Shown here one piece after another: positions 1 to 64,000 of a stretch of DNA of 64,000 nt. This stretch comes from an uncultured Pelagibacteraceae bacterium (GTDB lineage: Bacteria > Pseudomonadota > Alphaproteobacteria > Pelagibacterales > Pelagibacteraceae). Below the pieces are notes generated by a model that ran no database searches, had not been told where the DNA came from, and was given only the letters and a program-made list of their open reading frames with translations. Numbering within the stretch: position 1 is the stretch's first letter; each line of letters begins with the position of its first letter. The stretch is taken from contig CACGWQ010000004.1 in the NCBI GenBank assembly GCA_902576815.1, positions 1 through 64,000 of the forward strand, given 5' to 3'. A program made the position numbers and the translations under genes.

Positions 1-420
1 TTTAAAGTCGTTAAATTGCCTTTCTCTTTCAGCTTCTCTTACATTAAAACTTATAACTTGTTTTGCTGTTTGAGCAGCGATTCTTCCAAAGTCAAATGAT
101 GGGAGAGGTTGAAGAATTTCATCTCCAATTTTTTTGTCATTGTTAATTTCGTCTAATTTTTTTGCATCATCTAAACTAATTTCGATATTTGAATTTTCAG
201 GTTTTTCAACAATCAATAATTTCCTAAATATACCTATGTCACCATTATCTCTATTGATTTCTACTTTAATCTCATTTTCTGAACCAAATTTAGACTTGGC
301 AGCTTTCGCAATTCCATTTTCCATAGAATGTATTATCAATTCTTTATCAATAGATTTCTCAAGTGCTACTGCTTCAGCAATTCTCAATAATTCAAGTTTA
401 TCAGCTCTTCTATTTAACAT
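1..420 (-). CDS. nusA: Transcription termination/antitermination factor NusA, N-terminal part (3' end truncated by window edge)
   Basis: Reverse-strand translation from ATG at 420: MLNRRADKLELLRIAEAVALEKSIDKELIIHSMENGIAKAAKSKFGSENEIKVEINRDNGDIGIFRKL..., NusA N-terminal domain pattern. The + ORF 134-436 is its antisense. Confidence 0.9.
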   Translation of the reverse strand, partial: MLNRRADKLELLRIAEAVALEKSIDKELIIHSMENGIAKAAKSKFGSENEIKVEINRDNGDIGIFRKLLIVEKPENSNIEISLDDAKKLDEINNDKKIGDEILQPLPSFDFGRIAAQTAKQVISFNVREAERERQFNDFK

Positions 421-434
421 TTTTAATTTTTCCT

Positions 435-461
435 AAAAAAAAATGGGCCGAAGCCCATTTT
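435..461 (-). terminator. Intrinsic terminator downstream of metK (AAAATGGGC-UUCG-GCCCATTTT plus T tract on the minus strand)
   Basis: 9-bp perfect inverted repeat around a UUCG tetraloop followed by a T run in the metK direction. Confidence 0.85.
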
Positions 462-483
462 GAAATTTCAATAATGTTTTTGG

Positions 484-511
484 AATATATTTATTTTTAA
501 TTAATATTCAA
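484..511 (-). promoter_or_regulatory. Candidate sigma70-like promoter for nusA (TTGAAT-16 bp-TATATT)
   Basis: -35-like 506-511 and -10-like 484-489 on the minus strand, 16-bp spacer, between metK stop and the hairpin. AT-rich DNA makes chance matches likely. Confidence 0.35.
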
Positions 512-517
512 CTTTAT

Positions 518-1681
518 TTAGCCACTAAATAAGTATGATTTATCTGTCTTTTCCCATGAAAAAGAACCTTTGTCATCAGGAATTCTTCCGAAGTGTCCAT
601 AAGCTGCTGTTTTTTCATAAATAGGTTTATTTAATCCCAGCATTTCTCTTATACCTCTAGGACTTAGATCAAAGTTTTCATTAATTAATTTCTCAACATG
701 CTTATTTTTCTCTTCATCATTATCAAATAAATCAACGTAAATAGACAATGGCTTTGACACACCAATTGCATATGCAAGTTGTATCAAACATTTGTCAGCA
801 ATTTTAGATGCAACAACATTTTTGGCTAAATATCTTGATGCATAAGCGGCTGACCTGTCGACTTTGGTTGGATCTTTTCCTGAAAACGCACCTCCTCCAT
901 GTGGTGCGGCTCCACCGTAAGTGTCAACGATAATTTTCCTACCAGTCAAACCACTATCACCATCAGGACCTCCAATAACAAAATTTCCTGTCGGGTTCAC
1001 ATATATTTCCTTTTCATCCAATGAACTTAATAATTCTTTCGGTATTGATCTTTCTATATAAGGTTTTACTAATTCTCTAACTTGGGCTTGATTGACATCT
1101 GGAGAATGTTGTGTCGATATAACTACAGATTTTACTGATGATGGTTTTCCATCTTTATATTCAATTGTAATTTGGCTTTTTGAGTCTGGTTCTATATTTT
1201 TTAATTTACCAGATTTTCTATCCTCAGCCATAAGCCTTAATATTTTATGAGAGTAGTGTATTGGAGCTGGCATCAGTACGTCAGTTTCATTACATGCATA
1301 ACCAAACATAATTCCTTGATCACCTGCACCTTCATCTTTACTTCCTGATGAATCTACACCCATAGCTATATCAGCAGATTGAGAATGTAAGTGACTTTCG
1401 ACTGATGTTGCTTCTTTCCAAGTAAATCCCTCTTGATCATAACCTATATCTTTAATGCAGTGCCTTATTTTTTCTATCAAATCCTCTTTTCTTATTTCTG
1501 GACCTCTTACTTCACCAGCTAAGACAACTTTGTTTGTTGTTGTTAAAGTTTCACAAGCAACTCTCGATTGAGGTTCAGCTCCCAAATAAGTATCTACAAC
1601 CATATCAGAAATTCTATCACATACTTTGTCTGGATGACCTTCGGATACAGACTCGCTAGTGAATAAATAATCTTTTTTCAT
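518..1681 (-). CDS. metK: S-adenosylmethionine synthetase
   Basis: Full-length ORF with [22 protein letters not shown] and [19 protein letters not shown] motifs. Confidence 0.97.
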
Positions 1682-3198
1682 TTATTCTCCCTAATTTTTA
1701 AAATCAGAATGAAAATAATATAAATTAGAACAAAATAAAAGAAGATCTTATTACCATATTTAGCAAAGTAAGTATTATTTACACGTTTAATCTTATTGAC
1801 ATCAAAGTACCCTTTGCCAATAATATATTTAATAATTTGGCCTTTTGGATTAACAAAAGCAGATACTCCATTGTTTGTTGACCTAACTACATTTTTACCT
1901 TCCTCAATTGATCTGAAAATCGAATGAGATAAATGCTGAGTGGGTCCAATGGATTTACCAAACCACCCATCCTCAGAAATATTTAATATAAAATCGTAAT
2001 ATTTTTTATTTGGATTAATTTTTCCTGAATAAATAATTTCATAACAAATAAGTGGGATAAATTTTAATTTATCAATGTTCAAAATTTCCCTTTTATCATC
2101 AGGTGAAAATGATTGATATCCTTGGGTTATTTTTTTTAAACCTACTCTTTTAAAGAAATTTTCAAAAGGTAGAAATTCACCAAATGGAACTAGTTTATTC
2201 TTGTTATATTTGTACAATAATTCAGACTCGTTATTTAATACTACTAAGGAATTGTAAATTTTATTTTGTTCAATACTATTAATTCCCAATATAACATTGT
2301 GGTTTTTATTTAACTTTTTTTTAAAGATATTTTTAAATAATTTTAGATCTTTAAAATAAATACCAGTAATTATTCCCTCAGGAAAAATGAATATTTTTTT
2401 TTCATCTTTGTTCGGATCACCTAAATTAATTAATTCTTCAATATTTTTTTCTGTGTCTTGATTTGTTAAAAATCTTTCAATTGGTATGTTAGGAGAGACA
2501 ACTCGAATAGCAGTCTCTAAGTCATCATATTCTTTTTTTTCAAAATTTTTAATATTCAAATTTCCATATAAAAAATTTATTACTACTAAAATTAAACCAA
2601 AACAAAAAATAAAAATTTTTAATGAAGTTTTATAATTAAACAAATATATTATTGGTAATAAGAATATAGTTATCGAAAATAAGTTTAATGAGTAAGTGCC
2701 TATATGAGATAAAATTTGTAAAGAAGATAAGTTATTTGAAAGACTAAAAACTATTAAATTCCATGGAAATCCACCAAAAATAATACTTCTTAGATATTCT
2801 ATACCTCCAAAAAAAATCGAAAAAATTAAAATCGATGAGATTTTATTCTTTAAACTAAAAAAGTTGCATACAGAAGTAACAATGCCATAAAATATACCTA
2901 AAAATGCAGGAATTAATATTAGTGCAAATGGAATAATAAATTTAAAATTTACATCGAATGTCAGAGAGTGTGTAACCCAATAAAGATTAGAAATAAAATA
3001 ACCAAATCCAAAAATATAACCAAGAAAAAAAGGAATAATTTTTTTATTGGCATAATTAATCAAAATGTAAAGTAATATCGGAAATGTTAAAAAATTAATA
3101 AATACAAAATTATAAGGAGGTAAACTAAATGAAGTTAGTATACCCAAAAATAAACATATTAAATATATATAACCCTTTTTTTGTAGAATAGATTTCAA
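1678..3198 (-). CDS. lnt: Apolipoprotein N-acyltransferase
   Basis: N-terminal TM helices plus nitrilase-like domain ([33 protein letters not shown]). Confidence 0.93.
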
Positions 3199-3641
3199 TT
3201 TATTTTATTTAATTTTTTAAATATTAAATTTTCTTGCTTCTTCATTAAATAATAATCCTTATTTTTTTTATGATCATGTCCCAAGAGATGTAAATAACCG
3301 TGTATCCACATTTTATCTAATTCATGATCAAAACTAGATGATTTTGCTCTTCTATTAATTATTTCAAAAGAAATCGCTATATCTCCTAAATATAATTTAT
3401 TTTTTAAATTAACTCTTAAAGGAAAAGAAAGCACGTCTGTTGAAACATTTTTATTTCTAAATTTTAAATTTAAGTCTTTCATTTTTTTATTATTAGTAAG
3501 CATCACAGTAAATTCTTGGTTTTTATTTTTAAAGGTGCTGAATTTTGATAATTTATTCAATTTTTTTTTGAAGTAAATTTCTGGTTTTTTTAATTTTTTT
3601 TCCCAAATTTTTTTATCTAGAACTATGTTGGCTTTAATCAT
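3195..3641 (-). CDS. ybeY: Endoribonuclease YbeY
   Basis: Zn-binding motif HGYLHLLGHDH. Confidence 0.95.
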   Translation of the reverse strand: MIKANIVLDKKIWEKKLKKPEIYFKKKLNKLSKFSTFKNKNQEFTVMLTNNKKMKDLNLKFRNKNVSTDVLSFPLRVNLKNKLYLGDIAISFEIINRRAKSSSFDHELDKMWIHGYLHLLGHDHKKNKDYYLMKKQENLIFKKLNKIN

Positions 3642-4649
3642 TAATCTGAATTTTTATCAGAATAAGCCTTGACTATCTTGGAAACTAGCGGGTGTCTTAC
3701 AACATCAGTATGATCGAAATCTACTACAGATATCTCCTTTAAATGACCAAGTAATTTTTTTGATCTATTTAAACCTGACATTGTTTTATTAGGTAGGTCT
3801 ATTTGAGAAGGATCACCGTTAATAACTATTTTAGAATTTTCACCAATTCTTGTTAAGAACATTTTTATTTGAGTATCAGTTGCATTTTGTGCTTCGTCAA
3901 GTATTGCAAAAGAATTTTTTAAGGTTCTTCCCCTCATGAAAGCGAGTGGTGCAATTTCAATATCTCCAACTTCTATTTTTTTTTGAATTTTTTCAAAATC
4001 TAATAAGTCATATAATGAATCATAAAGAGGTCTCAAATAAGGATCAACTTTTTCCCTCATATCTCCTGGTAAAAAACCCAATCTTTCTCCTGCTTCCACT
4101 GCTGGTCTAGATAAAATAATTCGCTCTATTTTTTTTTTCGAGCAACATTGTTAAGGCAACTGCTACAGCTAAAAAAGTTTTACCAGTTCCAGCTGGTCCT
4201 GCAGAAATAACAATATCTGATTCTTTTAAAGCCCTTATATAATTTTTTTGTTTCTCTGATCTTGGTATTACAGATTTTTTTGGAGTTTTTATTATGTATT
4301 CAACATTTCCACTTTTATTTGTGACTTTTTCATCAATCATAAATTTATTTATTGATGATTCTATATCCTTTTTTTCTAATGTTCCATTATTTAAAAATTG
4401 ATCTACAAGAAATTGGATTGCATTCTTTATTATTTCATTTTTTTCAGGAGTGTTTTTTAATAAAATTGAGTTTCCTCTAGAGTAAATGCTAGTATTTGTG
4501 ATTTTTTCTAATTCTTTTAAATTATTATTAAATTCTCCTAAAATACCTAGAAGTAATTCATTGCTTTTAAATACAATACTTAAAGAATTGTTTTCTGAAT
4601 ATACGTATTTTAAATCAGGATTAAGTTTTGATTTTGCAAAATTTTTCAA
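3641..4649 (-). pseudogene. phoH: PhoH-like ATPase split by a frameshift (ORFs 4107-4649 and 3641-4099)
   Basis: N-terminal ORF has the Walker [27 protein letters not shown]-terminal ORF continues [26 protein letters not shown]. Frames diverge at a run of 10 T (A on coding strand) at 4129-4138. Confidence 0.85.
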
Positions 4650-4650
4650 A

Positions 4651-5982
4651 TTATGCTGCTTTCATTTCATCTATCACTTTACCAAATAAAGAATTTTGAT
4701 TACTCTTTTTGATATTAACTTTAATTAATTTGCCAATATGACTTTCATTACCATCAAAAATTACTGAATTTAAATATTTATTTCGTCCGAAAAATTTGTT
4801 TTGTTTTTTAAGTTTATTTTCTACAAGCACCTCTAACGTTTTGCCCTCAAAAGATTTATTCAACTCTATTTGATTACTAAATAATTTTTCTTGAATAGTT
4901 ATTAGTCTATTTTTATGTTTATCTTTATCAATAATCTCTAGTTCTGCAGCCTTTGTTCCTGGTCTTGGACTAAAAATAAAAGAGAATGAATTTATAAATT
5001 TAATTTTATTAACTAAATTTATGGTTTCTTTAAAATCATTTTCCGTTTCTCCAGGGTATCCAATAATAAAGTCACTAGAAAATTTTATATCAGGATTAAT
5101 TTTGATTAATTTTTCATAAATATTTAAATAATATTTTACAGTATGCTTTCTGTTCATCATTTTTAATATTCTGTCAGAGCCACTTTGAACTGGTAAATGA
5201 ACAAAAGGCATCAATTTTTTTGAATTCTTATAACATTCAATAAGATCATCTGTCATATCTTTTGGATGAGATGTGGTATATCTAATTCTACTAATTTCTG
5301 TATATTTGCTTAGTGTATTAATAAGATCTGACAGTCGGTACTCTCTGGACCCATCTATATAGGAATACGCATTTACATTTTGACCAAGAAAAGTTATTTC
5401 TCTAGATCCGTTCTTTATCAATCTCTCAGCTTCATCAATAATACTTTTAAATGGTCTAGAGTATTCTGGTCCTCTAGTATAAGGAACAACACAAAAATGA
5501 CAGAACTTGTCACAACCTTCCTGAATTGTTAAAAAGGAGGAAACTTTAGAATTGTTGTTTTTAATATCGTCGAAATATCTAAATTTAGAAACAGAGTCAA
5601 ATTCTGTTTCCTCAACTTTATTTTCTACCTCATAATTCTTTAAAAGATTATTTATTTTTTGATATGATTGAGGACCTATAACCAAATCAATATATTTTTC
5701 TCTATTTAGCATCTCTGTATTTTCCGCTTGAGCAACACAACCTGCTACCACCATTATGGGTTTTTTTTTATCTTTATATAATTGCTTTACCCTACCAATC
5801 TCATGGTAAACTTTATCTTTAGCTTTATCTCGTATGTGACATGTGTTTAAAATATAACAATCAGCATCACTTTGATTTTCGGTTTTAATATATCCTATAG
5901 ATTTGACAGCATCGTATATTCTATTAGAATCATACTCATTCATTTGACAACCAAATGTCTTTATAAAAACTTTTTTTTGCAT
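4651..5982 (-). CDS. miaB: tRNA-2-methylthio-N6-dimethylallyladenosine synthase
   Basis: KTFGCQMNEYDS, radical-SAM motif CDKFCHFCVVPYTRG, TRAM domain end. Confidence 0.96.
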   Translation of the reverse strand: MQKKVFIKTFGCQMNEYDSNRIYDAVKSIGYIKTENQSDADCYILNTCHIRDKAKDKVYHEIGRVKQLYKDKKKPIMVVAGCVAQAENTEMLNREKYIDLVIGPQSYQKINNLLKNYEVENKVEETEFDSVSKFRYFDDIKNNNSKVSSFLTIQEGCDKFCHFCVVPYTRGPEYSRPFKSIIDEAERLIKNGSREITFLGQNVNAYSYIDGSREYRLSDLINTLSKYTEISRIRYTTSHPKDMTDDLIECYKNSKKLMPFVHLPVQSGSDRILKMMNRKHTVKYYLNIYEKLIKINPDIKFSSDFIIGYPGETENDFKETINLVNKIKFINSFSFIFSPRPGTKAAELEIIDKDKHKNRLITIQEKLFSNQIELNKSFEGKTLEVLVENKLKKQNKFFGRNKYLNSVIFDGNESHIGKLIKVNIKKSNQNSLFGKVIDEMKAA

Positions 5983-5985
5983 GAA

Positions 5986-6405
5986 TTACTTTTTTTTGAT
6001 ACCGTATAATTCCAATTTATGATCAACTAATTTATAACCATATTTATCAGCTATCTTCTTTTGTAATTCTTCAATCTCTTCGTCAACAAATTCTATGATT
6101 TCTCCTGTTTTGATGTCAATTAAATGATTATGATCATCATTTAATTCATATCTTGCTTTGCCAGATTTAAAATCATGTTTTGTTAAAATACCTGCTTCCT
6201 CGAATAGTTTGACTGTTCTATAAACTGTAGCAATGCTGATTTTTGAATCTATTTGAGAAACTCTATTATATAATTCGTCTACATCTGGATGGTCTGACTC
6301 TCCGTATGTTTTCTTCGATTCAGATATTACTCTAGCTATAATCCTTCTCTGATCTGTGAGCTTAACTCCATTTTTTTGACATTTTTCTTCAATAGTTTCT
6401 AGCAT
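5986..6405 (-). CDS. fur: Fur-family transcriptional regulator
   Basis: LTDQRRIIARVI...VSQIDSKISIATVYRTVKLFEEAGIL, FUR winged helix. Confidence 0.9.
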   Translation of the reverse strand: MLETIEEKCQKNGVKLTDQRRIIARVISESKKTYGESDHPDVDELYNRVSQIDSKISIATVYRTVKLFEEAGILTKHDFKSGKARYELNDDHNHLIDIKTGEIIEFVDEEIEELQKKIADKYGYKLVDHKLELYGIKKK

Positions 6406-6413
6406 GCTTTATT

Positions 6414-6791
6414 TTAACTCGAGTAAAGGGGTTTAATCAAATTAATATTTGTAAAATTTTTTTTATCAATTTTGACTAATTCGTTAATGCTTTTATTTTC
6501 CAAATGTTCACTCAAAAATCCATATAATTCAATATTTTTTGCAAAGGCAACACCTTTAGCAATTGCAATTGAATTTCTAATACCCGAAACTTTTCCGGGG
6601 CCTTGGTTGACAAATATTTGATTAATTTTGTCTAAATTTAAATAATGTTCATTTAAAAAATCTATTATCAATAACATTATCCTATCAAAGTTTTCTCTAC
6701 TGTTTGTATGTGTGGTAGTATAAGTTTCTAAATTAGTTATGAGTGAAAAAAAAATTTTATCATTTGCAGCATTTATTACTAAAATATTCAT
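6414..6791 (-). CDS. tsaB: tRNA threonylcarbamoyladenosine biosynthesis protein TsaB (short form)
   Basis: MNILVINAAND...INQIFVNQGPGKVSGIRNSIAIAKGVAFA. Likely start is internal M at 6791, not the ORF start at 6875. Confidence 0.8.
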   Translation of the reverse strand: MNILVINAANDKIFFSLITNLETYTTTHTNSRENFDRIMLLIIDFLNEHYLNLDKINQIFVNQGPGKVSGIRNSIAIAKGVAFAKNIELYGFLSEHLENKSINELVKIDKKNFTNINLIKPLYSS

Positions 6792-7791
6792 TTTTTCTTT
6801 TATTTTTTTAAACTCTAAAGCCGAAGTAGTAAACAAAAAATATTTTAAGGATGAGAAGGGTATTTTAAGCATCATGTATCACAGATTTGAAGAAAACAAA
6901 TACCCATCTACAAATATTAAATTAGAAATATTCAAAAAACACATAAATTTAATAAAAGATAATAATCTCGATTTTTACAACCCAGGTGAATTTACCAAAA
7001 GTTTTAATAAAGTTAAGATGCAAAAGAAAATTTTATTAACAGTTGATGATGCGTTCATATCATTTTATGAAAAGGCTTGGCCAATTCTAAAACGAGATAA
7101 AATCCCTTTTATTTTATTTGTTTCAACAGAAACAGTTGGAAACAAAGGTTATATGAATTGGAAACAAATTAAAGAAATTGAAAAAGAAGAGTTTGCATAC
7201 ATAGGTAATCATTCACACTCTCATGATTATCTAACCAAATTTACTTTTAAAAAATTTGTTGAGGATATTGAAAAATCTATTCAAATCTTTAATAGTAAGT
7301 TAGGATATAATCCCTCTTTTTTTTCTTATCCATTTGGTGAATACAATCTAGAACAGAAAAATTTTATCTCAAAAAATTTTAGATTTGCCTTTGGTCAACA
7401 TTCGGGCGTTATAGATTTAAATAAAGACGCATACGAATTGCCAAGGTTCCCAATTAATGAAAAATATGGTGAGATAAAAAGATTTAAAGAAGTCATATCT
7501 TATTTGCCACTTCAATATAAAATTGTTAAACCTGAAAATAAGTTTATGAATGAAGAGAATAATCCTCCAAAAATGATTATAGAATTTTTTGAAGATCAAA
7601 AAAATTTGGAAAATATTAATTGTTTCTCAAACGAAGGATCAAAATGGCAAAAGACGAATATCGTATTAACTAAAAATGTATTGTATATTAGATTTTCAGA
7701 AAAATTCTCTGGAAGAAGAGGAAGAATAAATTGTTCTCTAAAAGATAAGGAAGGTTGGAGATTTGCAGGTTTTCAATTTGTTCAAAACTAA
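6739..7791 (+). CDS. Secreted polysaccharide deacetylase-family protein
   Basis: N-terminal hydrophobic segment; LTVDDAF, IGNHSHSHDYL and SYPFGEYN motifs of the NodB/CE4 fold. Confidence 0.85.
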   Translation: MSEKKILSFAAFITKIFIFSFIFLNSKAEVVNKKYFKDEKGILSIMYHRFEENKYPSTNIKLEIFKKHINLIKDNNLDFYNPGEFTKSFNKVKMQKKILLTVDDAFISFYEKAWPILKRDKIPFILFVSTETVGNKGYMNWKQIKEIEKEEFAYIGNHSHSHDYLTKFTFKKFVEDIEKSIQIFNSKLGYNPSFFSYPFGEYNLEQKNFISKNFRFAFGQHSGVIDLNKDAYELPRFPINEKYGEIKRFKEVISYLPLQYKIVKPENKFMNEENNPPKMIIEFFEDQKNLENINCFSNEGSKWQKTNIVLTKNVLYIRFSEKFSGRRGRINCSLKDKEGWRFAGFQFVQN

Positions 7792-8879
7792 ATTAATTTT
7801 TTTGTTTTTCTGCTAGTTGGCATTACTTTTACATCATCAAAATCAGTTAGTGAGTTTTGATTTATAATTTTTTTTAATACTTCAATATATTCTTGTCCTG
7901 TCTCTGCATATTTATCTAAATAATTTACCAGTTTTAAGCTATCCAATTTATCATTGTTATCTCTCTGTATTGCTCTTTCTTTTCTAAATTTAATATAACT
8001 GCTATGTGTATTTAAATTTCGTTGATATGCTCGAACAGATGCTTTAAGCACTGAAAACTTTGCAACTTTGTGTTTTGCATCTTTATCTACTCCTGCTGGC
8101 CTTATTCCCTCACCAGTCCAGGTCCATTGCCCAAATAATGCATTACCTTCTTGAGCAAATCTCGATGTACCCCAGCCAGTTTCTTTAGCAGCTTGAGCAA
8201 TAGCTAAAGATATGGGTATTTCATCCATTCTTATTTTTAAAGAATAAAAGTCTCCATCATTTAGACCATATTGTTTAAATTTTTCATTAAGCCATCTTTT
8301 TTCTTTTTTTGTATTAATATTTTTTGCTAAAATTTCAAATAGTTTAACTCTATCAAGCCTAATTTTAGCATTTTCCTCTACTATTAATGGTAGGATAATT
8401 TGAATAAAGAGTTTCTTTCTTTTTTCTGAGCTCTCTATATTTCTAATTTCTCTTGGAAGATGATCAATTTTATTGCCAATGTTTACCAACTTAGTTTCTC
8501 TAACTTTTTCTAAATTATAATTAGTATCTTTAAATAATTGTTCTATTGTTCTTGCATCAAATCTTATTGAATTTTTTCCTTCATCGTCTGTATTAAAAAA
8601 GTCAATGTCAGCAAAAATATTTTTTAAGTTTAATTTTTTTGTTTTAGACTCCGTCTCTGAGTTAATTATTTTTTTTCTTTTCTCTAATTCTTGATCAAAA
8701 TTTATTCCAGCGTTTGAAATAATATCTCTTTTGAAATTTAAATTTTTAACTAGAAAGTTATTTACTGTTGGCAGAGAAAAAAATGAGAAAATCACCAAAA
8801 GACTTATTGCTGAAAATCTATATATATTATTCTGTCTTTGTCGCTCTCTAATATTTTTATTTTTTTTACGTTTAACCAT
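7788..8879 (-). CDS. Bax/FlgJ-like glucosaminidase-domain protein
   Basis: ISLAIAQAAKETGWGTSRFAQEGNALFGQWTW...SVRAYQRNLNTHSSY. Confidence 0.85.
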   Translation of the reverse strand: MVKRKKNKNIRERQRQNNIYRFSAISLLVIFSFFSLPTVNNFLVKNLNFKRDIISNAGINFDQELEKRKKIINSETESKTKKLNLKNIFADIDFFNTDDEGKNSIRFDARTIEQLFKDTNYNLEKVRETKLVNIGNKIDHLPREIRNIESSEKRKKLFIQIILPLIVEENAKIRLDRVKLFEILAKNINTKKEKRWLNEKFKQYGLNDGDFYSLKIRMDEIPISLAIAQAAKETGWGTSRFAQEGNALFGQWTWTGEGIRPAGVDKDAKHKVAKFSVLKASVRAYQRNLNTHSSYIKFRKERAIQRDNNDKLDSLKLVNYLDKYAETGQEYIEVLKKIINQNSLTDFDDVKVMPTSRKTKKLI

Positions 8880-8907
8880 TTCTATTAATATAATTATTCT
8901 TGATTAA

Positions 8908-9450
8908 TTATACAGCCAAAACTTCTTTTACTTCAGGAATATAATGACAAAGTAAGTTTTCTACACCTTTTTTTAAAGTAAGAGTTGAAGATGGGCAACC
9001 TGAACAACTTCCTTTTAACAAAACTTTAACCTTACCATCTTTAAATTCTTTGAATTTAATATCCCCACCATCTCTGGCAACAGCAGGTCTAATCTTAGTA
9101 TCTAAAATTCTGATTATTTTTTTTTCAACTTCTGAATAATTTTGGAATTGCTCTTCTTCTTCAGTCTTATCGATAATACATGTGTTGCCATTTGCATAAT
9201 GTTCATTCACATACGATATTACAATATGTTGGATATCTTCCCATTTTTTATTCTCTTCTTTATTAATTGAAAAAAAATCTTCTCCTAAAAATACTCCAGT
9301 AACTCCATTTATTTGTAGTATGTTCTTTATTAATAAATTATTTGTATCTTCCTGATTTAAAACTTCTAAAGGACCATTATTAGATACCTTCCTACCAGGT
9401 AAAAACTTTAATGAATTTGGGTTTGGTGTATTTTCGGTTTGTATAAACAT
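8908..9450 (-). CDS. NifU/NfuA-type Fe-S scaffold protein
   Basis: MFIQTENTPNPNSLKFLPG (Nfu N-terminal domain) and GSCSGCPSSTLTLKKGVE (CxxC). Confidence 0.93.
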   Translation of the reverse strand: MFIQTENTPNPNSLKFLPGRKVSNNGPLEVLNQEDTNNLLIKNILQINGVTGVFLGEDFFSINKEENKKWEDIQHIVISYVNEHYANGNTCIIDKTEEEEQFQNYSEVEKKIIRILDTKIRPAVARDGGDIKFKEFKDGKVKVLLKGSCSGCPSSTLTLKKGVENLLCHYIPEVKEVLAV

Positions 9451-9487
9451 ATGTTTTATATAATATTTATTTCAAAATATTAAATGA

Positions 9488-10489
9488 TTAAAAACCAACT
9501 ATTTCTTTTATTTTTTTAACTTTTTTAGAAGAAATATCCTCTGCTTTTGCTGCACCATCCTCTAAAATTTGGTCTATATAATTTTTATCTGACAACAATT
9601 TTTGTATTTCTTTTGATATAGGTGATAGTTTAGTCACAATTATTTCAGATAGTTTGTTTTTTAAATCAGAAAAATTTTTTCCCTCAAATTCATTTAATGT
9701 ATCAGTAATATTTTGATTACTTAAGCTAGAATAAATACCCATCAAATTTTCTGCTTCGGGTCTACCTTTAAGTCCGTCTTCATTTCCAGGTAAAGTATCA
9801 TTATCTGTTTTTGCTTTTTTTATTTTGTTGATAATTTGATCATCAGTATCTGTTAAATTAATCCTACTTCCTTCAGCAATATCTGACTTACTCATTTTTT
9901 TTGTGCCATCCTTCAAACTCATTATTCTTGAGAAATGTTTTTGTATTAGAGGCTCAGGAGGTATTAGGAGATCTGGACATTTATATTCGTTATTAAATTT
10001 TTGAGCTATATCTCTGCAGAGTTCTAAATGCTGTTTTTGATCATCTCCAACTGGCACATGAGTAGCATCATATAAAAGAATATCAGAGGCCATTAGAACT
10101 GGATAAATGTATAAACCAACACTAGCTTTTTCCTTGTCTTTTCCGGCCTTCTCTTTAAATTGTGTCATTCTATTGAGCCATCCCATTCTAGCAACACATC
10201 CTAAAATCCAAGAACCCTCAGAGTGTGCAGGTACTAAAGATTGATTAAAAATTATGCTATTTTTTGGATCAATTCCGCTTGCAATAAATGCTGCTGCAGT
10301 TTCTCTAATATTATTTTTTAACTCTATCGGATCTTGCATTACAGTAATGGCATGAAGATCAACAACACAAAAAATGCAGCTGTTATCTTTATTATTTTGT
10401 AAATCAACAAAATTTTTTATTGCACCTATATAATTACCAAGATGTAAATTTCCTGTTGGTTGAACTCCAGAAAAAATTTTTTTAGACAT
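9488..10489 (-). CDS. trpS: Tryptophanyl-tRNA synthetase
   Basis: [17 protein letters not shown] (HIGH region) and KKMSKSD (KMSKS). Confidence 0.97.
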
Positions 10490-10492
10490 ATT

Positions 10493-12019
10493 TTAATAGT
10501 TTAATTTAATATCAGATATTTTAAAGGCCTTAATGAGTATTGAAATCAACAAATAAAAAGCAAAAATTAAAAGAACTAATAATATAATTGCTAAAAATTT
10601 ATAACTATTTGAAAATATAAAATAATTACTAAAATAATTTATTAATATTTTAAATAGTCCCAAGGAAATTATATTTGAAATAAATATTTTAAAGAGCTGT
10701 GTAAAAAATGAATTATTAAAATTAAAATAATTTTTATTTAAGACAAAAACCATCAACAAAAAACCATTCAACCAAGAACTAATAGTTGTTGCTATAGGAA
10801 TAATAACAAAACCTAGTTTACTAAATAAAGATACACTAATAACAATATTCAAAATTACAGAAATCAATGAAAAGTAAAATGGTGTTTTAGTATCATTTCT
10901 AGCAAATACAAAACTTGAAAATATTTTTATCATTGAAAATGCAGGTAGACCCAATGCAAAATAAAATAATGCAAGAGCTGAATTTTTAACACTTTCTTCG
11001 TTAAAAGATCCATACCCAAAAAGCGCAGAAACAATTTCTTCAGAAGCAAAAATTAGTGCAAGACTTGCAGGAAGACTTAAAAATAAACTTAACTCCAAAG
11101 ATTTATTTTGTAAAATTTCCAATTTTATTTTATTTTTACTCTTAATATGCCTACTGAGGTTGGGTAAAATAATTATACCGATCGCAATCCCTGCTATTGC
11201 TAAGTTTATCTGGTATATTCTATCTGCATAATACAAATATGAAACCGCGCTTGCTTGAAAAGAAGCAATTATTGTTCCAACTAATATGTTAATTTGAGTA
11301 ACGCCAGATGAAAATATACTTGGTAATAGCTTTTTAAAAAAAAATTTTATTTTGTTATCTATATGGAAGTTAAATTTAAAACTAGGATTAAAATATTTTT
11401 TAATAAAAATAATTAAAAATATAAACTGCACAATTCCCGCAACTGTTATTGCATAACTTAGATAGTAAACTAAATCAGTGTGATTTTTTATAAAAAGGAA
11501 ACATATTATTAAAATTATATTTAAAAAGAGTGGAGCAGCGGCAGCGGCAGCAAATTTATTGTGAGAATTTAGAATTGCTGAAAAAAAAGAAGCTATGCTT
11601 ATAAAAAATAAAAAAGGGAAAGTAATTCTTGTTAAATCAACAGCTAATTTAAACTTTTCATCTAAATCTGAGAAGCCAGGAGCTATCAATTTTATAAAGC
11701 TTGGCATAAAAATCTCTACAAGTATTGTTAGACTTAAAAGTGCCAAGACTAATAAATTAAATATCGAGTTTGCAAATTTTTGAGCTTTTCTTTTACTCGA
11801 CAGAAGTTCAGATGTATAAGATGGAACAAACGCTGCATTAAAAGTACCTTCTGCAAATAATCTTCTAAAAGTGTTTGGTATTCTAAATGCTACAAAAAAT
11901 GCATCAGCAATAGGTCCCGAACCAAGATAAATGGCTATAAAAAAGTCTCTAATATATCCTAAAATTCTGCTTAGTATAACAAACAGACTAAATGTGCCTG
12001 TTGACTTAATTAAATTCAT
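10493..12019 (-). CDS. murJ: Lipid II flippase MurJ
   Basis: Polytopic membrane protein; LGSGPIADAFFVAFRIPNTFRRLFAEGTFNAAFVP. Confidence 0.95.
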   Translation of the reverse strand: MNLIKSTGTFSLFVILSRILGYIRDFFIAIYLGSGPIADAFFVAFRIPNTFRRLFAEGTFNAAFVPSYTSELLSSKRKAQKFANSIFNLLVLALLSLTILVEIFMPSFIKLIAPGFSDLDEKFKLAVDLTRITFPFLFFISIASFFSAILNSHNKFAAAAAAPLFLNIILIICFLFIKNHTDLVYYLSYAITVAGIVQFIFLIIFIKKYFNPSFKFNFHIDNKIKFFFKKLLPSIFSSGVTQINILVGTIIASFQASAVSYLYYADRIYQINLAIAGIAIGIIILPNLSRHIKSKNKIKLEILQNKSLELSLFLSLPASLALIFASEEIVSALFGYGSFNEESVKNSALALFYFALGLPAFSMIKIFSSFVFARNDTKTPFYFSLISVILNIVISVSLFSKLGFVIIPIATTISSWLNGFLLMVFVLNKNYFNFNNSFFTQLFKIFISNIISLGLFKILINYFSNYFIFSNSYKFLAIILLVLLIFAFYLLISILIKAFKISDIKLNY

Positions 12020-12062
12020 AAATCATATTAGTAACTTAATCCTTTTTTATATCTAACAAATA

Positions 12063-14351
12063 ATGAAAAAAAACAAAATTGAACATTATTCTGATAAAGA
12101 AGCTTTGGATTTTCATACTAATGATAAATCTGGCAAAATAGAGATCGTTTCATCTAAGCCTGTAACTACAAAAAGAGACTTGGCCCTAGCTTATTCTCCA
12201 GGTGTTGCTGCTCCTGTAAAAGCGATAGCAAACAATCCTGAGCTAGCATATGAATATACTACAAAAGGAAATCTAGTTGCAGTAATAAGTAATGGATCAG
12301 CAATATTAGGGCTAGGAAATTTAGGTGCGATAGCATCAAAACCAGTAATGGAAGGAAAAGCTGTTCTATTTAAAAGATTTGCAGATATTGACTCTATAGA
12401 TTTAGAAATAGACACAGAAGATACAACAGAAATAATTAATTCCATAAAGCATATAGCAAAAAGTTTTGGTGGTATAAATCTTGAGGACATTGCAGCACCA
12501 AACTGTTTTCTAATTGAAGAAGAATTAAAAAAAATTCTAGATATTCCTGTCTTTCATGACGATCAACATGGAACGGCAATCATAACAACAGCTGCATTAA
12601 TTAACGCAGTTGATATTGCAAATAAAAACTTAAAAAGAATTAAAATAGTAATTAATGGTGCGGGTGCTGCGGCTATGGCATGTGCAAAATTATTTAGAAG
12701 CACAGGTATTCCAAAAAATAATATTAAAATGTTGGATACAAAAGGAGTAATAAATAAAAATAGAAAAGATATTAATTCTTGGAAAAAAGAATTTGCAGTA
12801 GAAACGAAGGATAAGAGTTTAGATGATGCGATGAAAAATGCAGATGTATTTTTAGGCTTATCCGCTGCAGGTGTTGTAAAAAAGAGTATGGTTAAAAAAA
12901 TGGCTAAAAATCCAATTATATTTGCGTGTGCAAATCCAGATCCTGAGATTAAACCTGAAGATATAGAAGAAGTTAGAAATGATGCAATTATAGCAACAGG
13001 TAGATCCGATTATCCTAACCAAGTAAATAATTTAATTGGATTTCCTTACATATTTAGAGGAGCATTAGATGTTAGAGCAAAAACTATTAATGAAGAAATG
13101 AAAATCGCAGCAGCTAATGCTATTGCTTCACTTGCAAGAGAATTTGTACCTGACGAAGTGGCAGCAGCAATGGGTGGCGAAAGACCTAATTATGGAAAAG
13201 AATATATTATTCCATCTACTTTTGACCCTCGGTTAATAAGTGTAATACCAGTAGCTGTCGCAAAAGCTGCTATAAAATCTGGTGTTGCTAGAAAAAAAAT
13301 AGAAAATTTTGATCAATATGCTGAACAGTTAAAACAAAGGCTTGATCCATCTGTAACTATTATGCAGGGAATAAACAACCAAATTAAAAAAACAAACAAA
13401 AAAGTTGTATTTGCTGATGGTGAAGATGAAAATACTTTGAAGGCTGCAATAGCATTTAAAAATAGTGGATTAGGTACACCTATTTTGGTTGCTAAAGAAA
13501 AAGTGGTTAAAGAAAAACTTAAGGAGATTGGTTACGGAGAAAACTTTGATATTAAGATTGTGAACTCTACTTTGAGTGATGAACGAAAAAAATATGTGAG
13601 TTACCTATTTAAAAAACTTCAAAGATCAGAAGGATTACTTGAAAGAGATTGTGATAAAATGGTTAGAAATGACAGAGTTATATGGGGATCTTGCATGGTT
13701 GCATGCGGTGATGCAGATGCAATGGTTACAGGAAATTCTAGAAGATACGGACAATCTCTTGATAAAGTAAAAAAGGTCATAGATGCAAGACCAGGAGAAA
13801 TTATGTTTGGATTAAACATGATTGTAAATAAGGGAAAAACGGTCTTTATTGCGGATACAAGTGTTCACGAATATCCAACATCTGAACAACTTTCTGAAAT
13901 AGCTATTTCTGCATCTAGAGTTGCAAAATTATTTGGATTTGAACCAAAAGTTGCTTTTCTTTCACACTCAACCTTTGGCCAACCAGTTACTGCTAGAACT
14001 AAACATATTAGAGACGCAGTAGAAATTTTAAAAAATAAAAAGGTTAACTTTAAGTTTGATGGCGATATGCAACCTGATGTGGCCTTAAGCGATGAATATA
14101 AAGATCTTTATCCATTCTCTGAGATTGTTGGTAATGCAAATATATTAATTATGCCTGGACAGCATAGTGCTGCAATAACATATAAAATAATGAAAACCTT
14201 AGGTGGTGCAAAAGTTATAGGACCACTATTAATCGGTTTAGGTCAAGCAATTGAAATTGCTCCATTAAGATCATCGACCTCCGACATATTAAATTTAGCA
14301 TCTGTGGCAGCTTACTCTGCAGGAGTGATTAATTACAAAAAACCAAATTAA
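12063..14351 (+). CDS. maeB: NADP-dependent malic enzyme with C-terminal phosphotransacetylase-like domain
   Basis: AYSPGVAAPVKAI, VFHDDQHGTAIITTAALINA; PTA-like C-terminal half. Confidence 0.96.
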   Translation: MKKNKIEHYSDKEALDFHTNDKSGKIEIVSSKPVTTKRDLALAYSPGVAAPVKAIANNPELAYEYTTKGNLVAVISNGSAILGLGNLGAIASKPVMEGKAVLFKRFADIDSIDLEIDTEDTTEIINSIKHIAKSFGGINLEDIAAPNCFLIEEELKKILDIPVFHDDQHGTAIITTAALINAVDIANKNLKRIKIVINGAGAAAMACAKLFRSTGIPKNNIKMLDTKGVINKNRKDINSWKKEFAVETKDKSLDDAMKNADVFLGLSAAGVVKKSMVKKMAKNPIIFACANPDPEIKPEDIEEVRNDAIIATGRSDYPNQVNNLIGFPYIFRGALDVRAKTINEEMKIAAANAIASLAREFVPDEVAAAMGGERPNYGKEYIIPSTFDPRLISVIPVAVAKAAIKSGVARKKIENFDQYAEQLKQRLDPSVTIMQGINNQIKKTNKKVVFADGEDENTLKAAIAFKNSGLGTPILVAKEKVVKEKLKEIGYGENFDIKIVNSTLSDERKKYVSYLFKKLQRSEGLLERDCDKMVRNDRVIWGSCMVACGDADAMVTGNSRRYGQSLDKVKKVIDARPGEIMFGLNMIVNKGKTVFIADTSVHEYPTSEQLSEIAISASRVAKLFGFEPKVAFLSHSTFGQPVTARTKHIRDAVEILKNKKVNFKFDGDMQPDVALSDEYKDLYPFSEIVGNANILIMPGQHSAAITYKIMKTLGGAKVIGPLLIGLGQAIEIAPLRSSTSDILNLASVAAYSAGVINYKKPN

Positions 14352-14941
14352 TTTTTTAATACTCTCAAGTCCTCAACTAAAAAAATGCTTGTTATAACGT
14401 CCTTTACGTCAAGAATTTGCTTTGCTTCATTTATTACTTCTGATCTTTCTTCTTTATCTTTTGAGATGCCATAAATATAAATTATTTTTTTGTGGGTATC
14501 TATATTGTAGTTTGAAGATTTAATTTTCTTATTTGATAGCATGGCTGTGCGAAGCTGAGAAGTTATTAGTAAGTCTTTAGCGGCTTGTTTTAAGTCAAAC
14601 TTTTCTTTAATCTTTAAATCATTTTTAACTGATCTAGCTCCTTTTACCTCCCATGCGAATTTGGTTATCTTAAGTTTATGCTCTATACTATCAACTTTTC
14701 CAGTTATAAAAACTCTTCCATCTAAAACTTTAGATTTTACAGATAAAATATAATTTGTATTAAGAGTAATTATTTTAGCAGTTATGTTTTTTTGCATTAT
14801 AGAATCGTCAATTTGAGTTCCAATTGTTCTTGGATCAGTAGCAATTGATACACCGGTTCCAAGTACACCTGTTGATGAATATCCTACACAACTCGATATA
14901 AGAATAAATATAAATAAATAATATATTTTTTTAAATTTCAT
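14348..14941 (-). CDS. BON-domain putative lipoprotein
   Basis: Lipobox-like FILISSCVGYSS; two BON-like repeats (SVKSKVLDGRVFITGKVDS..., KIIYIYGISKDKEERSEVINEAKQILDVKDV). Confidence 0.8.
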   Translation of the reverse strand: MKFKKIYYLFIFILISSCVGYSSTGVLGTGVSIATDPRTIGTQIDDSIMQKNITAKIITLNTNYILSVKSKVLDGRVFITGKVDSIEHKLKITKFAWEVKGARSVKNDLKIKEKFDLKQAAKDLLITSQLRTAMLSNKKIKSSNYNIDTHKKIIYIYGISKDKEERSEVINEAKQILDVKDVITSIFLVEDLRVLKN

Positions 14942-15770
14942 TTTTTTTTTCTATGCAATATTTATAAATTATTTTTTTTGGAATTTGGTTTTTTTTATTA
15001 AATTTATTTACTATATCTTTTACACTCATTGTTCTAATTAACTTATTAATAATTCTCTTATCAGATTCGTTTAGCTCTTTTAAGTGTCTATTTATTATCT
15101 TGGGATTTGAAATGACAAGAGTTGCTTCTCCTTTTTCGGAATATTCTATATTTGCTAAATTTTTAATACTCGTTCTAATATACTCCTCGTAAACTTTACT
15201 AATTTCTCTACATATTAAAATATCTCTCCCCTCGAAATAAATTTGTAAAATAGGAATAATTTTTTTAATCTTTTTTGGAGAAATAAAGAAAACAATTGAA
15301 TAATTTAGGTTTAAAATTTCCTTAAATATTTTTTCAATTTCTCCTTTTTTGTCGGGTAAAAATCCACAAAAAATAAATTTATCAGAAAAGCTACTTACTG
15401 AAATTGCTGAGGTAACCGCAGAAGGTCCAGGAATTGGGTAAATATTGATGTCATTTTTTATACATTCTTTAAACAACAAAGCTCCAGGGTCAGATATAGA
15501 AGGTGTTCCTGCATCTGATATTATTGATATAATTTTTTGATTATTCAATTCATCAACTATCTCTGACAATTTTTTTTTTTCATTAAATTTGTGGTAGGAG
15601 ACAACTTTATTTTTTATGTTATATTTGGTCAGTAGTTTTTTGGAAACTCTTGTATCCTCACACAAAATTAAATGCGAATTTCTTAAAGTTGCTTGACCTC
15701 GAAATGAGAAGTCATCCATATTTCCAATAGGGGTAGAAACACAATATAGTCCAGGTTTTAATTTATTCAT
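14931..15770 (-). CDS. rsmI: 16S rRNA (cytidine-2'-O)-methyltransferase RsmI
   Basis: LYCVSTPIGNMDDFSFRG...ISDAGTPSISDPG...PGPSAVTSA. Confidence 0.95.
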   Translation of the reverse strand: MNKLKPGLYCVSTPIGNMDDFSFRGQATLRNSHLILCEDTRVSKKLLTKYNIKNKVVSYHKFNEKKKLSEIVDELNNQKIISIISDAGTPSISDPGALLFKECIKNDINIYPIPGPSAVTSAISVSSFSDKFIFCGFLPDKKGEIEKIFKEILNLNYSIVFFISPKKIKKIIPILQIYFEGRDILICREISKVYEEYIRTSIKNLANIEYSEKGEATLVISNPKIINRHLKELNESDKRIINKLIRTMSVKDIVNKFNKKNQIPKKIIYKYCIEKKNEI

Positions 15771-15790
15771 AATTTGTTTAGAATGTATAC

Positions 15791-16969
15791 TTGAGTAAAT
15801 ATATTATTAGGCAAAAAATGAAAACTTTAATTAATATTTTTTTTATAATTTTTATTAATATTTTTTTTCTTAACAAGAACGTGTTATCAGATGATAAAAT
15901 CAAATTAGGTTTAATGGTCCCCTTAACTGGAGAATACTCATTCATAGGAGAAACGATAATTAACTCTGTGAGGATGGCTATTAATAAAATAGATGATGAA
16001 AGAATTGTTATTATACCTAAAGATACAAAATCGAATTCAATAGATAGTTTAAAAGTAGCAAAACAACTTTATGATGAAGGGATAAATATAATTATTGGTC
16101 CTGTATTCAATGAAAGCACAAAATATTTAGATGAACTTGAGGATGTAATATTTATTTCTCTTACAAATAAAATAAAAGATAAACCCGCAAATGTAATTAG
16201 TGCTGGAGTAAATGCAATTTCGCAAATCAATACCATAAAAAAGTATGTTAAATTGAAAGATATAGAACGAACGATATTTCTAATACCTCAAACACATTTT
16301 AAAAATGAAATAGAATTTGCCATTGATAAAACTAAAATTAAAATAAAAGAAAAATTTATATATGACCAAGAACCAACTTTAATAACTAAGCAAATAAGTA
16401 AACTTACAAGATATGAACAACGAAAACAGAATTTAGAAAATGAAATTATTAAATTAGAAAATTCTAATTTGACTAATAAAGATAAAAAAATATCAGATTT
16501 AAAAAAAAAGGATACTTTAGGTTTTATAAACTTTGACTCAGTAATTATAGCAGACTTTGATGAAACATTAAAAAGTATAACTACATCCCTACTTTATACA
16601 GATGTTTCATCAAAAAGGATTTATTATATTACATTAAATCAGTGGTTTGATGAGACTCTATTAATTGACAAATCACTACAGCCAATATATTTCCCATCAG
16701 TTAATAAAGAAAATTACGATTCTTTTTTTGAAAATTATAAAAAAAAATTTGAAACAAATCCAAATCAATTATCATTTTTGAGTTACGATATTGTTGGGCT
16801 AATTTATTATCTTCTTTACAAAAATGAATTTAATTTAAGCAAGGAAATTTTTTATCAAAAAAATAAATTTAAAGGTAAAATCGGAGTTTTTGAAATTGAA
16901 AAAAATATAATAACACATCAATTAAATTTTTATGAAGTCAGCAATGGTAATTTTAAAAAAATCTTTTAA
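15791..16969 (+). CDS. Periplasmic binding protein-like (LpoA/LivK-type fold) secreted protein
   Basis: Signal peptide (probable start M at 15818), then IKLGLMVPLTGEYSFIGETIINSVRMAI...INIIIGPVFNEST. Confidence 0.75.
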   Translation: MSKYIIRQKMKTLINIFFIIFINIFFLNKNVLSDDKIKLGLMVPLTGEYSFIGETIINSVRMAINKIDDERIVIIPKDTKSNSIDSLKVAKQLYDEGINIIIGPVFNESTKYLDELEDVIFISLTNKIKDKPANVISAGVNAISQINTIKKYVKLKDIERTIFLIPQTHFKNEIEFAIDKTKIKIKEKFIYDQEPTLITKQISKLTRYEQRKQNLENEIIKLENSNLTNKDKKISDLKKKDTLGFINFDSVIIADFDETLKSITTSLLYTDVSSKRIYYITLNQWFDETLLIDKSLQPIYFPSVNKENYDSFFENYKKKFETNPNQLSFLSYDIVGLIYYLLYKNEFNLSKEIFYQKNKFKGKIGVFEIEKNIITHQLNFYEVSNGNFKKIF

Positions 16970-17555
16970 TTTTTTTAAAAGCTATTGACCTATGATCTTT
17001 TTTTAATTTTATTTTTGGGTTTAATTGACCAAAAGTTAACTTGCCTTTTTCAGGAATAAAAATTGGATCATATCCAAAACCTTTCTTTCCTAACTTTTTT
17101 TTAGATATTCTGCCGTTTACTACTCCAGTGGATTGAATTGGTTTTTTTTTTATTCCATAAATAGTCAAAGCACAAATAAATCTAGCCTTAATTTTCTTTG
17201 ACTTCCAGTTTTTGTCTAGTTTTGAAAGTTTTTTATAAACCTTGGAAATTGCCAAATTAAAATCTCCTTTTTTTCCACCCCACCTTGCTGAATAAATGCC
17301 TGGCTTATTGTTTAGCAGTTCAACTTCAAGGCCAGAGTCATCTGCGATACAGATTTTTTTTGTTTTTTTTGAAAAATATCTTGCTTTTATTAAAGAATTT
17401 TTCAGAAAAGTATCGCCATTTTCTTTTGGACTTTTGAGACCATAATCTTTTGGAGATGTAATATTGTAGTATTTAGGTAGCAAATCTTTAATTTCTTTTA
17501 TTTTTCCCTCATTATTTGACCCTACTACTATTTCTTTTATTTTTTTTTTTACCAT
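16953..17555 (-). CDS. rdgB: XTP/dITP diphosphatase
   Basis: VVGSNNEGKIKEI, CIADDSGLEVELLNNKPGIYSARW, GFGYDPIFIPE. Confidence 0.95.
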   Translation of the reverse strand: MVKKKIKEIVVGSNNEGKIKEIKDLLPKYYNITSPKDYGLKSPKENGDTFLKNSLIKARYFSKKTKKICIADDSGLEVELLNNKPGIYSARWGGKKGDFNLAISKVYKKLSKLDKNWKSKKIKARFICALTIYGIKKKPIQSTGVVNGRISKKKLGKKGFGYDPIFIPEKGKLTFGQLNPKIKLKKDHRSIAFKKIKRFF

Positions 17556-17591
17556 CTAGAATTTAATGAATTTCTTACCATATAGACTGTA

Positions 17592-18242
17592 ATGGAAAAA
17601 GATAAATTACTAAATGAAGAAGATCCGAATTTAAAAGATGAAAATTCAGAGCTTAGTTCTGATGGACAGGCGCCGGAAGAGACTAATAAAAAAGAGGAAG
17701 AAGAACAACTTTCACCTGAGGATGAAATTTCAAATCTTAAAGATAAAATTGCTAGAACTTTTGCTGAAATGGAAAATCAGAGAAGGAGATTTGAAAAAGA
17801 AAAAGATGAAGCTTTTGAATATGGTGGATATTCATTTGCAAGAGAGACACTTAATCTTTTAGATAATTTAGAAAGATCTAAACAAACTCTCGAAAACGAT
17901 GAAACTATAAAAGATAAAGACACGCTAAATAAATTAATAGATCATATTGATATTATCAACAAAGATATGATTTCAATTTTCAAGAAGAACAATATTGAGC
18001 CGATTAAAGCTATTAACGAAAAACTAGACCCAAATTTACATCAAGCTATGATGGAAGTTGAGGATAATACCAAAGATCAAGGTACCATTGTTCAAGAAAT
18101 TCAAAAAGGTTTTATGATGAAGGACAGGTTGCTTAGACCATCATTAGTAGCTGTTTCTAAAAAAAGAATTGAAGAAAAGCATGAAGAAAAGCCGAATGAC
18201 CAAAAAAACCAACAAAATGATGAAAAAGAGGCAAAAAATTAA
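17592..18242 (+). CDS. grpE: Nucleotide exchange factor GrpE
   Basis: EMENQRRRFEKEKDEAFEYG...DPNLHQAMMEVED...GFMMKDRLLRPSLVAVSK; directly upstream of dnaK. Confidence 0.95.
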   Translation: MEKDKLLNEEDPNLKDENSELSSDGQAPEETNKKEEEEQLSPEDEISNLKDKIARTFAEMENQRRRFEKEKDEAFEYGGYSFARETLNLLDNLERSKQTLENDETIKDKDTLNKLIDHIDIINKDMISIFKKNNIEPIKAINEKLDPNLHQAMMEVEDNTKDQGTIVQEIQKGFMMKDRLLRPSLVAVSKKRIEEKHEEKPNDQKNQQNDEKEAKN

Positions 18243-18303
18243 TTATTTATTATGGTTGTAGTTGTAAAATTAGCACTTATATGAGCATCAAATAGGAACA
18301 TAT

Positions 18304-20226
18304 ATGAGCAAAGTAATAGGAATAGATTTAGGTACAACAAATTCTTGTGTAGCCGTGATGGAGGGAACACAAGCTAAAGTTTTAGAAAATGCCGAAGGAG
18401 CAAGAACAACTCCTTCAGTTGTAGCATTTACAGACGAGGGTGAAAAATTAATTGGTCAACCAGCAAAAAGGCAAGCTGTCACAAATCCGGAGAATACTAT
18501 ATTTGCAGTTAAAAGATTAATTGGAAGAAATTTTGATGATCCAACAGTAAAGAAAGATGTTGAAACTGCCCCTTTTAAAATAGTTAATTCAGATAAAGGT
18601 GATGCTTGGATTGAAGCAAAAGGTCAAAAGTACTCACCATCTCAAATATCTGCTTTCACACTTCAAAAAATGAAAGAGACGGCTGAAAAATATTTAGGTT
18701 CAGAAGTTAAACAAGCAGTTATTACTGTTCCAGCATATTTTAATGATGCTCAAAGGCAAGCAACAAAAGATGCAGGCAAAATAGCAGGGCTCGAGGTTTT
18801 AAGGATTATAAATGAACCAACTGCAGCTTCTTTAGCATACGGTTTAGATAAGAAAGCTAATAAGAAAATTGCAGTTTATGATTTAGGTGGAGGAACATTT
18901 GATGTTTCAATTCTTGAATTGGGTGATGGTGTATTTGAAGTAAAATCTACTAACGGTGATACATTTTTAGGTGGGGAAGATTTTGATAATTCAATTGTTG
19001 ATTACTTATTATCTGAATTCAAAAAAGAAAATAGTATTGATTTAAAATCTGACAAATTAGCATTACAAAGACTTAAGGAAGCTGCAGAAAAAGCAAAAAT
19101 AGAATTATCATCAGCAACACAAACTGAGATAAATCTTCCATTCATTACTGCAGATAAAACTGGACCAAAACACATAAACTTGAAAATGACTAGAGCTAAA
19201 TTAGAAGCTTTAGTAGAAGATCTGATTTCAAGAACTATACCACCTTGCAAAACTGCGCTTAAAGATGCAGGTTTATCTGCTAGCGAAGTGGATGAAATAG
19301 TATTAGTGGGTGGTATGACAAGAATGCCAAAAGTTATTGAAGAGGTAAAAAATTTTTTTGGAAAAGAGCCTAATAAATCTGTAAATCCTGACGAAGTTGT
19401 TGCTATGGGTGCAGCAATTCAAGCAGGTGTACTACAAGGTGATGTGAAAGATGTGTTACTATTAGATGTAACTCCTTTATCTTTAGGAATAGAGACTTTA
19501 GGTGGCGTTTCGACAAAACTAATTGACAAGAATACAACAATTCCAACTAAGAAGAGCCAAGTTTTTTCAACTGCTGAAGATAATCAACCCGCTGTATCAA
19601 TCAGAGTTCTTCAGGGTGAAAGAGAAATGGCATCAGACAATAAAGTTTTAGGAAATTTCGAGTTAGTAGGAATTGCTCCTGCGCCTAGAGGTGTTCCACA
19701 AATTGAAGTAACATTTGATATAGATGCAAATGGTATTGTAAACGTTTCAGCTAAAGACAAGGGTACTGGTAAAGAGCAAAAAATTCAAATTCAGGCATCT
19801 GGTGGTCTAAGTGACGACGAAATTAATCAAATGGTAAAAGATGCAGAATCAAACAAAGAAGAAGATAAGAAAAAAAGAGAAGCTGTAGATGCAAGAAACC
19901 AAGCAGATACGTTAATACATTCAACTGAGAAAAATTTAAAAGAGCATGGAAGTAAGGTTTCTGATGCAGATAAAAAAGCAATCGAAGATGCAGCAGCAAA
20001 TCTTAGAAATGCTCTTAAAGGTACTGATGTTGAAGAAATTAAGAAGAAGACTCAAGATTTAGTTCAGGCATCCATGAAATTAGGTGAAGCAATCTATAAA
20101 TCACAGCAAAGTGCAAAACCTGAAGATGCTCCAAAAGACGCAAAGAAAGAAGATACAAAAGACGAAAACGTTGTTGATGCAGATTTTGAAGAAGTAAAAG
20201 ACGAGAATAAAGAAAAAAGCGCCTAA
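18304..20226 (+). CDS. dnaK: Chaperone DnaK (Hsp70)
   Basis: [21 protein letters not shown]...; full-length 640 aa. Confidence 0.99.
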
Positions 20227-20254
20227 CAAAACAACTGTTTGTCTATAACATGTT

Positions 20255-21379
20255 ATGGCAAAAAGAGATTATTACGAAGTTTTAGGTGTAAACAAAAGCG
20301 CATCTGCAGATCAAATAAAATCAGCGTACAGAAAACTTGCAGTAAAATACCATCCTGACAAAAATAAAGGTGATAAAGGTGCTGAAGATAGATTTAAAGA
20401 AGCATCAGAAGCATACCATGTGCTATCAAATTCTGAAAGAAAACAAAACTACGATAATTTTGGTCATGCTGCTTTCGAGAATGGAGGAGGTGGAAGAGGT
20501 GGATTTGGAAATTTTGATTTTTCAAATCATTTTTCTGATATTTTTGAAGACTTTTTTGGAGAGAGTTTTGGTGGTGGTCGCAGATCAAGAAGATCAAATA
20601 ATAGAGGTTCAGACCTAAGATATGATTTATCTATTTCTTTAGAGGAAGCTTTTTCTGGTAAGAAGCAAGATATAAAATTTTCTACATCTGAAAAATGCGA
20701 TATTTGTACCGGAACTGGTTCAAAACCTGGTCATCAAGCTGGGGCATGCTCGATGTGTGGTGGTCATGGTCAAGTAAGATCTAGTCAAGGTTTTTTTACT
20801 GTCCAACAAACTTGTCCTCAATGTGCAGGTGCTGGAGAAGAAATTACTCATCCTTGTGCTAGTTGTAATGGACAAGGTAAAAAACAGGCTTCGAAAAGAT
20901 TATCTGTTACCATTCCAAAAGGTGTAGATGATGGAACTAGAATAAGACTTTCAGGTAAAGGTGAAGCTGGTTCAAGAGGCGGTGGTAGTGGTGATTTATA
21001 TTTATTCATTAATGTTCTTTCTCATGATTTATTTAAAAGATCTGATGAGAACTTATTTTTTGAATGCCCGGTTTCTATTGCAGATGCTGCTCTTGGAACT
21101 TCAATTCAAATTCCAACAATTGACGGTGGTAAAGCTAAAATAAAAATTCCTGCGGGAACTCAAAGTGGAAAACAATTTAGATTAAGAGGAAAAGGAATGC
21201 CTTACATGAGAGGGAATGATTTTGGAGACCTTTATGTGCAAGTAAATACAGAAGTTCCAATATCCTTAAATAAAGAACAGAAAGAATTACTTGAAAAATT
21301 TAGAGAAATTGAAAATGAAAAATCAAACCCTAGTATTAAAAAGTTCTTTCAAAAAGCCAAAAGTTTTTGGAAAAACTAA
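20255..21379 (+). CDS. dnaJ: Chaperone DnaJ
   Basis: J-domain with HPD; four CxxCxGxG-type zinc motifs. Confidence 0.99.
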   Translation: MAKRDYYEVLGVNKSASADQIKSAYRKLAVKYHPDKNKGDKGAEDRFKEASEAYHVLSNSERKQNYDNFGHAAFENGGGGRGGFGNFDFSNHFSDIFEDFFGESFGGGRRSRRSNNRGSDLRYDLSISLEEAFSGKKQDIKFSTSEKCDICTGTGSKPGHQAGACSMCGGHGQVRSSQGFFTVQQTCPQCAGAGEEITHPCASCNGQGKKQASKRLSVTIPKGVDDGTRIRLSGKGEAGSRGGGSGDLYLFINVLSHDLFKRSDENLFFECPVSIADAALGTSIQIPTIDGGKAKIKIPAGTQSGKQFRLRGKGMPYMRGNDFGDLYVQVNTEVPISLNKEQKELLEKFREIENEKSNPSIKKFFQKAKSFWKN

Positions 21380-21406
21380 CCAATAATGCTAATCTGAGAA
21401 CATATA

Positions 21407-22183
21407 ATGGGCAAAATTAACTTAGCCATAACAGGATGTATGGGAAGAATGGGTCAACAGCTCATTAAATCCGCCACTAAAGATAAATCTACTAAATTAG
21501 TTGCTCTTACGGAAAATAGATTAATTAAAAAAAGAATTCGTGGAATTAAGCCTGAATTAAATAGTGAAAAAGCTCTAAGCAAAACTGATGTGATAATAGA
21601 TTTCACAGTACCAAAATGTACATTCGAAGTTTTAAAGATTGCAACAAAATTAAAAAAGAAAGTTGTTATTGGTACAACAGGTTTTACAAAAAAAGAAGAA
21701 GATTTAATAAAGAAATTTTCGAAAAAGATAGCAGTTTTAAAAGCTGGAAATATGAGCCTTGGAATTAATTTACTCATGTACTTAACTGAGATTACATCAT
21801 CATCGCTTGGCAATAATTACCTAAGCAAAGTTTTTGAGGTTCATCACAAACATAAAAAAGATTATCCATCTGGTACTGCCTTAATGCTCGGAAAGGGAAT
21901 TGCTGTAGGAAAAAATAAAGACTTTTACAAAATGATTGGAAAAAAATATTTGAATAAAAAAAAGTTTCCTTATGGAAAAAAAATTAATTTCAATTCAATC
22001 AGAAAAGGTGAGATTATTGGAGAACACGAAGTTACTTTTTCAAGTGGGAAAGAAATAATTAAACTAAATCATGAAGCTTTTGACAGAGCTTTGTATTCAG
22101 ATGGAGCAATAACCGCTGCCAAATGGTTAATTAATAAAAAGCCAGGTCTCTATTCAATGAGAAATCTTCTGAACTTTAAATAA
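21407..22183 (+). CDS. dapB: 4-hydroxy-tetrahydrodipicolinate reductase
   Basis: ITGCMGRMGQQLIK...VIIDFTVPK...EVHHKHKKDYPSGTAL. Confidence 0.96.
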   Translation: MGKINLAITGCMGRMGQQLIKSATKDKSTKLVALTENRLIKKRIRGIKPELNSEKALSKTDVIIDFTVPKCTFEVLKIATKLKKKVVIGTTGFTKKEEDLIKKFSKKIAVLKAGNMSLGINLLMYLTEITSSSLGNNYLSKVFEVHHKHKKDYPSGTALMLGKGIAVGKNKDFYKMIGKKYLNKKKFPYGKKINFNSIRKGEIIGEHEVTFSSGKEIIKLNHEAFDRALYSDGAITAAKWLINKKPGLYSMRNLLNFK

Positions 22184-22836
22184 TGAGTGACGTTCAAAGG
22201 GCTAAAATAATTTTAAAAATACTAAATAAAACTTATCCAAAAACTCCCATACCATTAAAACATAAAAATATATTCACACTTTTAATATCTGTTTTACTTT
22301 CAGCACAATGCACAGATGTAAATGTTAATAATGTTACAAAAAATATTTATCCAAAATATAATAAACCTGAACATTTTGTTAAATTAGGAAGAAAAAAAAT
22401 AGAAAAATTAATTAGAAGTATAGGAATTTTTAGAATTAAAGCTAAGAGTGTATATAATTTATCAAAAACTTTAGTTAAAAAATTTAATGGTAAAGTTCCT
22501 AAGACATTTGAAGAGCTAGAAAAATTACCTGGTGTTGGACACAAAACAGCTAGTGTAGTCATGTCTCAAGGATTTGGTTTTCCAGCATTTCCAATTGATA
22601 CGCATATACATAGACTTGCACAAAGATGGGGATTAACAAATGGAAAAAATGTTGTTCAAACAGAAAAGGATTTAAAAAGGTTATTTCCAAAAAAATATTG
22701 GAACAAACTACATCTTCAAATAATTTATTATGGGAGAGAATATTGTAAAGCAAGAGAATGCTACGGTATCTCTTGTAAAATCTGTACTTCTTGTTATCCT
22801 AAAAGAAAAAAACCAATTAAAACAAAAAAAGCATAA
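22183..22836 (+). CDS. nth: Endonuclease III
   Basis: HhH motif LEKLPGVGHKTASVVMSQGFG and C-terminal CKARECYGISCKICTSC Fe-S cysteines. Confidence 0.95.
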   Translation: MSDVQRAKIILKILNKTYPKTPIPLKHKNIFTLLISVLLSAQCTDVNVNNVTKNIYPKYNKPEHFVKLGRKKIEKLIRSIGIFRIKAKSVYNLSKTLVKKFNGKVPKTFEELEKLPGVGHKTASVVMSQGFGFPAFPIDTHIHRLAQRWGLTNGKNVVQTEKDLKRLFPKKYWNKLHLQIIYYGREYCKARECYGISCKICTSCYPKRKKPIKTKKA

Positions 22837-22837
22837 A

Positions 22838-23773
22838 ATGAAAATTTTAGGAATAGGAAATGCAATTGTAGATGTAATTTGTAAAGTTGATGAAAACTTT
22901 ATTAATCAAAATAGTCTTACAAAAGGAACAATGAAACTAATATTTGATGATAAAGAATTTCAATCAATGCTATCAAATTTAGATATTGAAAAAACGATAT
23001 CAGGTGGCTCAGTTGCTAATTCTATAGTAGGATTATCACAATTGGGAAATAAAGTAGGTTTTATTGGAAAAGTTAGCGATGATAAATTAGGTATCAAGTA
23101 CGAAGAAGGTTTAAGAACAGAAAATGTTGAATATTTTTACACTAAAAAGAAAGAAGAATTACCAACTGGTACCTGTTTAATTTTAGTAACTCCAGATTCA
23201 GAGCGAACAATGTGTACATTTTTGGGAACAGCAGGAAAAATTAATGAAAGTGATTTTAGTACAGATGTTATAAAACAGTCTGAAATGATATTTCTAGAAG
23301 GATACTTGTGGGACGAAGGTGAGCCTAAAAGAGCTTTTGAAAAGGCCATTAATAGCGCAAATAAAGTTACTATGTCTATGTCAGATCAATTTTGTGTTGA
23401 TAGACACAAGCCACATTTTTTAGATTTAGTAAAAAACAAATTAGACATCACATTTGCAAATGAACAAGAAATGATGTCATTGATAGATGCTAAAAATTTT
23501 AATGAAGTAATTGAGTTTGGTAAAAATTTAAAAAAGATGATTGTTATAACTCGAGGGGAAAAAGGAGCAATATCTATATTTGGCAATGAAGTAGCAGAAA
23601 ATGATGTTAAAAAAAATTTAAACATAAAAGATCTTACTGGAGCAGGTGATTTATTTGCAGCAGGTTTTTTACATGGATATTTGCATAATAAAAGTATGAT
23701 GGAGTGTTTAGACAAAGGACGAGAAATGTCTTCAAAAGTTATTCAGCAAATAGGTGCAAGACTACAAGTTTAA
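22838..23773 (+). CDS. PfkB-family carbohydrate/nucleoside kinase (adenosine kinase-like)
   Basis: MKILGIGNAIVDVICKVDE...SGGSVANSIVGL...DLTGAGDLFAAGFLHGY; internal start at 22838 preferred over ORF start 22730. Confidence 0.9.
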   Translation: MKILGIGNAIVDVICKVDENFINQNSLTKGTMKLIFDDKEFQSMLSNLDIEKTISGGSVANSIVGLSQLGNKVGFIGKVSDDKLGIKYEEGLRTENVEYFYTKKKEELPTGTCLILVTPDSERTMCTFLGTAGKINESDFSTDVIKQSEMIFLEGYLWDEGEPKRAFEKAINSANKVTMSMSDQFCVDRHKPHFLDLVKNKLDITFANEQEMMSLIDAKNFNEVIEFGKNLKKMIVITRGEKGAISIFGNEVAENDVKKNLNIKDLTGAGDLFAAGFLHGYLHNKSMMECLDKGREMSSKVIQQIGARLQV

Positions 23774-24381
23774 TGGAAGAAAAAAATTTATATAAACTTT
23801 TTCCGCAACCTGTTTTTAAGTTTAAATTGAATAACTATGAAGAGCATAATAAAGATTTACTAAAATATATTTATGATCTCTACAATAAAGATAAAATAGG
23901 AGTTCAAAGATCAAACGTTAATGGTTGGCACTCAAAAAGTTTTATAATGAGCAAAAAGGATACTCCGCCTTTCAAGTTCTTTCAGGAAACAAAAAGATAT
24001 GTTTTAGAAGTCTTTAAAAAATATGGATGGAAGTACGATCCAAATAATGTAAGATTGACAGAAATGTGGGCAATCATTAATAAGAAAAATAATTTAAATA
24101 CAGCTCATACCCATCCAAATAATTATTTGAGTGCAGCATATTATGTAAAGGTTTCAAAAAATTGTGGAACAATAAAATTCTTAAATCCTAATTCTATTTC
24201 TAGAGAGAGACATCCATTAATTGAAAAAGATACAGATTTGAATAAGAACACTGTTGAAATTACACCCAATGAAGGTGATTTATTAATATTTCCAGCCTAT
24301 TTAACACACTCTGTTAATAGAAATATGTCCGAGGAGGATAGAGTCGTGATTAGTTTTAACATAGATATATTAAAGTCATAA
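23773..24381 (+). CDS. Putative 2OG-Fe(II) oxygenase-like protein
   Basis: LFPQPVFKFKL...AHTHPNNYLSAAYYVKV...PNEGDLLIFPAYLTHSVNRN; start ATG at 23773 overlaps upstream stop (TAATG). Confidence 0.8.
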   Translation: MEEKNLYKLFPQPVFKFKLNNYEEHNKDLLKYIYDLYNKDKIGVQRSNVNGWHSKSFIMSKKDTPPFKFFQETKRYVLEVFKKYGWKYDPNNVRLTEMWAIINKKNNLNTAHTHPNNYLSAAYYVKVSKNCGTIKFLNPNSISRERHPLIEKDTDLNKNTVEITPNEGDLLIFPAYLTHSVNRNMSEEDRVVISFNIDILKS

Positions 24382-24498
24382 CTCTTTTAACTTTGTATTT
24401 CTTTTATAACTACCTTTCCCCTTTTTGGGTCTCACTACCTTATGTTTAAATTTTTTTGTAAATAATTCTTTAGCAATTTTATTTTTTTTCTTTCTCAA
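24376..24498 (-). CDS. arfA: ArfA-like alternative ribosome-rescue factor (40 codons, TTG start), absent from the ORF track
   Basis: Translation (first residue Met if TTG is used): LRKKKNKIAKELFTKKFKHKVVRPKKGKGSYKRNTKLKEL. The segment LFTKKFKHKVVRPKKGKGSYKR matches the ArfA core (LFRQRVEKNKKGKGSYMR in E. coli, from memory). TTG overlaps the upstream gene's TGA. Confidence 0.72.
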   Translation of the reverse strand: MRKKKNKIAKELFTKKFKHKVVRPKKGKGSYKRNTKLKEL

Positions 24499-25058
24499 TT
24501 GATTAAGTATCCAACTCTATTGCGTAATAAAAATTTTTTATCATCAAATTTATCAAATATTTTTTTTTTTAATCTATGAATGTGAGTTTCAACAGTATGC
24601 GTTTCAAGATCATCTTTGTATCTCCAAACATTTTTTTGTAATTCCTTGATTGTTGCATTTTTATTTTCTTTCAAAAAAAGCAAGATATTTAACTCTTTTT
24701 CAGTTAATTTTACTTTTTGTTTTTTAAAAATTAAATTTCTAGAATTTATATCCAATACATATTTTCCTAATTTTGAACTTGAATTTTTTTCAAATTTGTA
24801 TTTTAAAATTGAAATATTTATTTGCTCTAGAATCTTAAAAATTGTCTGTGGCTTTTTATCTAAAAGAATATGATTTTTAAAGTTCAGTCTTTTGGAGGAA
24901 ATTATTAAAGTTTCTTTTGACAAAATACTATTGTATTTTGTTAATTCATTTGCTTTAACGTTAATAAATTTATAGTTAAAATCATCCGATAATTCTTCAA
25001 ATATTGCATAAAGGACTGGTAAATTATAAACTAATATATTAGGAAGACTCATTACCAA
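24495..25058 (-). CDS. OmpR/PhoB-type winged-helix regulator with degenerate receiver domain
   Basis: C-terminal KLTEKELNILLFLKENKNATIKELQKNVWRYKDDLETHTVETHIHRLKKKI...NRVGYLIN. The N-terminal domain lacks an obvious acidic pocket or phospho-Asp. Confidence 0.85.
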   Translation of the reverse strand: MVMSLPNILVYNLPVLYAIFEELSDDFNYKFINVKANELTKYNSILSKETLIISSKRLNFKNHILLDKKPQTIFKILEQINISILKYKFEKNSSSKLGKYVLDINSRNLIFKKQKVKLTEKELNILLFLKENKNATIKELQKNVWRYKDDLETHTVETHIHRLKKKIFDKFDDKKFLLRNRVGYLIN

Positions 25059-25547
25059 ATGTTAATTAAGTTGAAAGACAAAAACAAGCTTATTGTAGAT
25101 GAATTTATATTTAAATGTTGTATTGGTAAAAAAGGTCTAACCAATTTTAAGAAAGAGGGCGATTTAAAAACACCAAAAGGTACATTTAATTTAGGGTCTT
25201 TATTTTACAAATATAAAGCTGATATAAAACATAGTTCTTTGAAAAAAATAAAAATAAAAAGAAATATGGGTTGGTGTAATGATGTTAAAAGTAAACAATA
25301 TAATAAACTTGTTGAAATTTCAAAAGAAGAAAGTTTAGAAAAGCTATTTAGAAAAGATTATAAATATGATTTGATGATACCTATAGAGTATAACTATAAA
25401 AAAGTTGTTGCAAATAAAGGTAGTGCGATTTTCTTGCATTTAACTAAGAATTATAACGGAACTGCTGGATGTATTGCTTTGAAAAAAAGAGATTTTTTAA
25501 TAATGATAAAAATATTAGATAAAAGAAACCAAATCCTTATCAACTAA
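25059..25547 (+). CDS. L,D-transpeptidase (YkuD)-like protein without an evident signal peptide
   Basis: TPKGTFNLG...IFLHLTKNYNGTAGCIALKKRDFL resembles the YkuD H...GC motif. Confidence 0.8.
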   Translation: MLIKLKDKNKLIVDEFIFKCCIGKKGLTNFKKEGDLKTPKGTFNLGSLFYKYKADIKHSSLKKIKIKRNMGWCNDVKSKQYNKLVEISKEESLEKLFRKDYKYDLMIPIEYNYKKVVANKGSAIFLHLTKNYNGTAGCIALKKRDFLIMIKILDKRNQILIN

Positions 25548-26206
25548 TTTCTTTCTCCAAATATTTTAGAACCAATTCTAAGATACGTAGATTTATAATT
25601 CAAAGCATCTAAATAATCATTAGACATTCCCATACTTATTTGACTAATATTATATTTGATACTGATTTCTGACATTTTTGAAAAATAAGCAGAGGATTTT
25701 TTATTAAATGGTGGAATACACATTATACCTATCACATCTAAGTTGAGACTTTTACAAAAATTATAAAATGCTCCAATTTTATCTTCATTAACACCAGACT
25801 TTTGTTCTTCTTTCCCAATATTAATTTGAATAAAAACTTTTATATTTTTTTTTTGTTGTTCGCACTCTTTTGCTATCTTTAAAGCTAATTTCTCGCTATC
25901 AAGAGAGTGAATATAATCAAATAGACTTACTGCTTGTTTTACTTTGTTAGTTTGTAGTCTTCCAATCATGTGAAGTTTTATTTTATTATTCTTTTTTTTT
26001 ATATCATTCCATTTTTCAAATGCCTCTTGAACTTTATTTTCACCAAAATCTTCGTGACCATAATCTATCAAATGAGAAATATAAGTAATACTAAATGTTT
26101 TTGAAACGGCTATTATTTTTGGATTATATTGATTAATGTTTATTTCTGATATTTTTTTTTTTATTTTATTATTAATTTCAATTAAGTTCTGTATGGTAAA
26201 ATGCAT
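25544..26206 (-). CDS. YggS-family PLP homeostasis protein
   Basis: IIAVSKTF...HEDFGENKVQEAFEKW...LHMIGRLQTNKVKQA...ISMGMSNDYLDAL..LRIGSKIFGER. Confidence 0.93.
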   Translation of the reverse strand: MHFTIQNLIEINNKIKKKISEININQYNPKIIAVSKTFSITYISHLIDYGHEDFGENKVQEAFEKWNDIKKKNNKIKLHMIGRLQTNKVKQAVSLFDYIHSLDSEKLALKIAKECEQQKKNIKVFIQINIGKEEQKSGVNEDKIGAFYNFCKSLNLDVIGIMCIPPFNKKSSAYFSKMSEISIKYNISQISMGMSNDYLDALNYKSTYLRIGSKIFGERN

Positions 26207-26761
26207 AAATTTTTAAAAAAATATTATTTTATTAACAAGTTTGATCCTACTGAACTTAATTTACTAAATAAAGATATAATTTTAATTTACAGGAATTATA
26301 ATATTAAGGTAAAAACAAAAAATATAATTAATCTTAAAAAATATTGTAAAAAGAACAGAAGAATCCTCTTAATTTCTAATGATTTTAAAATGGCATTAAG
26401 TTTAGATTTAGATGGAGTTTATTTACCTTCATTTAACAAGGAAATAAAATTTAATAATTTTGCAATCAAAAAGAAATTTAGAATTTTAGGATCTGCTCAT
26501 AACTACAAAGAGATAAGAATAAAAGAAGCACAAAAAGTAAATGAAATATTTATTTCATCTCTTTTTAAAAAGAAAAGTACTTTCTTAGGTTTTAATAAGT
26601 TCAATATTTTAAATAAATTAACCAATAAAAAAATTATTGCCCTTGGAGGTATAAATAGCAAAAATATTAAGCTTTTAAAACTTTTGAAAGTGAGAGGGTA
26701 TGCTGGAATTAGTTTTTTTCAAAAAAAAAAGGGGGGCCGAAACCCCCCTTTTAATAAGTAA
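26201..26761 (+). CDS. Thiamine-phosphate synthase (ThiE/TenI)-like protein
   Basis: DLDGVYLPS...LGSAHNYKEI...KKIIALGGINSKNIKLLKLLKVRGYAGISFF. Confidence 0.75.
   Translation: MHKFLKKYYFINKFDPTELNLLNKDIILIYRNYNIKVKTKNIINLKKYCKKNRRILLISNDFKMALSLDLDGVYLPSFNKEIKFNNFAIKKKFRILGSAHNYKEIRIKEAQKVNEIFISSLFKKKSTFLGFNKFNILNKLTNKKIIALGGINSKNIKLLKLLKVRGYAGISFFQKKKGGRNPPFNK
26721..26752 (-). terminator. Porin-gene intrinsic terminator (GGGGGG-UUUCGG-CCCCCC-T10 on the minus strand), inside the 3' end of the thiE-like ORF
   Basis: G6/C6 stem at 26731-26736/26743-26748; 10-T tract on the minus strand (A run 26721-26730). Confidence 0.88.
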
Positions 26762-26776
26762 TCTAAATAAACTTAT

Positions 26777-27748
26777 TTAGAATGCAAAACTTACTGATAC
26801 TTCATAACCTTCTTCATCGTTACTTGAATTACCAGCTACGTTATCAGTTGAGTTAAATGCACCACCAAATGTCATTGATCCCATTGTGTAAGAAACACTG
26901 AAACCTGATGACTCTTGGTCAACTAATGAAGTATTACCGTATTCATATTCATGAATACCGTAACTGACTGATAGATCATCGCTAACTGCGTAAGAAGCAG
27001 AATAAGCTAAAGTATCAGCATCACTAGTTACGCCACCTTGAACATCAGACTCTGCAGTTTGATATCCAACTGTTACTGGTCCATAAGCATATGTAATGAA
27101 CATAGTTTCTTGTTCATCAAATGCTGCAGAAGTTTCTTTGTTTTCACCTTCTGCGTAACCAATTGTTAATCCTTCTACACCTGTGTATGTAACACCAAAG
27201 TCAGAATATGACTCTACTACACCAGCTTCTTGGTTGTAGTATGATGCATATACACTTATAGAATCCGCGAAAGTGTTTGAGTAACTAAACATATCGTTTC
27301 CACCACCATCATCAGCAGCAGCACCGTTGTTATTTAGCACATCCCATACTTCTTCATAAGCGTGTGGCATCATATCATCATATTTTCCAACAGCTGTACT
27401 TCCGCCGTGACCAGCGAATGTTATTGTACCCATTTCATTCATATCGATTGAGATAGAGTGCGAGTCAAATGGACCGCCATCCATTGCACCTTGATCTAAC
27501 TCAAAGCTTGTTGACACAGTCATACCGTTATCCATTTCACCTGATGCAGTAAAAGTTACACTGTTACCCATTGTGAAACCGTTACCAGATGTATTTGACA
27601 ACGCTGTTGCAGCACTATCAGGATATGTCTCAGAAATGCTTGTTAAACCGATAGATGAACTACCAGAAACAGACATGTCTGCCATAGCTGATGTAGCTAC
27701 TAGGGAACCTGCAAGAGCAGTTAACCCTACTTTTTTTAGTTTGTTCAT
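26777..27748 (-). CDS. Outer-membrane porin
   Basis: Signal peptide MNKLKKVGLTALAGSLVATSAMA, repeated amphipathic beta strands, C-terminal ...EVSVSFAF; strong SD TAAGGAG upstream. Confidence 0.88.
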   Translation of the reverse strand: MNKLKKVGLTALAGSLVATSAMADMSVSGSSSIGLTSISETYPDSAATALSNTSGNGFTMGNSVTFTASGEMDNGMTVSTSFELDQGAMDGGPFDSHSISIDMNEMGTITFAGHGGSTAVGKYDDMMPHAYEEVWDVLNNNGAAADDGGGNDMFSYSNTFADSISVYASYYNQEAGVVESYSDFGVTYTGVEGLTIGYAEGENKETSAAFDEQETMFITYAYGPVTVGYQTAESDVQGGVTSDADTLAYSASYAVSDDLSVSYGIHEYEYGNTSLVDQESSGFSVSYTMGSMTFGGAFNSTDNVAGNSSNDEEGYEVSVSFAF

Positions 27749-27782
27749 ATTTATACTCCTTATGTATATAATTAATTATAAA

Positions 27783-27841
27783 CATTGCCAAATTACCAAA
27801 AAAATGTTGGAATTCTTGATTTTTTCATAGAATTACCAAAT
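27783..27841 (-). promoter_or_regulatory. Three TTTGG(T/C)AAT repeats upstream of the porin gene
   Basis: On the + strand AATTACCAAA at 27791-27800 and 27831-27840 (40-bp spacing) and adjacent ATTGCCAAA. Confidence 0.4.
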
Positions 27842-27969
27842 TAATGTGTATGTGTTGTATTTATGCATCACTTTTTACACTTATTATCCTTACCCTTTTC
27901 GATGTATTTAAAATATAAAATTGAAATTTAAGTTTAAATATTAGCAAATCGTATGTAATTAACACTATC

Positions 27970-28530
27970 ATGCAAAACAAATTAACATCAATTATAGTAG
28001 GATTTTTAATAATTCTTTTCCTAAACTCTTGTGCAGGCTTCAAACCAGGAGATGCTCGTAAAAACCCCCCAGATCCCAGAGAAAGGGTAAAAAGAAATAT
28101 TGAAGAAGGAAGAGGTTTTAGATTGATGGACTCTATAAACACTAGCGGAACAAATTTTGAATTTGCAACTTCAAACGAGTTATGGAGAGCAAGCTTGGAT
28201 ACCATTGATTTCATGCCTTTAGCTTTAGCAAATTATAGTGGAGGAATTTTAGTTACAGATTGGTATTCAGATGGTGGGAATAATAATGAGTCAATAAAAA
28301 TTTCAATTCGTTTTTTATCGAATGAAGTTAGAGCTGATGCGCTAGACATAAAGATCTTTTACAAACAATGTTCAAGTGTTTCACAATGCTCTGTTAGTGA
28401 AAGAGGTGGGCAGATAGAAAAAGAATTAAAAACAAAAATTTTAAGACAAGCAGCTATTTATGTAAAAATTAAAGAAGAAAACAAGGAATTCAAAGAATAC
28501 GAAGGTAGACTTGAAACCCCAGGTGATTAA
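27970..28530 (+). CDS. DUF3576-like lipoprotein
   Basis: Lipobox [36 protein letters not shown]; upstream of leuS. Confidence 0.8.
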
Positions 28531-28547
28531 GTGCAAAATCTTTTAAA

Positions 28548-31091
28548 GTGGAAAGATACAATTTTAAAACTGTAGAAAGAAAATGGCAAAATTTATGGGA
28601 GAAAAATAATTTTTTTTCTACCAAGCTAGATAAGACAAAGAAAAAATTTTATTGTCTTGAAATGTTTCCGTATCCATCAGGAAAAATTCATATGGGACAT
28701 GTTCGAAATTATACAATTGGTGACGTATTATCTAGATATAAAACTTTGGAGGGTTTCAATGTATTGCATCCAATGGGATGGGATGCTTTTGGTATGCCTG
28801 CAGAAAATGCAGCCAGAGATAATAATTTAGATCCAAAAGATTGGACAAACTCAAATATCGACACAATGAAAAAACAGCTAAAAAAACTTGGATTATCTAT
28901 AGATTGGGATCGCGAAATTTCAACATGTTCAGAAGATTACTACAAACATCAACAAACTTTTTTTCTAGAACTTCTTGAAAAAAAACTGGTCTACAGAAAA
29001 GAAAATTATGTTAATTGGGATCCAATAGATGAAACAGTTCTTGCAAATGAGCAAGTGATAGATGGAAAAGGATGGAGGTCAGGTGCTGTAGTTGAAAGAA
29101 AAAAATTAAGTCAATGGTTTTTCAACATTTCAAAATTTTCACAAGATTTATTAGATGGTTTAGAAAAATTAGATACATGGCCTAATAAAGTAAAAACTAT
29201 GCAAAAAAATTGGATTGGTAAATCATTTGGATGTGAAATAGAGTTTAAAGTTGAGGGAAATCTTCCAGTTGAAAAGATTAAATGTTTTACTACCAGACCG
29301 GATACACTTTTTGGATTTTCTTTTTTAGCACTATCAGTTGATCATGAGGTATCAAAATACTTCATAGATGATGAGGAATTCATTAAATTTAAAGAAGAGT
29401 GTTCGAAAATGGGTACCACTGAAGAGGCTATAGCAGTTGGGGAAAAGATAGGCTTTAAAACTGGTCTTGAGGCCATAAATCCTTTAAAACCAAATGAAAA
29501 GGTACCGATTTATTTCGCTAATTTCGTTTTAATGGATTATGGATTTGGAGCAGTATTTGGCTGTCCAGCACATGATCAAAGAGACTTCGATTTTGCTAAG
29601 AAATATAAACTTGATATCAAAACAGTTGTAAGACCTTTTGATAAAGATGATACATTTAAAGTAGATGACGAATCCTATCCTGGTGCAGGAATATTAATAA
29701 ATTCAGAATTTCTAAATGGTCTTGAAGCTCCGAAAGATTCGGTCACCAAAACTATAGAAATATTAGAGAAGAAAAAATTGGGCAATAAACAAATTAATTA
29801 TAGACTAAAAGACTGGGGTGTTTCTAGGCAAAGATACTGGGGTTGTCCTATACCAATAGTTTATGATGAAAAAGGAAAAATACATCCAGTTCCTAAATCT
29901 ATGTTGCCAGTAAAATTACCAGAAAATATAGACCTTAATGTCAAAGGTAATCCTCTAGATAATCAAAAATCATGGAAGGAAGTGACTATAGATGGGAAAA
30001 AGTACACAAGAGAAACTGATACACTTGATACCTTTGTATGTTCATCCTGGTATTATTTAAGATTTTGCTCTCCTAATGAGAGAAGCTATGGTTTTAAAAA
30101 AGAAGAAATAGATTATTGGATGCCAGTCGATCAATATATAGGTGGAGTTGAGCATGCAATATTGCATTTATTGTACTCAAGATTTTTTACAAGAGCGATA
30201 AATTATGAAAACAAAAATTTTAACGTAACTGAACCATTTAAAAGTTTATTCACTCAAGGCATGGTGTGTCATGAGACTTATAAGGATAAGGATAATAATT
30301 GGTTAAGTCCCGATCAGGTAGAAAAAGTTAATAACAAATACTTTATTAAGGGTAGAAATAATGAAATTGTAAAAGTGGGGCCCTCAGAGTCAATGTCTAA
30401 ATCAAAAAAAAATGTAATTGATCCTGAATTTATAATTGAAAATTATGGTGCTGACTCTGTTAGACTATTTATTTTATCAGACAGTCCTCCGGAAAAAGAT
30501 GTACAATGGTCAGAACAAGGAATGGTGTCTTCGTATAAGTTTATTCAAAAATTATGGACGTTGCATAATGAAATAATGATAAATATAAAAAAAGAAAATT
30601 TAGGTGAAATCGATTTAAAAATTGAAAAATTTACTAACCAGACGATAGCAAAGATAACTAATAATTTAGATAAATTTAATTATAATGTAATTATAGCAAA
30701 TATGTACGAAACATATAATTATTTAGCTAATTATATAAAAAATAGTAAAAATATAAAAAATTTATCTGAAAATTATAAGAAAATACTAATTTGTTTTTCA
30801 CCTATAATACCTCATTTCTCAAGTGAATGTTTAAGTGATCTTGGTAGCGAAGGTAATTTGAATTGGCCAAAATATGATGAAAATCTTTTAGAAAACGATA
30901 AAATTAATGTTGTTATACAAATAAATGGAAAAAAAAGGACTGTTTTAAACGTGAACAAAGGTATTGAAGAAACAAAACTTTTGGAAACTGTAAAAAAAGA
31001 TAAAATGACAAGTAAATATTTAATTAATATTAGTATAAAAAAAATTATCTATATCCAAGATAGGTTAATGAATATTTTAATAAATGATTAG
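28548..31091 (+). CDS. leuS: Leucyl-tRNA synthetase (GTG start)
   Basis: [23 protein letters not shown]...[13 protein letters not shown]. Confidence 0.98.
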
Positions 31092-31557
31092 ATTTATAAA
31101 TACAATATTTGTTTTATTATTTATTACAAGTTGTGGGTATAGTCCAATGTTAGCGGGAAAGGATTATCCTTTTATTATAAATGATATAAAAGTCGAAGGA
31201 AACAAAAGAAAAGTTAATTCTTTACTTATAAATAATTTAAAAAATTCTATAAGCAAAAGAGATAAGGGAGAAGCTATCAATAAAATTAAATATGACTTGG
31301 AAATTATTACCAACTTTTCAAGATCAGTAATTTCTAGCGACTCGAAAGGTGATCCAACTACTTTTGAGCAAAATATTGAGGTTGAAGTTATAATTTTTAA
31401 AGATGGAAACATGTTGAAGGAAGTTACTATAAAAAAGAAAAATACTTATAATAATTTAGAGGATAAATTTGAACTAGAAAAATACGAAGATAATTTAATA
31501 GAAAATTTGTGTTATAATATTGCCGATAGAATAATGACGATTCTTTCAAATGTTTAA
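31084..31557 (+). CDS. lptE: LPS-assembly lipoprotein LptE
   Basis: Lipobox [11 protein letters not shown]; position between leuS and holA. Confidence 0.85.
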
Positions 31558-32531
31558 TGATATATAAACCACATGAAATAAGTAATAAATCTATTACAAA
31601 GGGCATATTATTATTACACGGCCTTAATGAAGGGTACAAAATTGAAATAATTAAATCACTATGTGAGGCTAGAAAGAATTCTGAAATAATAAAATATGAG
31701 GAAAATGAAGCAATAAGTAACAAAGAGAATGTTTTTAAGGAATTGAATAACCAATCTTTATTTATTCAAGAAAAAACAATTATAATAAGTAGAATTTCTA
31801 ATAAATTTTATAATTTTGTTGAAGATATTAAAGATCTAAATTTTAATAATATATTGATAATTCTAAATTCAGATAGTTTAGAAAAAAAATCAAAATTAAG
31901 GCAATTGATTGAAAAGCATAAATTGCACTCATGTATTGCTTTTTATGAAGATAATGCCGATACGTTATTAAGAATTATTGATAAACGATTAAATGAAAAT
32001 AAAATTAAATTATCAAATGAAAGTAAATCATTAATTATTGAAAGAAGTAGTGGCGATAGAATAAATCTATTAAATGAATTAGATAAAATAATAAACTTAA
32101 GTTTAACAAAAAGTAAGATTGAAATAGATGATGTTATGCAATTAAGTAACATGAGTAGTGATTACAGTGTTTTTGAATTAGTTGAGAATTATTTATCAAA
32201 AAATAAGAAAAAAATAGCAAAAATATTAAATGAAAGTAATTATAAAAATGAGGACTGCGTATTAATAACAAGAACACTATTAAATAGATTAAAGAGATTA
32301 TTAAAATTATCATCAAACTTCGAAAAAAATAACAATGTTAGCTTAACAATATCAACTTTTAAACCACCAATTTTTTGGAAAGAAAAGGAAATTGTTGCAA
32401 AACAAATACGTTTATGGGACTCAAAAAATATAAGAGAAAAAATATATGAAATTTACGATTTAGAAATAAATATTAAAAAAAATACTTATAATTCTTTTAA
32501 TATTCTCTCAGATTTTGTTTTAAATTTTTAG
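31557..32531 (+). CDS. holA: DNA polymerase III delta subunit
   Basis: LLHGLNEGYKIEIIKSL...IIERSSGDRINLLNELDKI; synteny with lptE. Confidence 0.9.
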   Translation: MIYKPHEISNKSITKGILLLHGLNEGYKIEIIKSLCEARKNSEIIKYEENEAISNKENVFKELNNQSLFIQEKTIIISRISNKFYNFVEDIKDLNFNNILIILNSDSLEKKSKLRQLIEKHKLHSCIAFYEDNADTLLRIIDKRLNENKIKLSNESKSLIIERSSGDRINLLNELDKIINLSLTKSKIEIDDVMQLSNMSSDYSVFELVENYLSKNKKKIAKILNESNYKNEDCVLITRTLLNRLKRLLKLSSNFEKNNNVSLTISTFKPPIFWKEKEIVAKQIRLWDSKNIREKIYEIYDLEINIKKNTYNSFNILSDFVLNF

Positions 32532-33379
32532 TAATTCTCTTTAATAATTTTAATCAATCTCTCTAATTGATCTAGTTCTTTGTATTCTAAAATAAAGGCT
32601 CCACTATTATTTTTTTTATTTTTTAAAAAAACATTCAGACCAGTTTTCTCTGACAATTCCTTTTCTAAATTAACAATATTAACATCTCTTTTTAAGTTTG
32701 ATCTTAAAGAGGAGTGTTTTAATAGTCTTATTAAATTTTCAGTTTGCCTGACAGACAATTTTTTTGATATTATCTTATCGGCTATTATATCTGCATTTTC
32801 TACCCCGACCAATACTTTAGCATGCCCATAAGATAAGTTACCTTCGACAATATAGTTTTTTAATTTTTCTGATAGGCTCAATAATCGCAAACAATTTGAA
32901 ATATGAGATCTGCTTTTCCCAATAAATTTTGAAACCTTGTATTGATCATAACTAAATTCATCAATAAGTCGCTGGTAGCTAGTCGCCTCTTCAATAATAT
33001 TTAAATCTTTTCTTTGAACATTTTCTATGATTGCAAATTCCAGTGATTTCAAATTATCGATATCGATTATTATTACAGGTATCTCATGTAAACCTGCTCT
33101 CTGGGCTGCTTGCCATCTTCTTTCTCCAGCGACAATCTCATATTTACCGTTTTCATCTTTTGAATGTCTAACAATAATTGGTTGTAATATACCTCTTTCT
33201 TTTATTGAATTAGCTAACTCCTCTAGATCCAAATTATCAAATTTTTTTCTTGGTTGAAACTTGTTAGGTATAATTGAACTTATAGACATTTTATTTGTCT
33301 CTTGCTTTAAGTTTGAGTCCCCTATCAATGATGACAGTCCTCTACCTAATCCCCTTTTATTCTTGAAAGGATTAATCAC
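32528..33379 (-). CDS. parB: Chromosome partitioning protein ParB
   Basis: GLGRGLSSLIGD...IIPNKFQPRKKFD...YEIVAGERRWQAAQRAGLHEIPVII. Confidence 0.97.
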   Translation of the reverse strand: MINPFKNKRGLGRGLSSLIGDSNLKQETNKMSISSIIPNKFQPRKKFDNLDLEELANSIKERGILQPIIVRHSKDENGKYEIVAGERRWQAAQRAGLHEIPVIIIDIDNLKSLEFAIIENVQRKDLNIIEEATSYQRLIDEFSYDQYKVSKFIGKSRSHISNCLRLLSLSEKLKNYIVEGNLSYGHAKVLVGVENADIIADKIISKKLSVRQTENLIRLLKHSSLRSNLKRDVNIVNLEKELSEKTGLNVFLKNKKNNSGAFILEYKELDQLERLIKIIKENY

Positions 33380-34176
33380 GCAGCACTCTCCACTTGTTTG
33401 TCCTGTTCTAAAAATTCCTCAGTAAATTTGAAGTAAGCCTTGCTACCTGGACAAATCTTATCGTACAATAATACTGGTATACCATGAGATGGGGCCTCTG
33501 AGAGCCTAACATTTCTTGGAACCGCAGTAGAGTATACTTTTTCCTTAAAATAATTTCTTGCTTCTATCTCAACTTGTCCTGAGAGCTTATTTCTTTTATC
33601 AAACATTGTAAGAAGTATCCCCCTTATCTCTAGTGATGGATTTAAGTTAAACTTTATTCTATCGATTGTTTTCATAAGTTGAGTTAACCCCTCCAATGCA
33701 AAAAATTCTGTCTGAAGTGGTACTACTAAAGCATCCGAAGCCACTAATGCCATAATTGTCAGCAGACTTAGTGATGGAGGGCAATCGATTAAGATATAAT
33801 CATATGACGCTCCAGAATCATTTAAAATCGGGGTTAATTCATCTTTCAATTTAAAAGCTCTACGATTATCTCCGGCTGTTTCTACCTCAAGTCCTGATAA
33901 ATCTACATTAGATGTGATTAAATTCAGGTTGTCAAAATTTGTTTCTTGGACTACTTCTAAAATTTTTTTATTTCCATTAAGGACACTATAAATAGTGGTT
34001 TCCGAATTTGTAGTATTTGATAGACCGAGACCAGTTGTTGCATTTCCTTGAGGATCAAGGTCTATGACTAATATTTTTTTTCCTTTCATAGACAAACCAG
34101 CCGCAAGATTGATTACTGTAGTAGTCTTCCCAACACCTCCTTTTTGATTTATTACCGAAATAATTTTTTTATCCAT
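33376..34176 (-). CDS. parA: Chromosome partitioning ATPase ParA
   Basis: ISVINQKGGVGKTTTVINLAAGL...DLDPQGNATTG. Confidence 0.98.
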   Translation of the reverse strand: MDKKIISVINQKGGVGKTTTVINLAAGLSMKGKKILVIDLDPQGNATTGLGLSNTTNSETTIYSVLNGNKKILEVVQETNFDNLNLITSNVDLSGLEVETAGDNRRAFKLKDELTPILNDSGASYDYILIDCPPSLSLLTIMALVASDALVVPLQTEFFALEGLTQLMKTIDRIKFNLNPSLEIRGILLTMFDKRNKLSGQVEIEARNYFKEKVYSTAVPRNVRLSEAPSHGIPVLLYDKICPGSKAYFKFTEEFLEQDKQVESAA

Positions 34177-34211
34177 TTTTTTTTAATTTTTTATTTTTTT
34201 ATTTAATTTTT

Positions 34212-34862
34212 TCATTTTGAAATTTTTTTTTCTCTTAGGTTGGAAATTTTAACAATTACAGATTCATCGTTTGTTAAACTTCTTTTTTCCTCATAATCAA
34301 ATTTCCATGTTTCGAGAGCATCATCTAAAATTTTTTTTCCACTTTTGCCTAAAAACAAAATAATATACTTAAAATTTTTAAAATTATTTTTTGCGATTTG
34401 GAAAATTATAGGCAAAGGTTTAAATGCTCTTGAAATAATTACGTCTGTACATAAATTTTTTTCGTTAAAAATATTTTTTTGATGAATTTCTGAGTTTAAA
34501 TTAAATTTTTTTGTCATTTCTTTTAAAAAAACACTCTTGTGATAGCTTTTTTCATAGAAAATTAGCTTAAATAGTGGTTTTTTTGGTTTCATCAATATAC
34601 CCAAAACTATACCAGGTAGCCCAGCTCCCGACCCAAGATCTGTACATATTTTGATATCATTTTTATCAATAAAATCAATAGTTTGTGCACTATCTTCAAT
34701 ATGCCTTGAATTTATTGATTTTTCTGTGCTTTTGCTGATTAAATTTATGCTTTTATTTTTTGAGATAATCGCTTTTGAGTAATCTTCAAGTTCTTTGTAT
34801 GTTTCACGTGAAACATTTGTGAGTTTAAAATTATATATTTTTATAAAATTCGAATCAATCAA
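34212..34862 (-). CDS. rsmG: 16S rRNA (guanine-N7)-methyltransferase RsmG
   Basis: [13 protein letters not shown]...SRHIEDSAQ...[17 protein letters not shown]. Confidence 0.96.
34800..34815. promoter_or_regulatory. parS: parS site, perfect TGTTTCACGTGAAACA
   Basis: Exact 16-bp palindrome inside rsmG, next to parAB. Confidence 0.95.
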
Positions 34863-36736
34863 GCTATATGCTTAATAGACTTTCTTTTAAGATGAGACAA
34901 CAAAATATATACTGCTGCAGGTGTAATTCCATCAATTCTCAAGGCCTGACCCATTGTTTTAGGTCTAATTTTCTTGAATTTTGACTTTACCTCATTAGAT
35001 AGTCCAGAAAAATCATCATAATTAAGGTTATTTGGAATAATTAAATTTTCATCTCTTTTAAAAGCCAAAATATCTGATTTCTGTTTTTTTAAATAACCTT
35101 TATAATGTGAATTAATTTCTAATTGCTCATCTATTTCACGTGAAACATACTTAATTTCAGGCCAAATTTCTCTTATTTTAAACATATTTACTGATTTTTG
35201 TCCTAATACCTGATTTGCAGACCTACTAATTCCATCTTTTGCTATATTAATCCCAAATCTTTCTACTTTTGAAGGAGTTATCTTTAATTTATCCATTTGA
35301 TTCTGAATTTTTGATAATTGAAGGTATTTCTCTTTATATATTCTCTTTCTTTCTTTATTTACAATTCCGATTTTTATGCCTTTTTTAGTTAATCTCACAT
35401 CTGCATTATCAGATCTTAACGAAAGTCTATATTCAGCTCTTGATGTGAACATCCTGTAAGGTTCTGCTACACCTTTAGTTACGAGGTCATCTATCATAAC
35501 ACCTATATACGCCTCTGATCTATCTAAAATAAATGGTTCTTCACCTTTAAAAGCAAGAGCTGCATTTGCCCCTGCTATCAATCCTTGCGCAGCTGCTTCT
35601 TCATATCCTGTTGTTCCATTGATTTGGCCTGCAAGATATAGATTTTTTATTTTTTTAGTCTCTAATGTTAAAAAAAGTTCCCTTGGGTCAACAAAATCGT
35701 ATTCAATAGCATATCCAGGCCTTAAAATTTTAACGTTTTCTAAACCATTGATTTTATTGCATATTTCTTGTTGTACATCAGCTGGTAAAGATGTTGAAAT
35801 ACCATTTGGATAAATTGTGTGATCATTTAAGCCTTCTGGTTCTAGAAAAATTTGATGTCTCTGCTTATCTGCAAATTTTTTTATTTTATCCTCTATAGAT
35901 GGGCAATATCTTGGACCAACTCCTTTTATGCTTCCAGAATACATAGCGCTTCGCTTTATATTTTTTGAAATAATTTTATGAACTTCATCATTTGTATAAG
36001 TGATACGACATGAAATTTGTTTATTAAAATTTTTTTTAGTTAAGAATGAAAAGAAGTATGGATCATCATCTGCATGTTGCTCCTCTAAGCTTTCAAAATT
36101 TATTGTACGGGCATCTAATCTTGGGGGAGTTCCAGTTTTTAATCGTCCAATTTTAAATTCATATTTTTCTAATTGCTCGCTCAAACCTGTTGAAGGTTTC
36201 TCATTAAATCTTCCAGCGGGAGTTTTTTCCTCACCAATATGAATTAAACCATTTAAAAAAGTGCCAGTTGTTAAAATTATCTTTGATGATATGATTTCTT
36301 TACCAGATTGCGTTTTAAAACCAATTAAACTGTTATTTAGAAAATTAAATCTAATTACAGGATCTGAAAAAATGCTTAAATTACAGTAGTTTACAAGTTT
36401 TTCTTGCATATATTTTTTATATAGAGATCTATCACTTTGTGTTCTTGGTCCTCTCACAGCTGGGCCCCTGCTTCTATTAAGCAATCTAAATTGTATACCT
36501 GATTTATCTGCTACAACCCCCATGACACCATCTAATGCATCTATCTCTCTAACCAGATGCCCTTTGCCCAAACCTCCGATGGCTGGGTTACAAGACATTT
36601 CTCCAATGGTATCAAATTTGTGTGTGAATAGGGCAGTGTTAACTCCCAATCTTGCTGATGCTGTTGCTGCTTCACAACCTGCATGTCCACCTCCTATTAC
36701 AACAACATCAAAAGATAATTCATTTTTCATAGACAT
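34859..36736 (-). CDS. mnmG: tRNA uridine 5-carboxymethylaminomethyl modification enzyme MnmG (GidA)
   Basis: [23 protein letters not shown]...; full length. Confidence 0.98.
35132..35147. promoter_or_regulatory. parS: Second parS-like site TATTTCACGTGAAACA (one mismatch)
   Basis: 15/16 match to consensus parS, inside mnmG. Confidence 0.88.
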
Positions 36737-36806
36737 AATCTATTATCGAAATTAAAATTTACAAGAAAACACTTAAAAATGTTTAAAAAACATTTATTAT
36801 CAACGA

Positions 36807-38144
36807 TTATTTACCTATACAGAAATCATTAAAAATAGAACCTAAAATCTCTTCAATATCTACTCTTCCTACTATAATTCCAAGATATCTAGTTGCTAAC
36901 CTTAGATCTTCGGCAGCTTTATCAAAATCTTCTAAAGATTTTTTTTCCTCAAAATTTTTTAAACTCATATAACACTGTTCAAGATTTATCCTGTGTCTTT
37001 CTCTCGTTATAAAAATTTCTTCTGATGATATAAATTTATTTTTTAAATTTTCTTTTATCGAATTGATAAGTTTGTCTAAATTTTTTTCTTGTTTAATAGA
37101 TATGTAAATTGGGTTATGTTTTTTTGTTTCATCACTAATTTGATCTATACCTAAATCCATTTTATTAATAACCAATATTGCTTTTCTTGATATTTTATCA
37201 TTAAAAAATTCAGTAAAATCAACGCTTTTAGGCTCTATTACAATTATATTTAAATCAGCATTTTCGGCTTTTTTTAAGGCCAATTTTATACCTTTTTTTT
37301 CGATTTCATCTTTTGAGTCTCTGATCCCAGCAGTATCAGAAATAACAACGGGATATCCATCTAAGTTTAAATGTGTTTCTATAATATCCCTCGTTGTCCC
37401 AGCAATTTCTGAGACAATAGCCACATCCCTCTTAGATAAATAATTTAACAAGGATGATTTGCCTGCGTTTGTTGGACCTACTATTGAAATTTTAAATCCT
37501 TCTCTAATTCTTTCTCCAACTTTTTGATCATTTAAAATTTTTATAATTTCTTCTCTAATACTTTTAACTTCTTTGTGAATATTTAGTAAAATATCATCAG
37601 GCAAATCATCTTCTGGAAAATCAATTTTAGCTTCTACTTTCGATAAAATTTTTAAAAGTCTATCTCTAAGTGAATTAAATTTGTCTGAACTTTTTCCAGA
37701 CATAACGTTTATAGCCTGTTGTCTTTGGATTTCTGTTTCTGATGCAATTAAATCTGCAACACTTTCAGCTCTTAACAAATTAATCTTACCATTTTGAAAT
37801 GCTAATTTTGTAAATTCGCCAGCCTCTGCCATTCTTAAATTTGATATTTGAGATAAAGTGTTCTGGATTTCTTTTATAACGGCCCTACTACCATGAACAT
37901 GCAATTCGGCCATATCTTCGCCTGTGTAGCTTGCTGGTCCAGGAAACCATAGTAATATGCCTTCATCAATTAGCTGATTGTCGGTGATTTTGTTGAATTT
38001 TCTCTTAACCGCAGTTCTTGGCTTTGGAACGCTTTTTCCAGTTATTTTCCTTATAGCTACTCGAGTGTCTTTGCCAGATATTCTAATTACAGCTAGTCCG
38101 GAAACACCTGGTCCTGTGGAAAGCGCATATATTGTCATTAACAA
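36807..38144 (-). CDS. mnmE: tRNA modification GTPase MnmE (TrmE)
   Basis: G motifs GPTNAGKSSLLNYL, DTAGIRD, NKMD; C-terminal DFCIGK. Confidence 0.98.
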   Translation of the reverse strand: MLMTIYALSTGPGVSGLAVIRISGKDTRVAIRKITGKSVPKPRTAVKRKFNKITDNQLIDEGILLWFPGPASYTGEDMAELHVHGSRAVIKEIQNTLSQISNLRMAEAGEFTKLAFQNGKINLLRAESVADLIASETEIQRQQAINVMSGKSSDKFNSLRDRLLKILSKVEAKIDFPEDDLPDDILLNIHKEVKSIREEIIKILNDQKVGERIREGFKISIVGPTNAGKSSLLNYLSKRDVAIVSEIAGTTRDIIETHLNLDGYPVVISDTAGIRDSKDEIEKKGIKLALKKAENADLNIIVIEPKSVDFTEFFNDKISRKAILVINKMDLGIDQISDETKKHNPIYISIKQEKNLDKLINSIKENLKNKFISSEEIFITRERHRINLEQCYMSLKNFEEKKSLEDFDKAAEDLRLATRYLGIIVGRVDIEEILGSIFNDFCIGK

Positions 38145-38174
38145 AGTATAACAGGTATTTTTAAAAAGGGTTTA

Positions 38175-39446
38175 TTAAGATGGTTTGTTCATTGAATTAA
38201 AGAATTCAGCATTATTTTTAGTATCCTTTAATTTAGAGTTGATAAACTCTATTGCATCCATTGAGCCCATAGGTGCAATTATTCTTCTTAAAACATTCAT
38301 TTTTTGAAGATCATTTTTATCAAAAATCAATTCTTCTCTTCTTGTTCCAGATTTAGTTATATCTATAGCTGGGTAAATCCTTTTCTCAGAAATTTTTCTG
38401 TCCAATATAGTTTCGCTATTTCCAGTCCCTTTAAACTCCTCAAAAATAACCTCATCCATTCTACTACCAGTATCAATTAATGCTGTCGCAATTATTGTAA
38501 GAGATCCGCCTTCTTCAATATTTCTTGCTGCACCAAAAAACCTTTTTGGCCTTTGTAACGCGTTTGCGTCAACACCTCCCGTTAAAACTTTACCTGAACT
38601 TGGAACAACTGCATTATATGCTCTACCTAGTCTAGTTATAGAGTCTAATAGTATTACCACATCTTTTTTATGTTCAGTCAATCTTTTTGCTTTTTCAATT
38701 ACCATTTCAGCAACTGCTACATGCCTTTGAGCTGGTTCATCAAAAGTTGAACTTATCACTTCCCCTTCTACAGTTCTTTGCATATCTGTAACTTCTTCGG
38801 GCCTTTCGTCAATTAGAAGAACCATTAAATATACCTCTGGGTGATTGGCGGTTATTGAATTTGCTATGCTTTGTAATATCATTGTTTTTCCTGCTTTAGG
38901 GGGAGAAATTATCAAAGATCTTTGACCTTTTCCAATTGGGCTTACTAAATCAATAAGCCTTGGAGTAAGGTCAATCTTTTTTTCAACTTTATTACTTTCA
39001 ACTTCCATTACTAATTGTTTATTAGGATACAATGGAGTTAAGTTGTCAAATGCAATTTTATGTTTAGATTTTTCAGTTTCTTCAAAATTTATTTTGCTCA
39101 CTTGCAACAATGCAAAATATCTTTCTCCATCTTTGGGTGCTCTTATTGGTCCTTCAACTGTATCGCCTGTCCTTAAACCAAACCGTCTAATTTGGTTGGG
39201 GCTTACATATATATCATCTGCACCTGGCAAATAATTTGATTCCATTGCTCTTAGAAATCCAAATCCATCCTGGAGCAATTGAAGGACACCACCACCCGTT
39301 ATTTCTTCACCTTTTTCAGCTAGCTTTTTTAATATTGCAAAATAAATTTCTTGTCTTCTTAACGTACTAGCGTTTTCAATTCCTAAGTTTTCAGCTTCGG
39401 TGATAAGTTTTTCGGAGCTTTTTTCTTTTAATTCTTGTATATTCAT
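38175..39446 (-). CDS. rho: Transcription termination factor Rho
   Basis: [18 protein letters not shown]...[47 protein letters not shown]. Confidence 0.98.
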
Positions 39447-39506
39447 TATGTAGGGATTAGTAGTTAGATAAATATATTATAGTTATCAGTTGTTAAGATT
39501 TCAAGC

Positions 39507-39947
39507 TTATAAAGGCTTATAAATTACAACAAAAATGATCAAAATGAGCAATAATGTTGGTATTTCGTTGATAATTCTAAAATATTTAGGAGAGTGAATA
39601 TTCTCGTTTAATTTAAACTTATTAAGAATTCGCCCTAAATAGAAATGGTAAGCGGTAAGTATTAAAACTAAAATTATTTTTAATAACATCCACTTTTGCC
39701 CTAATTGCTGAAACCCTATGCTATGTATTAATAACAAACCAAAGAGCCAGGACAAGATCATGGCAGGTGTCATAATATAAAAATATAATTTTCTCTCCAT
39801 AGTTTTGAATATCCCAGAAGTTATTGGTTCTGAAAAATTTTCAGCGTGATAAACAAAAATTCTTGGAAGGTATAACAATCCAGCCATCCATGATATTACT
39901 GCAATTAAATGCAATGACTTAAACAAGAGATAAAAATTCATTATCAA
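39507..39947 (-). CDS. hemJ: HemJ-type protoporphyrinogen oxidase (UPF0093)
   Basis: FKSLHLIAVISWMAGLLYLPRIFVYHAE...; adjacent to hemH/hemE. Confidence 0.92.
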   Translation of the reverse strand: MIMNFYLLFKSLHLIAVISWMAGLLYLPRIFVYHAENFSEPITSGIFKTMERKLYFYIMTPAMILSWLFGLLLIHSIGFQQLGQKWMLLKIILVLILTAYHFYLGRILNKFKLNENIHSPKYFRIINEIPTLLLILIIFVVIYKPL

Positions 39948-40933
39948 ATATTTCGCTTTATTAGAGTGTTTAATAATTTTATATGATCATCATTATCATT
40001 AAGACATGGTATCATATCAAAATTTTCTCCTCCAGATTCCATAAAACTTTCCTTGCCTTGAATTGAAATTTCTTCTAAGGTTTCAACACAATCTGATGAA
40101 AAACCAGGACAAATAGTAAGGACATTTTTTATTCCTTTCTTTGGTAGTTCTTCTAAAGTCTTATCAGTATAGGGTTTAAGCCATTCTTGTGGACCAAATC
40201 TTGATTGAAATGTTGTTTTAATTTCGATGGAAGTAAATTTTTCTGAAATAAGTCTTGTCGTCTTATGACAATAACAATGGTATGGATCTCCTTTATCAAA
40301 ATATTTTTTGGGTATACCGTGATATGATGCCAAAATTAAATCTGGTTTCCAACTTAAAGTCTTTATTTTATTATTTATGGAATTAACCAAAGCTTCGATA
40401 TAAAAAGGTTCAGATTCATAATGAGGAATAATTTTAAGCGAAGGTTGCCATCTCATTTTCATTAATGTTCTATATACTTCATCACACACAGTTGCTGTTG
40501 TCGCGGCCGCATATTGAGGGTACAGAGGTAGTATTATAAGGTTTTCACATCCATCATCATGAAGAGCCTTTATTTTGCTTTTAATACTCGGGTTTCCATA
40601 CCTCATAGCAAAATCAACAACTAAATTTTTATCAGACATGTTTTTTGAAACTTTTTCTGTTTGTTTTAAAGTATAATACAAAAGCGGGGACATATTTATA
40701 TCCTTCATCCATATCTCCTTGTAAGCTTTTGCAGTTTTTGATGGTCTAAAATTTAAAATGAAAGTATTTAAAATAATTTTCCATAAAATAGGGTTGATTT
40801 CTATTACTCTTCTGTCTGATAAAAATTCTTTTAAGTATTTTCTTATATCAAGCCAGTTTGTGGAGTCGGGAGTTCCAAGATTTATTAATAAAACTCCTGT
40901 TTTACCAAAATTTATTTTAGGGTGATTTTCCAT
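39944..40933 (-). CDS. hemH: Ferrochelatase
   Basis: GVLLINLGTPDS...ILASYHGIPKKYFDKGDPYHCYCHKT...CPGFSSDCVETLEEI. Confidence 0.97.
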   Translation of the reverse strand: MENHPKINFGKTGVLLINLGTPDSTNWLDIRKYLKEFLSDRRVIEINPILWKIILNTFILNFRPSKTAKAYKEIWMKDINMSPLLYYTLKQTEKVSKNMSDKNLVVDFAMRYGNPSIKSKIKALHDDGCENLIILPLYPQYAAATTATVCDEVYRTLMKMRWQPSLKIIPHYESEPFYIEALVNSINNKIKTLSWKPDLILASYHGIPKKYFDKGDPYHCYCHKTTRLISEKFTSIEIKTTFQSRFGPQEWLKPYTDKTLEELPKKGIKNVLTICPGFSSDCVETLEEISIQGKESFMESGGENFDMIPCLNDNDDHIKLLNTLIKRNI

Positions 40934-41934
40934 TATGTAAAATCTCTAACAATTTTTATTAATTCGTGTACCATCTCTATTTTTGTTTCAGGCAAAATAC
41001 CATGGCCCAAATTGAATACATAAGGATGATCTTTAAAGACTCTAAGGTATTTGTTTACTTCTAAATTTAGATTTTCTCTGTTTGTAAGTAGTATTTTTGG
41101 ATCTAAGCCACCCTGAATTGGTATTTTTATTTTATTTAATAAATCTTTTGGTTCGATATTATAGTCTATGTTTATCATATTTGGTCTAACTTCATCACAA
41201 AATTTATTGTAGTCTGAAATTCCTCTAGGAAAGCAAATAACAGGTACCCCTAGACTTTTCGTATATTCAACCAAAGAAGTTGTGGGTTCGTATAGATATT
41301 TACTTAAATCTTTATTTACCAATCCCGCCCAGCTATCAAAAATCTGAATTAATGTTGCTCCTGACTCAATTTGTTTTCTTATATGTATTTTAATAAATTT
41401 ATCTAATATTTTTAAAGTTTTACTTATTAAATCTTTATCATGAAAAAAAACTTTAGATAGGCCGTTTTTTGGTGATAATTTATTTAGCATATAGACAAGT
41501 AGTGTCCATGGTGCACCTACAAAACCAATTAAGTCTTTGTTTTTTAATTTCTTATTATTCTTTAAATTTTCTAAAAGTCTATAAATTGGGTCTAATCTAG
41601 ATTTAAAATCATTTTCATCTAAATCTAATATGTTATTTATATTTAAATTCCCAAGCTTGGGGCCAAAATTTTTTTTAAACTCAACATCTTGACCCATGCC
41701 ATAAGGAATCATTAGAATATCCGAAAATATTATAGCAGCATCGAAGTCAAATCTGTCTATAGGTTGTAAAGTAATAGTTTCAGAAAGTTCCTCATTTAAA
41801 CATAAATCAATAAAATTTGGATTTTTTTTCCTAATTTCTCTAAATTCAGGCAGATACCTTCCTGCTTGTCTCATTAACCATATAGGATTAATATCTGTTT
41901 TATTATTTATTAAACATTCTTTAATTGGCGTCAT
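40933..41934 (-). CDS. hemE: Uroporphyrinogen decarboxylase
   Basis: PIWLMRQAGRYLPEFREIR...GFVGAPWTLLVYML...NLGHGILPET. Confidence 0.97.
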   Translation of the reverse strand: MTPIKECLINNKTDINPIWLMRQAGRYLPEFREIRKKNPNFIDLCLNEELSETITLQPIDRFDFDAAIIFSDILMIPYGMGQDVEFKKNFGPKLGNLNINNILDLDENDFKSRLDPIYRLLENLKNNKKLKNKDLIGFVGAPWTLLVYMLNKLSPKNGLSKVFFHDKDLISKTLKILDKFIKIHIRKQIESGATLIQIFDSWAGLVNKDLSKYLYEPTTSLVEYTKSLGVPVICFPRGISDYNKFCDEVRPNMINIDYNIEPKDLLNKIKIPIQGGLDPKILLTNRENLNLEVNKYLRVFKDHPYVFNLGHGILPETKIEMVHELIKIVRDFT

Positions 41935-42212
41935 TTATTCTAAGAATATATATTAAGATTTAGTATTAGTATGAATTGTAAATAACGTAAATTACTCAAA
42001 TTAAACAAATTATACACTATTTATACATTATTAACCGTCATAAGTGCACTAAATACTTAGTTATTTGATATTTATAATAATATCAAAATAGTGGATAAAA
42101 TATTCACATTTATAATTATGTTAATTAAACAATTATAAATAATAAATATTTGATCTGCTTGCTTAAATAATAATATTTCTTATTTTGTTAATAAATTATA
42201 GACAAGTTATAC
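41935..42212. other. Putative chromosomal replication origin (oriC)
   Basis: Very AT-rich intergenic region at the hemE|ppsR junction. DnaA-box-like 9-mers: TTATACACT 42010-42018, TTATACATT 42021-42029, TTATCCACT on minus 42090-42098, ATATTCACA 42100-42108, TTATACATG 42207-42215. Flanking genes diverge. Confidence 0.78.
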
Positions 42213-43034
42213 ATGAAAAACACACACCAAGTTTATTTAATTTCGGACTCCACAGGAGAAACACTTGATAGAATTTTTATGGCTCTAAAAGCCCAATTCA
42301 ATAATTTTACTTATGAATTAAATCAATACTCTTTCACAAGAACAGAAAATCAAATATCAACGATATTAAATAAAGCTATTAATCAAGATAGTCCCATAAT
42401 ATTATACACCGTAGTTAATAGTAAACTTGCAAAATTTCTTGCGGAAGAAGCAAATAGAAAAAAAATACCTTGTTTTGGTGTTCTAGGTGATTTAATATTA
42501 AATTTTTCAAAAATATTAAATCAAAAAGCCACACATCAACCCAGCGCTCAACACGTTCTAGATGAAGATTACTATAAAAGAATTGAGGCGATACAATTTA
42601 CAATGAGCCACGATGATGGAAATAATACAGAAAATATTTTAGAATCGGATATAATTTTAGTTGGTGTTAGCCGTACTAGTAAAACACCTACGTCTATTTA
42701 CCTAGCCAACAAAGGCCTCAAAACATCGAACATACCTTTGGTTAACGAAATGAATATCCCTAATGATATTACAAATTCCAAAAAAATTTGTGTAATAGGA
42801 TTAACAACCGAAGCTGAAAGGTTATTTGATATTCGAAGGAATAGATTAAACTCAATAAAAGAAAACGAAGCTTCAGACTACACAAATTTAGAGAAAATTA
42901 AGGCTGAAGTATTACAATCTAAAAAGATATTTAAGCAAAACAAGTGGCCTACAATTGATGTTACGAGGAAATCCGTCGAAGAAACTGCTGCATCAATAAT
43001 TAAAATCTATGAAATAAAAAATAAAAATGCATAA
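42213..43034 (+). CDS. ppsR: Pyruvate,phosphate dikinase/PEP synthase regulatory protein (DUF299)
   Basis: YLISDSTGETLDRI...DIILVGVSRTSKTPTSIYLANKGLKTSNIPLV. Confidence 0.95.
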   Translation: MKNTHQVYLISDSTGETLDRIFMALKAQFNNFTYELNQYSFTRTENQISTILNKAINQDSPIILYTVVNSKLAKFLAEEANRKKIPCFGVLGDLILNFSKILNQKATHQPSAQHVLDEDYYKRIEAIQFTMSHDDGNNTENILESDIILVGVSRTSKTPTSIYLANKGLKTSNIPLVNEMNIPNDITNSKKICVIGLTTEAERLFDIRRNRLNSIKENEASDYTNLEKIKAEVLQSKKIFKQNKWPTIDVTRKSVEETAASIIKIYEIKNKNA

Positions 43035-43611
43035 AATTGTATTAGCTTCTAAAAGTAAAATAAGGGAAGAAATTTTAGTAAAAAATAATATTGAGTGTAC
43101 AATAATGCCATCAAATGTCGATGAAGATCCAGTAAAAGAAAGTTTGCTTAAAGAAGGAGTTTCACCAGAAATAATATCTAAAAATTTAGCAGAATTAAAA
43201 GCCAATAAAGTTAGTCAAAAAATTAGTAATATACTTGTTCTTGGTGCAGACAGTGTAATAGATTTGGATGGTGAATTAATTTCAAAACCAGAAAGCAGAG
43301 ATCAAGCATTCAAAATTTTAAAAAAACTAAATGGTAAAAAGCACTCTCTTATCAGCTCAGTATGTATTTCAAAAAATGGCTCTATGATATGGAACTATAC
43401 AGATAAGGCCTTTTTAACAATGAAACAACTCTCAGAAAATCAGTTAAAAAAATATTTAAATAAAATTTCAGATGAAATTTTATATGCTTATAATGTTTAT
43501 CAAATCGAACGAGAGGGAAAAAATTTATTTGAAAAAATTGATGGAGATCAAAACACTATTATGGGGCTACCTGTAAGAATAATTAAAGAGTATATAAAAA
43601 ATTATAAATGA
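43027..43611 (+). CDS. maf: Maf-family nucleotide pyrophosphatase
   Basis: IVLASKSKIREEIL...VLGADSVIDLDGELISKP. Confidence 0.93.
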   Translation: MHKIVLASKSKIREEILVKNNIECTIMPSNVDEDPVKESLLKEGVSPEIISKNLAELKANKVSQKISNILVLGADSVIDLDGELISKPESRDQAFKILKKLNGKKHSLISSVCISKNGSMIWNYTDKAFLTMKQLSENQLKKYLNKISDEILYAYNVYQIEREGKNLFEKIDGDQNTIMGLPVRIIKEYIKNYK

Positions 43612-44420
43612 AACAATATTTAGTGATAGGTAAACCGATTGAACACTCGTTATCACCAGCACTTCATAATTATTGGATTAAGAGTAAAAATTTAGAAGCA
43701 ATTTATGGAAAATTGGAAGCGCACGAAAGCGATTTGGCCGAAATATGTAAAAATCTAAGAGAAGGTAAAATAAATGGGTTAAATGTAACGATTCCCTATA
43801 AAAAAACCATTATTCAGTACTTAGATGTCTTAAGTGAACACGCTCTAAAAACTCAATCCGTAAATACCATTACCATAAATAACGGAAATCTTGTAGGCCA
43901 CAATACTGATATTGATGGTTTTGAATTAAGTTTAGAAAAAATAAATTATAATGTATGCAATAAGACAGCATTAATACTTGGGGCCGGAGGAGTTGTGCCC
44001 TCAATAATATATGTATTAAAAAAAATGAAGGTCGGTAAAATTTTAATTAGCAATAGAACAAAAAAAAATGCCGAATATATGAAGCAGTTTTTTGATGATG
44101 TATCCATAATAAATTGGGGTGATATACCTAATTTTGATATAATTATTAACGCGACAAGCCTTGGCTTAAGACAAGGGGATAAGTTTGGAATTGATTTTAA
44201 CCAAAAAGAGAAAAACAAATTATTTTATGATGTAATTTATAATCCTCATCCAACAGAATTTTCAAGAGCAGGAAAAATTTTTGGCAACAAGCTTGAGAAC
44301 GGATTAAATATGTTTTTATTTCAAGCCCAAAAAGCATTTAATATTTGGCATAAAATCGAACCAGCAATTAACGACCAACTAAAGGAATTTTTAAAAATAA
44401 ATTATGAGATTAAAAAATAA
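43608..44420 (+). CDS. aroE: Shikimate dehydrogenase
   Basis: VIGKPIEHSLSPALHNYWI...GLNVTIPYKKTI...GHNTDIDGF. Confidence 0.96.
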   Translation: MKQYLVIGKPIEHSLSPALHNYWIKSKNLEAIYGKLEAHESDLAEICKNLREGKINGLNVTIPYKKTIIQYLDVLSEHALKTQSVNTITINNGNLVGHNTDIDGFELSLEKINYNVCNKTALILGAGGVVPSIIYVLKKMKVGKILISNRTKKNAEYMKQFFDDVSIINWGDIPNFDIIINATSLGLRQGDKFGIDFNQKEKNKLFYDVIYNPHPTEFSRAGKIFGNKLENGLNMFLFQAQKAFNIWHKIEPAINDQLKEFLKINYEIKK

Positions 44421-45144
44421 AATTGCAATTATTACTGGGGCAGCATCAGGATTTGGGAAAGGAATTGCAGAAAAATTCTCAAATGAAGGCGCAAAACTAA
44501 TACTAGTAGATATAAATAAAAAACTATTAAAGAATGTTGCTAAAAATTTATCTCAAGATTATTTTGTCGCTGATGTATCGAGTAATGATAATTTTAAATC
44601 CTTGCTAATCTATAGTTATAAGAAATATAAATCAGTAGATATAGTGGTAAACAACGCTGGTATAACTCACAACCCAAAACCAATGGAAAGTGTAACTGAA
44701 AAAGAATTCGATAAAGTTTTCAACGTTAATTCGAAATCTGTTTATTTCTGTGGAAAATATTTTGTACCTAAAATGAAAAAAAGTAAAAAAGGAGTTATTT
44801 TAAACGTTGCTTCAACGGCAGGAATATCACCTAGACCTAAGTTAAACTGGTATAATGCAAGCAAGGGATGGATGATTACTGCCACTAAAGCAATGGCAAT
44901 AGAATTAGCACCTTATAAAGTTAGAGTAAATGCAATAGCGCCAGTTGCAGGACAAACACCTTTATTAAAATCATTTATGGGCGGTAGTTCTCAAGGTAAA
45001 ATAAAGGCTTTCTTGTCAACAATTCCATTAGGTAGATTTTCAAATCCACAAGATATGGGAAATGCAGCCTGTTTTTTGTGCTCTGATGAAGCAAGCATGG
45101 TTACAGGAGCTATACTTGAAGTTGACGGTGGCAGATGTATTTAA
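44404..45144 (+). CDS. SDR-family oxidoreductase (FabG-like)
   Basis: IITGAASGFGKGIAEKF...NNAGITHNPK...YNASKGWMI. Confidence 0.93.
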   Translation: MRLKNKIAIITGAASGFGKGIAEKFSNEGAKLILVDINKKLLKNVAKNLSQDYFVADVSSNDNFKSLLIYSYKKYKSVDIVVNNAGITHNPKPMESVTEKEFDKVFNVNSKSVYFCGKYFVPKMKKSKKGVILNVASTAGISPRPKLNWYNASKGWMITATKAMAIELAPYKVRVNAIAPVAGQTPLLKSFMGGSSQGKIKAFLSTIPLGRFSNPQDMGNAACFLCSDEASMVTGAILEVDGGRCI

Positions 45145-45160
45145 TTAATTTTATAATAAA

Positions 45161-45748
45161 ATGATTAGAATTTGTGTTATAGGAGGCATAGGATCTGGTA
45201 AAACATTTGTCTCAAAATTATTTAGATTTCCAGTTTTTAATGCAGATGATGAGGTCAGAAATATTTATAAAAAAAATAAGGAATGCTTTAAAAAATTAAA
45301 ACAAAAATTGCCAAGCTATATTAAATCTTTTCCTATTAAAAAAACTGAGTTAACAAAGGCTGTTATTGCAAGGAAATCAAACCTTAAAACTATTTCTTCA
45401 ATAGTTCATCCCTTAGTCAGAAAAAAAATGAAGATTTTTATTAATAAGAATAAAAATACAAAATATATAGTATTGGATGTCCCTTTAATTTTAGAAAATA
45501 AATTGAACAAAAAGGGAGATATATTAATATTTGTAAAAACAAGCCCAAAAAAAATATTAAATAGGTTAAATAAAAGGTCTAATTTTAATAAAAATATTTT
45601 TCGAAAATTAATTAATAACCAGATGAGTTTGCAAAAAAAAATTAAACTATCAAATTATATAATTGAAAATAATTTCCCACCAGATACGGTAAAAAAAAAA
45701 GTAATACTTCTAAAAAAGAAAATAATGCATGAAAGAAATTGTTCTTGA
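45161..45748 (+). CDS. coaE: Dephospho-CoA kinase
   Basis: CVIGGIGSGKTFVSKLFRF...FNADDEVRNIY; position in the aroE-coaE-dnaQ cluster. Confidence 0.88.
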   Translation: MIRICVIGGIGSGKTFVSKLFRFPVFNADDEVRNIYKKNKECFKKLKQKLPSYIKSFPIKKTELTKAVIARKSNLKTISSIVHPLVRKKMKIFINKNKNTKYIVLDVPLILENKLNKKGDILIFVKTSPKKILNRLNKRSNFNKNIFRKLINNQMSLQKKIKLSNYIIENNFPPDTVKKKVILLKKKIMHERNCS

Positions 45749-46400
45749 TACTGAAACAACAGGCTTATCTTTAAAAGATGGTCATCGAATAGTAGAAATA
45801 GGATGCATTGAATTGGATAATTTAGTTATAAGTAAAAATGTGTTTCATACCTATTTAAACCCAGAAAGGAAAGTATCTGAAAAAGCTTTTAATGTTCATG
45901 GTTATTCAGATAATTTTCTTTCAAATAAGAAAAAATTTTATGAAGTTGTAGATGATTTTCTTGATTTTATAGAAAATAAAAAATTAGTTATACATAATGC
46001 AGATTTTGACATAGCTTTTTTAAATAACGAACTAACAATTGCAGGAAAAAAAAAAATTGATATTGCAAATGTTGTTGATACTCTTGAAATAGCAAGAAAT
46101 AAATATCCAGGATCTGGTAACAGTCTTGATGCACTTTGTAAAAGATACAGGATAGATAATTCACGAAGAACAAAGCATACAGCTTTAATTGATTGTGAAT
46201 TACTGTCAAAAGTTTATATTAATTTACTTGATCAAAAATCACCAAAGTTAAATTTTAATAATAATGAGCTTTATAAAAAGAAAAATATAAATATTTCAAA
46301 GATAAATTACTCAAAAAAAATAATTTACCCATCGAAACAAGAATTAACTGATCATAGAAATTTCTTAGAAAAAAACTTGAAAAAAAACTTTTTTAATTAA
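45729..46400 (+). CDS. dnaQ: DNA polymerase III epsilon subunit
   Basis: EIVLDTETTGLSLKDGHRIVEIGCIEL...HNADFDIAFLNNEL...HTALIDCELLSKVY. Confidence 0.96.
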   Translation: MKEIVLDTETTGLSLKDGHRIVEIGCIELDNLVISKNVFHTYLNPERKVSEKAFNVHGYSDNFLSNKKKFYEVVDDFLDFIENKKLVIHNADFDIAFLNNELTIAGKKKIDIANVVDTLEIARNKYPGSGNSLDALCKRYRIDNSRRTKHTALIDCELLSKVYINLLDQKSPKLNFNNNELYKKKNINISKINYSKKIIYPSKQELTDHRNFLEKNLKKNFFN

Positions 46401-46818
46401 ATTTTTTTTTATATAGCTTTTCAAAGTCTAGCTTTTTTTTAAATTGTATATCTGGAAAACCACTATATTTTATAATATTGAGTAAAATATTTTCTAATTC
46501 TTTGTAAATCTCAATTTGGACATCACATAATATTATTTTTTCCAATTCATTTTTATCTTTTAAGTTTTTTTCTATTTTAATAACTGTTGCGTAGACAATT
46601 TGAAAAAAAACTTCTTTTTTTTTAATTTCTTTATCGTGGTATGTTAATTTTGTATTTATTTCTATCATTTTATTCTTTAAAGGTTTTGATGAAATATCTA
46701 GATCAAGTTTGTATTTTAAAATTCTTTCCTTAGCGATTAATAATGCTTCAGGATCTTTTACCTCAGCTGATAAATCATTAATATACTTTAAAATTATTCT
46801 GTACTTTTTTTCACTCAT
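46393..46818 (-). CDS. secB: Protein-export chaperone SecB
   Basis: YINDLSAEVKDPEAL; syntenic position next to dnaQ. Confidence 0.8.
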   Translation of the reverse strand: MSEKKYRIILKYINDLSAEVKDPEALLIAKERILKYKLDLDISSKPLKNKMIEINTKLTYHDKEIKKKEVFFQIVYATVIKIEKNLKDKNELEKIILCDVQIEIYKELENILLNIIKYSGFPDIQFKKKLDFEKLYKKKFN

Positions 46819-47228
46819 TTATCATCAATATCTTCGTATTCACCTTCTATAAATTTTTTGTTTTTTTCTGTATCATTTTTTTTTATTTTTTTTGAAAATA
46901 ATTTAATTATTAATTTTCTTGTAAAAGGGATAATCAATACAATACCTATTATATCAGTAGCAAAACCTGGAAGTATTAATAAAATCGAAGCTACAGCAAG
47001 TGCAGCACCTGAGATAATTTCATAGATCGGTATTAAGTTATTAATCAAGTTTTTAGTGGCTGATTTAAGGGTATTTATTCCCTCAAATTTTGCGTAACTA
47101 ACACCCAAGACTGCAGTTATAAGAATTAATAAAATAGTATTAAAAGCCCCAATCTTTGCTCCTATTTTTATAAAAAGATATATCTCCAGCATTGGTATTC
47201 CTATTATAAGCAATAAAAGTGTGTTCAT
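46815..47228 (-). CDS. fxsA: FxsA-family membrane protein
   Basis: IGIPMLEIYLFIKIGAKIGAFNTILLILITAVLGVSYAK...LLILPGFATDIIGIVLIIP. Confidence 0.9.
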   Translation of the reverse strand: MNTLLLLIIGIPMLEIYLFIKIGAKIGAFNTILLILITAVLGVSYAKFEGINTLKSATKNLINNLIPIYEIISGAALAVASILLILPGFATDIIGIVLIIPFTRKLIIKLFSKKIKKNDTEKNKKFIEGEYEDIDDK

Positions 47229-47285
47229 TTGTCTATAATCTAATTACCCTGTTGAAATTTGACATATAGTAAATATTATCATCTT

Positions 47286-47873
47286 ATGAATTATAGTTTC
47301 GAATATATAGATATAATACTTTTAGCAATGATTGCAGGGTTTATTTTCTTAAGGTTAAGAGGAATTTTAGGAAAAAAGACTGGTTTTGAAGAAGATATTA
47401 ATGCAAGTTTCCCTCATGAAGCTCCTCCAGCACAAACAAAAACCCAAATTAATGAGAAAAACTTTGATGAAAGCGCAAAAAATGAATTTTTAAAAGGTGC
47501 TAAGATTGCCTATGAATCAATTATTACAAGTTTTTCAAATGGTAAATTAATAGATATCAAAAACTTATTAAGCAAAGATGTTCATGACCAATTTGAAGAT
47601 GCTCTAAAAGAGAGGAAGAATAAATTATTGAAATCAGAAACTACATTCATAGGAATAAATTCTGCGATTATAAAAGAACACCAGCAAAATAAAAATATGT
47701 TAGAAGTTACAGTTGAATTTGTAAGCGAAATAATTTCGTGTGTTAAAGATAAAGAGAATAAAGTCATAAATGGAGACCCTCAGAAAATTAAAAAAGTTCA
47801 CGATATGTGGAAATTTTCAAAGGACACGACATCTTCAAATCCAAACTGGCTTTTAATTGATACTCAGGCTTGA
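47286..47873 (+). CDS. Tim44-domain protein
   Basis: N-terminal TM, then FLKGAKIAYESIITSFSNGKLIDIKNLLSKDVHDQFEDAL...HDMWKFSKDTTSSNPNWLLIDT. Confidence 0.88.
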   Translation: MNYSFEYIDIILLAMIAGFIFLRLRGILGKKTGFEEDINASFPHEAPPAQTKTQINEKNFDESAKNEFLKGAKIAYESIITSFSNGKLIDIKNLLSKDVHDQFEDALKERKNKLLKSETTFIGINSAIIKEHQQNKNMLEVTVEFVSEIISCVKDKENKVINGDPQKIKKVHDMWKFSKDTTSSNPNWLLIDTQA

Positions 47874-48283
47874 CAGATAAGCTATCAGATAAAGATAAAA
47901 AAGATTGGCAAAATTTTTTAAATAGCGCAGATCATATTTACTCAAAAGATAAAGAAGATATCCAAAAATCTGATATTTATGAAAAAAAAATAGATCTTCA
48001 TGGATATTCTTTAGAGGATGCAAACAAGAAAATATATGAATTTATAAATTATTGTTACGAGAATAGGGTAAAAAAAATTGTCGTTATAACTGGAAAAGGT
48101 TTAAGATCAAAAAATTTAAGTGATCCATATCAATCTAAAGATTTAAGTATTCTCAAATATTCTGTACCTGAATTTATTAAGAATAATCCTGAGCTTATGA
48201 AAAAAATTATTAAGATTGATTTTGATGCTATTAATAGTGTTTCAAAAGGAAGTTTTGATATATTTTTAAAAATTACAAAATAA
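47870..48283 (+). CDS. Smr-domain protein (TTG start overlapping upstream stop)
   Basis: [42 protein letters not shown]. Confidence 0.88.
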
Positions 48284-49640
48284 ATTTAGATAAGTCAGTA
48301 TCTTTAACTAATTCCCCAATGTTATCCTTAATGTATTTGCTGTCTACAGTAATCTTTTCTCCGGCTCTATCTGTTGCTGTAAAGCTGATTTCATCTAATA
48401 CTCTTTCAATTATTGTGTGCAATCTTCTTGCTCCAATATTTTCAACAGATAAATTAACTTCACTTGCTATATGAGCAATTGTATTAATGCCATCTTCTGT
48501 AAACTCTAAATCTACATTTTCAGTTTTCAAAAGAGCTTTGTATTGTTTTATTAAGCTGTTATCAGGCTCTTTTAAAATCCTAATAAAATCATCACTATTT
48601 AATGCATCTAATTCAACCCTTATAGGAAGCCTACCTTGTAATTCAGGTAATAAATCTGATGGTTTAGCTAATTGGAATGCTCCAGATGCAATAAATAATA
48701 TATGATCAGTTTTTATAGGTCCATACTTAGTGCTAACAGTTGTACCCTCTATCAAAGGTAATAAATCCCTCTGTACACCTTCTCTAGATACATCGCCTCC
48801 AACTCTGTCAGTTCTTGCCGAGATTTTATCAATTTCATCTAAAAAGACGATACCATTATTTTCTGTTGAGTCTTTTGCTGATTTAATAATTTTATCCTGC
48901 TCTATCAGCTTATCAGATTCTTCATTTATCAAAATTTCGTGAGACTCTTTTACTGTCATTTTCTTTTTTTTTGGTTTTTGTCCCATGGATTTTCCAAGCA
49001 TATCTGAGATATTAATCATACCCACATTAGCACCAGGCATACCTGGTATTTCAAATGATGGCATTTGATTAGATTCACTTACAGCAATCTCGATTTCGTT
49101 GTTATCTAGGTCTCCATCTCTTAATCTTTTTCTAAAACTCTCTCTAGTCGCAACACTTGCTTTATTACCAACCAAAGCATCTAAAACTCTATCTTCAGCC
49201 AGTTTTTGTGCTTGAGCATGAACTTCCTTTCTCTTTTTCACCTTTTCCATCGCGATTGCAATTTCTAAAAGGTCTCTAACGATTTGTTCTACATCACGTC
49301 CAACATATCCAACTTCTGTAAATCTTGTTGCTTCAACTTTTACAAATGGTGCTTCTGCTAATTTAGACAATCTTCTAGATATTTCAGTTTTACCTACTCC
49401 TGTTGGTCCAATCATTAAAATATTTTTTGGAAGAACTTCATCCTTCATTTCATCTTTTAAAGCTTGTCTTCTCCATCTATTTCTTAGTGCAATCGCAACA
49501 GCTCTCTTAGCTTTATTCTGACCTACAACAAACCTATCTAATTCAGATACAATTTCTCTAGGAGATAATGAATTTGCTATTATTGTTTTTTCTTTTGTGA
49601 CTTTCTCTTTCGGAAATGATGCTATATTTGAATTTTCCAT
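48273..49640 (-). CDS. hslU: HslU ATPase subunit
   Basis: [34 protein letters not shown]...[14 protein letters not shown]. Confidence 0.98.
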
Positions 49641-50155
49641 TAAATTTTCTCCACATTAAGATTATCATTTGTGAAGACACAGATTTCTGATGCAACCTTA
49701 ATTGATTTCTTAGCTATTTCTTCAGCAGACATATCTGTATCAATTAAAACTTTTGCTGCTGCTAAAGCATAATTTCCGCCTGAGCCAATTCCAATAACAT
49801 CACCTTCAGGTTCCAAAACATCACCTGTTCCAGAAATTATAAAACTTTTTTCTTTGTCACCTATTGCCATTAAGGCTTCTAATCTTCTTAAATACTTATC
49901 AGTTCTCCAATCTTTGGCTAATTCTACAGCAGCTCTTGTCAAGTTTCCTGCATGCTTTTCTAATTTGGACTCTAATCTTTCAAATAGAGTTAGTGCATCT
50001 GCTGTTGATCCTGCAAATCCTGCAATCACATTTCTTTTCTCAATTTTACGAACTTTGTTAGCAGTTTTCTTAATAACTGTGTTACCCATGCTAACTTGAC
50101 CATCACTAGCCACAACTAGGTCATTATTTTTTCTTACAAGTACAATTGTTGTCAT
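49640..50155 (-). CDS. hslV: HslV peptidase subunit
   Basis: [37 protein letters not shown]...[17 protein letters not shown]. Confidence 0.98.
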
Positions 50156-50245
50156 GGAGTATAAATGGATATGAATTTAAATAGTTCAAGCCCAGGTTTA
50201 GTATTATTGATATAATCAAAAATACCTATATACCTAAATTAAATT

Positions 50246-50836
50246 ATGAAAAGAAAAGCAAAAATAGCTAGAAAAACAAAAGAAACTAATATCAGTGTGG
50301 ATCTTAATATTGATGGCAAAGGTAAGTACAAAGTTGACACAGGAATAGGTTTTTTAGATCACATGCTTGAACAGTTATCCAAGCACTCATCAATGGACTT
50401 AACTGTTAAAGCTAAAGGTGACACACACATAGATCTTCATCACACAACTGAAGATACAGGTATTGCTATTGGAGAATGCTTAAAAAAAGCATCAAAAAAA
50501 TTTGTAGGTATTAAAAGATATGCTCATATTTTATTACCAATGGACGAAACATTAACAAGAGTTGCAATAGATGTCTCAAACAGACCTTATTTAATTTGGA
50601 ATGTGAAATTAAAAGTTGAAAAACTTGGTGAGATGGACACAGAATTATTTAAAGAGTGGTTTCAAGCATTTTCACAAGCTGCTGGAATTACTTTACATGT
50701 TGAAAATATATATGGTGATAATAGTCACCACATTATAGAGTCTTGTTACAAAGGTCTGGCTAGAACTTTAAGAGCCGCATTAGAATTGGACCCAAGAAAC
50801 AAAAGTACAGTTCCTTCGACAAAAGGATCTTTATAA
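50246..50836 (+). CDS. hisB: Imidazoleglycerol-phosphate dehydratase
   Basis: [21 protein letters not shown]...[17 protein letters not shown]. Confidence 0.98.
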
Positions 50837-50841
50837 GGTTA

Positions 50842-51468
50842 ATGGACGTCACAATTGTTGACTATAAATCTGGTAATATCAGTTCTGTAATTAACTCCTT
50901 TAAGGAAGTTGCCAAAGATAAAGTTAATATCGAAATAACTTCAGATTTAAATAAAATTAAATCAAGCGATAAAGTAGTTTTACCAGGGCAGGGCTCATTC
51001 AAGAGCTGCGTAGATGGTTTAAGTGGCATAAAGGGCTTAATAGATACTCTAAGTGAATTTGCATTAAATAATAAAAAACCACTTTTAGGTATTTGTGTAG
51101 GTCTTCAAATGTTTGCTGATGTTGGCTATGAGGAAGTTGAGACAAAAGGATTAGGTTGGATTTCTGGCAAAGTATCTAAAATTGATAATCAAAATGGAAA
51201 ATATAAACTACCACATATTGGTTGGAACCAAATTAATATCGTCAAAGAAAGTAAAATTTTAAAAAATGTAGAAAATAACTCTCATATGTATTTTGTTCAT
51301 AGTTATGAATTTATACCAAATGACAATTTAGTTACTGCTGCAACAACTGATTATTCATCTAAAATAGTTTGTGCAGTTGAGAAAGAGAATATATTTGGAA
51401 CGCAGTTTCATCCAGAAAAGAGTGACAGTATAGGATTAAAAATTATCAAAAATTTTCTAGACTTATAA
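50842..51468 (+). CDS. hisH: Imidazole glycerol phosphate synthase subunit HisH
   Basis: VDYKSGNISSVINSF...LLGICVGLQMFADVG...FGTQFHPEKSD. Confidence 0.97.
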   Translation: MDVTIVDYKSGNISSVINSFKEVAKDKVNIEITSDLNKIKSSDKVVLPGQGSFKSCVDGLSGIKGLIDTLSEFALNNKKPLLGICVGLQMFADVGYEEVETKGLGWISGKVSKIDNQNGKYKLPHIGWNQINIVKESKILKNVENNSHMYFVHSYEFIPNDNLVTAATTDYSSKIVCAVEKENIFGTQFHPEKSDSIGLKIIKNFLDL

Positions 51469-51470
51469 TT

Positions 51471-51944
51471 ATGGATAATAAAGGGTTTACATTAATTGAG
51501 TTATTGGTTGTAGTTTCGATCATTGGTATATTAGCTGCGGTAGGAGTAGTTGCTTACAGTGGATATACAGAGAGTGCAAAAAAAAAAATTTGTCAGGATA
51601 ATCACAGCAAAATTGTGAAAGCAATCATAGAAAAAAAAGCATTTTGTGAATTTGAAAATACCATAAAACTCAGGCAGTGGTATAGTGGACATAAACAGGG
51701 ATCTGAATATAATTTTAAATGTTCTAATAGTTTTGAAAGTTTAGCTCAAAATGTTGGTATTGATATGACAAATTATCTTAAAAATGTTTATAGCCCTAAG
51801 GATCATTGGGGTTATTCTTGGATGGGTAACAGCGGAACTCCTACGACAAATGGCCAATCTTTTTATTACACCAATAATAATTCTATTAGAATTAGAACAT
51901 TATGCAATAACGAGGTCACTGAAACAACTATAAATGGCAATTAA
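51471..51944 (+). CDS. Type IV pilin/pseudopilin-like protein
   Basis: Class III prepilin signature MDNKG/FTLIELLVVVSIIGILAAVGVVAYSGY; Cys residues in the C-terminal domain. Confidence 0.92.
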   Translation: MDNKGFTLIELLVVVSIIGILAAVGVVAYSGYTESAKKKICQDNHSKIVKAIIEKKAFCEFENTIKLRQWYSGHKQGSEYNFKCSNSFESLAQNVGIDMTNYLKNVYSPKDHWGYSWMGNSGTPTTNGQSFYYTNNNSIRIRTLCNNEVTETTINGN

Positions 51945-52663
51945 TGAAAATATTTCCAGCAATTGATATTAAAGATAAAAAGTGCGTTAGGTTAATTAAA
52001 GGAGATTTTGAAAATAAAACTGAATATGAAATGTCACCAGTCGAACAAGCGGGAAAATATGAAGAAAGAGGTTTTAAAAATTTGCATATAGTTGATTTGG
52101 ATGGTGCATTAACTGGGGAGCCAATTAATACTGATATTATTCAAGATATTATTGGAAAATTTGACCTTAAAATAGAAGTAGGAGGTGGTGTAAGAAATTT
52201 TGAGACTATTCAAAAATACATTGATGCTGGTGTTGAAAAAGTAATTTTGGGTAGTGCTGCTATAAAAGATAGAAGATTTTTAGAGGAAGCTTGTAATAAA
52301 TTTCAAAACCAAATTGCACTAGGTTTGGATGCAAAAGATGGTCATCTTGCTATTTCTGGCTGGACTGAAGAGTCGGATAAATTAACAACAGAATATTTAA
52401 AAAAAGTAAATGATTACGGAGTTAGTAGGATCATTTATACAGATATAAATAGAGATGGAACCAAGCAAACTCCAAATTTTGAGGAAACTCAAAAAGTGGC
52501 AGATATTTCAAATTGTCCAGTAGTTATATCTGGTGGTGTTTCGTCAATTAATGACATTAAAAAAGCTAAAAATTTAAATAATATTGAAGGTGTTATAGTC
52601 GGAAAAGCTATATACGATGGTGACATAAAGTTAGACGAGCTTGTAAAAGAAATAGATGCTTAA
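51944..52663 (+). CDS. hisA: HisA isomerase
   Basis: [25 protein letters not shown]...[27 protein letters not shown]. Confidence 0.97.
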
Positions 52664-53408
52664 AAATAGAATTATACCTTGTTTAGATGTTAAAAATGGT
52701 CGTGTTGTAAAAGGTATTAATTTTGTAGATCTGAAAGATGCTGGAGATCCTGTGGAACAAGCAAAAATTTATAGCGATGGCGGTGCAGATGAAATTTGCT
52801 TTTTAGACATCACAGCTTCAAATGAAAATAGAGACACTATTTATGAAGTAGTAGAGAAAACTTCTAAGAAATGTTTTGTTCCTTTAACAGTAGGTGGTGG
52901 TGTTAGAAGTATTGATGATATTAATAAATTGCTTAATTGTGGGGCTGATAAAGTATCAATCAATACAGCAGCTGTTCAAAATTCAAAAGTAGTTGAGGAT
53001 AGTTCTAGAAAATTTGGATCACAGTGCATTGTTGTTGCAATTGATGCAAAGAGAAAAGACGATGGATGGGAAATCTTTACCCATGGGGGAAGAAATCCAA
53101 CTGGCATAAATGCGTTAGTATTTGCATCAAAAATGGAAAAATGTGGTGCTGGCGAGTTATTAGTGACCTCTATGGATAAGGATGGAACTCAGTCTGGATA
53201 TGACATTGAGTTAATGCAAAAGATATCATCAATGGTCAATATTCCAGTTATTGCATCAGGTGGAGTTGGTACATTAGATCATTTAGTAGATGGAATAAAA
53301 TCAGGTGCTAGCGCTGTTTTAGCTGCATCTATATTTCACTATGGTACTTATTCAGTAAATGAAGCAAAGCAATATTTGGCTTCAAAAGATATACCTGTTA
53401 GGATTTAG
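52656..53408 (+). CDS. hisF: Imidazole glycerol phosphate synthase subunit HisF
   Basis: [33 protein letters not shown]. Confidence 0.98.
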
Positions 53409-53409
53409 T

Positions 53410-53682
53410 ATGTTAAAGATTTTAGAAGATCTCGTTAGCCTTGCAAGAGAGCGAAAAAGCAATCCTGTTGAAGGATCATACACTAATAAGCTCCTAGAAG
53501 ATCAATTTTTAGCGAAAGAAAAGTTATTAGAAGAAATAAATGAATTAATAGAAGCTGTAAAGCAAGACTCAAACAAAATTCATGAAGCAGCAGATGTTTT
53601 ATATCACTTAATTATGTATCTTGAAAAAAGCGGTATAAAAATTGAAGAAGTAATGGAAGAACTGAATAGTCGAAAGAAATAA
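53410..53682 (+). CDS. hisE: Phosphoribosyl-ATP pyrophosphatase
   Basis: SYTNKLLEDQFLAKEKLLEEINELIEAV...HEAADVLYHLIMYLEKSGI; start at 53410. Confidence 0.93.
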   Translation: MLKILEDLVSLARERKSNPVEGSYTNKLLEDQFLAKEKLLEEINELIEAVKQDSNKIHEAADVLYHLIMYLEKSGIKIEEVMEELNSRKK

Positions 53683-53684
53683 TT

Positions 53685-53828
53685 ATGATGCAAGGTTATA
53701 TAAATTGGGAAAAAAGGCAAATTCAGTGGTGGAAGAAAAAACTTGGAGTATCCGGGCACGAACTTGCTTGGATATCTTTCATTAAGGGAATTTTAGTAGG
53801 ATTATTAGTTTACCATTTCTTTTTTTAA
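53685..53828 (+). CDS. Small putative membrane protein (47 aa) downstream of hisE
   Basis: MMQGYINWEKRQIQWWKKKLGVSGHELAWISFIKGILVGLLVYHFFF; below the ORF-track length cutoff; hydrophobic C-terminal helix. Confidence 0.6.
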   Translation: MMQGYINWEKRQIQWWKKKLGVSGHELAWISFIKGILVGLLVYHFFF

Positions 53829-53876
53829 ACATTATTAAGACTAATTAATAACAATTAAATTTATAAAAAAAATAAT

Positions 53877-54245
53877 ATGAGATTATTGTTAATTTTTCTT
53901 ATATTCCCAACGTTACTTTATGCAGACCAAGGAGTGAATATTTCATGTGTTAACATGAAAAATTTATTAGAAAAAAATCCAAGAACACATAAGTTTAAAT
54001 TTGATGTGGTGACATTCCAGTATTTTGACCAAAATAAAAATTCATTTGTAGAAGTAGCTAATAAGAATATGATCATCAAAGAAGATTTCTTCGCAGCAAG
54101 GTTTCCAGAATATGAATTAGGTTTTCAAATTAATGTATTTGAAGATGATAAAAAGCCTATTATGTCTATGTCAAAATACGATTATAGAAATAATATATTC
54201 TTAGAACATTATATTTGTGATGTTCAAGTTGCTAATATAAATTAA
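53877..54245 (+). CDS. Hypothetical secreted protein
   Basis: Signal peptide MRLLLIFLIFPTLLYA; no family recognised. Confidence 0.65.
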   Translation: MRLLLIFLIFPTLLYADQGVNISCVNMKNLLEKNPRTHKFKFDVVTFQYFDQNKNSFVEVANKNMIIKEDFFAARFPEYELGFQINVFEDDKKPIMSMSKYDYRNNIFLEHYICDVQVANIN

Positions 54246-54324
54246 ATTATATATAATATCATTGTCCTGATTTAGAAAATAACTCTACTTGCTGGGACTT
54301 TAAACATAATGCTAAAGGAGGCAA

Positions 54325-54477
54325 ATGAAACTAATAATACAATCAATCAAAAACTATTTTAAATCTAAAAAGGATAGAGGATTAGAACCTGTATTCTTTG
54401 AAAAAATAGGAGATCAAAAAACATCAAGAGATAAGATGAAAAAAAATTTAATTAAAGCATTAGAAAAGAATGGTTAG
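54325..54477 (+). CDS. Small basic hypothetical protein (50 aa)
   Basis: Strong SD AGGAGG at 54316-54321 upstream of ATG; MKLIIQSIKNYFKSKKDRGLEPVFFEKIGDQKTSRDKMKKNLIKALEKNG. Confidence 0.55.
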   Translation: MKLIIQSIKNYFKSKKDRGLEPVFFEKIGDQKTSRDKMKKNLIKALEKNG

Positions 54478-54668
54478 ACAATAAAAAAATAATTTACAAT
54501 TTACCAGATAACCATGTTGAGAATATTGGAAATAGCTTATATAACGATTTAAATTTAATCATTTTCCCTCTCTTTTTTAATAATATATCTTATTATTTAT
54601 GTTGATTTTAACAATGAAAAATTTCTTCAAATTCCATTAATATTAAATTAAATTTTAAGAAACAAAAA

Positions 54669-57356
54669 ATGAAATTGAATCTTATCATAACAACAAAATT
54701 TTTATTCGCTATATTAATAACAATTTTTATTACAAATTCTGCAAAAGCTGGGCCTTGTTTAACAACGATTGCAAGTGCATCAACAAACCAGTTAGCATGT
54801 GCAGATGATGATATTTTAAATGTTACTTCTGCTGGTTCTATTACTTACAATGACCATAAGGCGGTTGATCTAGAGGATGAAACTGGAGTTCAGATTACAA
54901 ATGATGGAACAATTGAAACAGAAAATGGAACTAATAAACAAAAAGCAATTCACGCTGAATCATCTTTAAATACAACAATAACTAATAATGGAACTATCAA
55001 CTCAGACAATAATGAAGGGATTTATATAGATTACGCAGAAAATATAACAATTACAAACAATGCAAGTGCCACTATTAGCGCTGAAGCAGGAAATGCGATT
55101 GAGGGTCGAAATGTTGGTTGGTGTGACAAGGCTGGTAATAATGAAAATTGTCAATCTAGTTTATCATCTTCGGGCTCTACTGCAGTTGGGCTAATATTGC
55201 ATAATCACGGTATGATTAGTGCAACACAAGGAACAATTTTGTTAGGCACTGGAGGAGGAGGTTCACCACGAAGTCGAGGTGTTAAAATTTATAACTATGA
55301 TGGAGGAACAATTAAATCTACATCAGGTAATTCCCCAATTGTTGCAAAATATCTTACAGATAGTGAAATTATAAGTTATGAGGGAGCAACAATAGAGAGT
55401 GCAGGTAGATATGGTATACTAGCTGAAAATGGATCAAATATTACAATAGATAATCGCGGGACAATAACCTCAGATAGAAATACTATTTATTGTAGAGAGT
55501 GTTCCGGAGTTACATTTACAAATTCAGGAACGATTAGCTCATCAAATACAGGCACTAATACAGGCACAGTTCTTATTGATAGACAGGGAGACAGTGACGA
55601 CGCTCATACGATTACTAATAGTGGCACTATTGAATCAGCTTTCGGAGCAGCAATACAAGTAGCTAGAAACACTGGTGGAACAACTATCAACAATACCGGG
55701 ACAATAACATCATCAACAGGTGCTATTGGAGCTGGCAGAACAAAGAACCTCACTATTAATAATCATGGAACGATTACATCAACAGGTGAGAATAATACAG
55801 GTCACTTTGGAATTGGATTTGGCAATGACTCTACAACTATAGAAGCTGGTGAAAATGTAGTTCTAAATAATTTTGGAACAATTAGCGCAATTAATGGTAA
55901 TGCAGATGGAATTAAAATTGGAGATTATCACGCCAATAAAAACTTTAATGGCTTAACGATTAATAATTCAGGAACTATCTCAGGAGGCGACAATTCTATT
56001 GTAATGGCAAATTCAAATAATACAGGATTAGAAATAGTTACTAAAGGTGATGGTTCTTATCTTGGTGAAATTGAATTAAATAGTACCACTACTACGATGA
56101 CATTAGATTGTAGTATTTCAAAAGATCAAAAAATAGAAATTCACAACAAAACGAATATGGTAATCACTAATAATCTTTGTGGAAATGATACATATGAAAT
56201 ATTAGATAGTAATAGTGATCTGGATGCAGACAACTCAGAGACAAATGGGTTTTTATATGTTTACGGTGAAGATTTAGATATTGATAGTCATAATAAAAAA
56301 TATCGAACAGAAATATTTTTGTCTAATTTAAGTAGTACTTTTGACTCAGTAATTGATAATAAAGAACATTCATTTTTCAGTTCAAAAAAAAGTAGAAATG
56401 ATATTTACTCAAGTTCTGAAAATGGTGCCTCTGGGTTTTTTAAAAATTACATAAACGCAGATTACAAACCTTTTATAAGCTATTCATTACAAAATGTAGA
56501 TTTTAATAACAAAGAAAAAATTAATACTGAAAATTTATATTTTGGTTTTAAGAAAGAATTTAGCTCTGAGAAATTTATTTCATCAGTAATACCTATGATT
56601 GGTATAGTGCAAAACAATGTAACCGATATAGAAACAGAAACAAATCAAACTATCGAAAAGCAAACTATCAGTCATCTTGCTGCCATAAACTTAAAAACAG
56701 CAAAAACTAAAAGATTTGATAACAATAAAAATTTAGTAATTGAAATAGACGGCAAATATGGGGTTCATAGATTGCCATCTTACTTATCATCATTCACAGA
56801 TGGGGATCTTTCTGTAAGTCAATCTGTTGATCAAGTATTGGCAGCTGGTTTTAAAGTAAAATATTCACACGAAAATCAAAATGGTTTCATTATAGAACCA
56901 TATTCTAAATTTTCATTAAATAAGACATTAAGCAATGATATTTCAATTATTGGAGATGGTGAAAATAAAAACGCAGTAAACATAATGGATGATGCGATTT
57001 TAAGAAAAGTTGGTTTGAATGTTACAAAAAAAACAACAGTTATGAATTTAAACTTAAATGTTCAAAGAGAACAACAGGGAGATTTATCGGGTAACAAAGT
57101 TCATTTCTCAATTAGTAAAAAGCTTCAAAGATTGGCAAAAATTAAAAGACTCAAAGAAAGAGCTGACCCTGAATTGGAAAAACTCTTTGATCAATTACAG
57201 TTGGTAAAAGAAAACGAGAGAATAGCTGAATTAGCTGGTAATTTAAATGAAGAAAACAGAATACTGAAAGATTTAATAATTCAATTGATTAAAGATAATC
57301 AAAAACTTAAAACTGAGAATAATTTATTAATAAAAAACATTAAAGATTTAAATTAA
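54669..57356 (+). CDS. Autotransporter/adhesin-like protein: repeat-rich beta-helix passenger, beta-barrel-like domain, C-terminal coiled coil
   Basis: Signal peptide ...NSAKA; many (T)I(T)NNGTI repeats; strand-rich region about aa 610-815; terminal heptad-like LxxLIxxNxxLKxENxxLIxNI. Confidence 0.78.
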   Translation: MKLNLIITTKFLFAILITIFITNSAKAGPCLTTIASASTNQLACADDDILNVTSAGSITYNDHKAVDLEDETGVQITNDGTIETENGTNKQKAIHAESSLNTTITNNGTINSDNNEGIYIDYAENITITNNASATISAEAGNAIEGRNVGWCDKAGNNENCQSSLSSSGSTAVGLILHNHGMISATQGTILLGTGGGGSPRSRGVKIYNYDGGTIKSTSGNSPIVAKYLTDSEIISYEGATIESAGRYGILAENGSNITIDNRGTITSDRNTIYCRECSGVTFTNSGTISSSNTGTNTGTVLIDRQGDSDDAHTITNSGTIESAFGAAIQVARNTGGTTINNTGTITSSTGAIGAGRTKNLTINNHGTITSTGENNTGHFGIGFGNDSTTIEAGENVVLNNFGTISAINGNADGIKIGDYHANKNFNGLTINNSGTISGGDNSIVMANSNNTGLEIVTKGDGSYLGEIELNSTTTTMTLDCSISKDQKIEIHNKTNMVITNNLCGNDTYEILDSNSDLDADNSETNGFLYVYGEDLDIDSHNKKYRTEIFLSNLSSTFDSVIDNKEHSFFSSKKSRNDIYSSSENGASGFFKNYINADYKPFISYSLQNVDFNNKEKINTENLYFGFKKEFSSEKFISSVIPMIGIVQNNVTDIETETNQTIEKQTISHLAAINLKTAKTKRFDNNKNLVIEIDGKYGVHRLPSYLSSFTDGDLSVSQSVDQVLAAGFKVKYSHENQNGFIIEPYSKFSLNKTLSNDISIIGDGENKNAVNIMDDAILRKVGLNVTKKTTVMNLNLNVQREQQGDLSGNKVHFSISKKLQRLAKIKRLKERADPELEKLFDQLQLVKENERIAELAGNLNEENRILKDLIIQLIKDNQKLKTENNLLIKNIKDLN

Positions 57357-57359
57357 ATT

Positions 57360-57725
57360 ATGGCCTATGATGATAACAATATATTTGCAAAAATTCTTCG
57401 AGGTGAAATACCTTGTAACAAAATATATGAGGATGAATTTGTATTATCATTCTACGATATAAATCCTCAAAAAAAAATTCATGCTTTGGTTATACCAAAA
57501 GGGAGATATATAGATTTAGATGATTTTAATTTAAATGCATCAGATCAAGAAATAGTTGGGTTAATGAGAGGAATAACACATGTATCAAAAAAACTTGGCA
57601 TATCTTCTCAAGAAGGAAAGGGATATAGAGCGTTGGCTAACATAAGTGAATTTGGTGGGCAAGAAGTTCCTCACTTACATTTTCATTTATTTGGTGGTGA
57701 AATAGTTGGAAAAATGGTTTCGTGA
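57360..57725 (+). CDS. HIT-family protein
   Basis: NIFAKILRGEIPCNKIYED...ISEFGGQEVPHLHFHLFGGE. Confidence 0.95.
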   Translation: MAYDDNNIFAKILRGEIPCNKIYEDEFVLSFYDINPQKKIHALVIPKGRYIDLDDFNLNASDQEIVGLMRGITHVSKKLGISSQEGKGYRALANISEFGGQEVPHLHFHLFGGEIVGKMVS

Positions 57726-58234
57726 TAACTAAAGTTCAAAGAAAATACTTGGAAATAAATGCTTTAAATGACATTAATGTTTCTGATAAGCCGAATCCAA
57801 GTTGCAAAATTGAGGCAAGAATACCACCAGATTTTCAAATAAATAAGTTTTTTTATAAACAAATTGGAAAAAATTATAGATGGATCGACAGACTTGTCTG
57901 GAATGATTTAAGATGGATTAATTATACTAATAATAAGAATCTAGAAACTTACGTTTTAAGTGATAATTCAAATTTGATTGGTTTTTTTGAATTAATTTTT
58001 CATCCAGATGAAAAAAAATGTGAAATTGCTTATTTTGGTATTCTAGATCAATATATAGGTAAAAAATATGGTGGCTACTTACTTTCTGAAGCCTTGAAGC
58101 TTGGATTTAGGAAAAATACAAATAAAGTTTGGCTTCATACATGTACACTAGATCATAAAAATGCTTTAAAAAACTATATTAAAAGAGGTATGAAAATTTT
58201 TAGATCTGAAACAATTAACGTTGATATTAGTTAA
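57722..58234 (+). CDS. GNAT-family N-acetyltransferase (GTG start)
   Basis: EIAYFGILDQYIGKKYGGYLLSEALKLGF...VWLHTCTLDHKNALKNYIKRGMKIF. Confidence 0.85.
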   Translation: MITKVQRKYLEINALNDINVSDKPNPSCKIEARIPPDFQINKFFYKQIGKNYRWIDRLVWNDLRWINYTNNKNLETYVLSDNSNLIGFFELIFHPDEKKCEIAYFGILDQYIGKKYGGYLLSEALKLGFRKNTNKVWLHTCTLDHKNALKNYIKRGMKIFRSETINVDIS

Positions 58235-58781
58235 GATATTTTTGAACAATAAATATTTTCTCATCTATCATTAAATTAGTTTGGACATCAAACAATTTGG
58301 TTTCAACTTTGTTTTGATAAATATCTAATGTTGTCCAACCAATTATATCATAATTGTTCTTATCAAAATATATTGTAATTTTATTTTTTTCTTGCGTTAT
58401 ATCAAAATAAAAAGTTTCGTTATTTTCCTCTACCTTTTCTATTTCATCTAGCTTTTTTAATAAAAAGTTCTTATCCAATATTAAGTTTAGTGGGGTATCT
58501 TTAATTTTATAATTTAAATAGTTTCTAATTTTTTTACTATTTATAATTAAAGAATTACCATTAGAAACAATTATTTTTTCATATAAATCATTATATTTAC
58601 AAAAAATCTTTTTTGGATAAGAAATTTTACATTCACCTTCTTCCATCTTTTTATTTATTTTTTGCGTAAATTTAAAATATACATTATTTGTTTCTTTTAA
58701 TTTTAATTTCAAATCATCTTTGATATTTGCATATAGATTGAAGGGATATAAAATTAAAAATAGAATAAAGAAATATCTCAT
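58227..58781 (-). CDS. lolA: Outer-membrane lipoprotein carrier protein LolA-like
   Basis: Signal peptide; YFKFTQKINKKMEEGECKISYPKKIFCKYND...; adjacent to ftsK. Confidence 0.85.
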   Translation of the reverse strand: MRYFFILFLILYPFNLYANIKDDLKLKLKETNNVYFKFTQKINKKMEEGECKISYPKKIFCKYNDLYEKIIVSNGNSLIINSKKIRNYLNYKIKDTPLNLILDKNFLLKKLDEIEKVEENNETFYFDITQEKNKITIYFDKNNYDIIGWTTLDIYQNKVETKLFDVQTNLMIDEKIFIVQKYLN

Positions 58782-60895
58782 TATTTGAGTACTTCTCTTT
58801 TTCCAGTTTGACTTGCTTTGCTTATTTCTCCGTTCGCTTCCATTTGGTCCATTATTCTAGCCGCTCTATTATAACCTATTTGCAATTTTCTCTGCAAAAA
58901 AGATGTTGAGGCTTTTCTCTCTGATTTAATAATAGCTAATGCATCATGGTACAAATCATCTAAATCATTATTATTACCATCTAAATTTTTATTTTCTATT
59001 TTCTCATTAAAGTTTAAAATTTCATCTATATAGTCAGGCTCAGCTTGATCTCTTAAAAAATTGTTTACTTTTTCTATTTCATTTTCAGAGACATATGGTG
59101 CATGAATTCTAACTATTCTATTAGCTGAAGACATAAATAACATATCTCCCTTTCCTAACAATTGCTCTGCACCTTGTTCGCCTAGTATAGTCCGGCTGTC
59201 AATTTTTGATGTCACCTGGAATGAAATTCTTGTGGGAAAATTGGCCTTTATTGTTCCAGTTATTACATCTACACTAGGTCTTTGTGTAGCCATAATTATG
59301 TGTATTCCTGCAGCCCTTGCCATTTGCGATAATTTTTGAATGTAATTCTCAATTTCTTTTCCTGCAACAAGCATTAAATCTGACATTTCATCAACTATCA
59401 CTACGATATAAGGCATCGGAGTTTTATGCTTTTCATTGTATCCATCAATGTTTCTGACACCTACTTTAGTCATTAGTCTGTATCGGCTTTCCATTTCTTT
59501 AACAACCCACCCAAGAACTGATGCTGCCTTCTTCGGTTCTGTAATTACAGGGCATAATAAATGTGGAACACCTTCATAAGTGGATAATTCTAACATTTTT
59601 GGATCTATTAGAATAAATTTACAAATTTCAGGCTTATGTTTGAATAATAGAGACAAAATTATTGTATTTATACAAACTGATTTTCCTGAACCTGTAGTAC
59701 CAGCGATTAGTAGGTGTGGCATTTTACTTAAATCTCCTACAATTGGTTTTCCTGAAATATTTTTTCCTAGTGCAATTGGCAATTTAATATCTTTTTTTTT
59801 AAAATCTTCATGAGAAATAATTTCACTCAAGTAAACCTCTTCCCTTGAGGTTTTTGGTAATTCTATTCCAATGGTATTACTACCAGGTATTGTTGCGATT
59901 CTGGTTGATTCTGAACTAGTATTTCTAGCAATATCTTCAGATAAGGAAATAATTTTAGAAACCTTAACCCCGGGTGCTGGCTCAAACTCATTTAAAGACA
60001 CCACAGGTCCTTTGCTAATTTTTTTTATTTTGCCTTCCACACCAAAATCTAAAAGAATTTTTTCTAAGCTTTCGGCGCTTATATTTTCGTCTTTATTATT
60101 TTTATTTTGTTTAGTTATTTTTTTTAAAAATTCTATCGACGGAAGTATAAATCTAATTGTTTTTTTTTCAGATGAATTCGGTTTTTTACTAAAGTCAAAA
60201 TTCTCTTGAATTGGATTTTTTTCTTTTAAATCTCTAGACTCCATTTCATCAATTATTTTTTGATTTATATTACTTTCAGATTCTTTTTTTTTAAAAACTT
60301 GACTTAATTTTGAATTAAATTTTAATAAAAAATTGAGATTAAAATTTATACTTAGTAAAAATAGTATCGTAATAAGTGATATTAAAACATAATAACTAAT
60401 ATCAAAATTTAATTTTATGATATTTATAACTAAATTATTTAAAGAATTTCCAACAAACCCTCCATTTCCATAAATAGCTAGTGAAAAATTCTCTGAATAA
60501 AAATTTGAAAAAAATATTGATCCAAAAGATGAATATAAAATTATATAAAAGAAATTTTCTATAATTATAATGAAATTCTTATTTATAACTATATTAATAC
60601 CCGTAATTAAAATTGATAATGGTATAATGAATGAAACTAAGCCTATTGATTGTAAAAAAAAATCTGAAATATAGCTTCCGTTTACACCCAGTTTATTTTT
60701 TATTACTAAATTCTCAGAAAAAATAAAGTTTGGATCATCCGGAGAATATGTCATTAAAGCTATAAACAGTAAAAAGGATACTATTATTAGCGTAATTCCA
60801 AATAGTTCAGATAATCTTTTAAATAAAAATATTTTAGAATTATTTATAATATTTTTCATATCCATATAAAAAACAGATTTGTCACTTTGTATCAT
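58781..60895 (-). CDS. ftsK: DNA translocase FtsK
   Basis: N-terminal TM helices; PHLLIAGTTGSGKSVCINTIILSLL; C-terminal gamma winged helix ASTSFLQRKLQIGYNRAARIMDQME. Confidence 0.97.
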   Translation of the reverse strand: MIQSDKSVFYMDMKNIINNSKIFLFKRLSELFGITLIIVSFLLFIALMTYSPDDPNFIFSENLVIKNKLGVNGSYISDFFLQSIGLVSFIIPLSILITGINIVINKNFIIIIENFFYIILYSSFGSIFFSNFYSENFSLAIYGNGGFVGNSLNNLVINIIKLNFDISYYVLISLITILFLLSINFNLNFLLKFNSKLSQVFKKKESESNINQKIIDEMESRDLKEKNPIQENFDFSKKPNSSEKKTIRFILPSIEFLKKITKQNKNNKDENISAESLEKILLDFGVEGKIKKISKGPVVSLNEFEPAPGVKVSKIISLSEDIARNTSSESTRIATIPGSNTIGIELPKTSREEVYLSEIISHEDFKKKDIKLPIALGKNISGKPIVGDLSKMPHLLIAGTTGSGKSVCINTIILSLLFKHKPEICKFILIDPKMLELSTYEGVPHLLCPVITEPKKAASVLGWVVKEMESRYRLMTKVGVRNIDGYNEKHKTPMPYIVVIVDEMSDLMLVAGKEIENYIQKLSQMARAAGIHIIMATQRPSVDVITGTIKANFPTRISFQVTSKIDSRTILGEQGAEQLLGKGDMLFMSSANRIVRIHAPYVSENEIEKVNNFLRDQAEPDYIDEILNFNEKIENKNLDGNNNDLDDLYHDALAIIKSERKASTSFLQRKLQIGYNRAARIMDQMEANGEISKASQTGKREVLK

Positions 60896-60923
60896 TTAAT
60901 TATTCCTGATAAAATTAATTTTT

Positions 60924-62012
60924 ATGAAAATTTGTCTAATTGGAAATAACTTAACAAATTTAATATTAGCAAACTGTCTTGCTAAGCTTGATTTGGATAT
61001 AAACATATATAATCAAAATAAGACTAATTTTACTAAGACAAATAGAACTTTGGCTATCTCTAATGATAATTTAAAGTTTTTAAAAAGTTTTTTTAAGAAT
61101 TTTAATATAAGTTATAAAATTTCAAAGAAAATAAAAATTTACTTAGATAATAACAGTTCTAATCAACTATTGGAATTTACAAATAATTCAAATCAAGTTT
61201 TTAATTTATTCAAGTATAAAGATATTTACTCTTTTTTAGAAAAGTCTTGTAAAAAAAACAAAAAAATTTCTTTTTTTAAATTTAGCAATAGTCGCAAAAA
61301 AATTGAAGAATTAAACAGAAATTATAATCTAATAATTAATTCTGAAATAAATAATATAATAACTAAAAAATATTTTTATTCAAAAATAACTAAAAATTAT
61401 AATAGTACTGCATATACATTAAATATTAAACATAAAAAGTTAGATAATGAGGAAGCTTGTCAAATTTTTACTAAATTTGGCCCTTTAGCCTTTTTACCAA
61501 TATCTGATACTGAGACCTCTATAGTTTTATCATACAAAGGTAATAAAAAATTATCCATTAAAGATTTAAAGGACTTTGTTAATAAATATAATAATAAATA
61601 TAAAATTAAAAGTTTTACAAGTTATCAATTTAAACCATTAAAGATGAAATTATTAAGAAACTATTATTATAAAAATTTTTTATGTTTTGGAGACGTTTTG
61701 CATACGATTCACCCTTTGGCCGGGCAGGGACTTAATATGACTATAAGAGATATTAAAATTCTTTTAGATATAATTAAAAAAAAAATTGTTTTAGGTATAG
61801 AATTAAATTCTGATGTTGCTGAAAATTTTGAGAAAAAAACAAAACATTTAAATTTTATTTATAGTTATGGAGTAGATTTTATTTATGAATTTTTTAATTT
61901 TGACAATAAATTTGTCAATTTAATATCCAAATCTACTGTAATTAATTTAACAAAAAATAGTTTATTCAAAAGGTATATTAATTATGCTTCTGACAAGGGT
62001 TTATATTTTTAA
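60924..62012 (+). CDS. UbiH/UbiF-type FAD-dependent monooxygenase-like protein (divergent)
   Basis: GNNLTNLILANCLAKLDLDINIYNQ; NFLCFGDVLHTIHPLAGQGLNMTIRDIKIL. Confidence 0.8.
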   Translation: MKICLIGNNLTNLILANCLAKLDLDINIYNQNKTNFTKTNRTLAISNDNLKFLKSFFKNFNISYKISKKIKIYLDNNSSNQLLEFTNNSNQVFNLFKYKDIYSFLEKSCKKNKKISFFKFSNSRKKIEELNRNYNLIINSEINNIITKKYFYSKITKNYNSTAYTLNIKHKKLDNEEACQIFTKFGPLAFLPISDTETSIVLSYKGNKKLSIKDLKDFVNKYNNKYKIKSFTSYQFKPLKMKLLRNYYYKNFLCFGDVLHTIHPLAGQGLNMTIRDIKILLDIIKKKIVLGIELNSDVAENFEKKTKHLNFIYSYGVDFIYEFFNFDNKFVNLISKSTVINLTKNSLFKRYINYASDKGLYF

Positions 62013-62648
62013 CTATTGAACAGTTGTATTGCTAAAACTATCTTTTAAATATGTATCTATAATATTGTTTAGATTAACATGTCTGTCATTTATACTTATA
62101 CTTTCAAGTAATACTTGTTTTTCTTCTCTAGAAAATGGAGAAGCCATTGCTAGCGAATTTATCATTTTTACATTATCTTGTTTTTCAATGTCATTCCAAT
62201 CAATGGAATAACCTAGTTTTTCAAATAATTCTCTGAATTTCTTTAAAAGTTCTTCAGAATGAATATTAGTTTTCTTCTGTTCTACAAGATCCTCCAAGTA
62301 GTCTTTATAACTAACATCACACTCTCTATACAATTTTGGTGTATTTAATTCTTTGTTTATTTTGAACCTACAAATACCATTTATTAAAATTAAATATCTG
62401 CCATCATCAGTTTCGTTAAAACTCGTAATTTTTCCTGTACAACCAGTTTCAAACAAATCAGGTTTTTTTAATTTTCCACTTTTTCTTGGTTGTATCATTC
62501 CGATACATCTTTCATTCTTCATGCAATCATCTACCATTTGTAGGTATCTGGGTTCAAAAATATTTAATGGGACAGTTGTTTCTGGAAAAATAATAAAGTT
62601 AGATAAAGGAAAAACAGGGATTTTAGATGGTAGTTCTTCTTTTTTCAT
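62013..62648 (-). CDS. Lon substrate-binding (N-terminal) domain protein
   Basis: IPVFPLSNFIIFPETTVPLNIFEPRYLQMVDDCM...GCTGKI. Confidence 0.92.
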   Translation of the reverse strand: MKKEELPSKIPVFPLSNFIIFPETTVPLNIFEPRYLQMVDDCMKNERCIGMIQPRKSGKLKKPDLFETGCTGKITSFNETDDGRYLILINGICRFKINKELNTPKLYRECDVSYKDYLEDLVEQKKTNIHSEELLKKFRELFEKLGYSIDWNDIEKQDNVKMINSLAMASPFSREEKQVLLESISINDRHVNLNNIIDTYLKDSFSNTTVQ

Positions 62649-62693
62649 ATGTAATAAGATATTAAGTTTATTTTATAAAGTATAGGTAAAATT

Positions 62694-64000
62694 ATGAATA
62701 TTGAATTTGGTCGCAATTTAATCAAAAAAAGAGAATTTTCTGAAGCTCTTGATTTTTTTTTAAAGATTAAAGACAACGAAAAAGATAAAGCAAGAGTATA
62801 TTTCTTTTTAGGATTGATCTATTCAGAGTTAAACAATTACAAAAAAAGTATTGAAAATTATGAAAAATGTTTAGAATTAAAGCCAAATTCAGTCCAAGCT
62901 ATATTCAATCTTGCCGTTGAAAAACAAAACATTGGAAAAATTCATGAAGCAAAATCACTTTATCTAAAAATATTAGATATAGACAAAAAAAATATCAGAA
63001 TTTATTTTGCCCTTTATTCCCTTGATCCAAATTTCATAAACACTGACTATTACAAATTTGTAGAAGGCATAGAACAAAATAATAAACTTGATAAATATGA
63101 AAAGAGTTTAATCTATTTCTTAAAATCGAAAAAAGCAAAATTAATAAAAAATAAAAAAAAAGAAATAAAATATTTAGAAGAATTTCATAAATATTGTTTT
63201 GATCAGAATAAACAAACAAATGAACAATCTCAATTTTATTACACAAATATCATCAATCTTTTATATGATAAAATATCATTTAAAAATTTTAAGAAAACCA
63301 ATCTTAAAAATCTAAATCCAATTTTTATTATTGGTCTGCCAAGATCTGGCTCGACACTTATAGAGTCTTTGATTACATCTTCAAACCAAAATATTCCAAG
63401 TGTTGGTGAAAGCAATTTTTTTAATATTTGTATGTTAAATCAAATTGATAAAAGCTTATTAGTTAAAAAAAAAAGAATTAATAATTTAATAATTGATATT
63501 GAAAAATCACATGAATTTATATTGAATAAATATAATAGTCTGGGTGTTTTGAATAATCGGAGATTTATTGATAAATCGTTAGAAAATTTCTTTAATGTCA
63601 AATTGATACTTAAAATTTTTCCAAACGCCAAATTTATACATTCTTATAGAAACTATAATGATAGTGTAATTTCGATTTATCAATCATATTTAGACCAACT
63701 TTCTTGGACACATAGTATTGAGGATATATTAGACTACGTAAATCAATACATTAAAATAATAAATTATATTAATAAAAATTACAAAAATAATCTTATTAAT
63801 ATTGATTTAAAAAAATTAACAGAGAACCAAGAACTTTTTAGTAAAAAAATTTTTGAATTTTGCAACTTAGAATGGTCAGACAAAATATTGAATTTTTATA
63901 AACGTGAAGATTTATTTATAAAAACATTGAGTAGTTCTCAAATAAGAAACAAAATATTTAGATATGATGAAAATAAGTACAAGAGTTACTATTATTTATT
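62694..64000 (+). CDS. TPR-containing sulfotransferase-family protein (truncated by window end)
   Basis: TPR repeats (ARVYFFLGLIYSELNNYKKSIENYEKCLELKPNSVQAIFNLA) then PAPS-loop-like NPIFIIGLPRSGSTLIESLI; ORF open to the window edge, so absent from the ORF track. Confidence 0.85.
   Translation, partial: MNIEFGRNLIKKREFSEALDFFLKIKDNEKDKARVYFFLGLIYSELNNYKKSIENYEKCLELKPNSVQAIFNLAVEKQNIGKIHEAKSLYLKILDIDKKNIRIYFALYSLDPNFINTDYYKFVEGIEQNNKLDKYEKSLIYFLKSKKAKLIKNKKKEIKYLEEFHKYCFDQNKQTNEQSQFYYTNIINLLYDKISFKNFKKTNLKNLNPIFIIGLPRSGSTLIESLITSSNQNIPSVGESNFFNICMLNQIDKSLLVKKKRINNLIIDIEKSHEFILNKYNSLGVLNNRRFIDKSLENFFNVKLILKIFPNAKFIHSYRNYNDSVISIYQSYLDQLSWTHSIEDILDYVNQYIKIINYINKNYKNNLINIDLKKLTENQELFSKKIFEFCNLEWSDKILNFYKREDLFIKTLSSSQIRNKIFRYDENKYKSYYYL

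Follow-up and report, generated by a model that had tools for sequence, protein, structure and literature searches.

The hemE-ppsR intergenic region

The window, a 64 kb stretch of DNA, belongs to contig C4 in an assembly of 1.02 Mb (76% complete) and contains an intergenic region between hemE and ppsR. The two genes are transcribed divergently away from this gap, whose GC content is 16.5% as compared with 28.2% for the window. This is the lowest GC content among the window's gaps of 120 bp or longer. Both its AT content and the genes that bound it, hemE and COG1806, are those of a Caulobacter-type origin of replication. An earlier note on this DNA had described a 278-bp AT-rich gap between hemE on the minus strand and ppsR on the plus strand, and its coordinates are exactly those found here.

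40933–41934, minus strand: hemE (uroporphyrinogen decarboxylase), the left boundary gene
41935–42212, unstranded: predicted oriC intergenic region, 278 bp, 16.5% GC, with conserved hemE-gap-ppsR order and box enrichment
42213–43034, plus strand: ppsR / COG1806 (DUF299), the right boundary gene

All genes from parB to hemE lie on the minus strand, as had been claimed. The run ppsR-maf-aroE-coaE-dnaQ is likewise on the plus strand as described; however, a short-chain dehydrogenase (SDR) gene between aroE and coaE (44404–45144) had gone unmentioned. This gene occupies the same place in four close relatives, where it is 80–83% identical, and in the complete congener G011 aroE and coaE adjoin without it. 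The hemH gene (39944–40933) is 29% identical to the hemH found at the same position in G011, whereas its neighbours hemE and hemJ are 60–76% identical and rho is 90% identical; this disparity suggests that hemH was replaced in one lineage. No Rfam families were found in the window.

DnaA-box-like sites

The gap contains six sites with no more than one mismatch from TTATNCACA, where 0.9 are expected, and at least six such sites were reached in none of 1000 first-order Markov shuffles of the gap. DnaA boxes are a feature of Caulobacter-type origins, and the gap is the densest 278-bp stretch of the window for these sites. Exact TTATNNACA occurs three times as compared with 0.34 expected (p 0.002). 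All five 9-mers that had been proposed as box-like, TTATACACT, TTATACATT, TTATCCACT, ATATTCACA and TTATACATG, are present in the gap, and the shuffles indicate that these are not chance occurrences. The boxes are nonetheless weak, with no exact TTATNCACA in the window's own gap. The runner-up cluster in the window (position 22180, about 22.2 kb; five sites) is mainly coding and was set aside. A looser box consensus (TTATNNACA with one mismatch or TTATCCACA with two) was dropped as a discriminator because it is too common in a genome of 28% GC. The box-like sites outside the module described below are as follows.

42010–42018, plus strand: DnaA-box-like TTATACACT (sequence match and alignment)
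42021–42029, plus strand: DnaA-box-like TTATACATT (sequence match and alignment)
42090–42098, minus strand: DnaA-box-like TTATCCACT, which is TTATTAACA in most close relatives
42100–42108, plus strand: DnaA-box-like ATATTCACA, which is TTATTCACA in many close relatives
42119–42127, minus strand: box-like TAATTAACA, in a conserved ATGTTAATTAAA block
42196–42204, plus strand: box-like TTATAGACA, which is TTATAAACA in relatives
42207–42215, plus strand: box-like TTATACATG, overlapping the ppsR start codon (ATG) and conserved genus-wide

A conserved trio and box module beside hemE

Conservation in the gap is highest over the 40 bp at 41962–42001, where the mean information content is 1.86 bits among 52 close relatives as compared with 1.39 for the whole gap; the value reaches 2.0 over 41985–41994 among close relatives. 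On the plus strand this segment reads, in order, TAG TAT TAG TAT, GAAT, TGTAAATAA and CGTAAATTA. The earlier note had overlooked this element, the gap's most conserved, which consists of a minus-strand box at 41977–41985 and the predicted DnaA-trios adjacent to it.

41935–41960, unstranded: AT-rich flank beside hemE, a TATA-rich stretch conserved in both families
41961–41972, plus strand: predicted DnaA-trio repeats TAG TAT TAG TAT (3'-TAT GAT TAT GAT-5'), from the alignment of gaps
41973–41976, plus strand: spacer of 4 nt (GAAT) separating the trios from the box; in the sister family it includes G or C bases (TACC, TGCC or TTCC)
41977–41985, minus strand: trio-proximal DnaA box TTATTTACA (plus-strand reading TGTAAATAA), which is TTATCAACA, TTATTCACA or TTATCCACA in relatives
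41986–41994, minus strand: adjoining half-conserved box (CGTAAATTA on the plus strand), nearly invariant in the close clade

In an alignment of 89 distinct gaps, each of the four TAN triplets keeps its T and its A at 83–98% and the third base varies; because the gaps are related by descent, these percentages cannot be read as independent counts. A strict pattern of three TAN triplets, 3–5 nt and TGTNNATAA, which was chosen after the alignment had been seen, occurs once in the window, within the gap. The same pattern occurs three times in G011, one of them inside its gap.

In E. coli, the geometry of R1 and the DUE places the trios 5' of the box when the box reads TGTNNATAA. The 5'-tail scaffolds of a published study (PMC8287927) fit the same arrangement, and for these two reasons we place the trios 5' of a box reading TGTNNATAA. 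A basal unwinding system (BUS) is known from B. subtilis and H. pylori (PMC8287927, PMC6669920, PMC7561715). It comprises a DnaA box, a spacer no longer than 16 nt and three or more NAN trinucleotides, mostly 3'-GAT-5' (PMC8287927, PMC6669920), with a GC-cluster preceding the trios (PMC7561715). By the published criteria, the DnaA box has at most two mismatches and lies 0–16 nt from three or more such trinucleotides, read 3' to 5'. Here the box is one mismatch from TTATNCACA and two from TTATCCACA, the spacer is 4 nt and there are four TAN triplets. As predicted from sequence, the layout of the module is therefore that of a BUS. The flank at 41935–41960 is a candidate for the unwinding stretch beyond the trios, and it probably also contains the hemE promoter.

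Conservation in congeners and in a sister family

Every one of the 30 congeners with hemE has the order hemE-gap-ppsR, and so do 79 of 80 further database loci. The length of the gap is near-constant, at 261–285 bp in the first alignment (30 congeners) and 261–292 bp when every relative examined is included. Conservation extends to several box positions, together with the blocks around them, in 52 close and 30 wider relatives, which bears out the conservation expected of the proposed 9-mers.

In a sister family, represented by 20 order-level relatives, ppsR is absent at the locus and the order is hemE-gap-maf; no ppsR homologue was found by similarity in this family. The hemE-maf gap is 262–275 bp, the same size as that of the window. 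In the clearest members it carries, at the same distance from hemE, TAGTAGTAGTAG followed by a spacer (TTGTGCC or TTGTACC, for example) and TGTG boxes. In these members the module takes its textbook form of TAG-TAG-TAG-TAG, a short spacer ending in CC, and TGTG.

These gaps bear on whether the region is merely a divergent promoter or regulatory region of hemE and ppsR, to which DnaA may bind as a transcription factor. The gap does lie between two divergently transcribed genes, and conserved TATA-rich blocks stand beside both starts, where the hemE and ppsR promoters must be. However, promoter-like matches in the gap number three, below the shuffled mean of 6.6, and both gap size and the trio and box module persist where ppsR is absent. 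Since size and module survive the loss of a boundary gene, the sister family argues for a function of the gap itself rather than regulation of ppsR. Pairs of boxes in the gap are, moreover, unique chromosome-wide and lie within the skew plateau near parS, as described below. We consider a role limited to gene regulation highly improbable. A double function as promoter and oriC is possible and is compatible with an origin at this site.

Position on the chromosome

The complete congener G011 (a single contig of 1,343,202 bp) stands in for whole-chromosome tests. Its cumulative GC skew is highest at 616 kb and lowest over a plateau at about 1.22–1.31 Mb, and its hemE-ppsR gap (1,261,949–1,262,209) falls inside this plateau. 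The GC-skew shift of a Caulobacter-type origin is therefore present in the congener, and the skew, which the earlier note had named as a check, is consistent with an origin at the locus. However, the plateau is about 90 kb wide and slightly deeper at 1.230 and 1.291 Mb, so it supports the region rather than the exact site, and GC skew was rejected as the sole locator of the origin. On a contig of the sister family the skew plateau is likewise broad.

Two further signals are more local. The gap of G011 is the only 270-bp stretch of its chromosome with two exact TTATNCACA; the rival clusters, at 1.291 and 1.324 Mb, lie mostly in coding sequence. Sites for chromosome segregation also lie close to the gap.

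32528–34176, minus strand: parB-parA, origin-segregation genes (assigned from translations; orthologues in the same order in G011)
34800–34815, plus strand: perfect parS TGTTTCACGTGAAACA, inside rsmG
35132–35147, plus strand: second parS with one mismatch, inside mnmG

The perfect parS of the window is 7.1 kb from the gap. Across the whole G011 chromosome there is a single parS (two mismatches allowed, 5 kb masked), at a distance of 7.2 kb from the gap. A 660 kb contig of a further relative (G037) likewise has a single site, which is about 10 kb from the gap beside hemE.

The true origin might instead lie at another point of the skew plateau, such as near dnaA, which is 62 kb from the gap in G011, or at the 1.291 Mb skew minimum. 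In keeping with such a location, the skew has similarly deep minima at 1.230 and 1.291 Mb, and there are a few box-like matches around 1.291 and 1.324 Mb, but these matches are mainly coding (the tsaD/hemC region and a coding end at 1.324 Mb). At dnaA the skew is higher, and parS is 55 kb away as compared with 7 kb from the gap. No box with at most one mismatch was found in the roughly 600 bp upstream of G011 dnaA, and a dnaA-adjacent origin was rejected on this ground. An origin elsewhere in the plateau thus seems to us extremely improbable. In the window's own assembly dnaA (PF00308) was not found, which most likely reflects the assembly's 76% completeness. The DnaA of relatives carries the usual RDHTT(V/I)IHS DNA-binding signature.

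A predicted SAR11 origin of the Caulobacter type

The skew plateau, the conservation of the locus, the parS site at 7 kb and the persistence of the gap after ppsR loss all support the reading that had been put forward for this region. We conclude that the gap is very probably the chromosomal oriC of this Pelagibacteraceae (SAR11) bacterium, at the Caulobacter-type hemE/COG1806 position. The precedent invoked for an origin beside hemE is found in the literature, which places both C. crescentus Cori and the R. prowazekii origin between hemE and COG1806 (PMC1914354). What is new is a predicted SAR11 example of this known type of origin, and its novelty is modest because the known rule already predicts the location. 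We found no description of a SAR11 oriC in PMC papers, and a DoriC entry may exist.

The predicted origin resembles Cori in its boundary genes and their orientation, its AT-richness, its several DnaA boxes and the proximity of parAB and parS. In contrast to Cori, no strict CtrA site (TTAA-N7-TTAA), IHF consensus (WATCAN5WTR) or strict GANTC site was found in the gap; the first two belong to the Caulobacter-type pattern. CtrA sites are not strictly defining, because published predicted origins without them exist (PMC1914354) and Pelagibacter lacks ctrA. The gap is also shorter, at 278 bp as compared with more than 400 bp in C. crescentus and R. prowazekii (PMC1914354). The predicted origins of Rickettsia prowazekii and Wolbachia similarly lie beside hemE, are AT-rich and have few DnaA boxes, and some of these lineages have partly lost the boundary genes, as the SAR11 sister family has lost ppsR. 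However, CtrA and IHF sites form part of the basis for those predictions, and we found none in the SAR11 gap. With the BUS of B. subtilis, H. pylori and C. difficile the predicted module shares a box, a short spacer, at least three central-A trinucleotides and an AT-rich stretch beyond. It differs in that TAT alternates with TAG, the spacer GAAT is AT-rich, and the origin is not adjacent to dnaA.

The suggestion that the initiation architecture might be reduced holds for the missing CtrA, IHF and GANTC sites but not for the unwinding module, which is conserved. Whether the SAR11 origin has been stripped to about 280 bp, shedding the CtrA/IHF layer and relying on a BUS-type module whose trios and boxes have drifted towards AT (TAT/TAG, non-consensus boxes), is in our estimate evenly balanced.

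From the anatomy of the region and homology, DnaA would bind the minus-strand box at 41977–41985, aided by the adjoining half-box and the dispersed weak boxes. The DnaA filament would then extend onto the single strand bearing the TAG/TAT trinucleotides at 41961–41972 and melt the AT-rich stretch toward hemE, after which the helicase would be loaded. Segregation of the newly formed origins would then fall to ParB bound at the parS sites, 7 kb from the gap.

SAR11 bacteria are among the most abundant in the sea. A firm oriC would properly anchor peak-to-trough growth estimates from metagenomes. The two-family alignment also provides exact, testable DnaA-trio and box positions in alphaproteobacteria without CtrA, and reveals what is retained of a Caulobacter-type origin when the genome is streamlined.

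Cell-cycle regulators

No match to CtrA above the curated cut-off of the family model (NF045991, which is derived from Rhodobacterales) was found in 41 genomes, and the matches below the cut-off are of the OmpR type. This result agrees with the published absence of ctrA from Pelagibacter (PMC2877005). GcrA is present in 37 of the 41 genomes, and SAR11 has a homologue of CcrM (PMC3973325). The CcrM target GANTC occurs 1642 times in the whole G011 chromosome as compared with about 3450 expected from base composition, a depletion that contrasts with the retention of GcrA in nearly all relatives.
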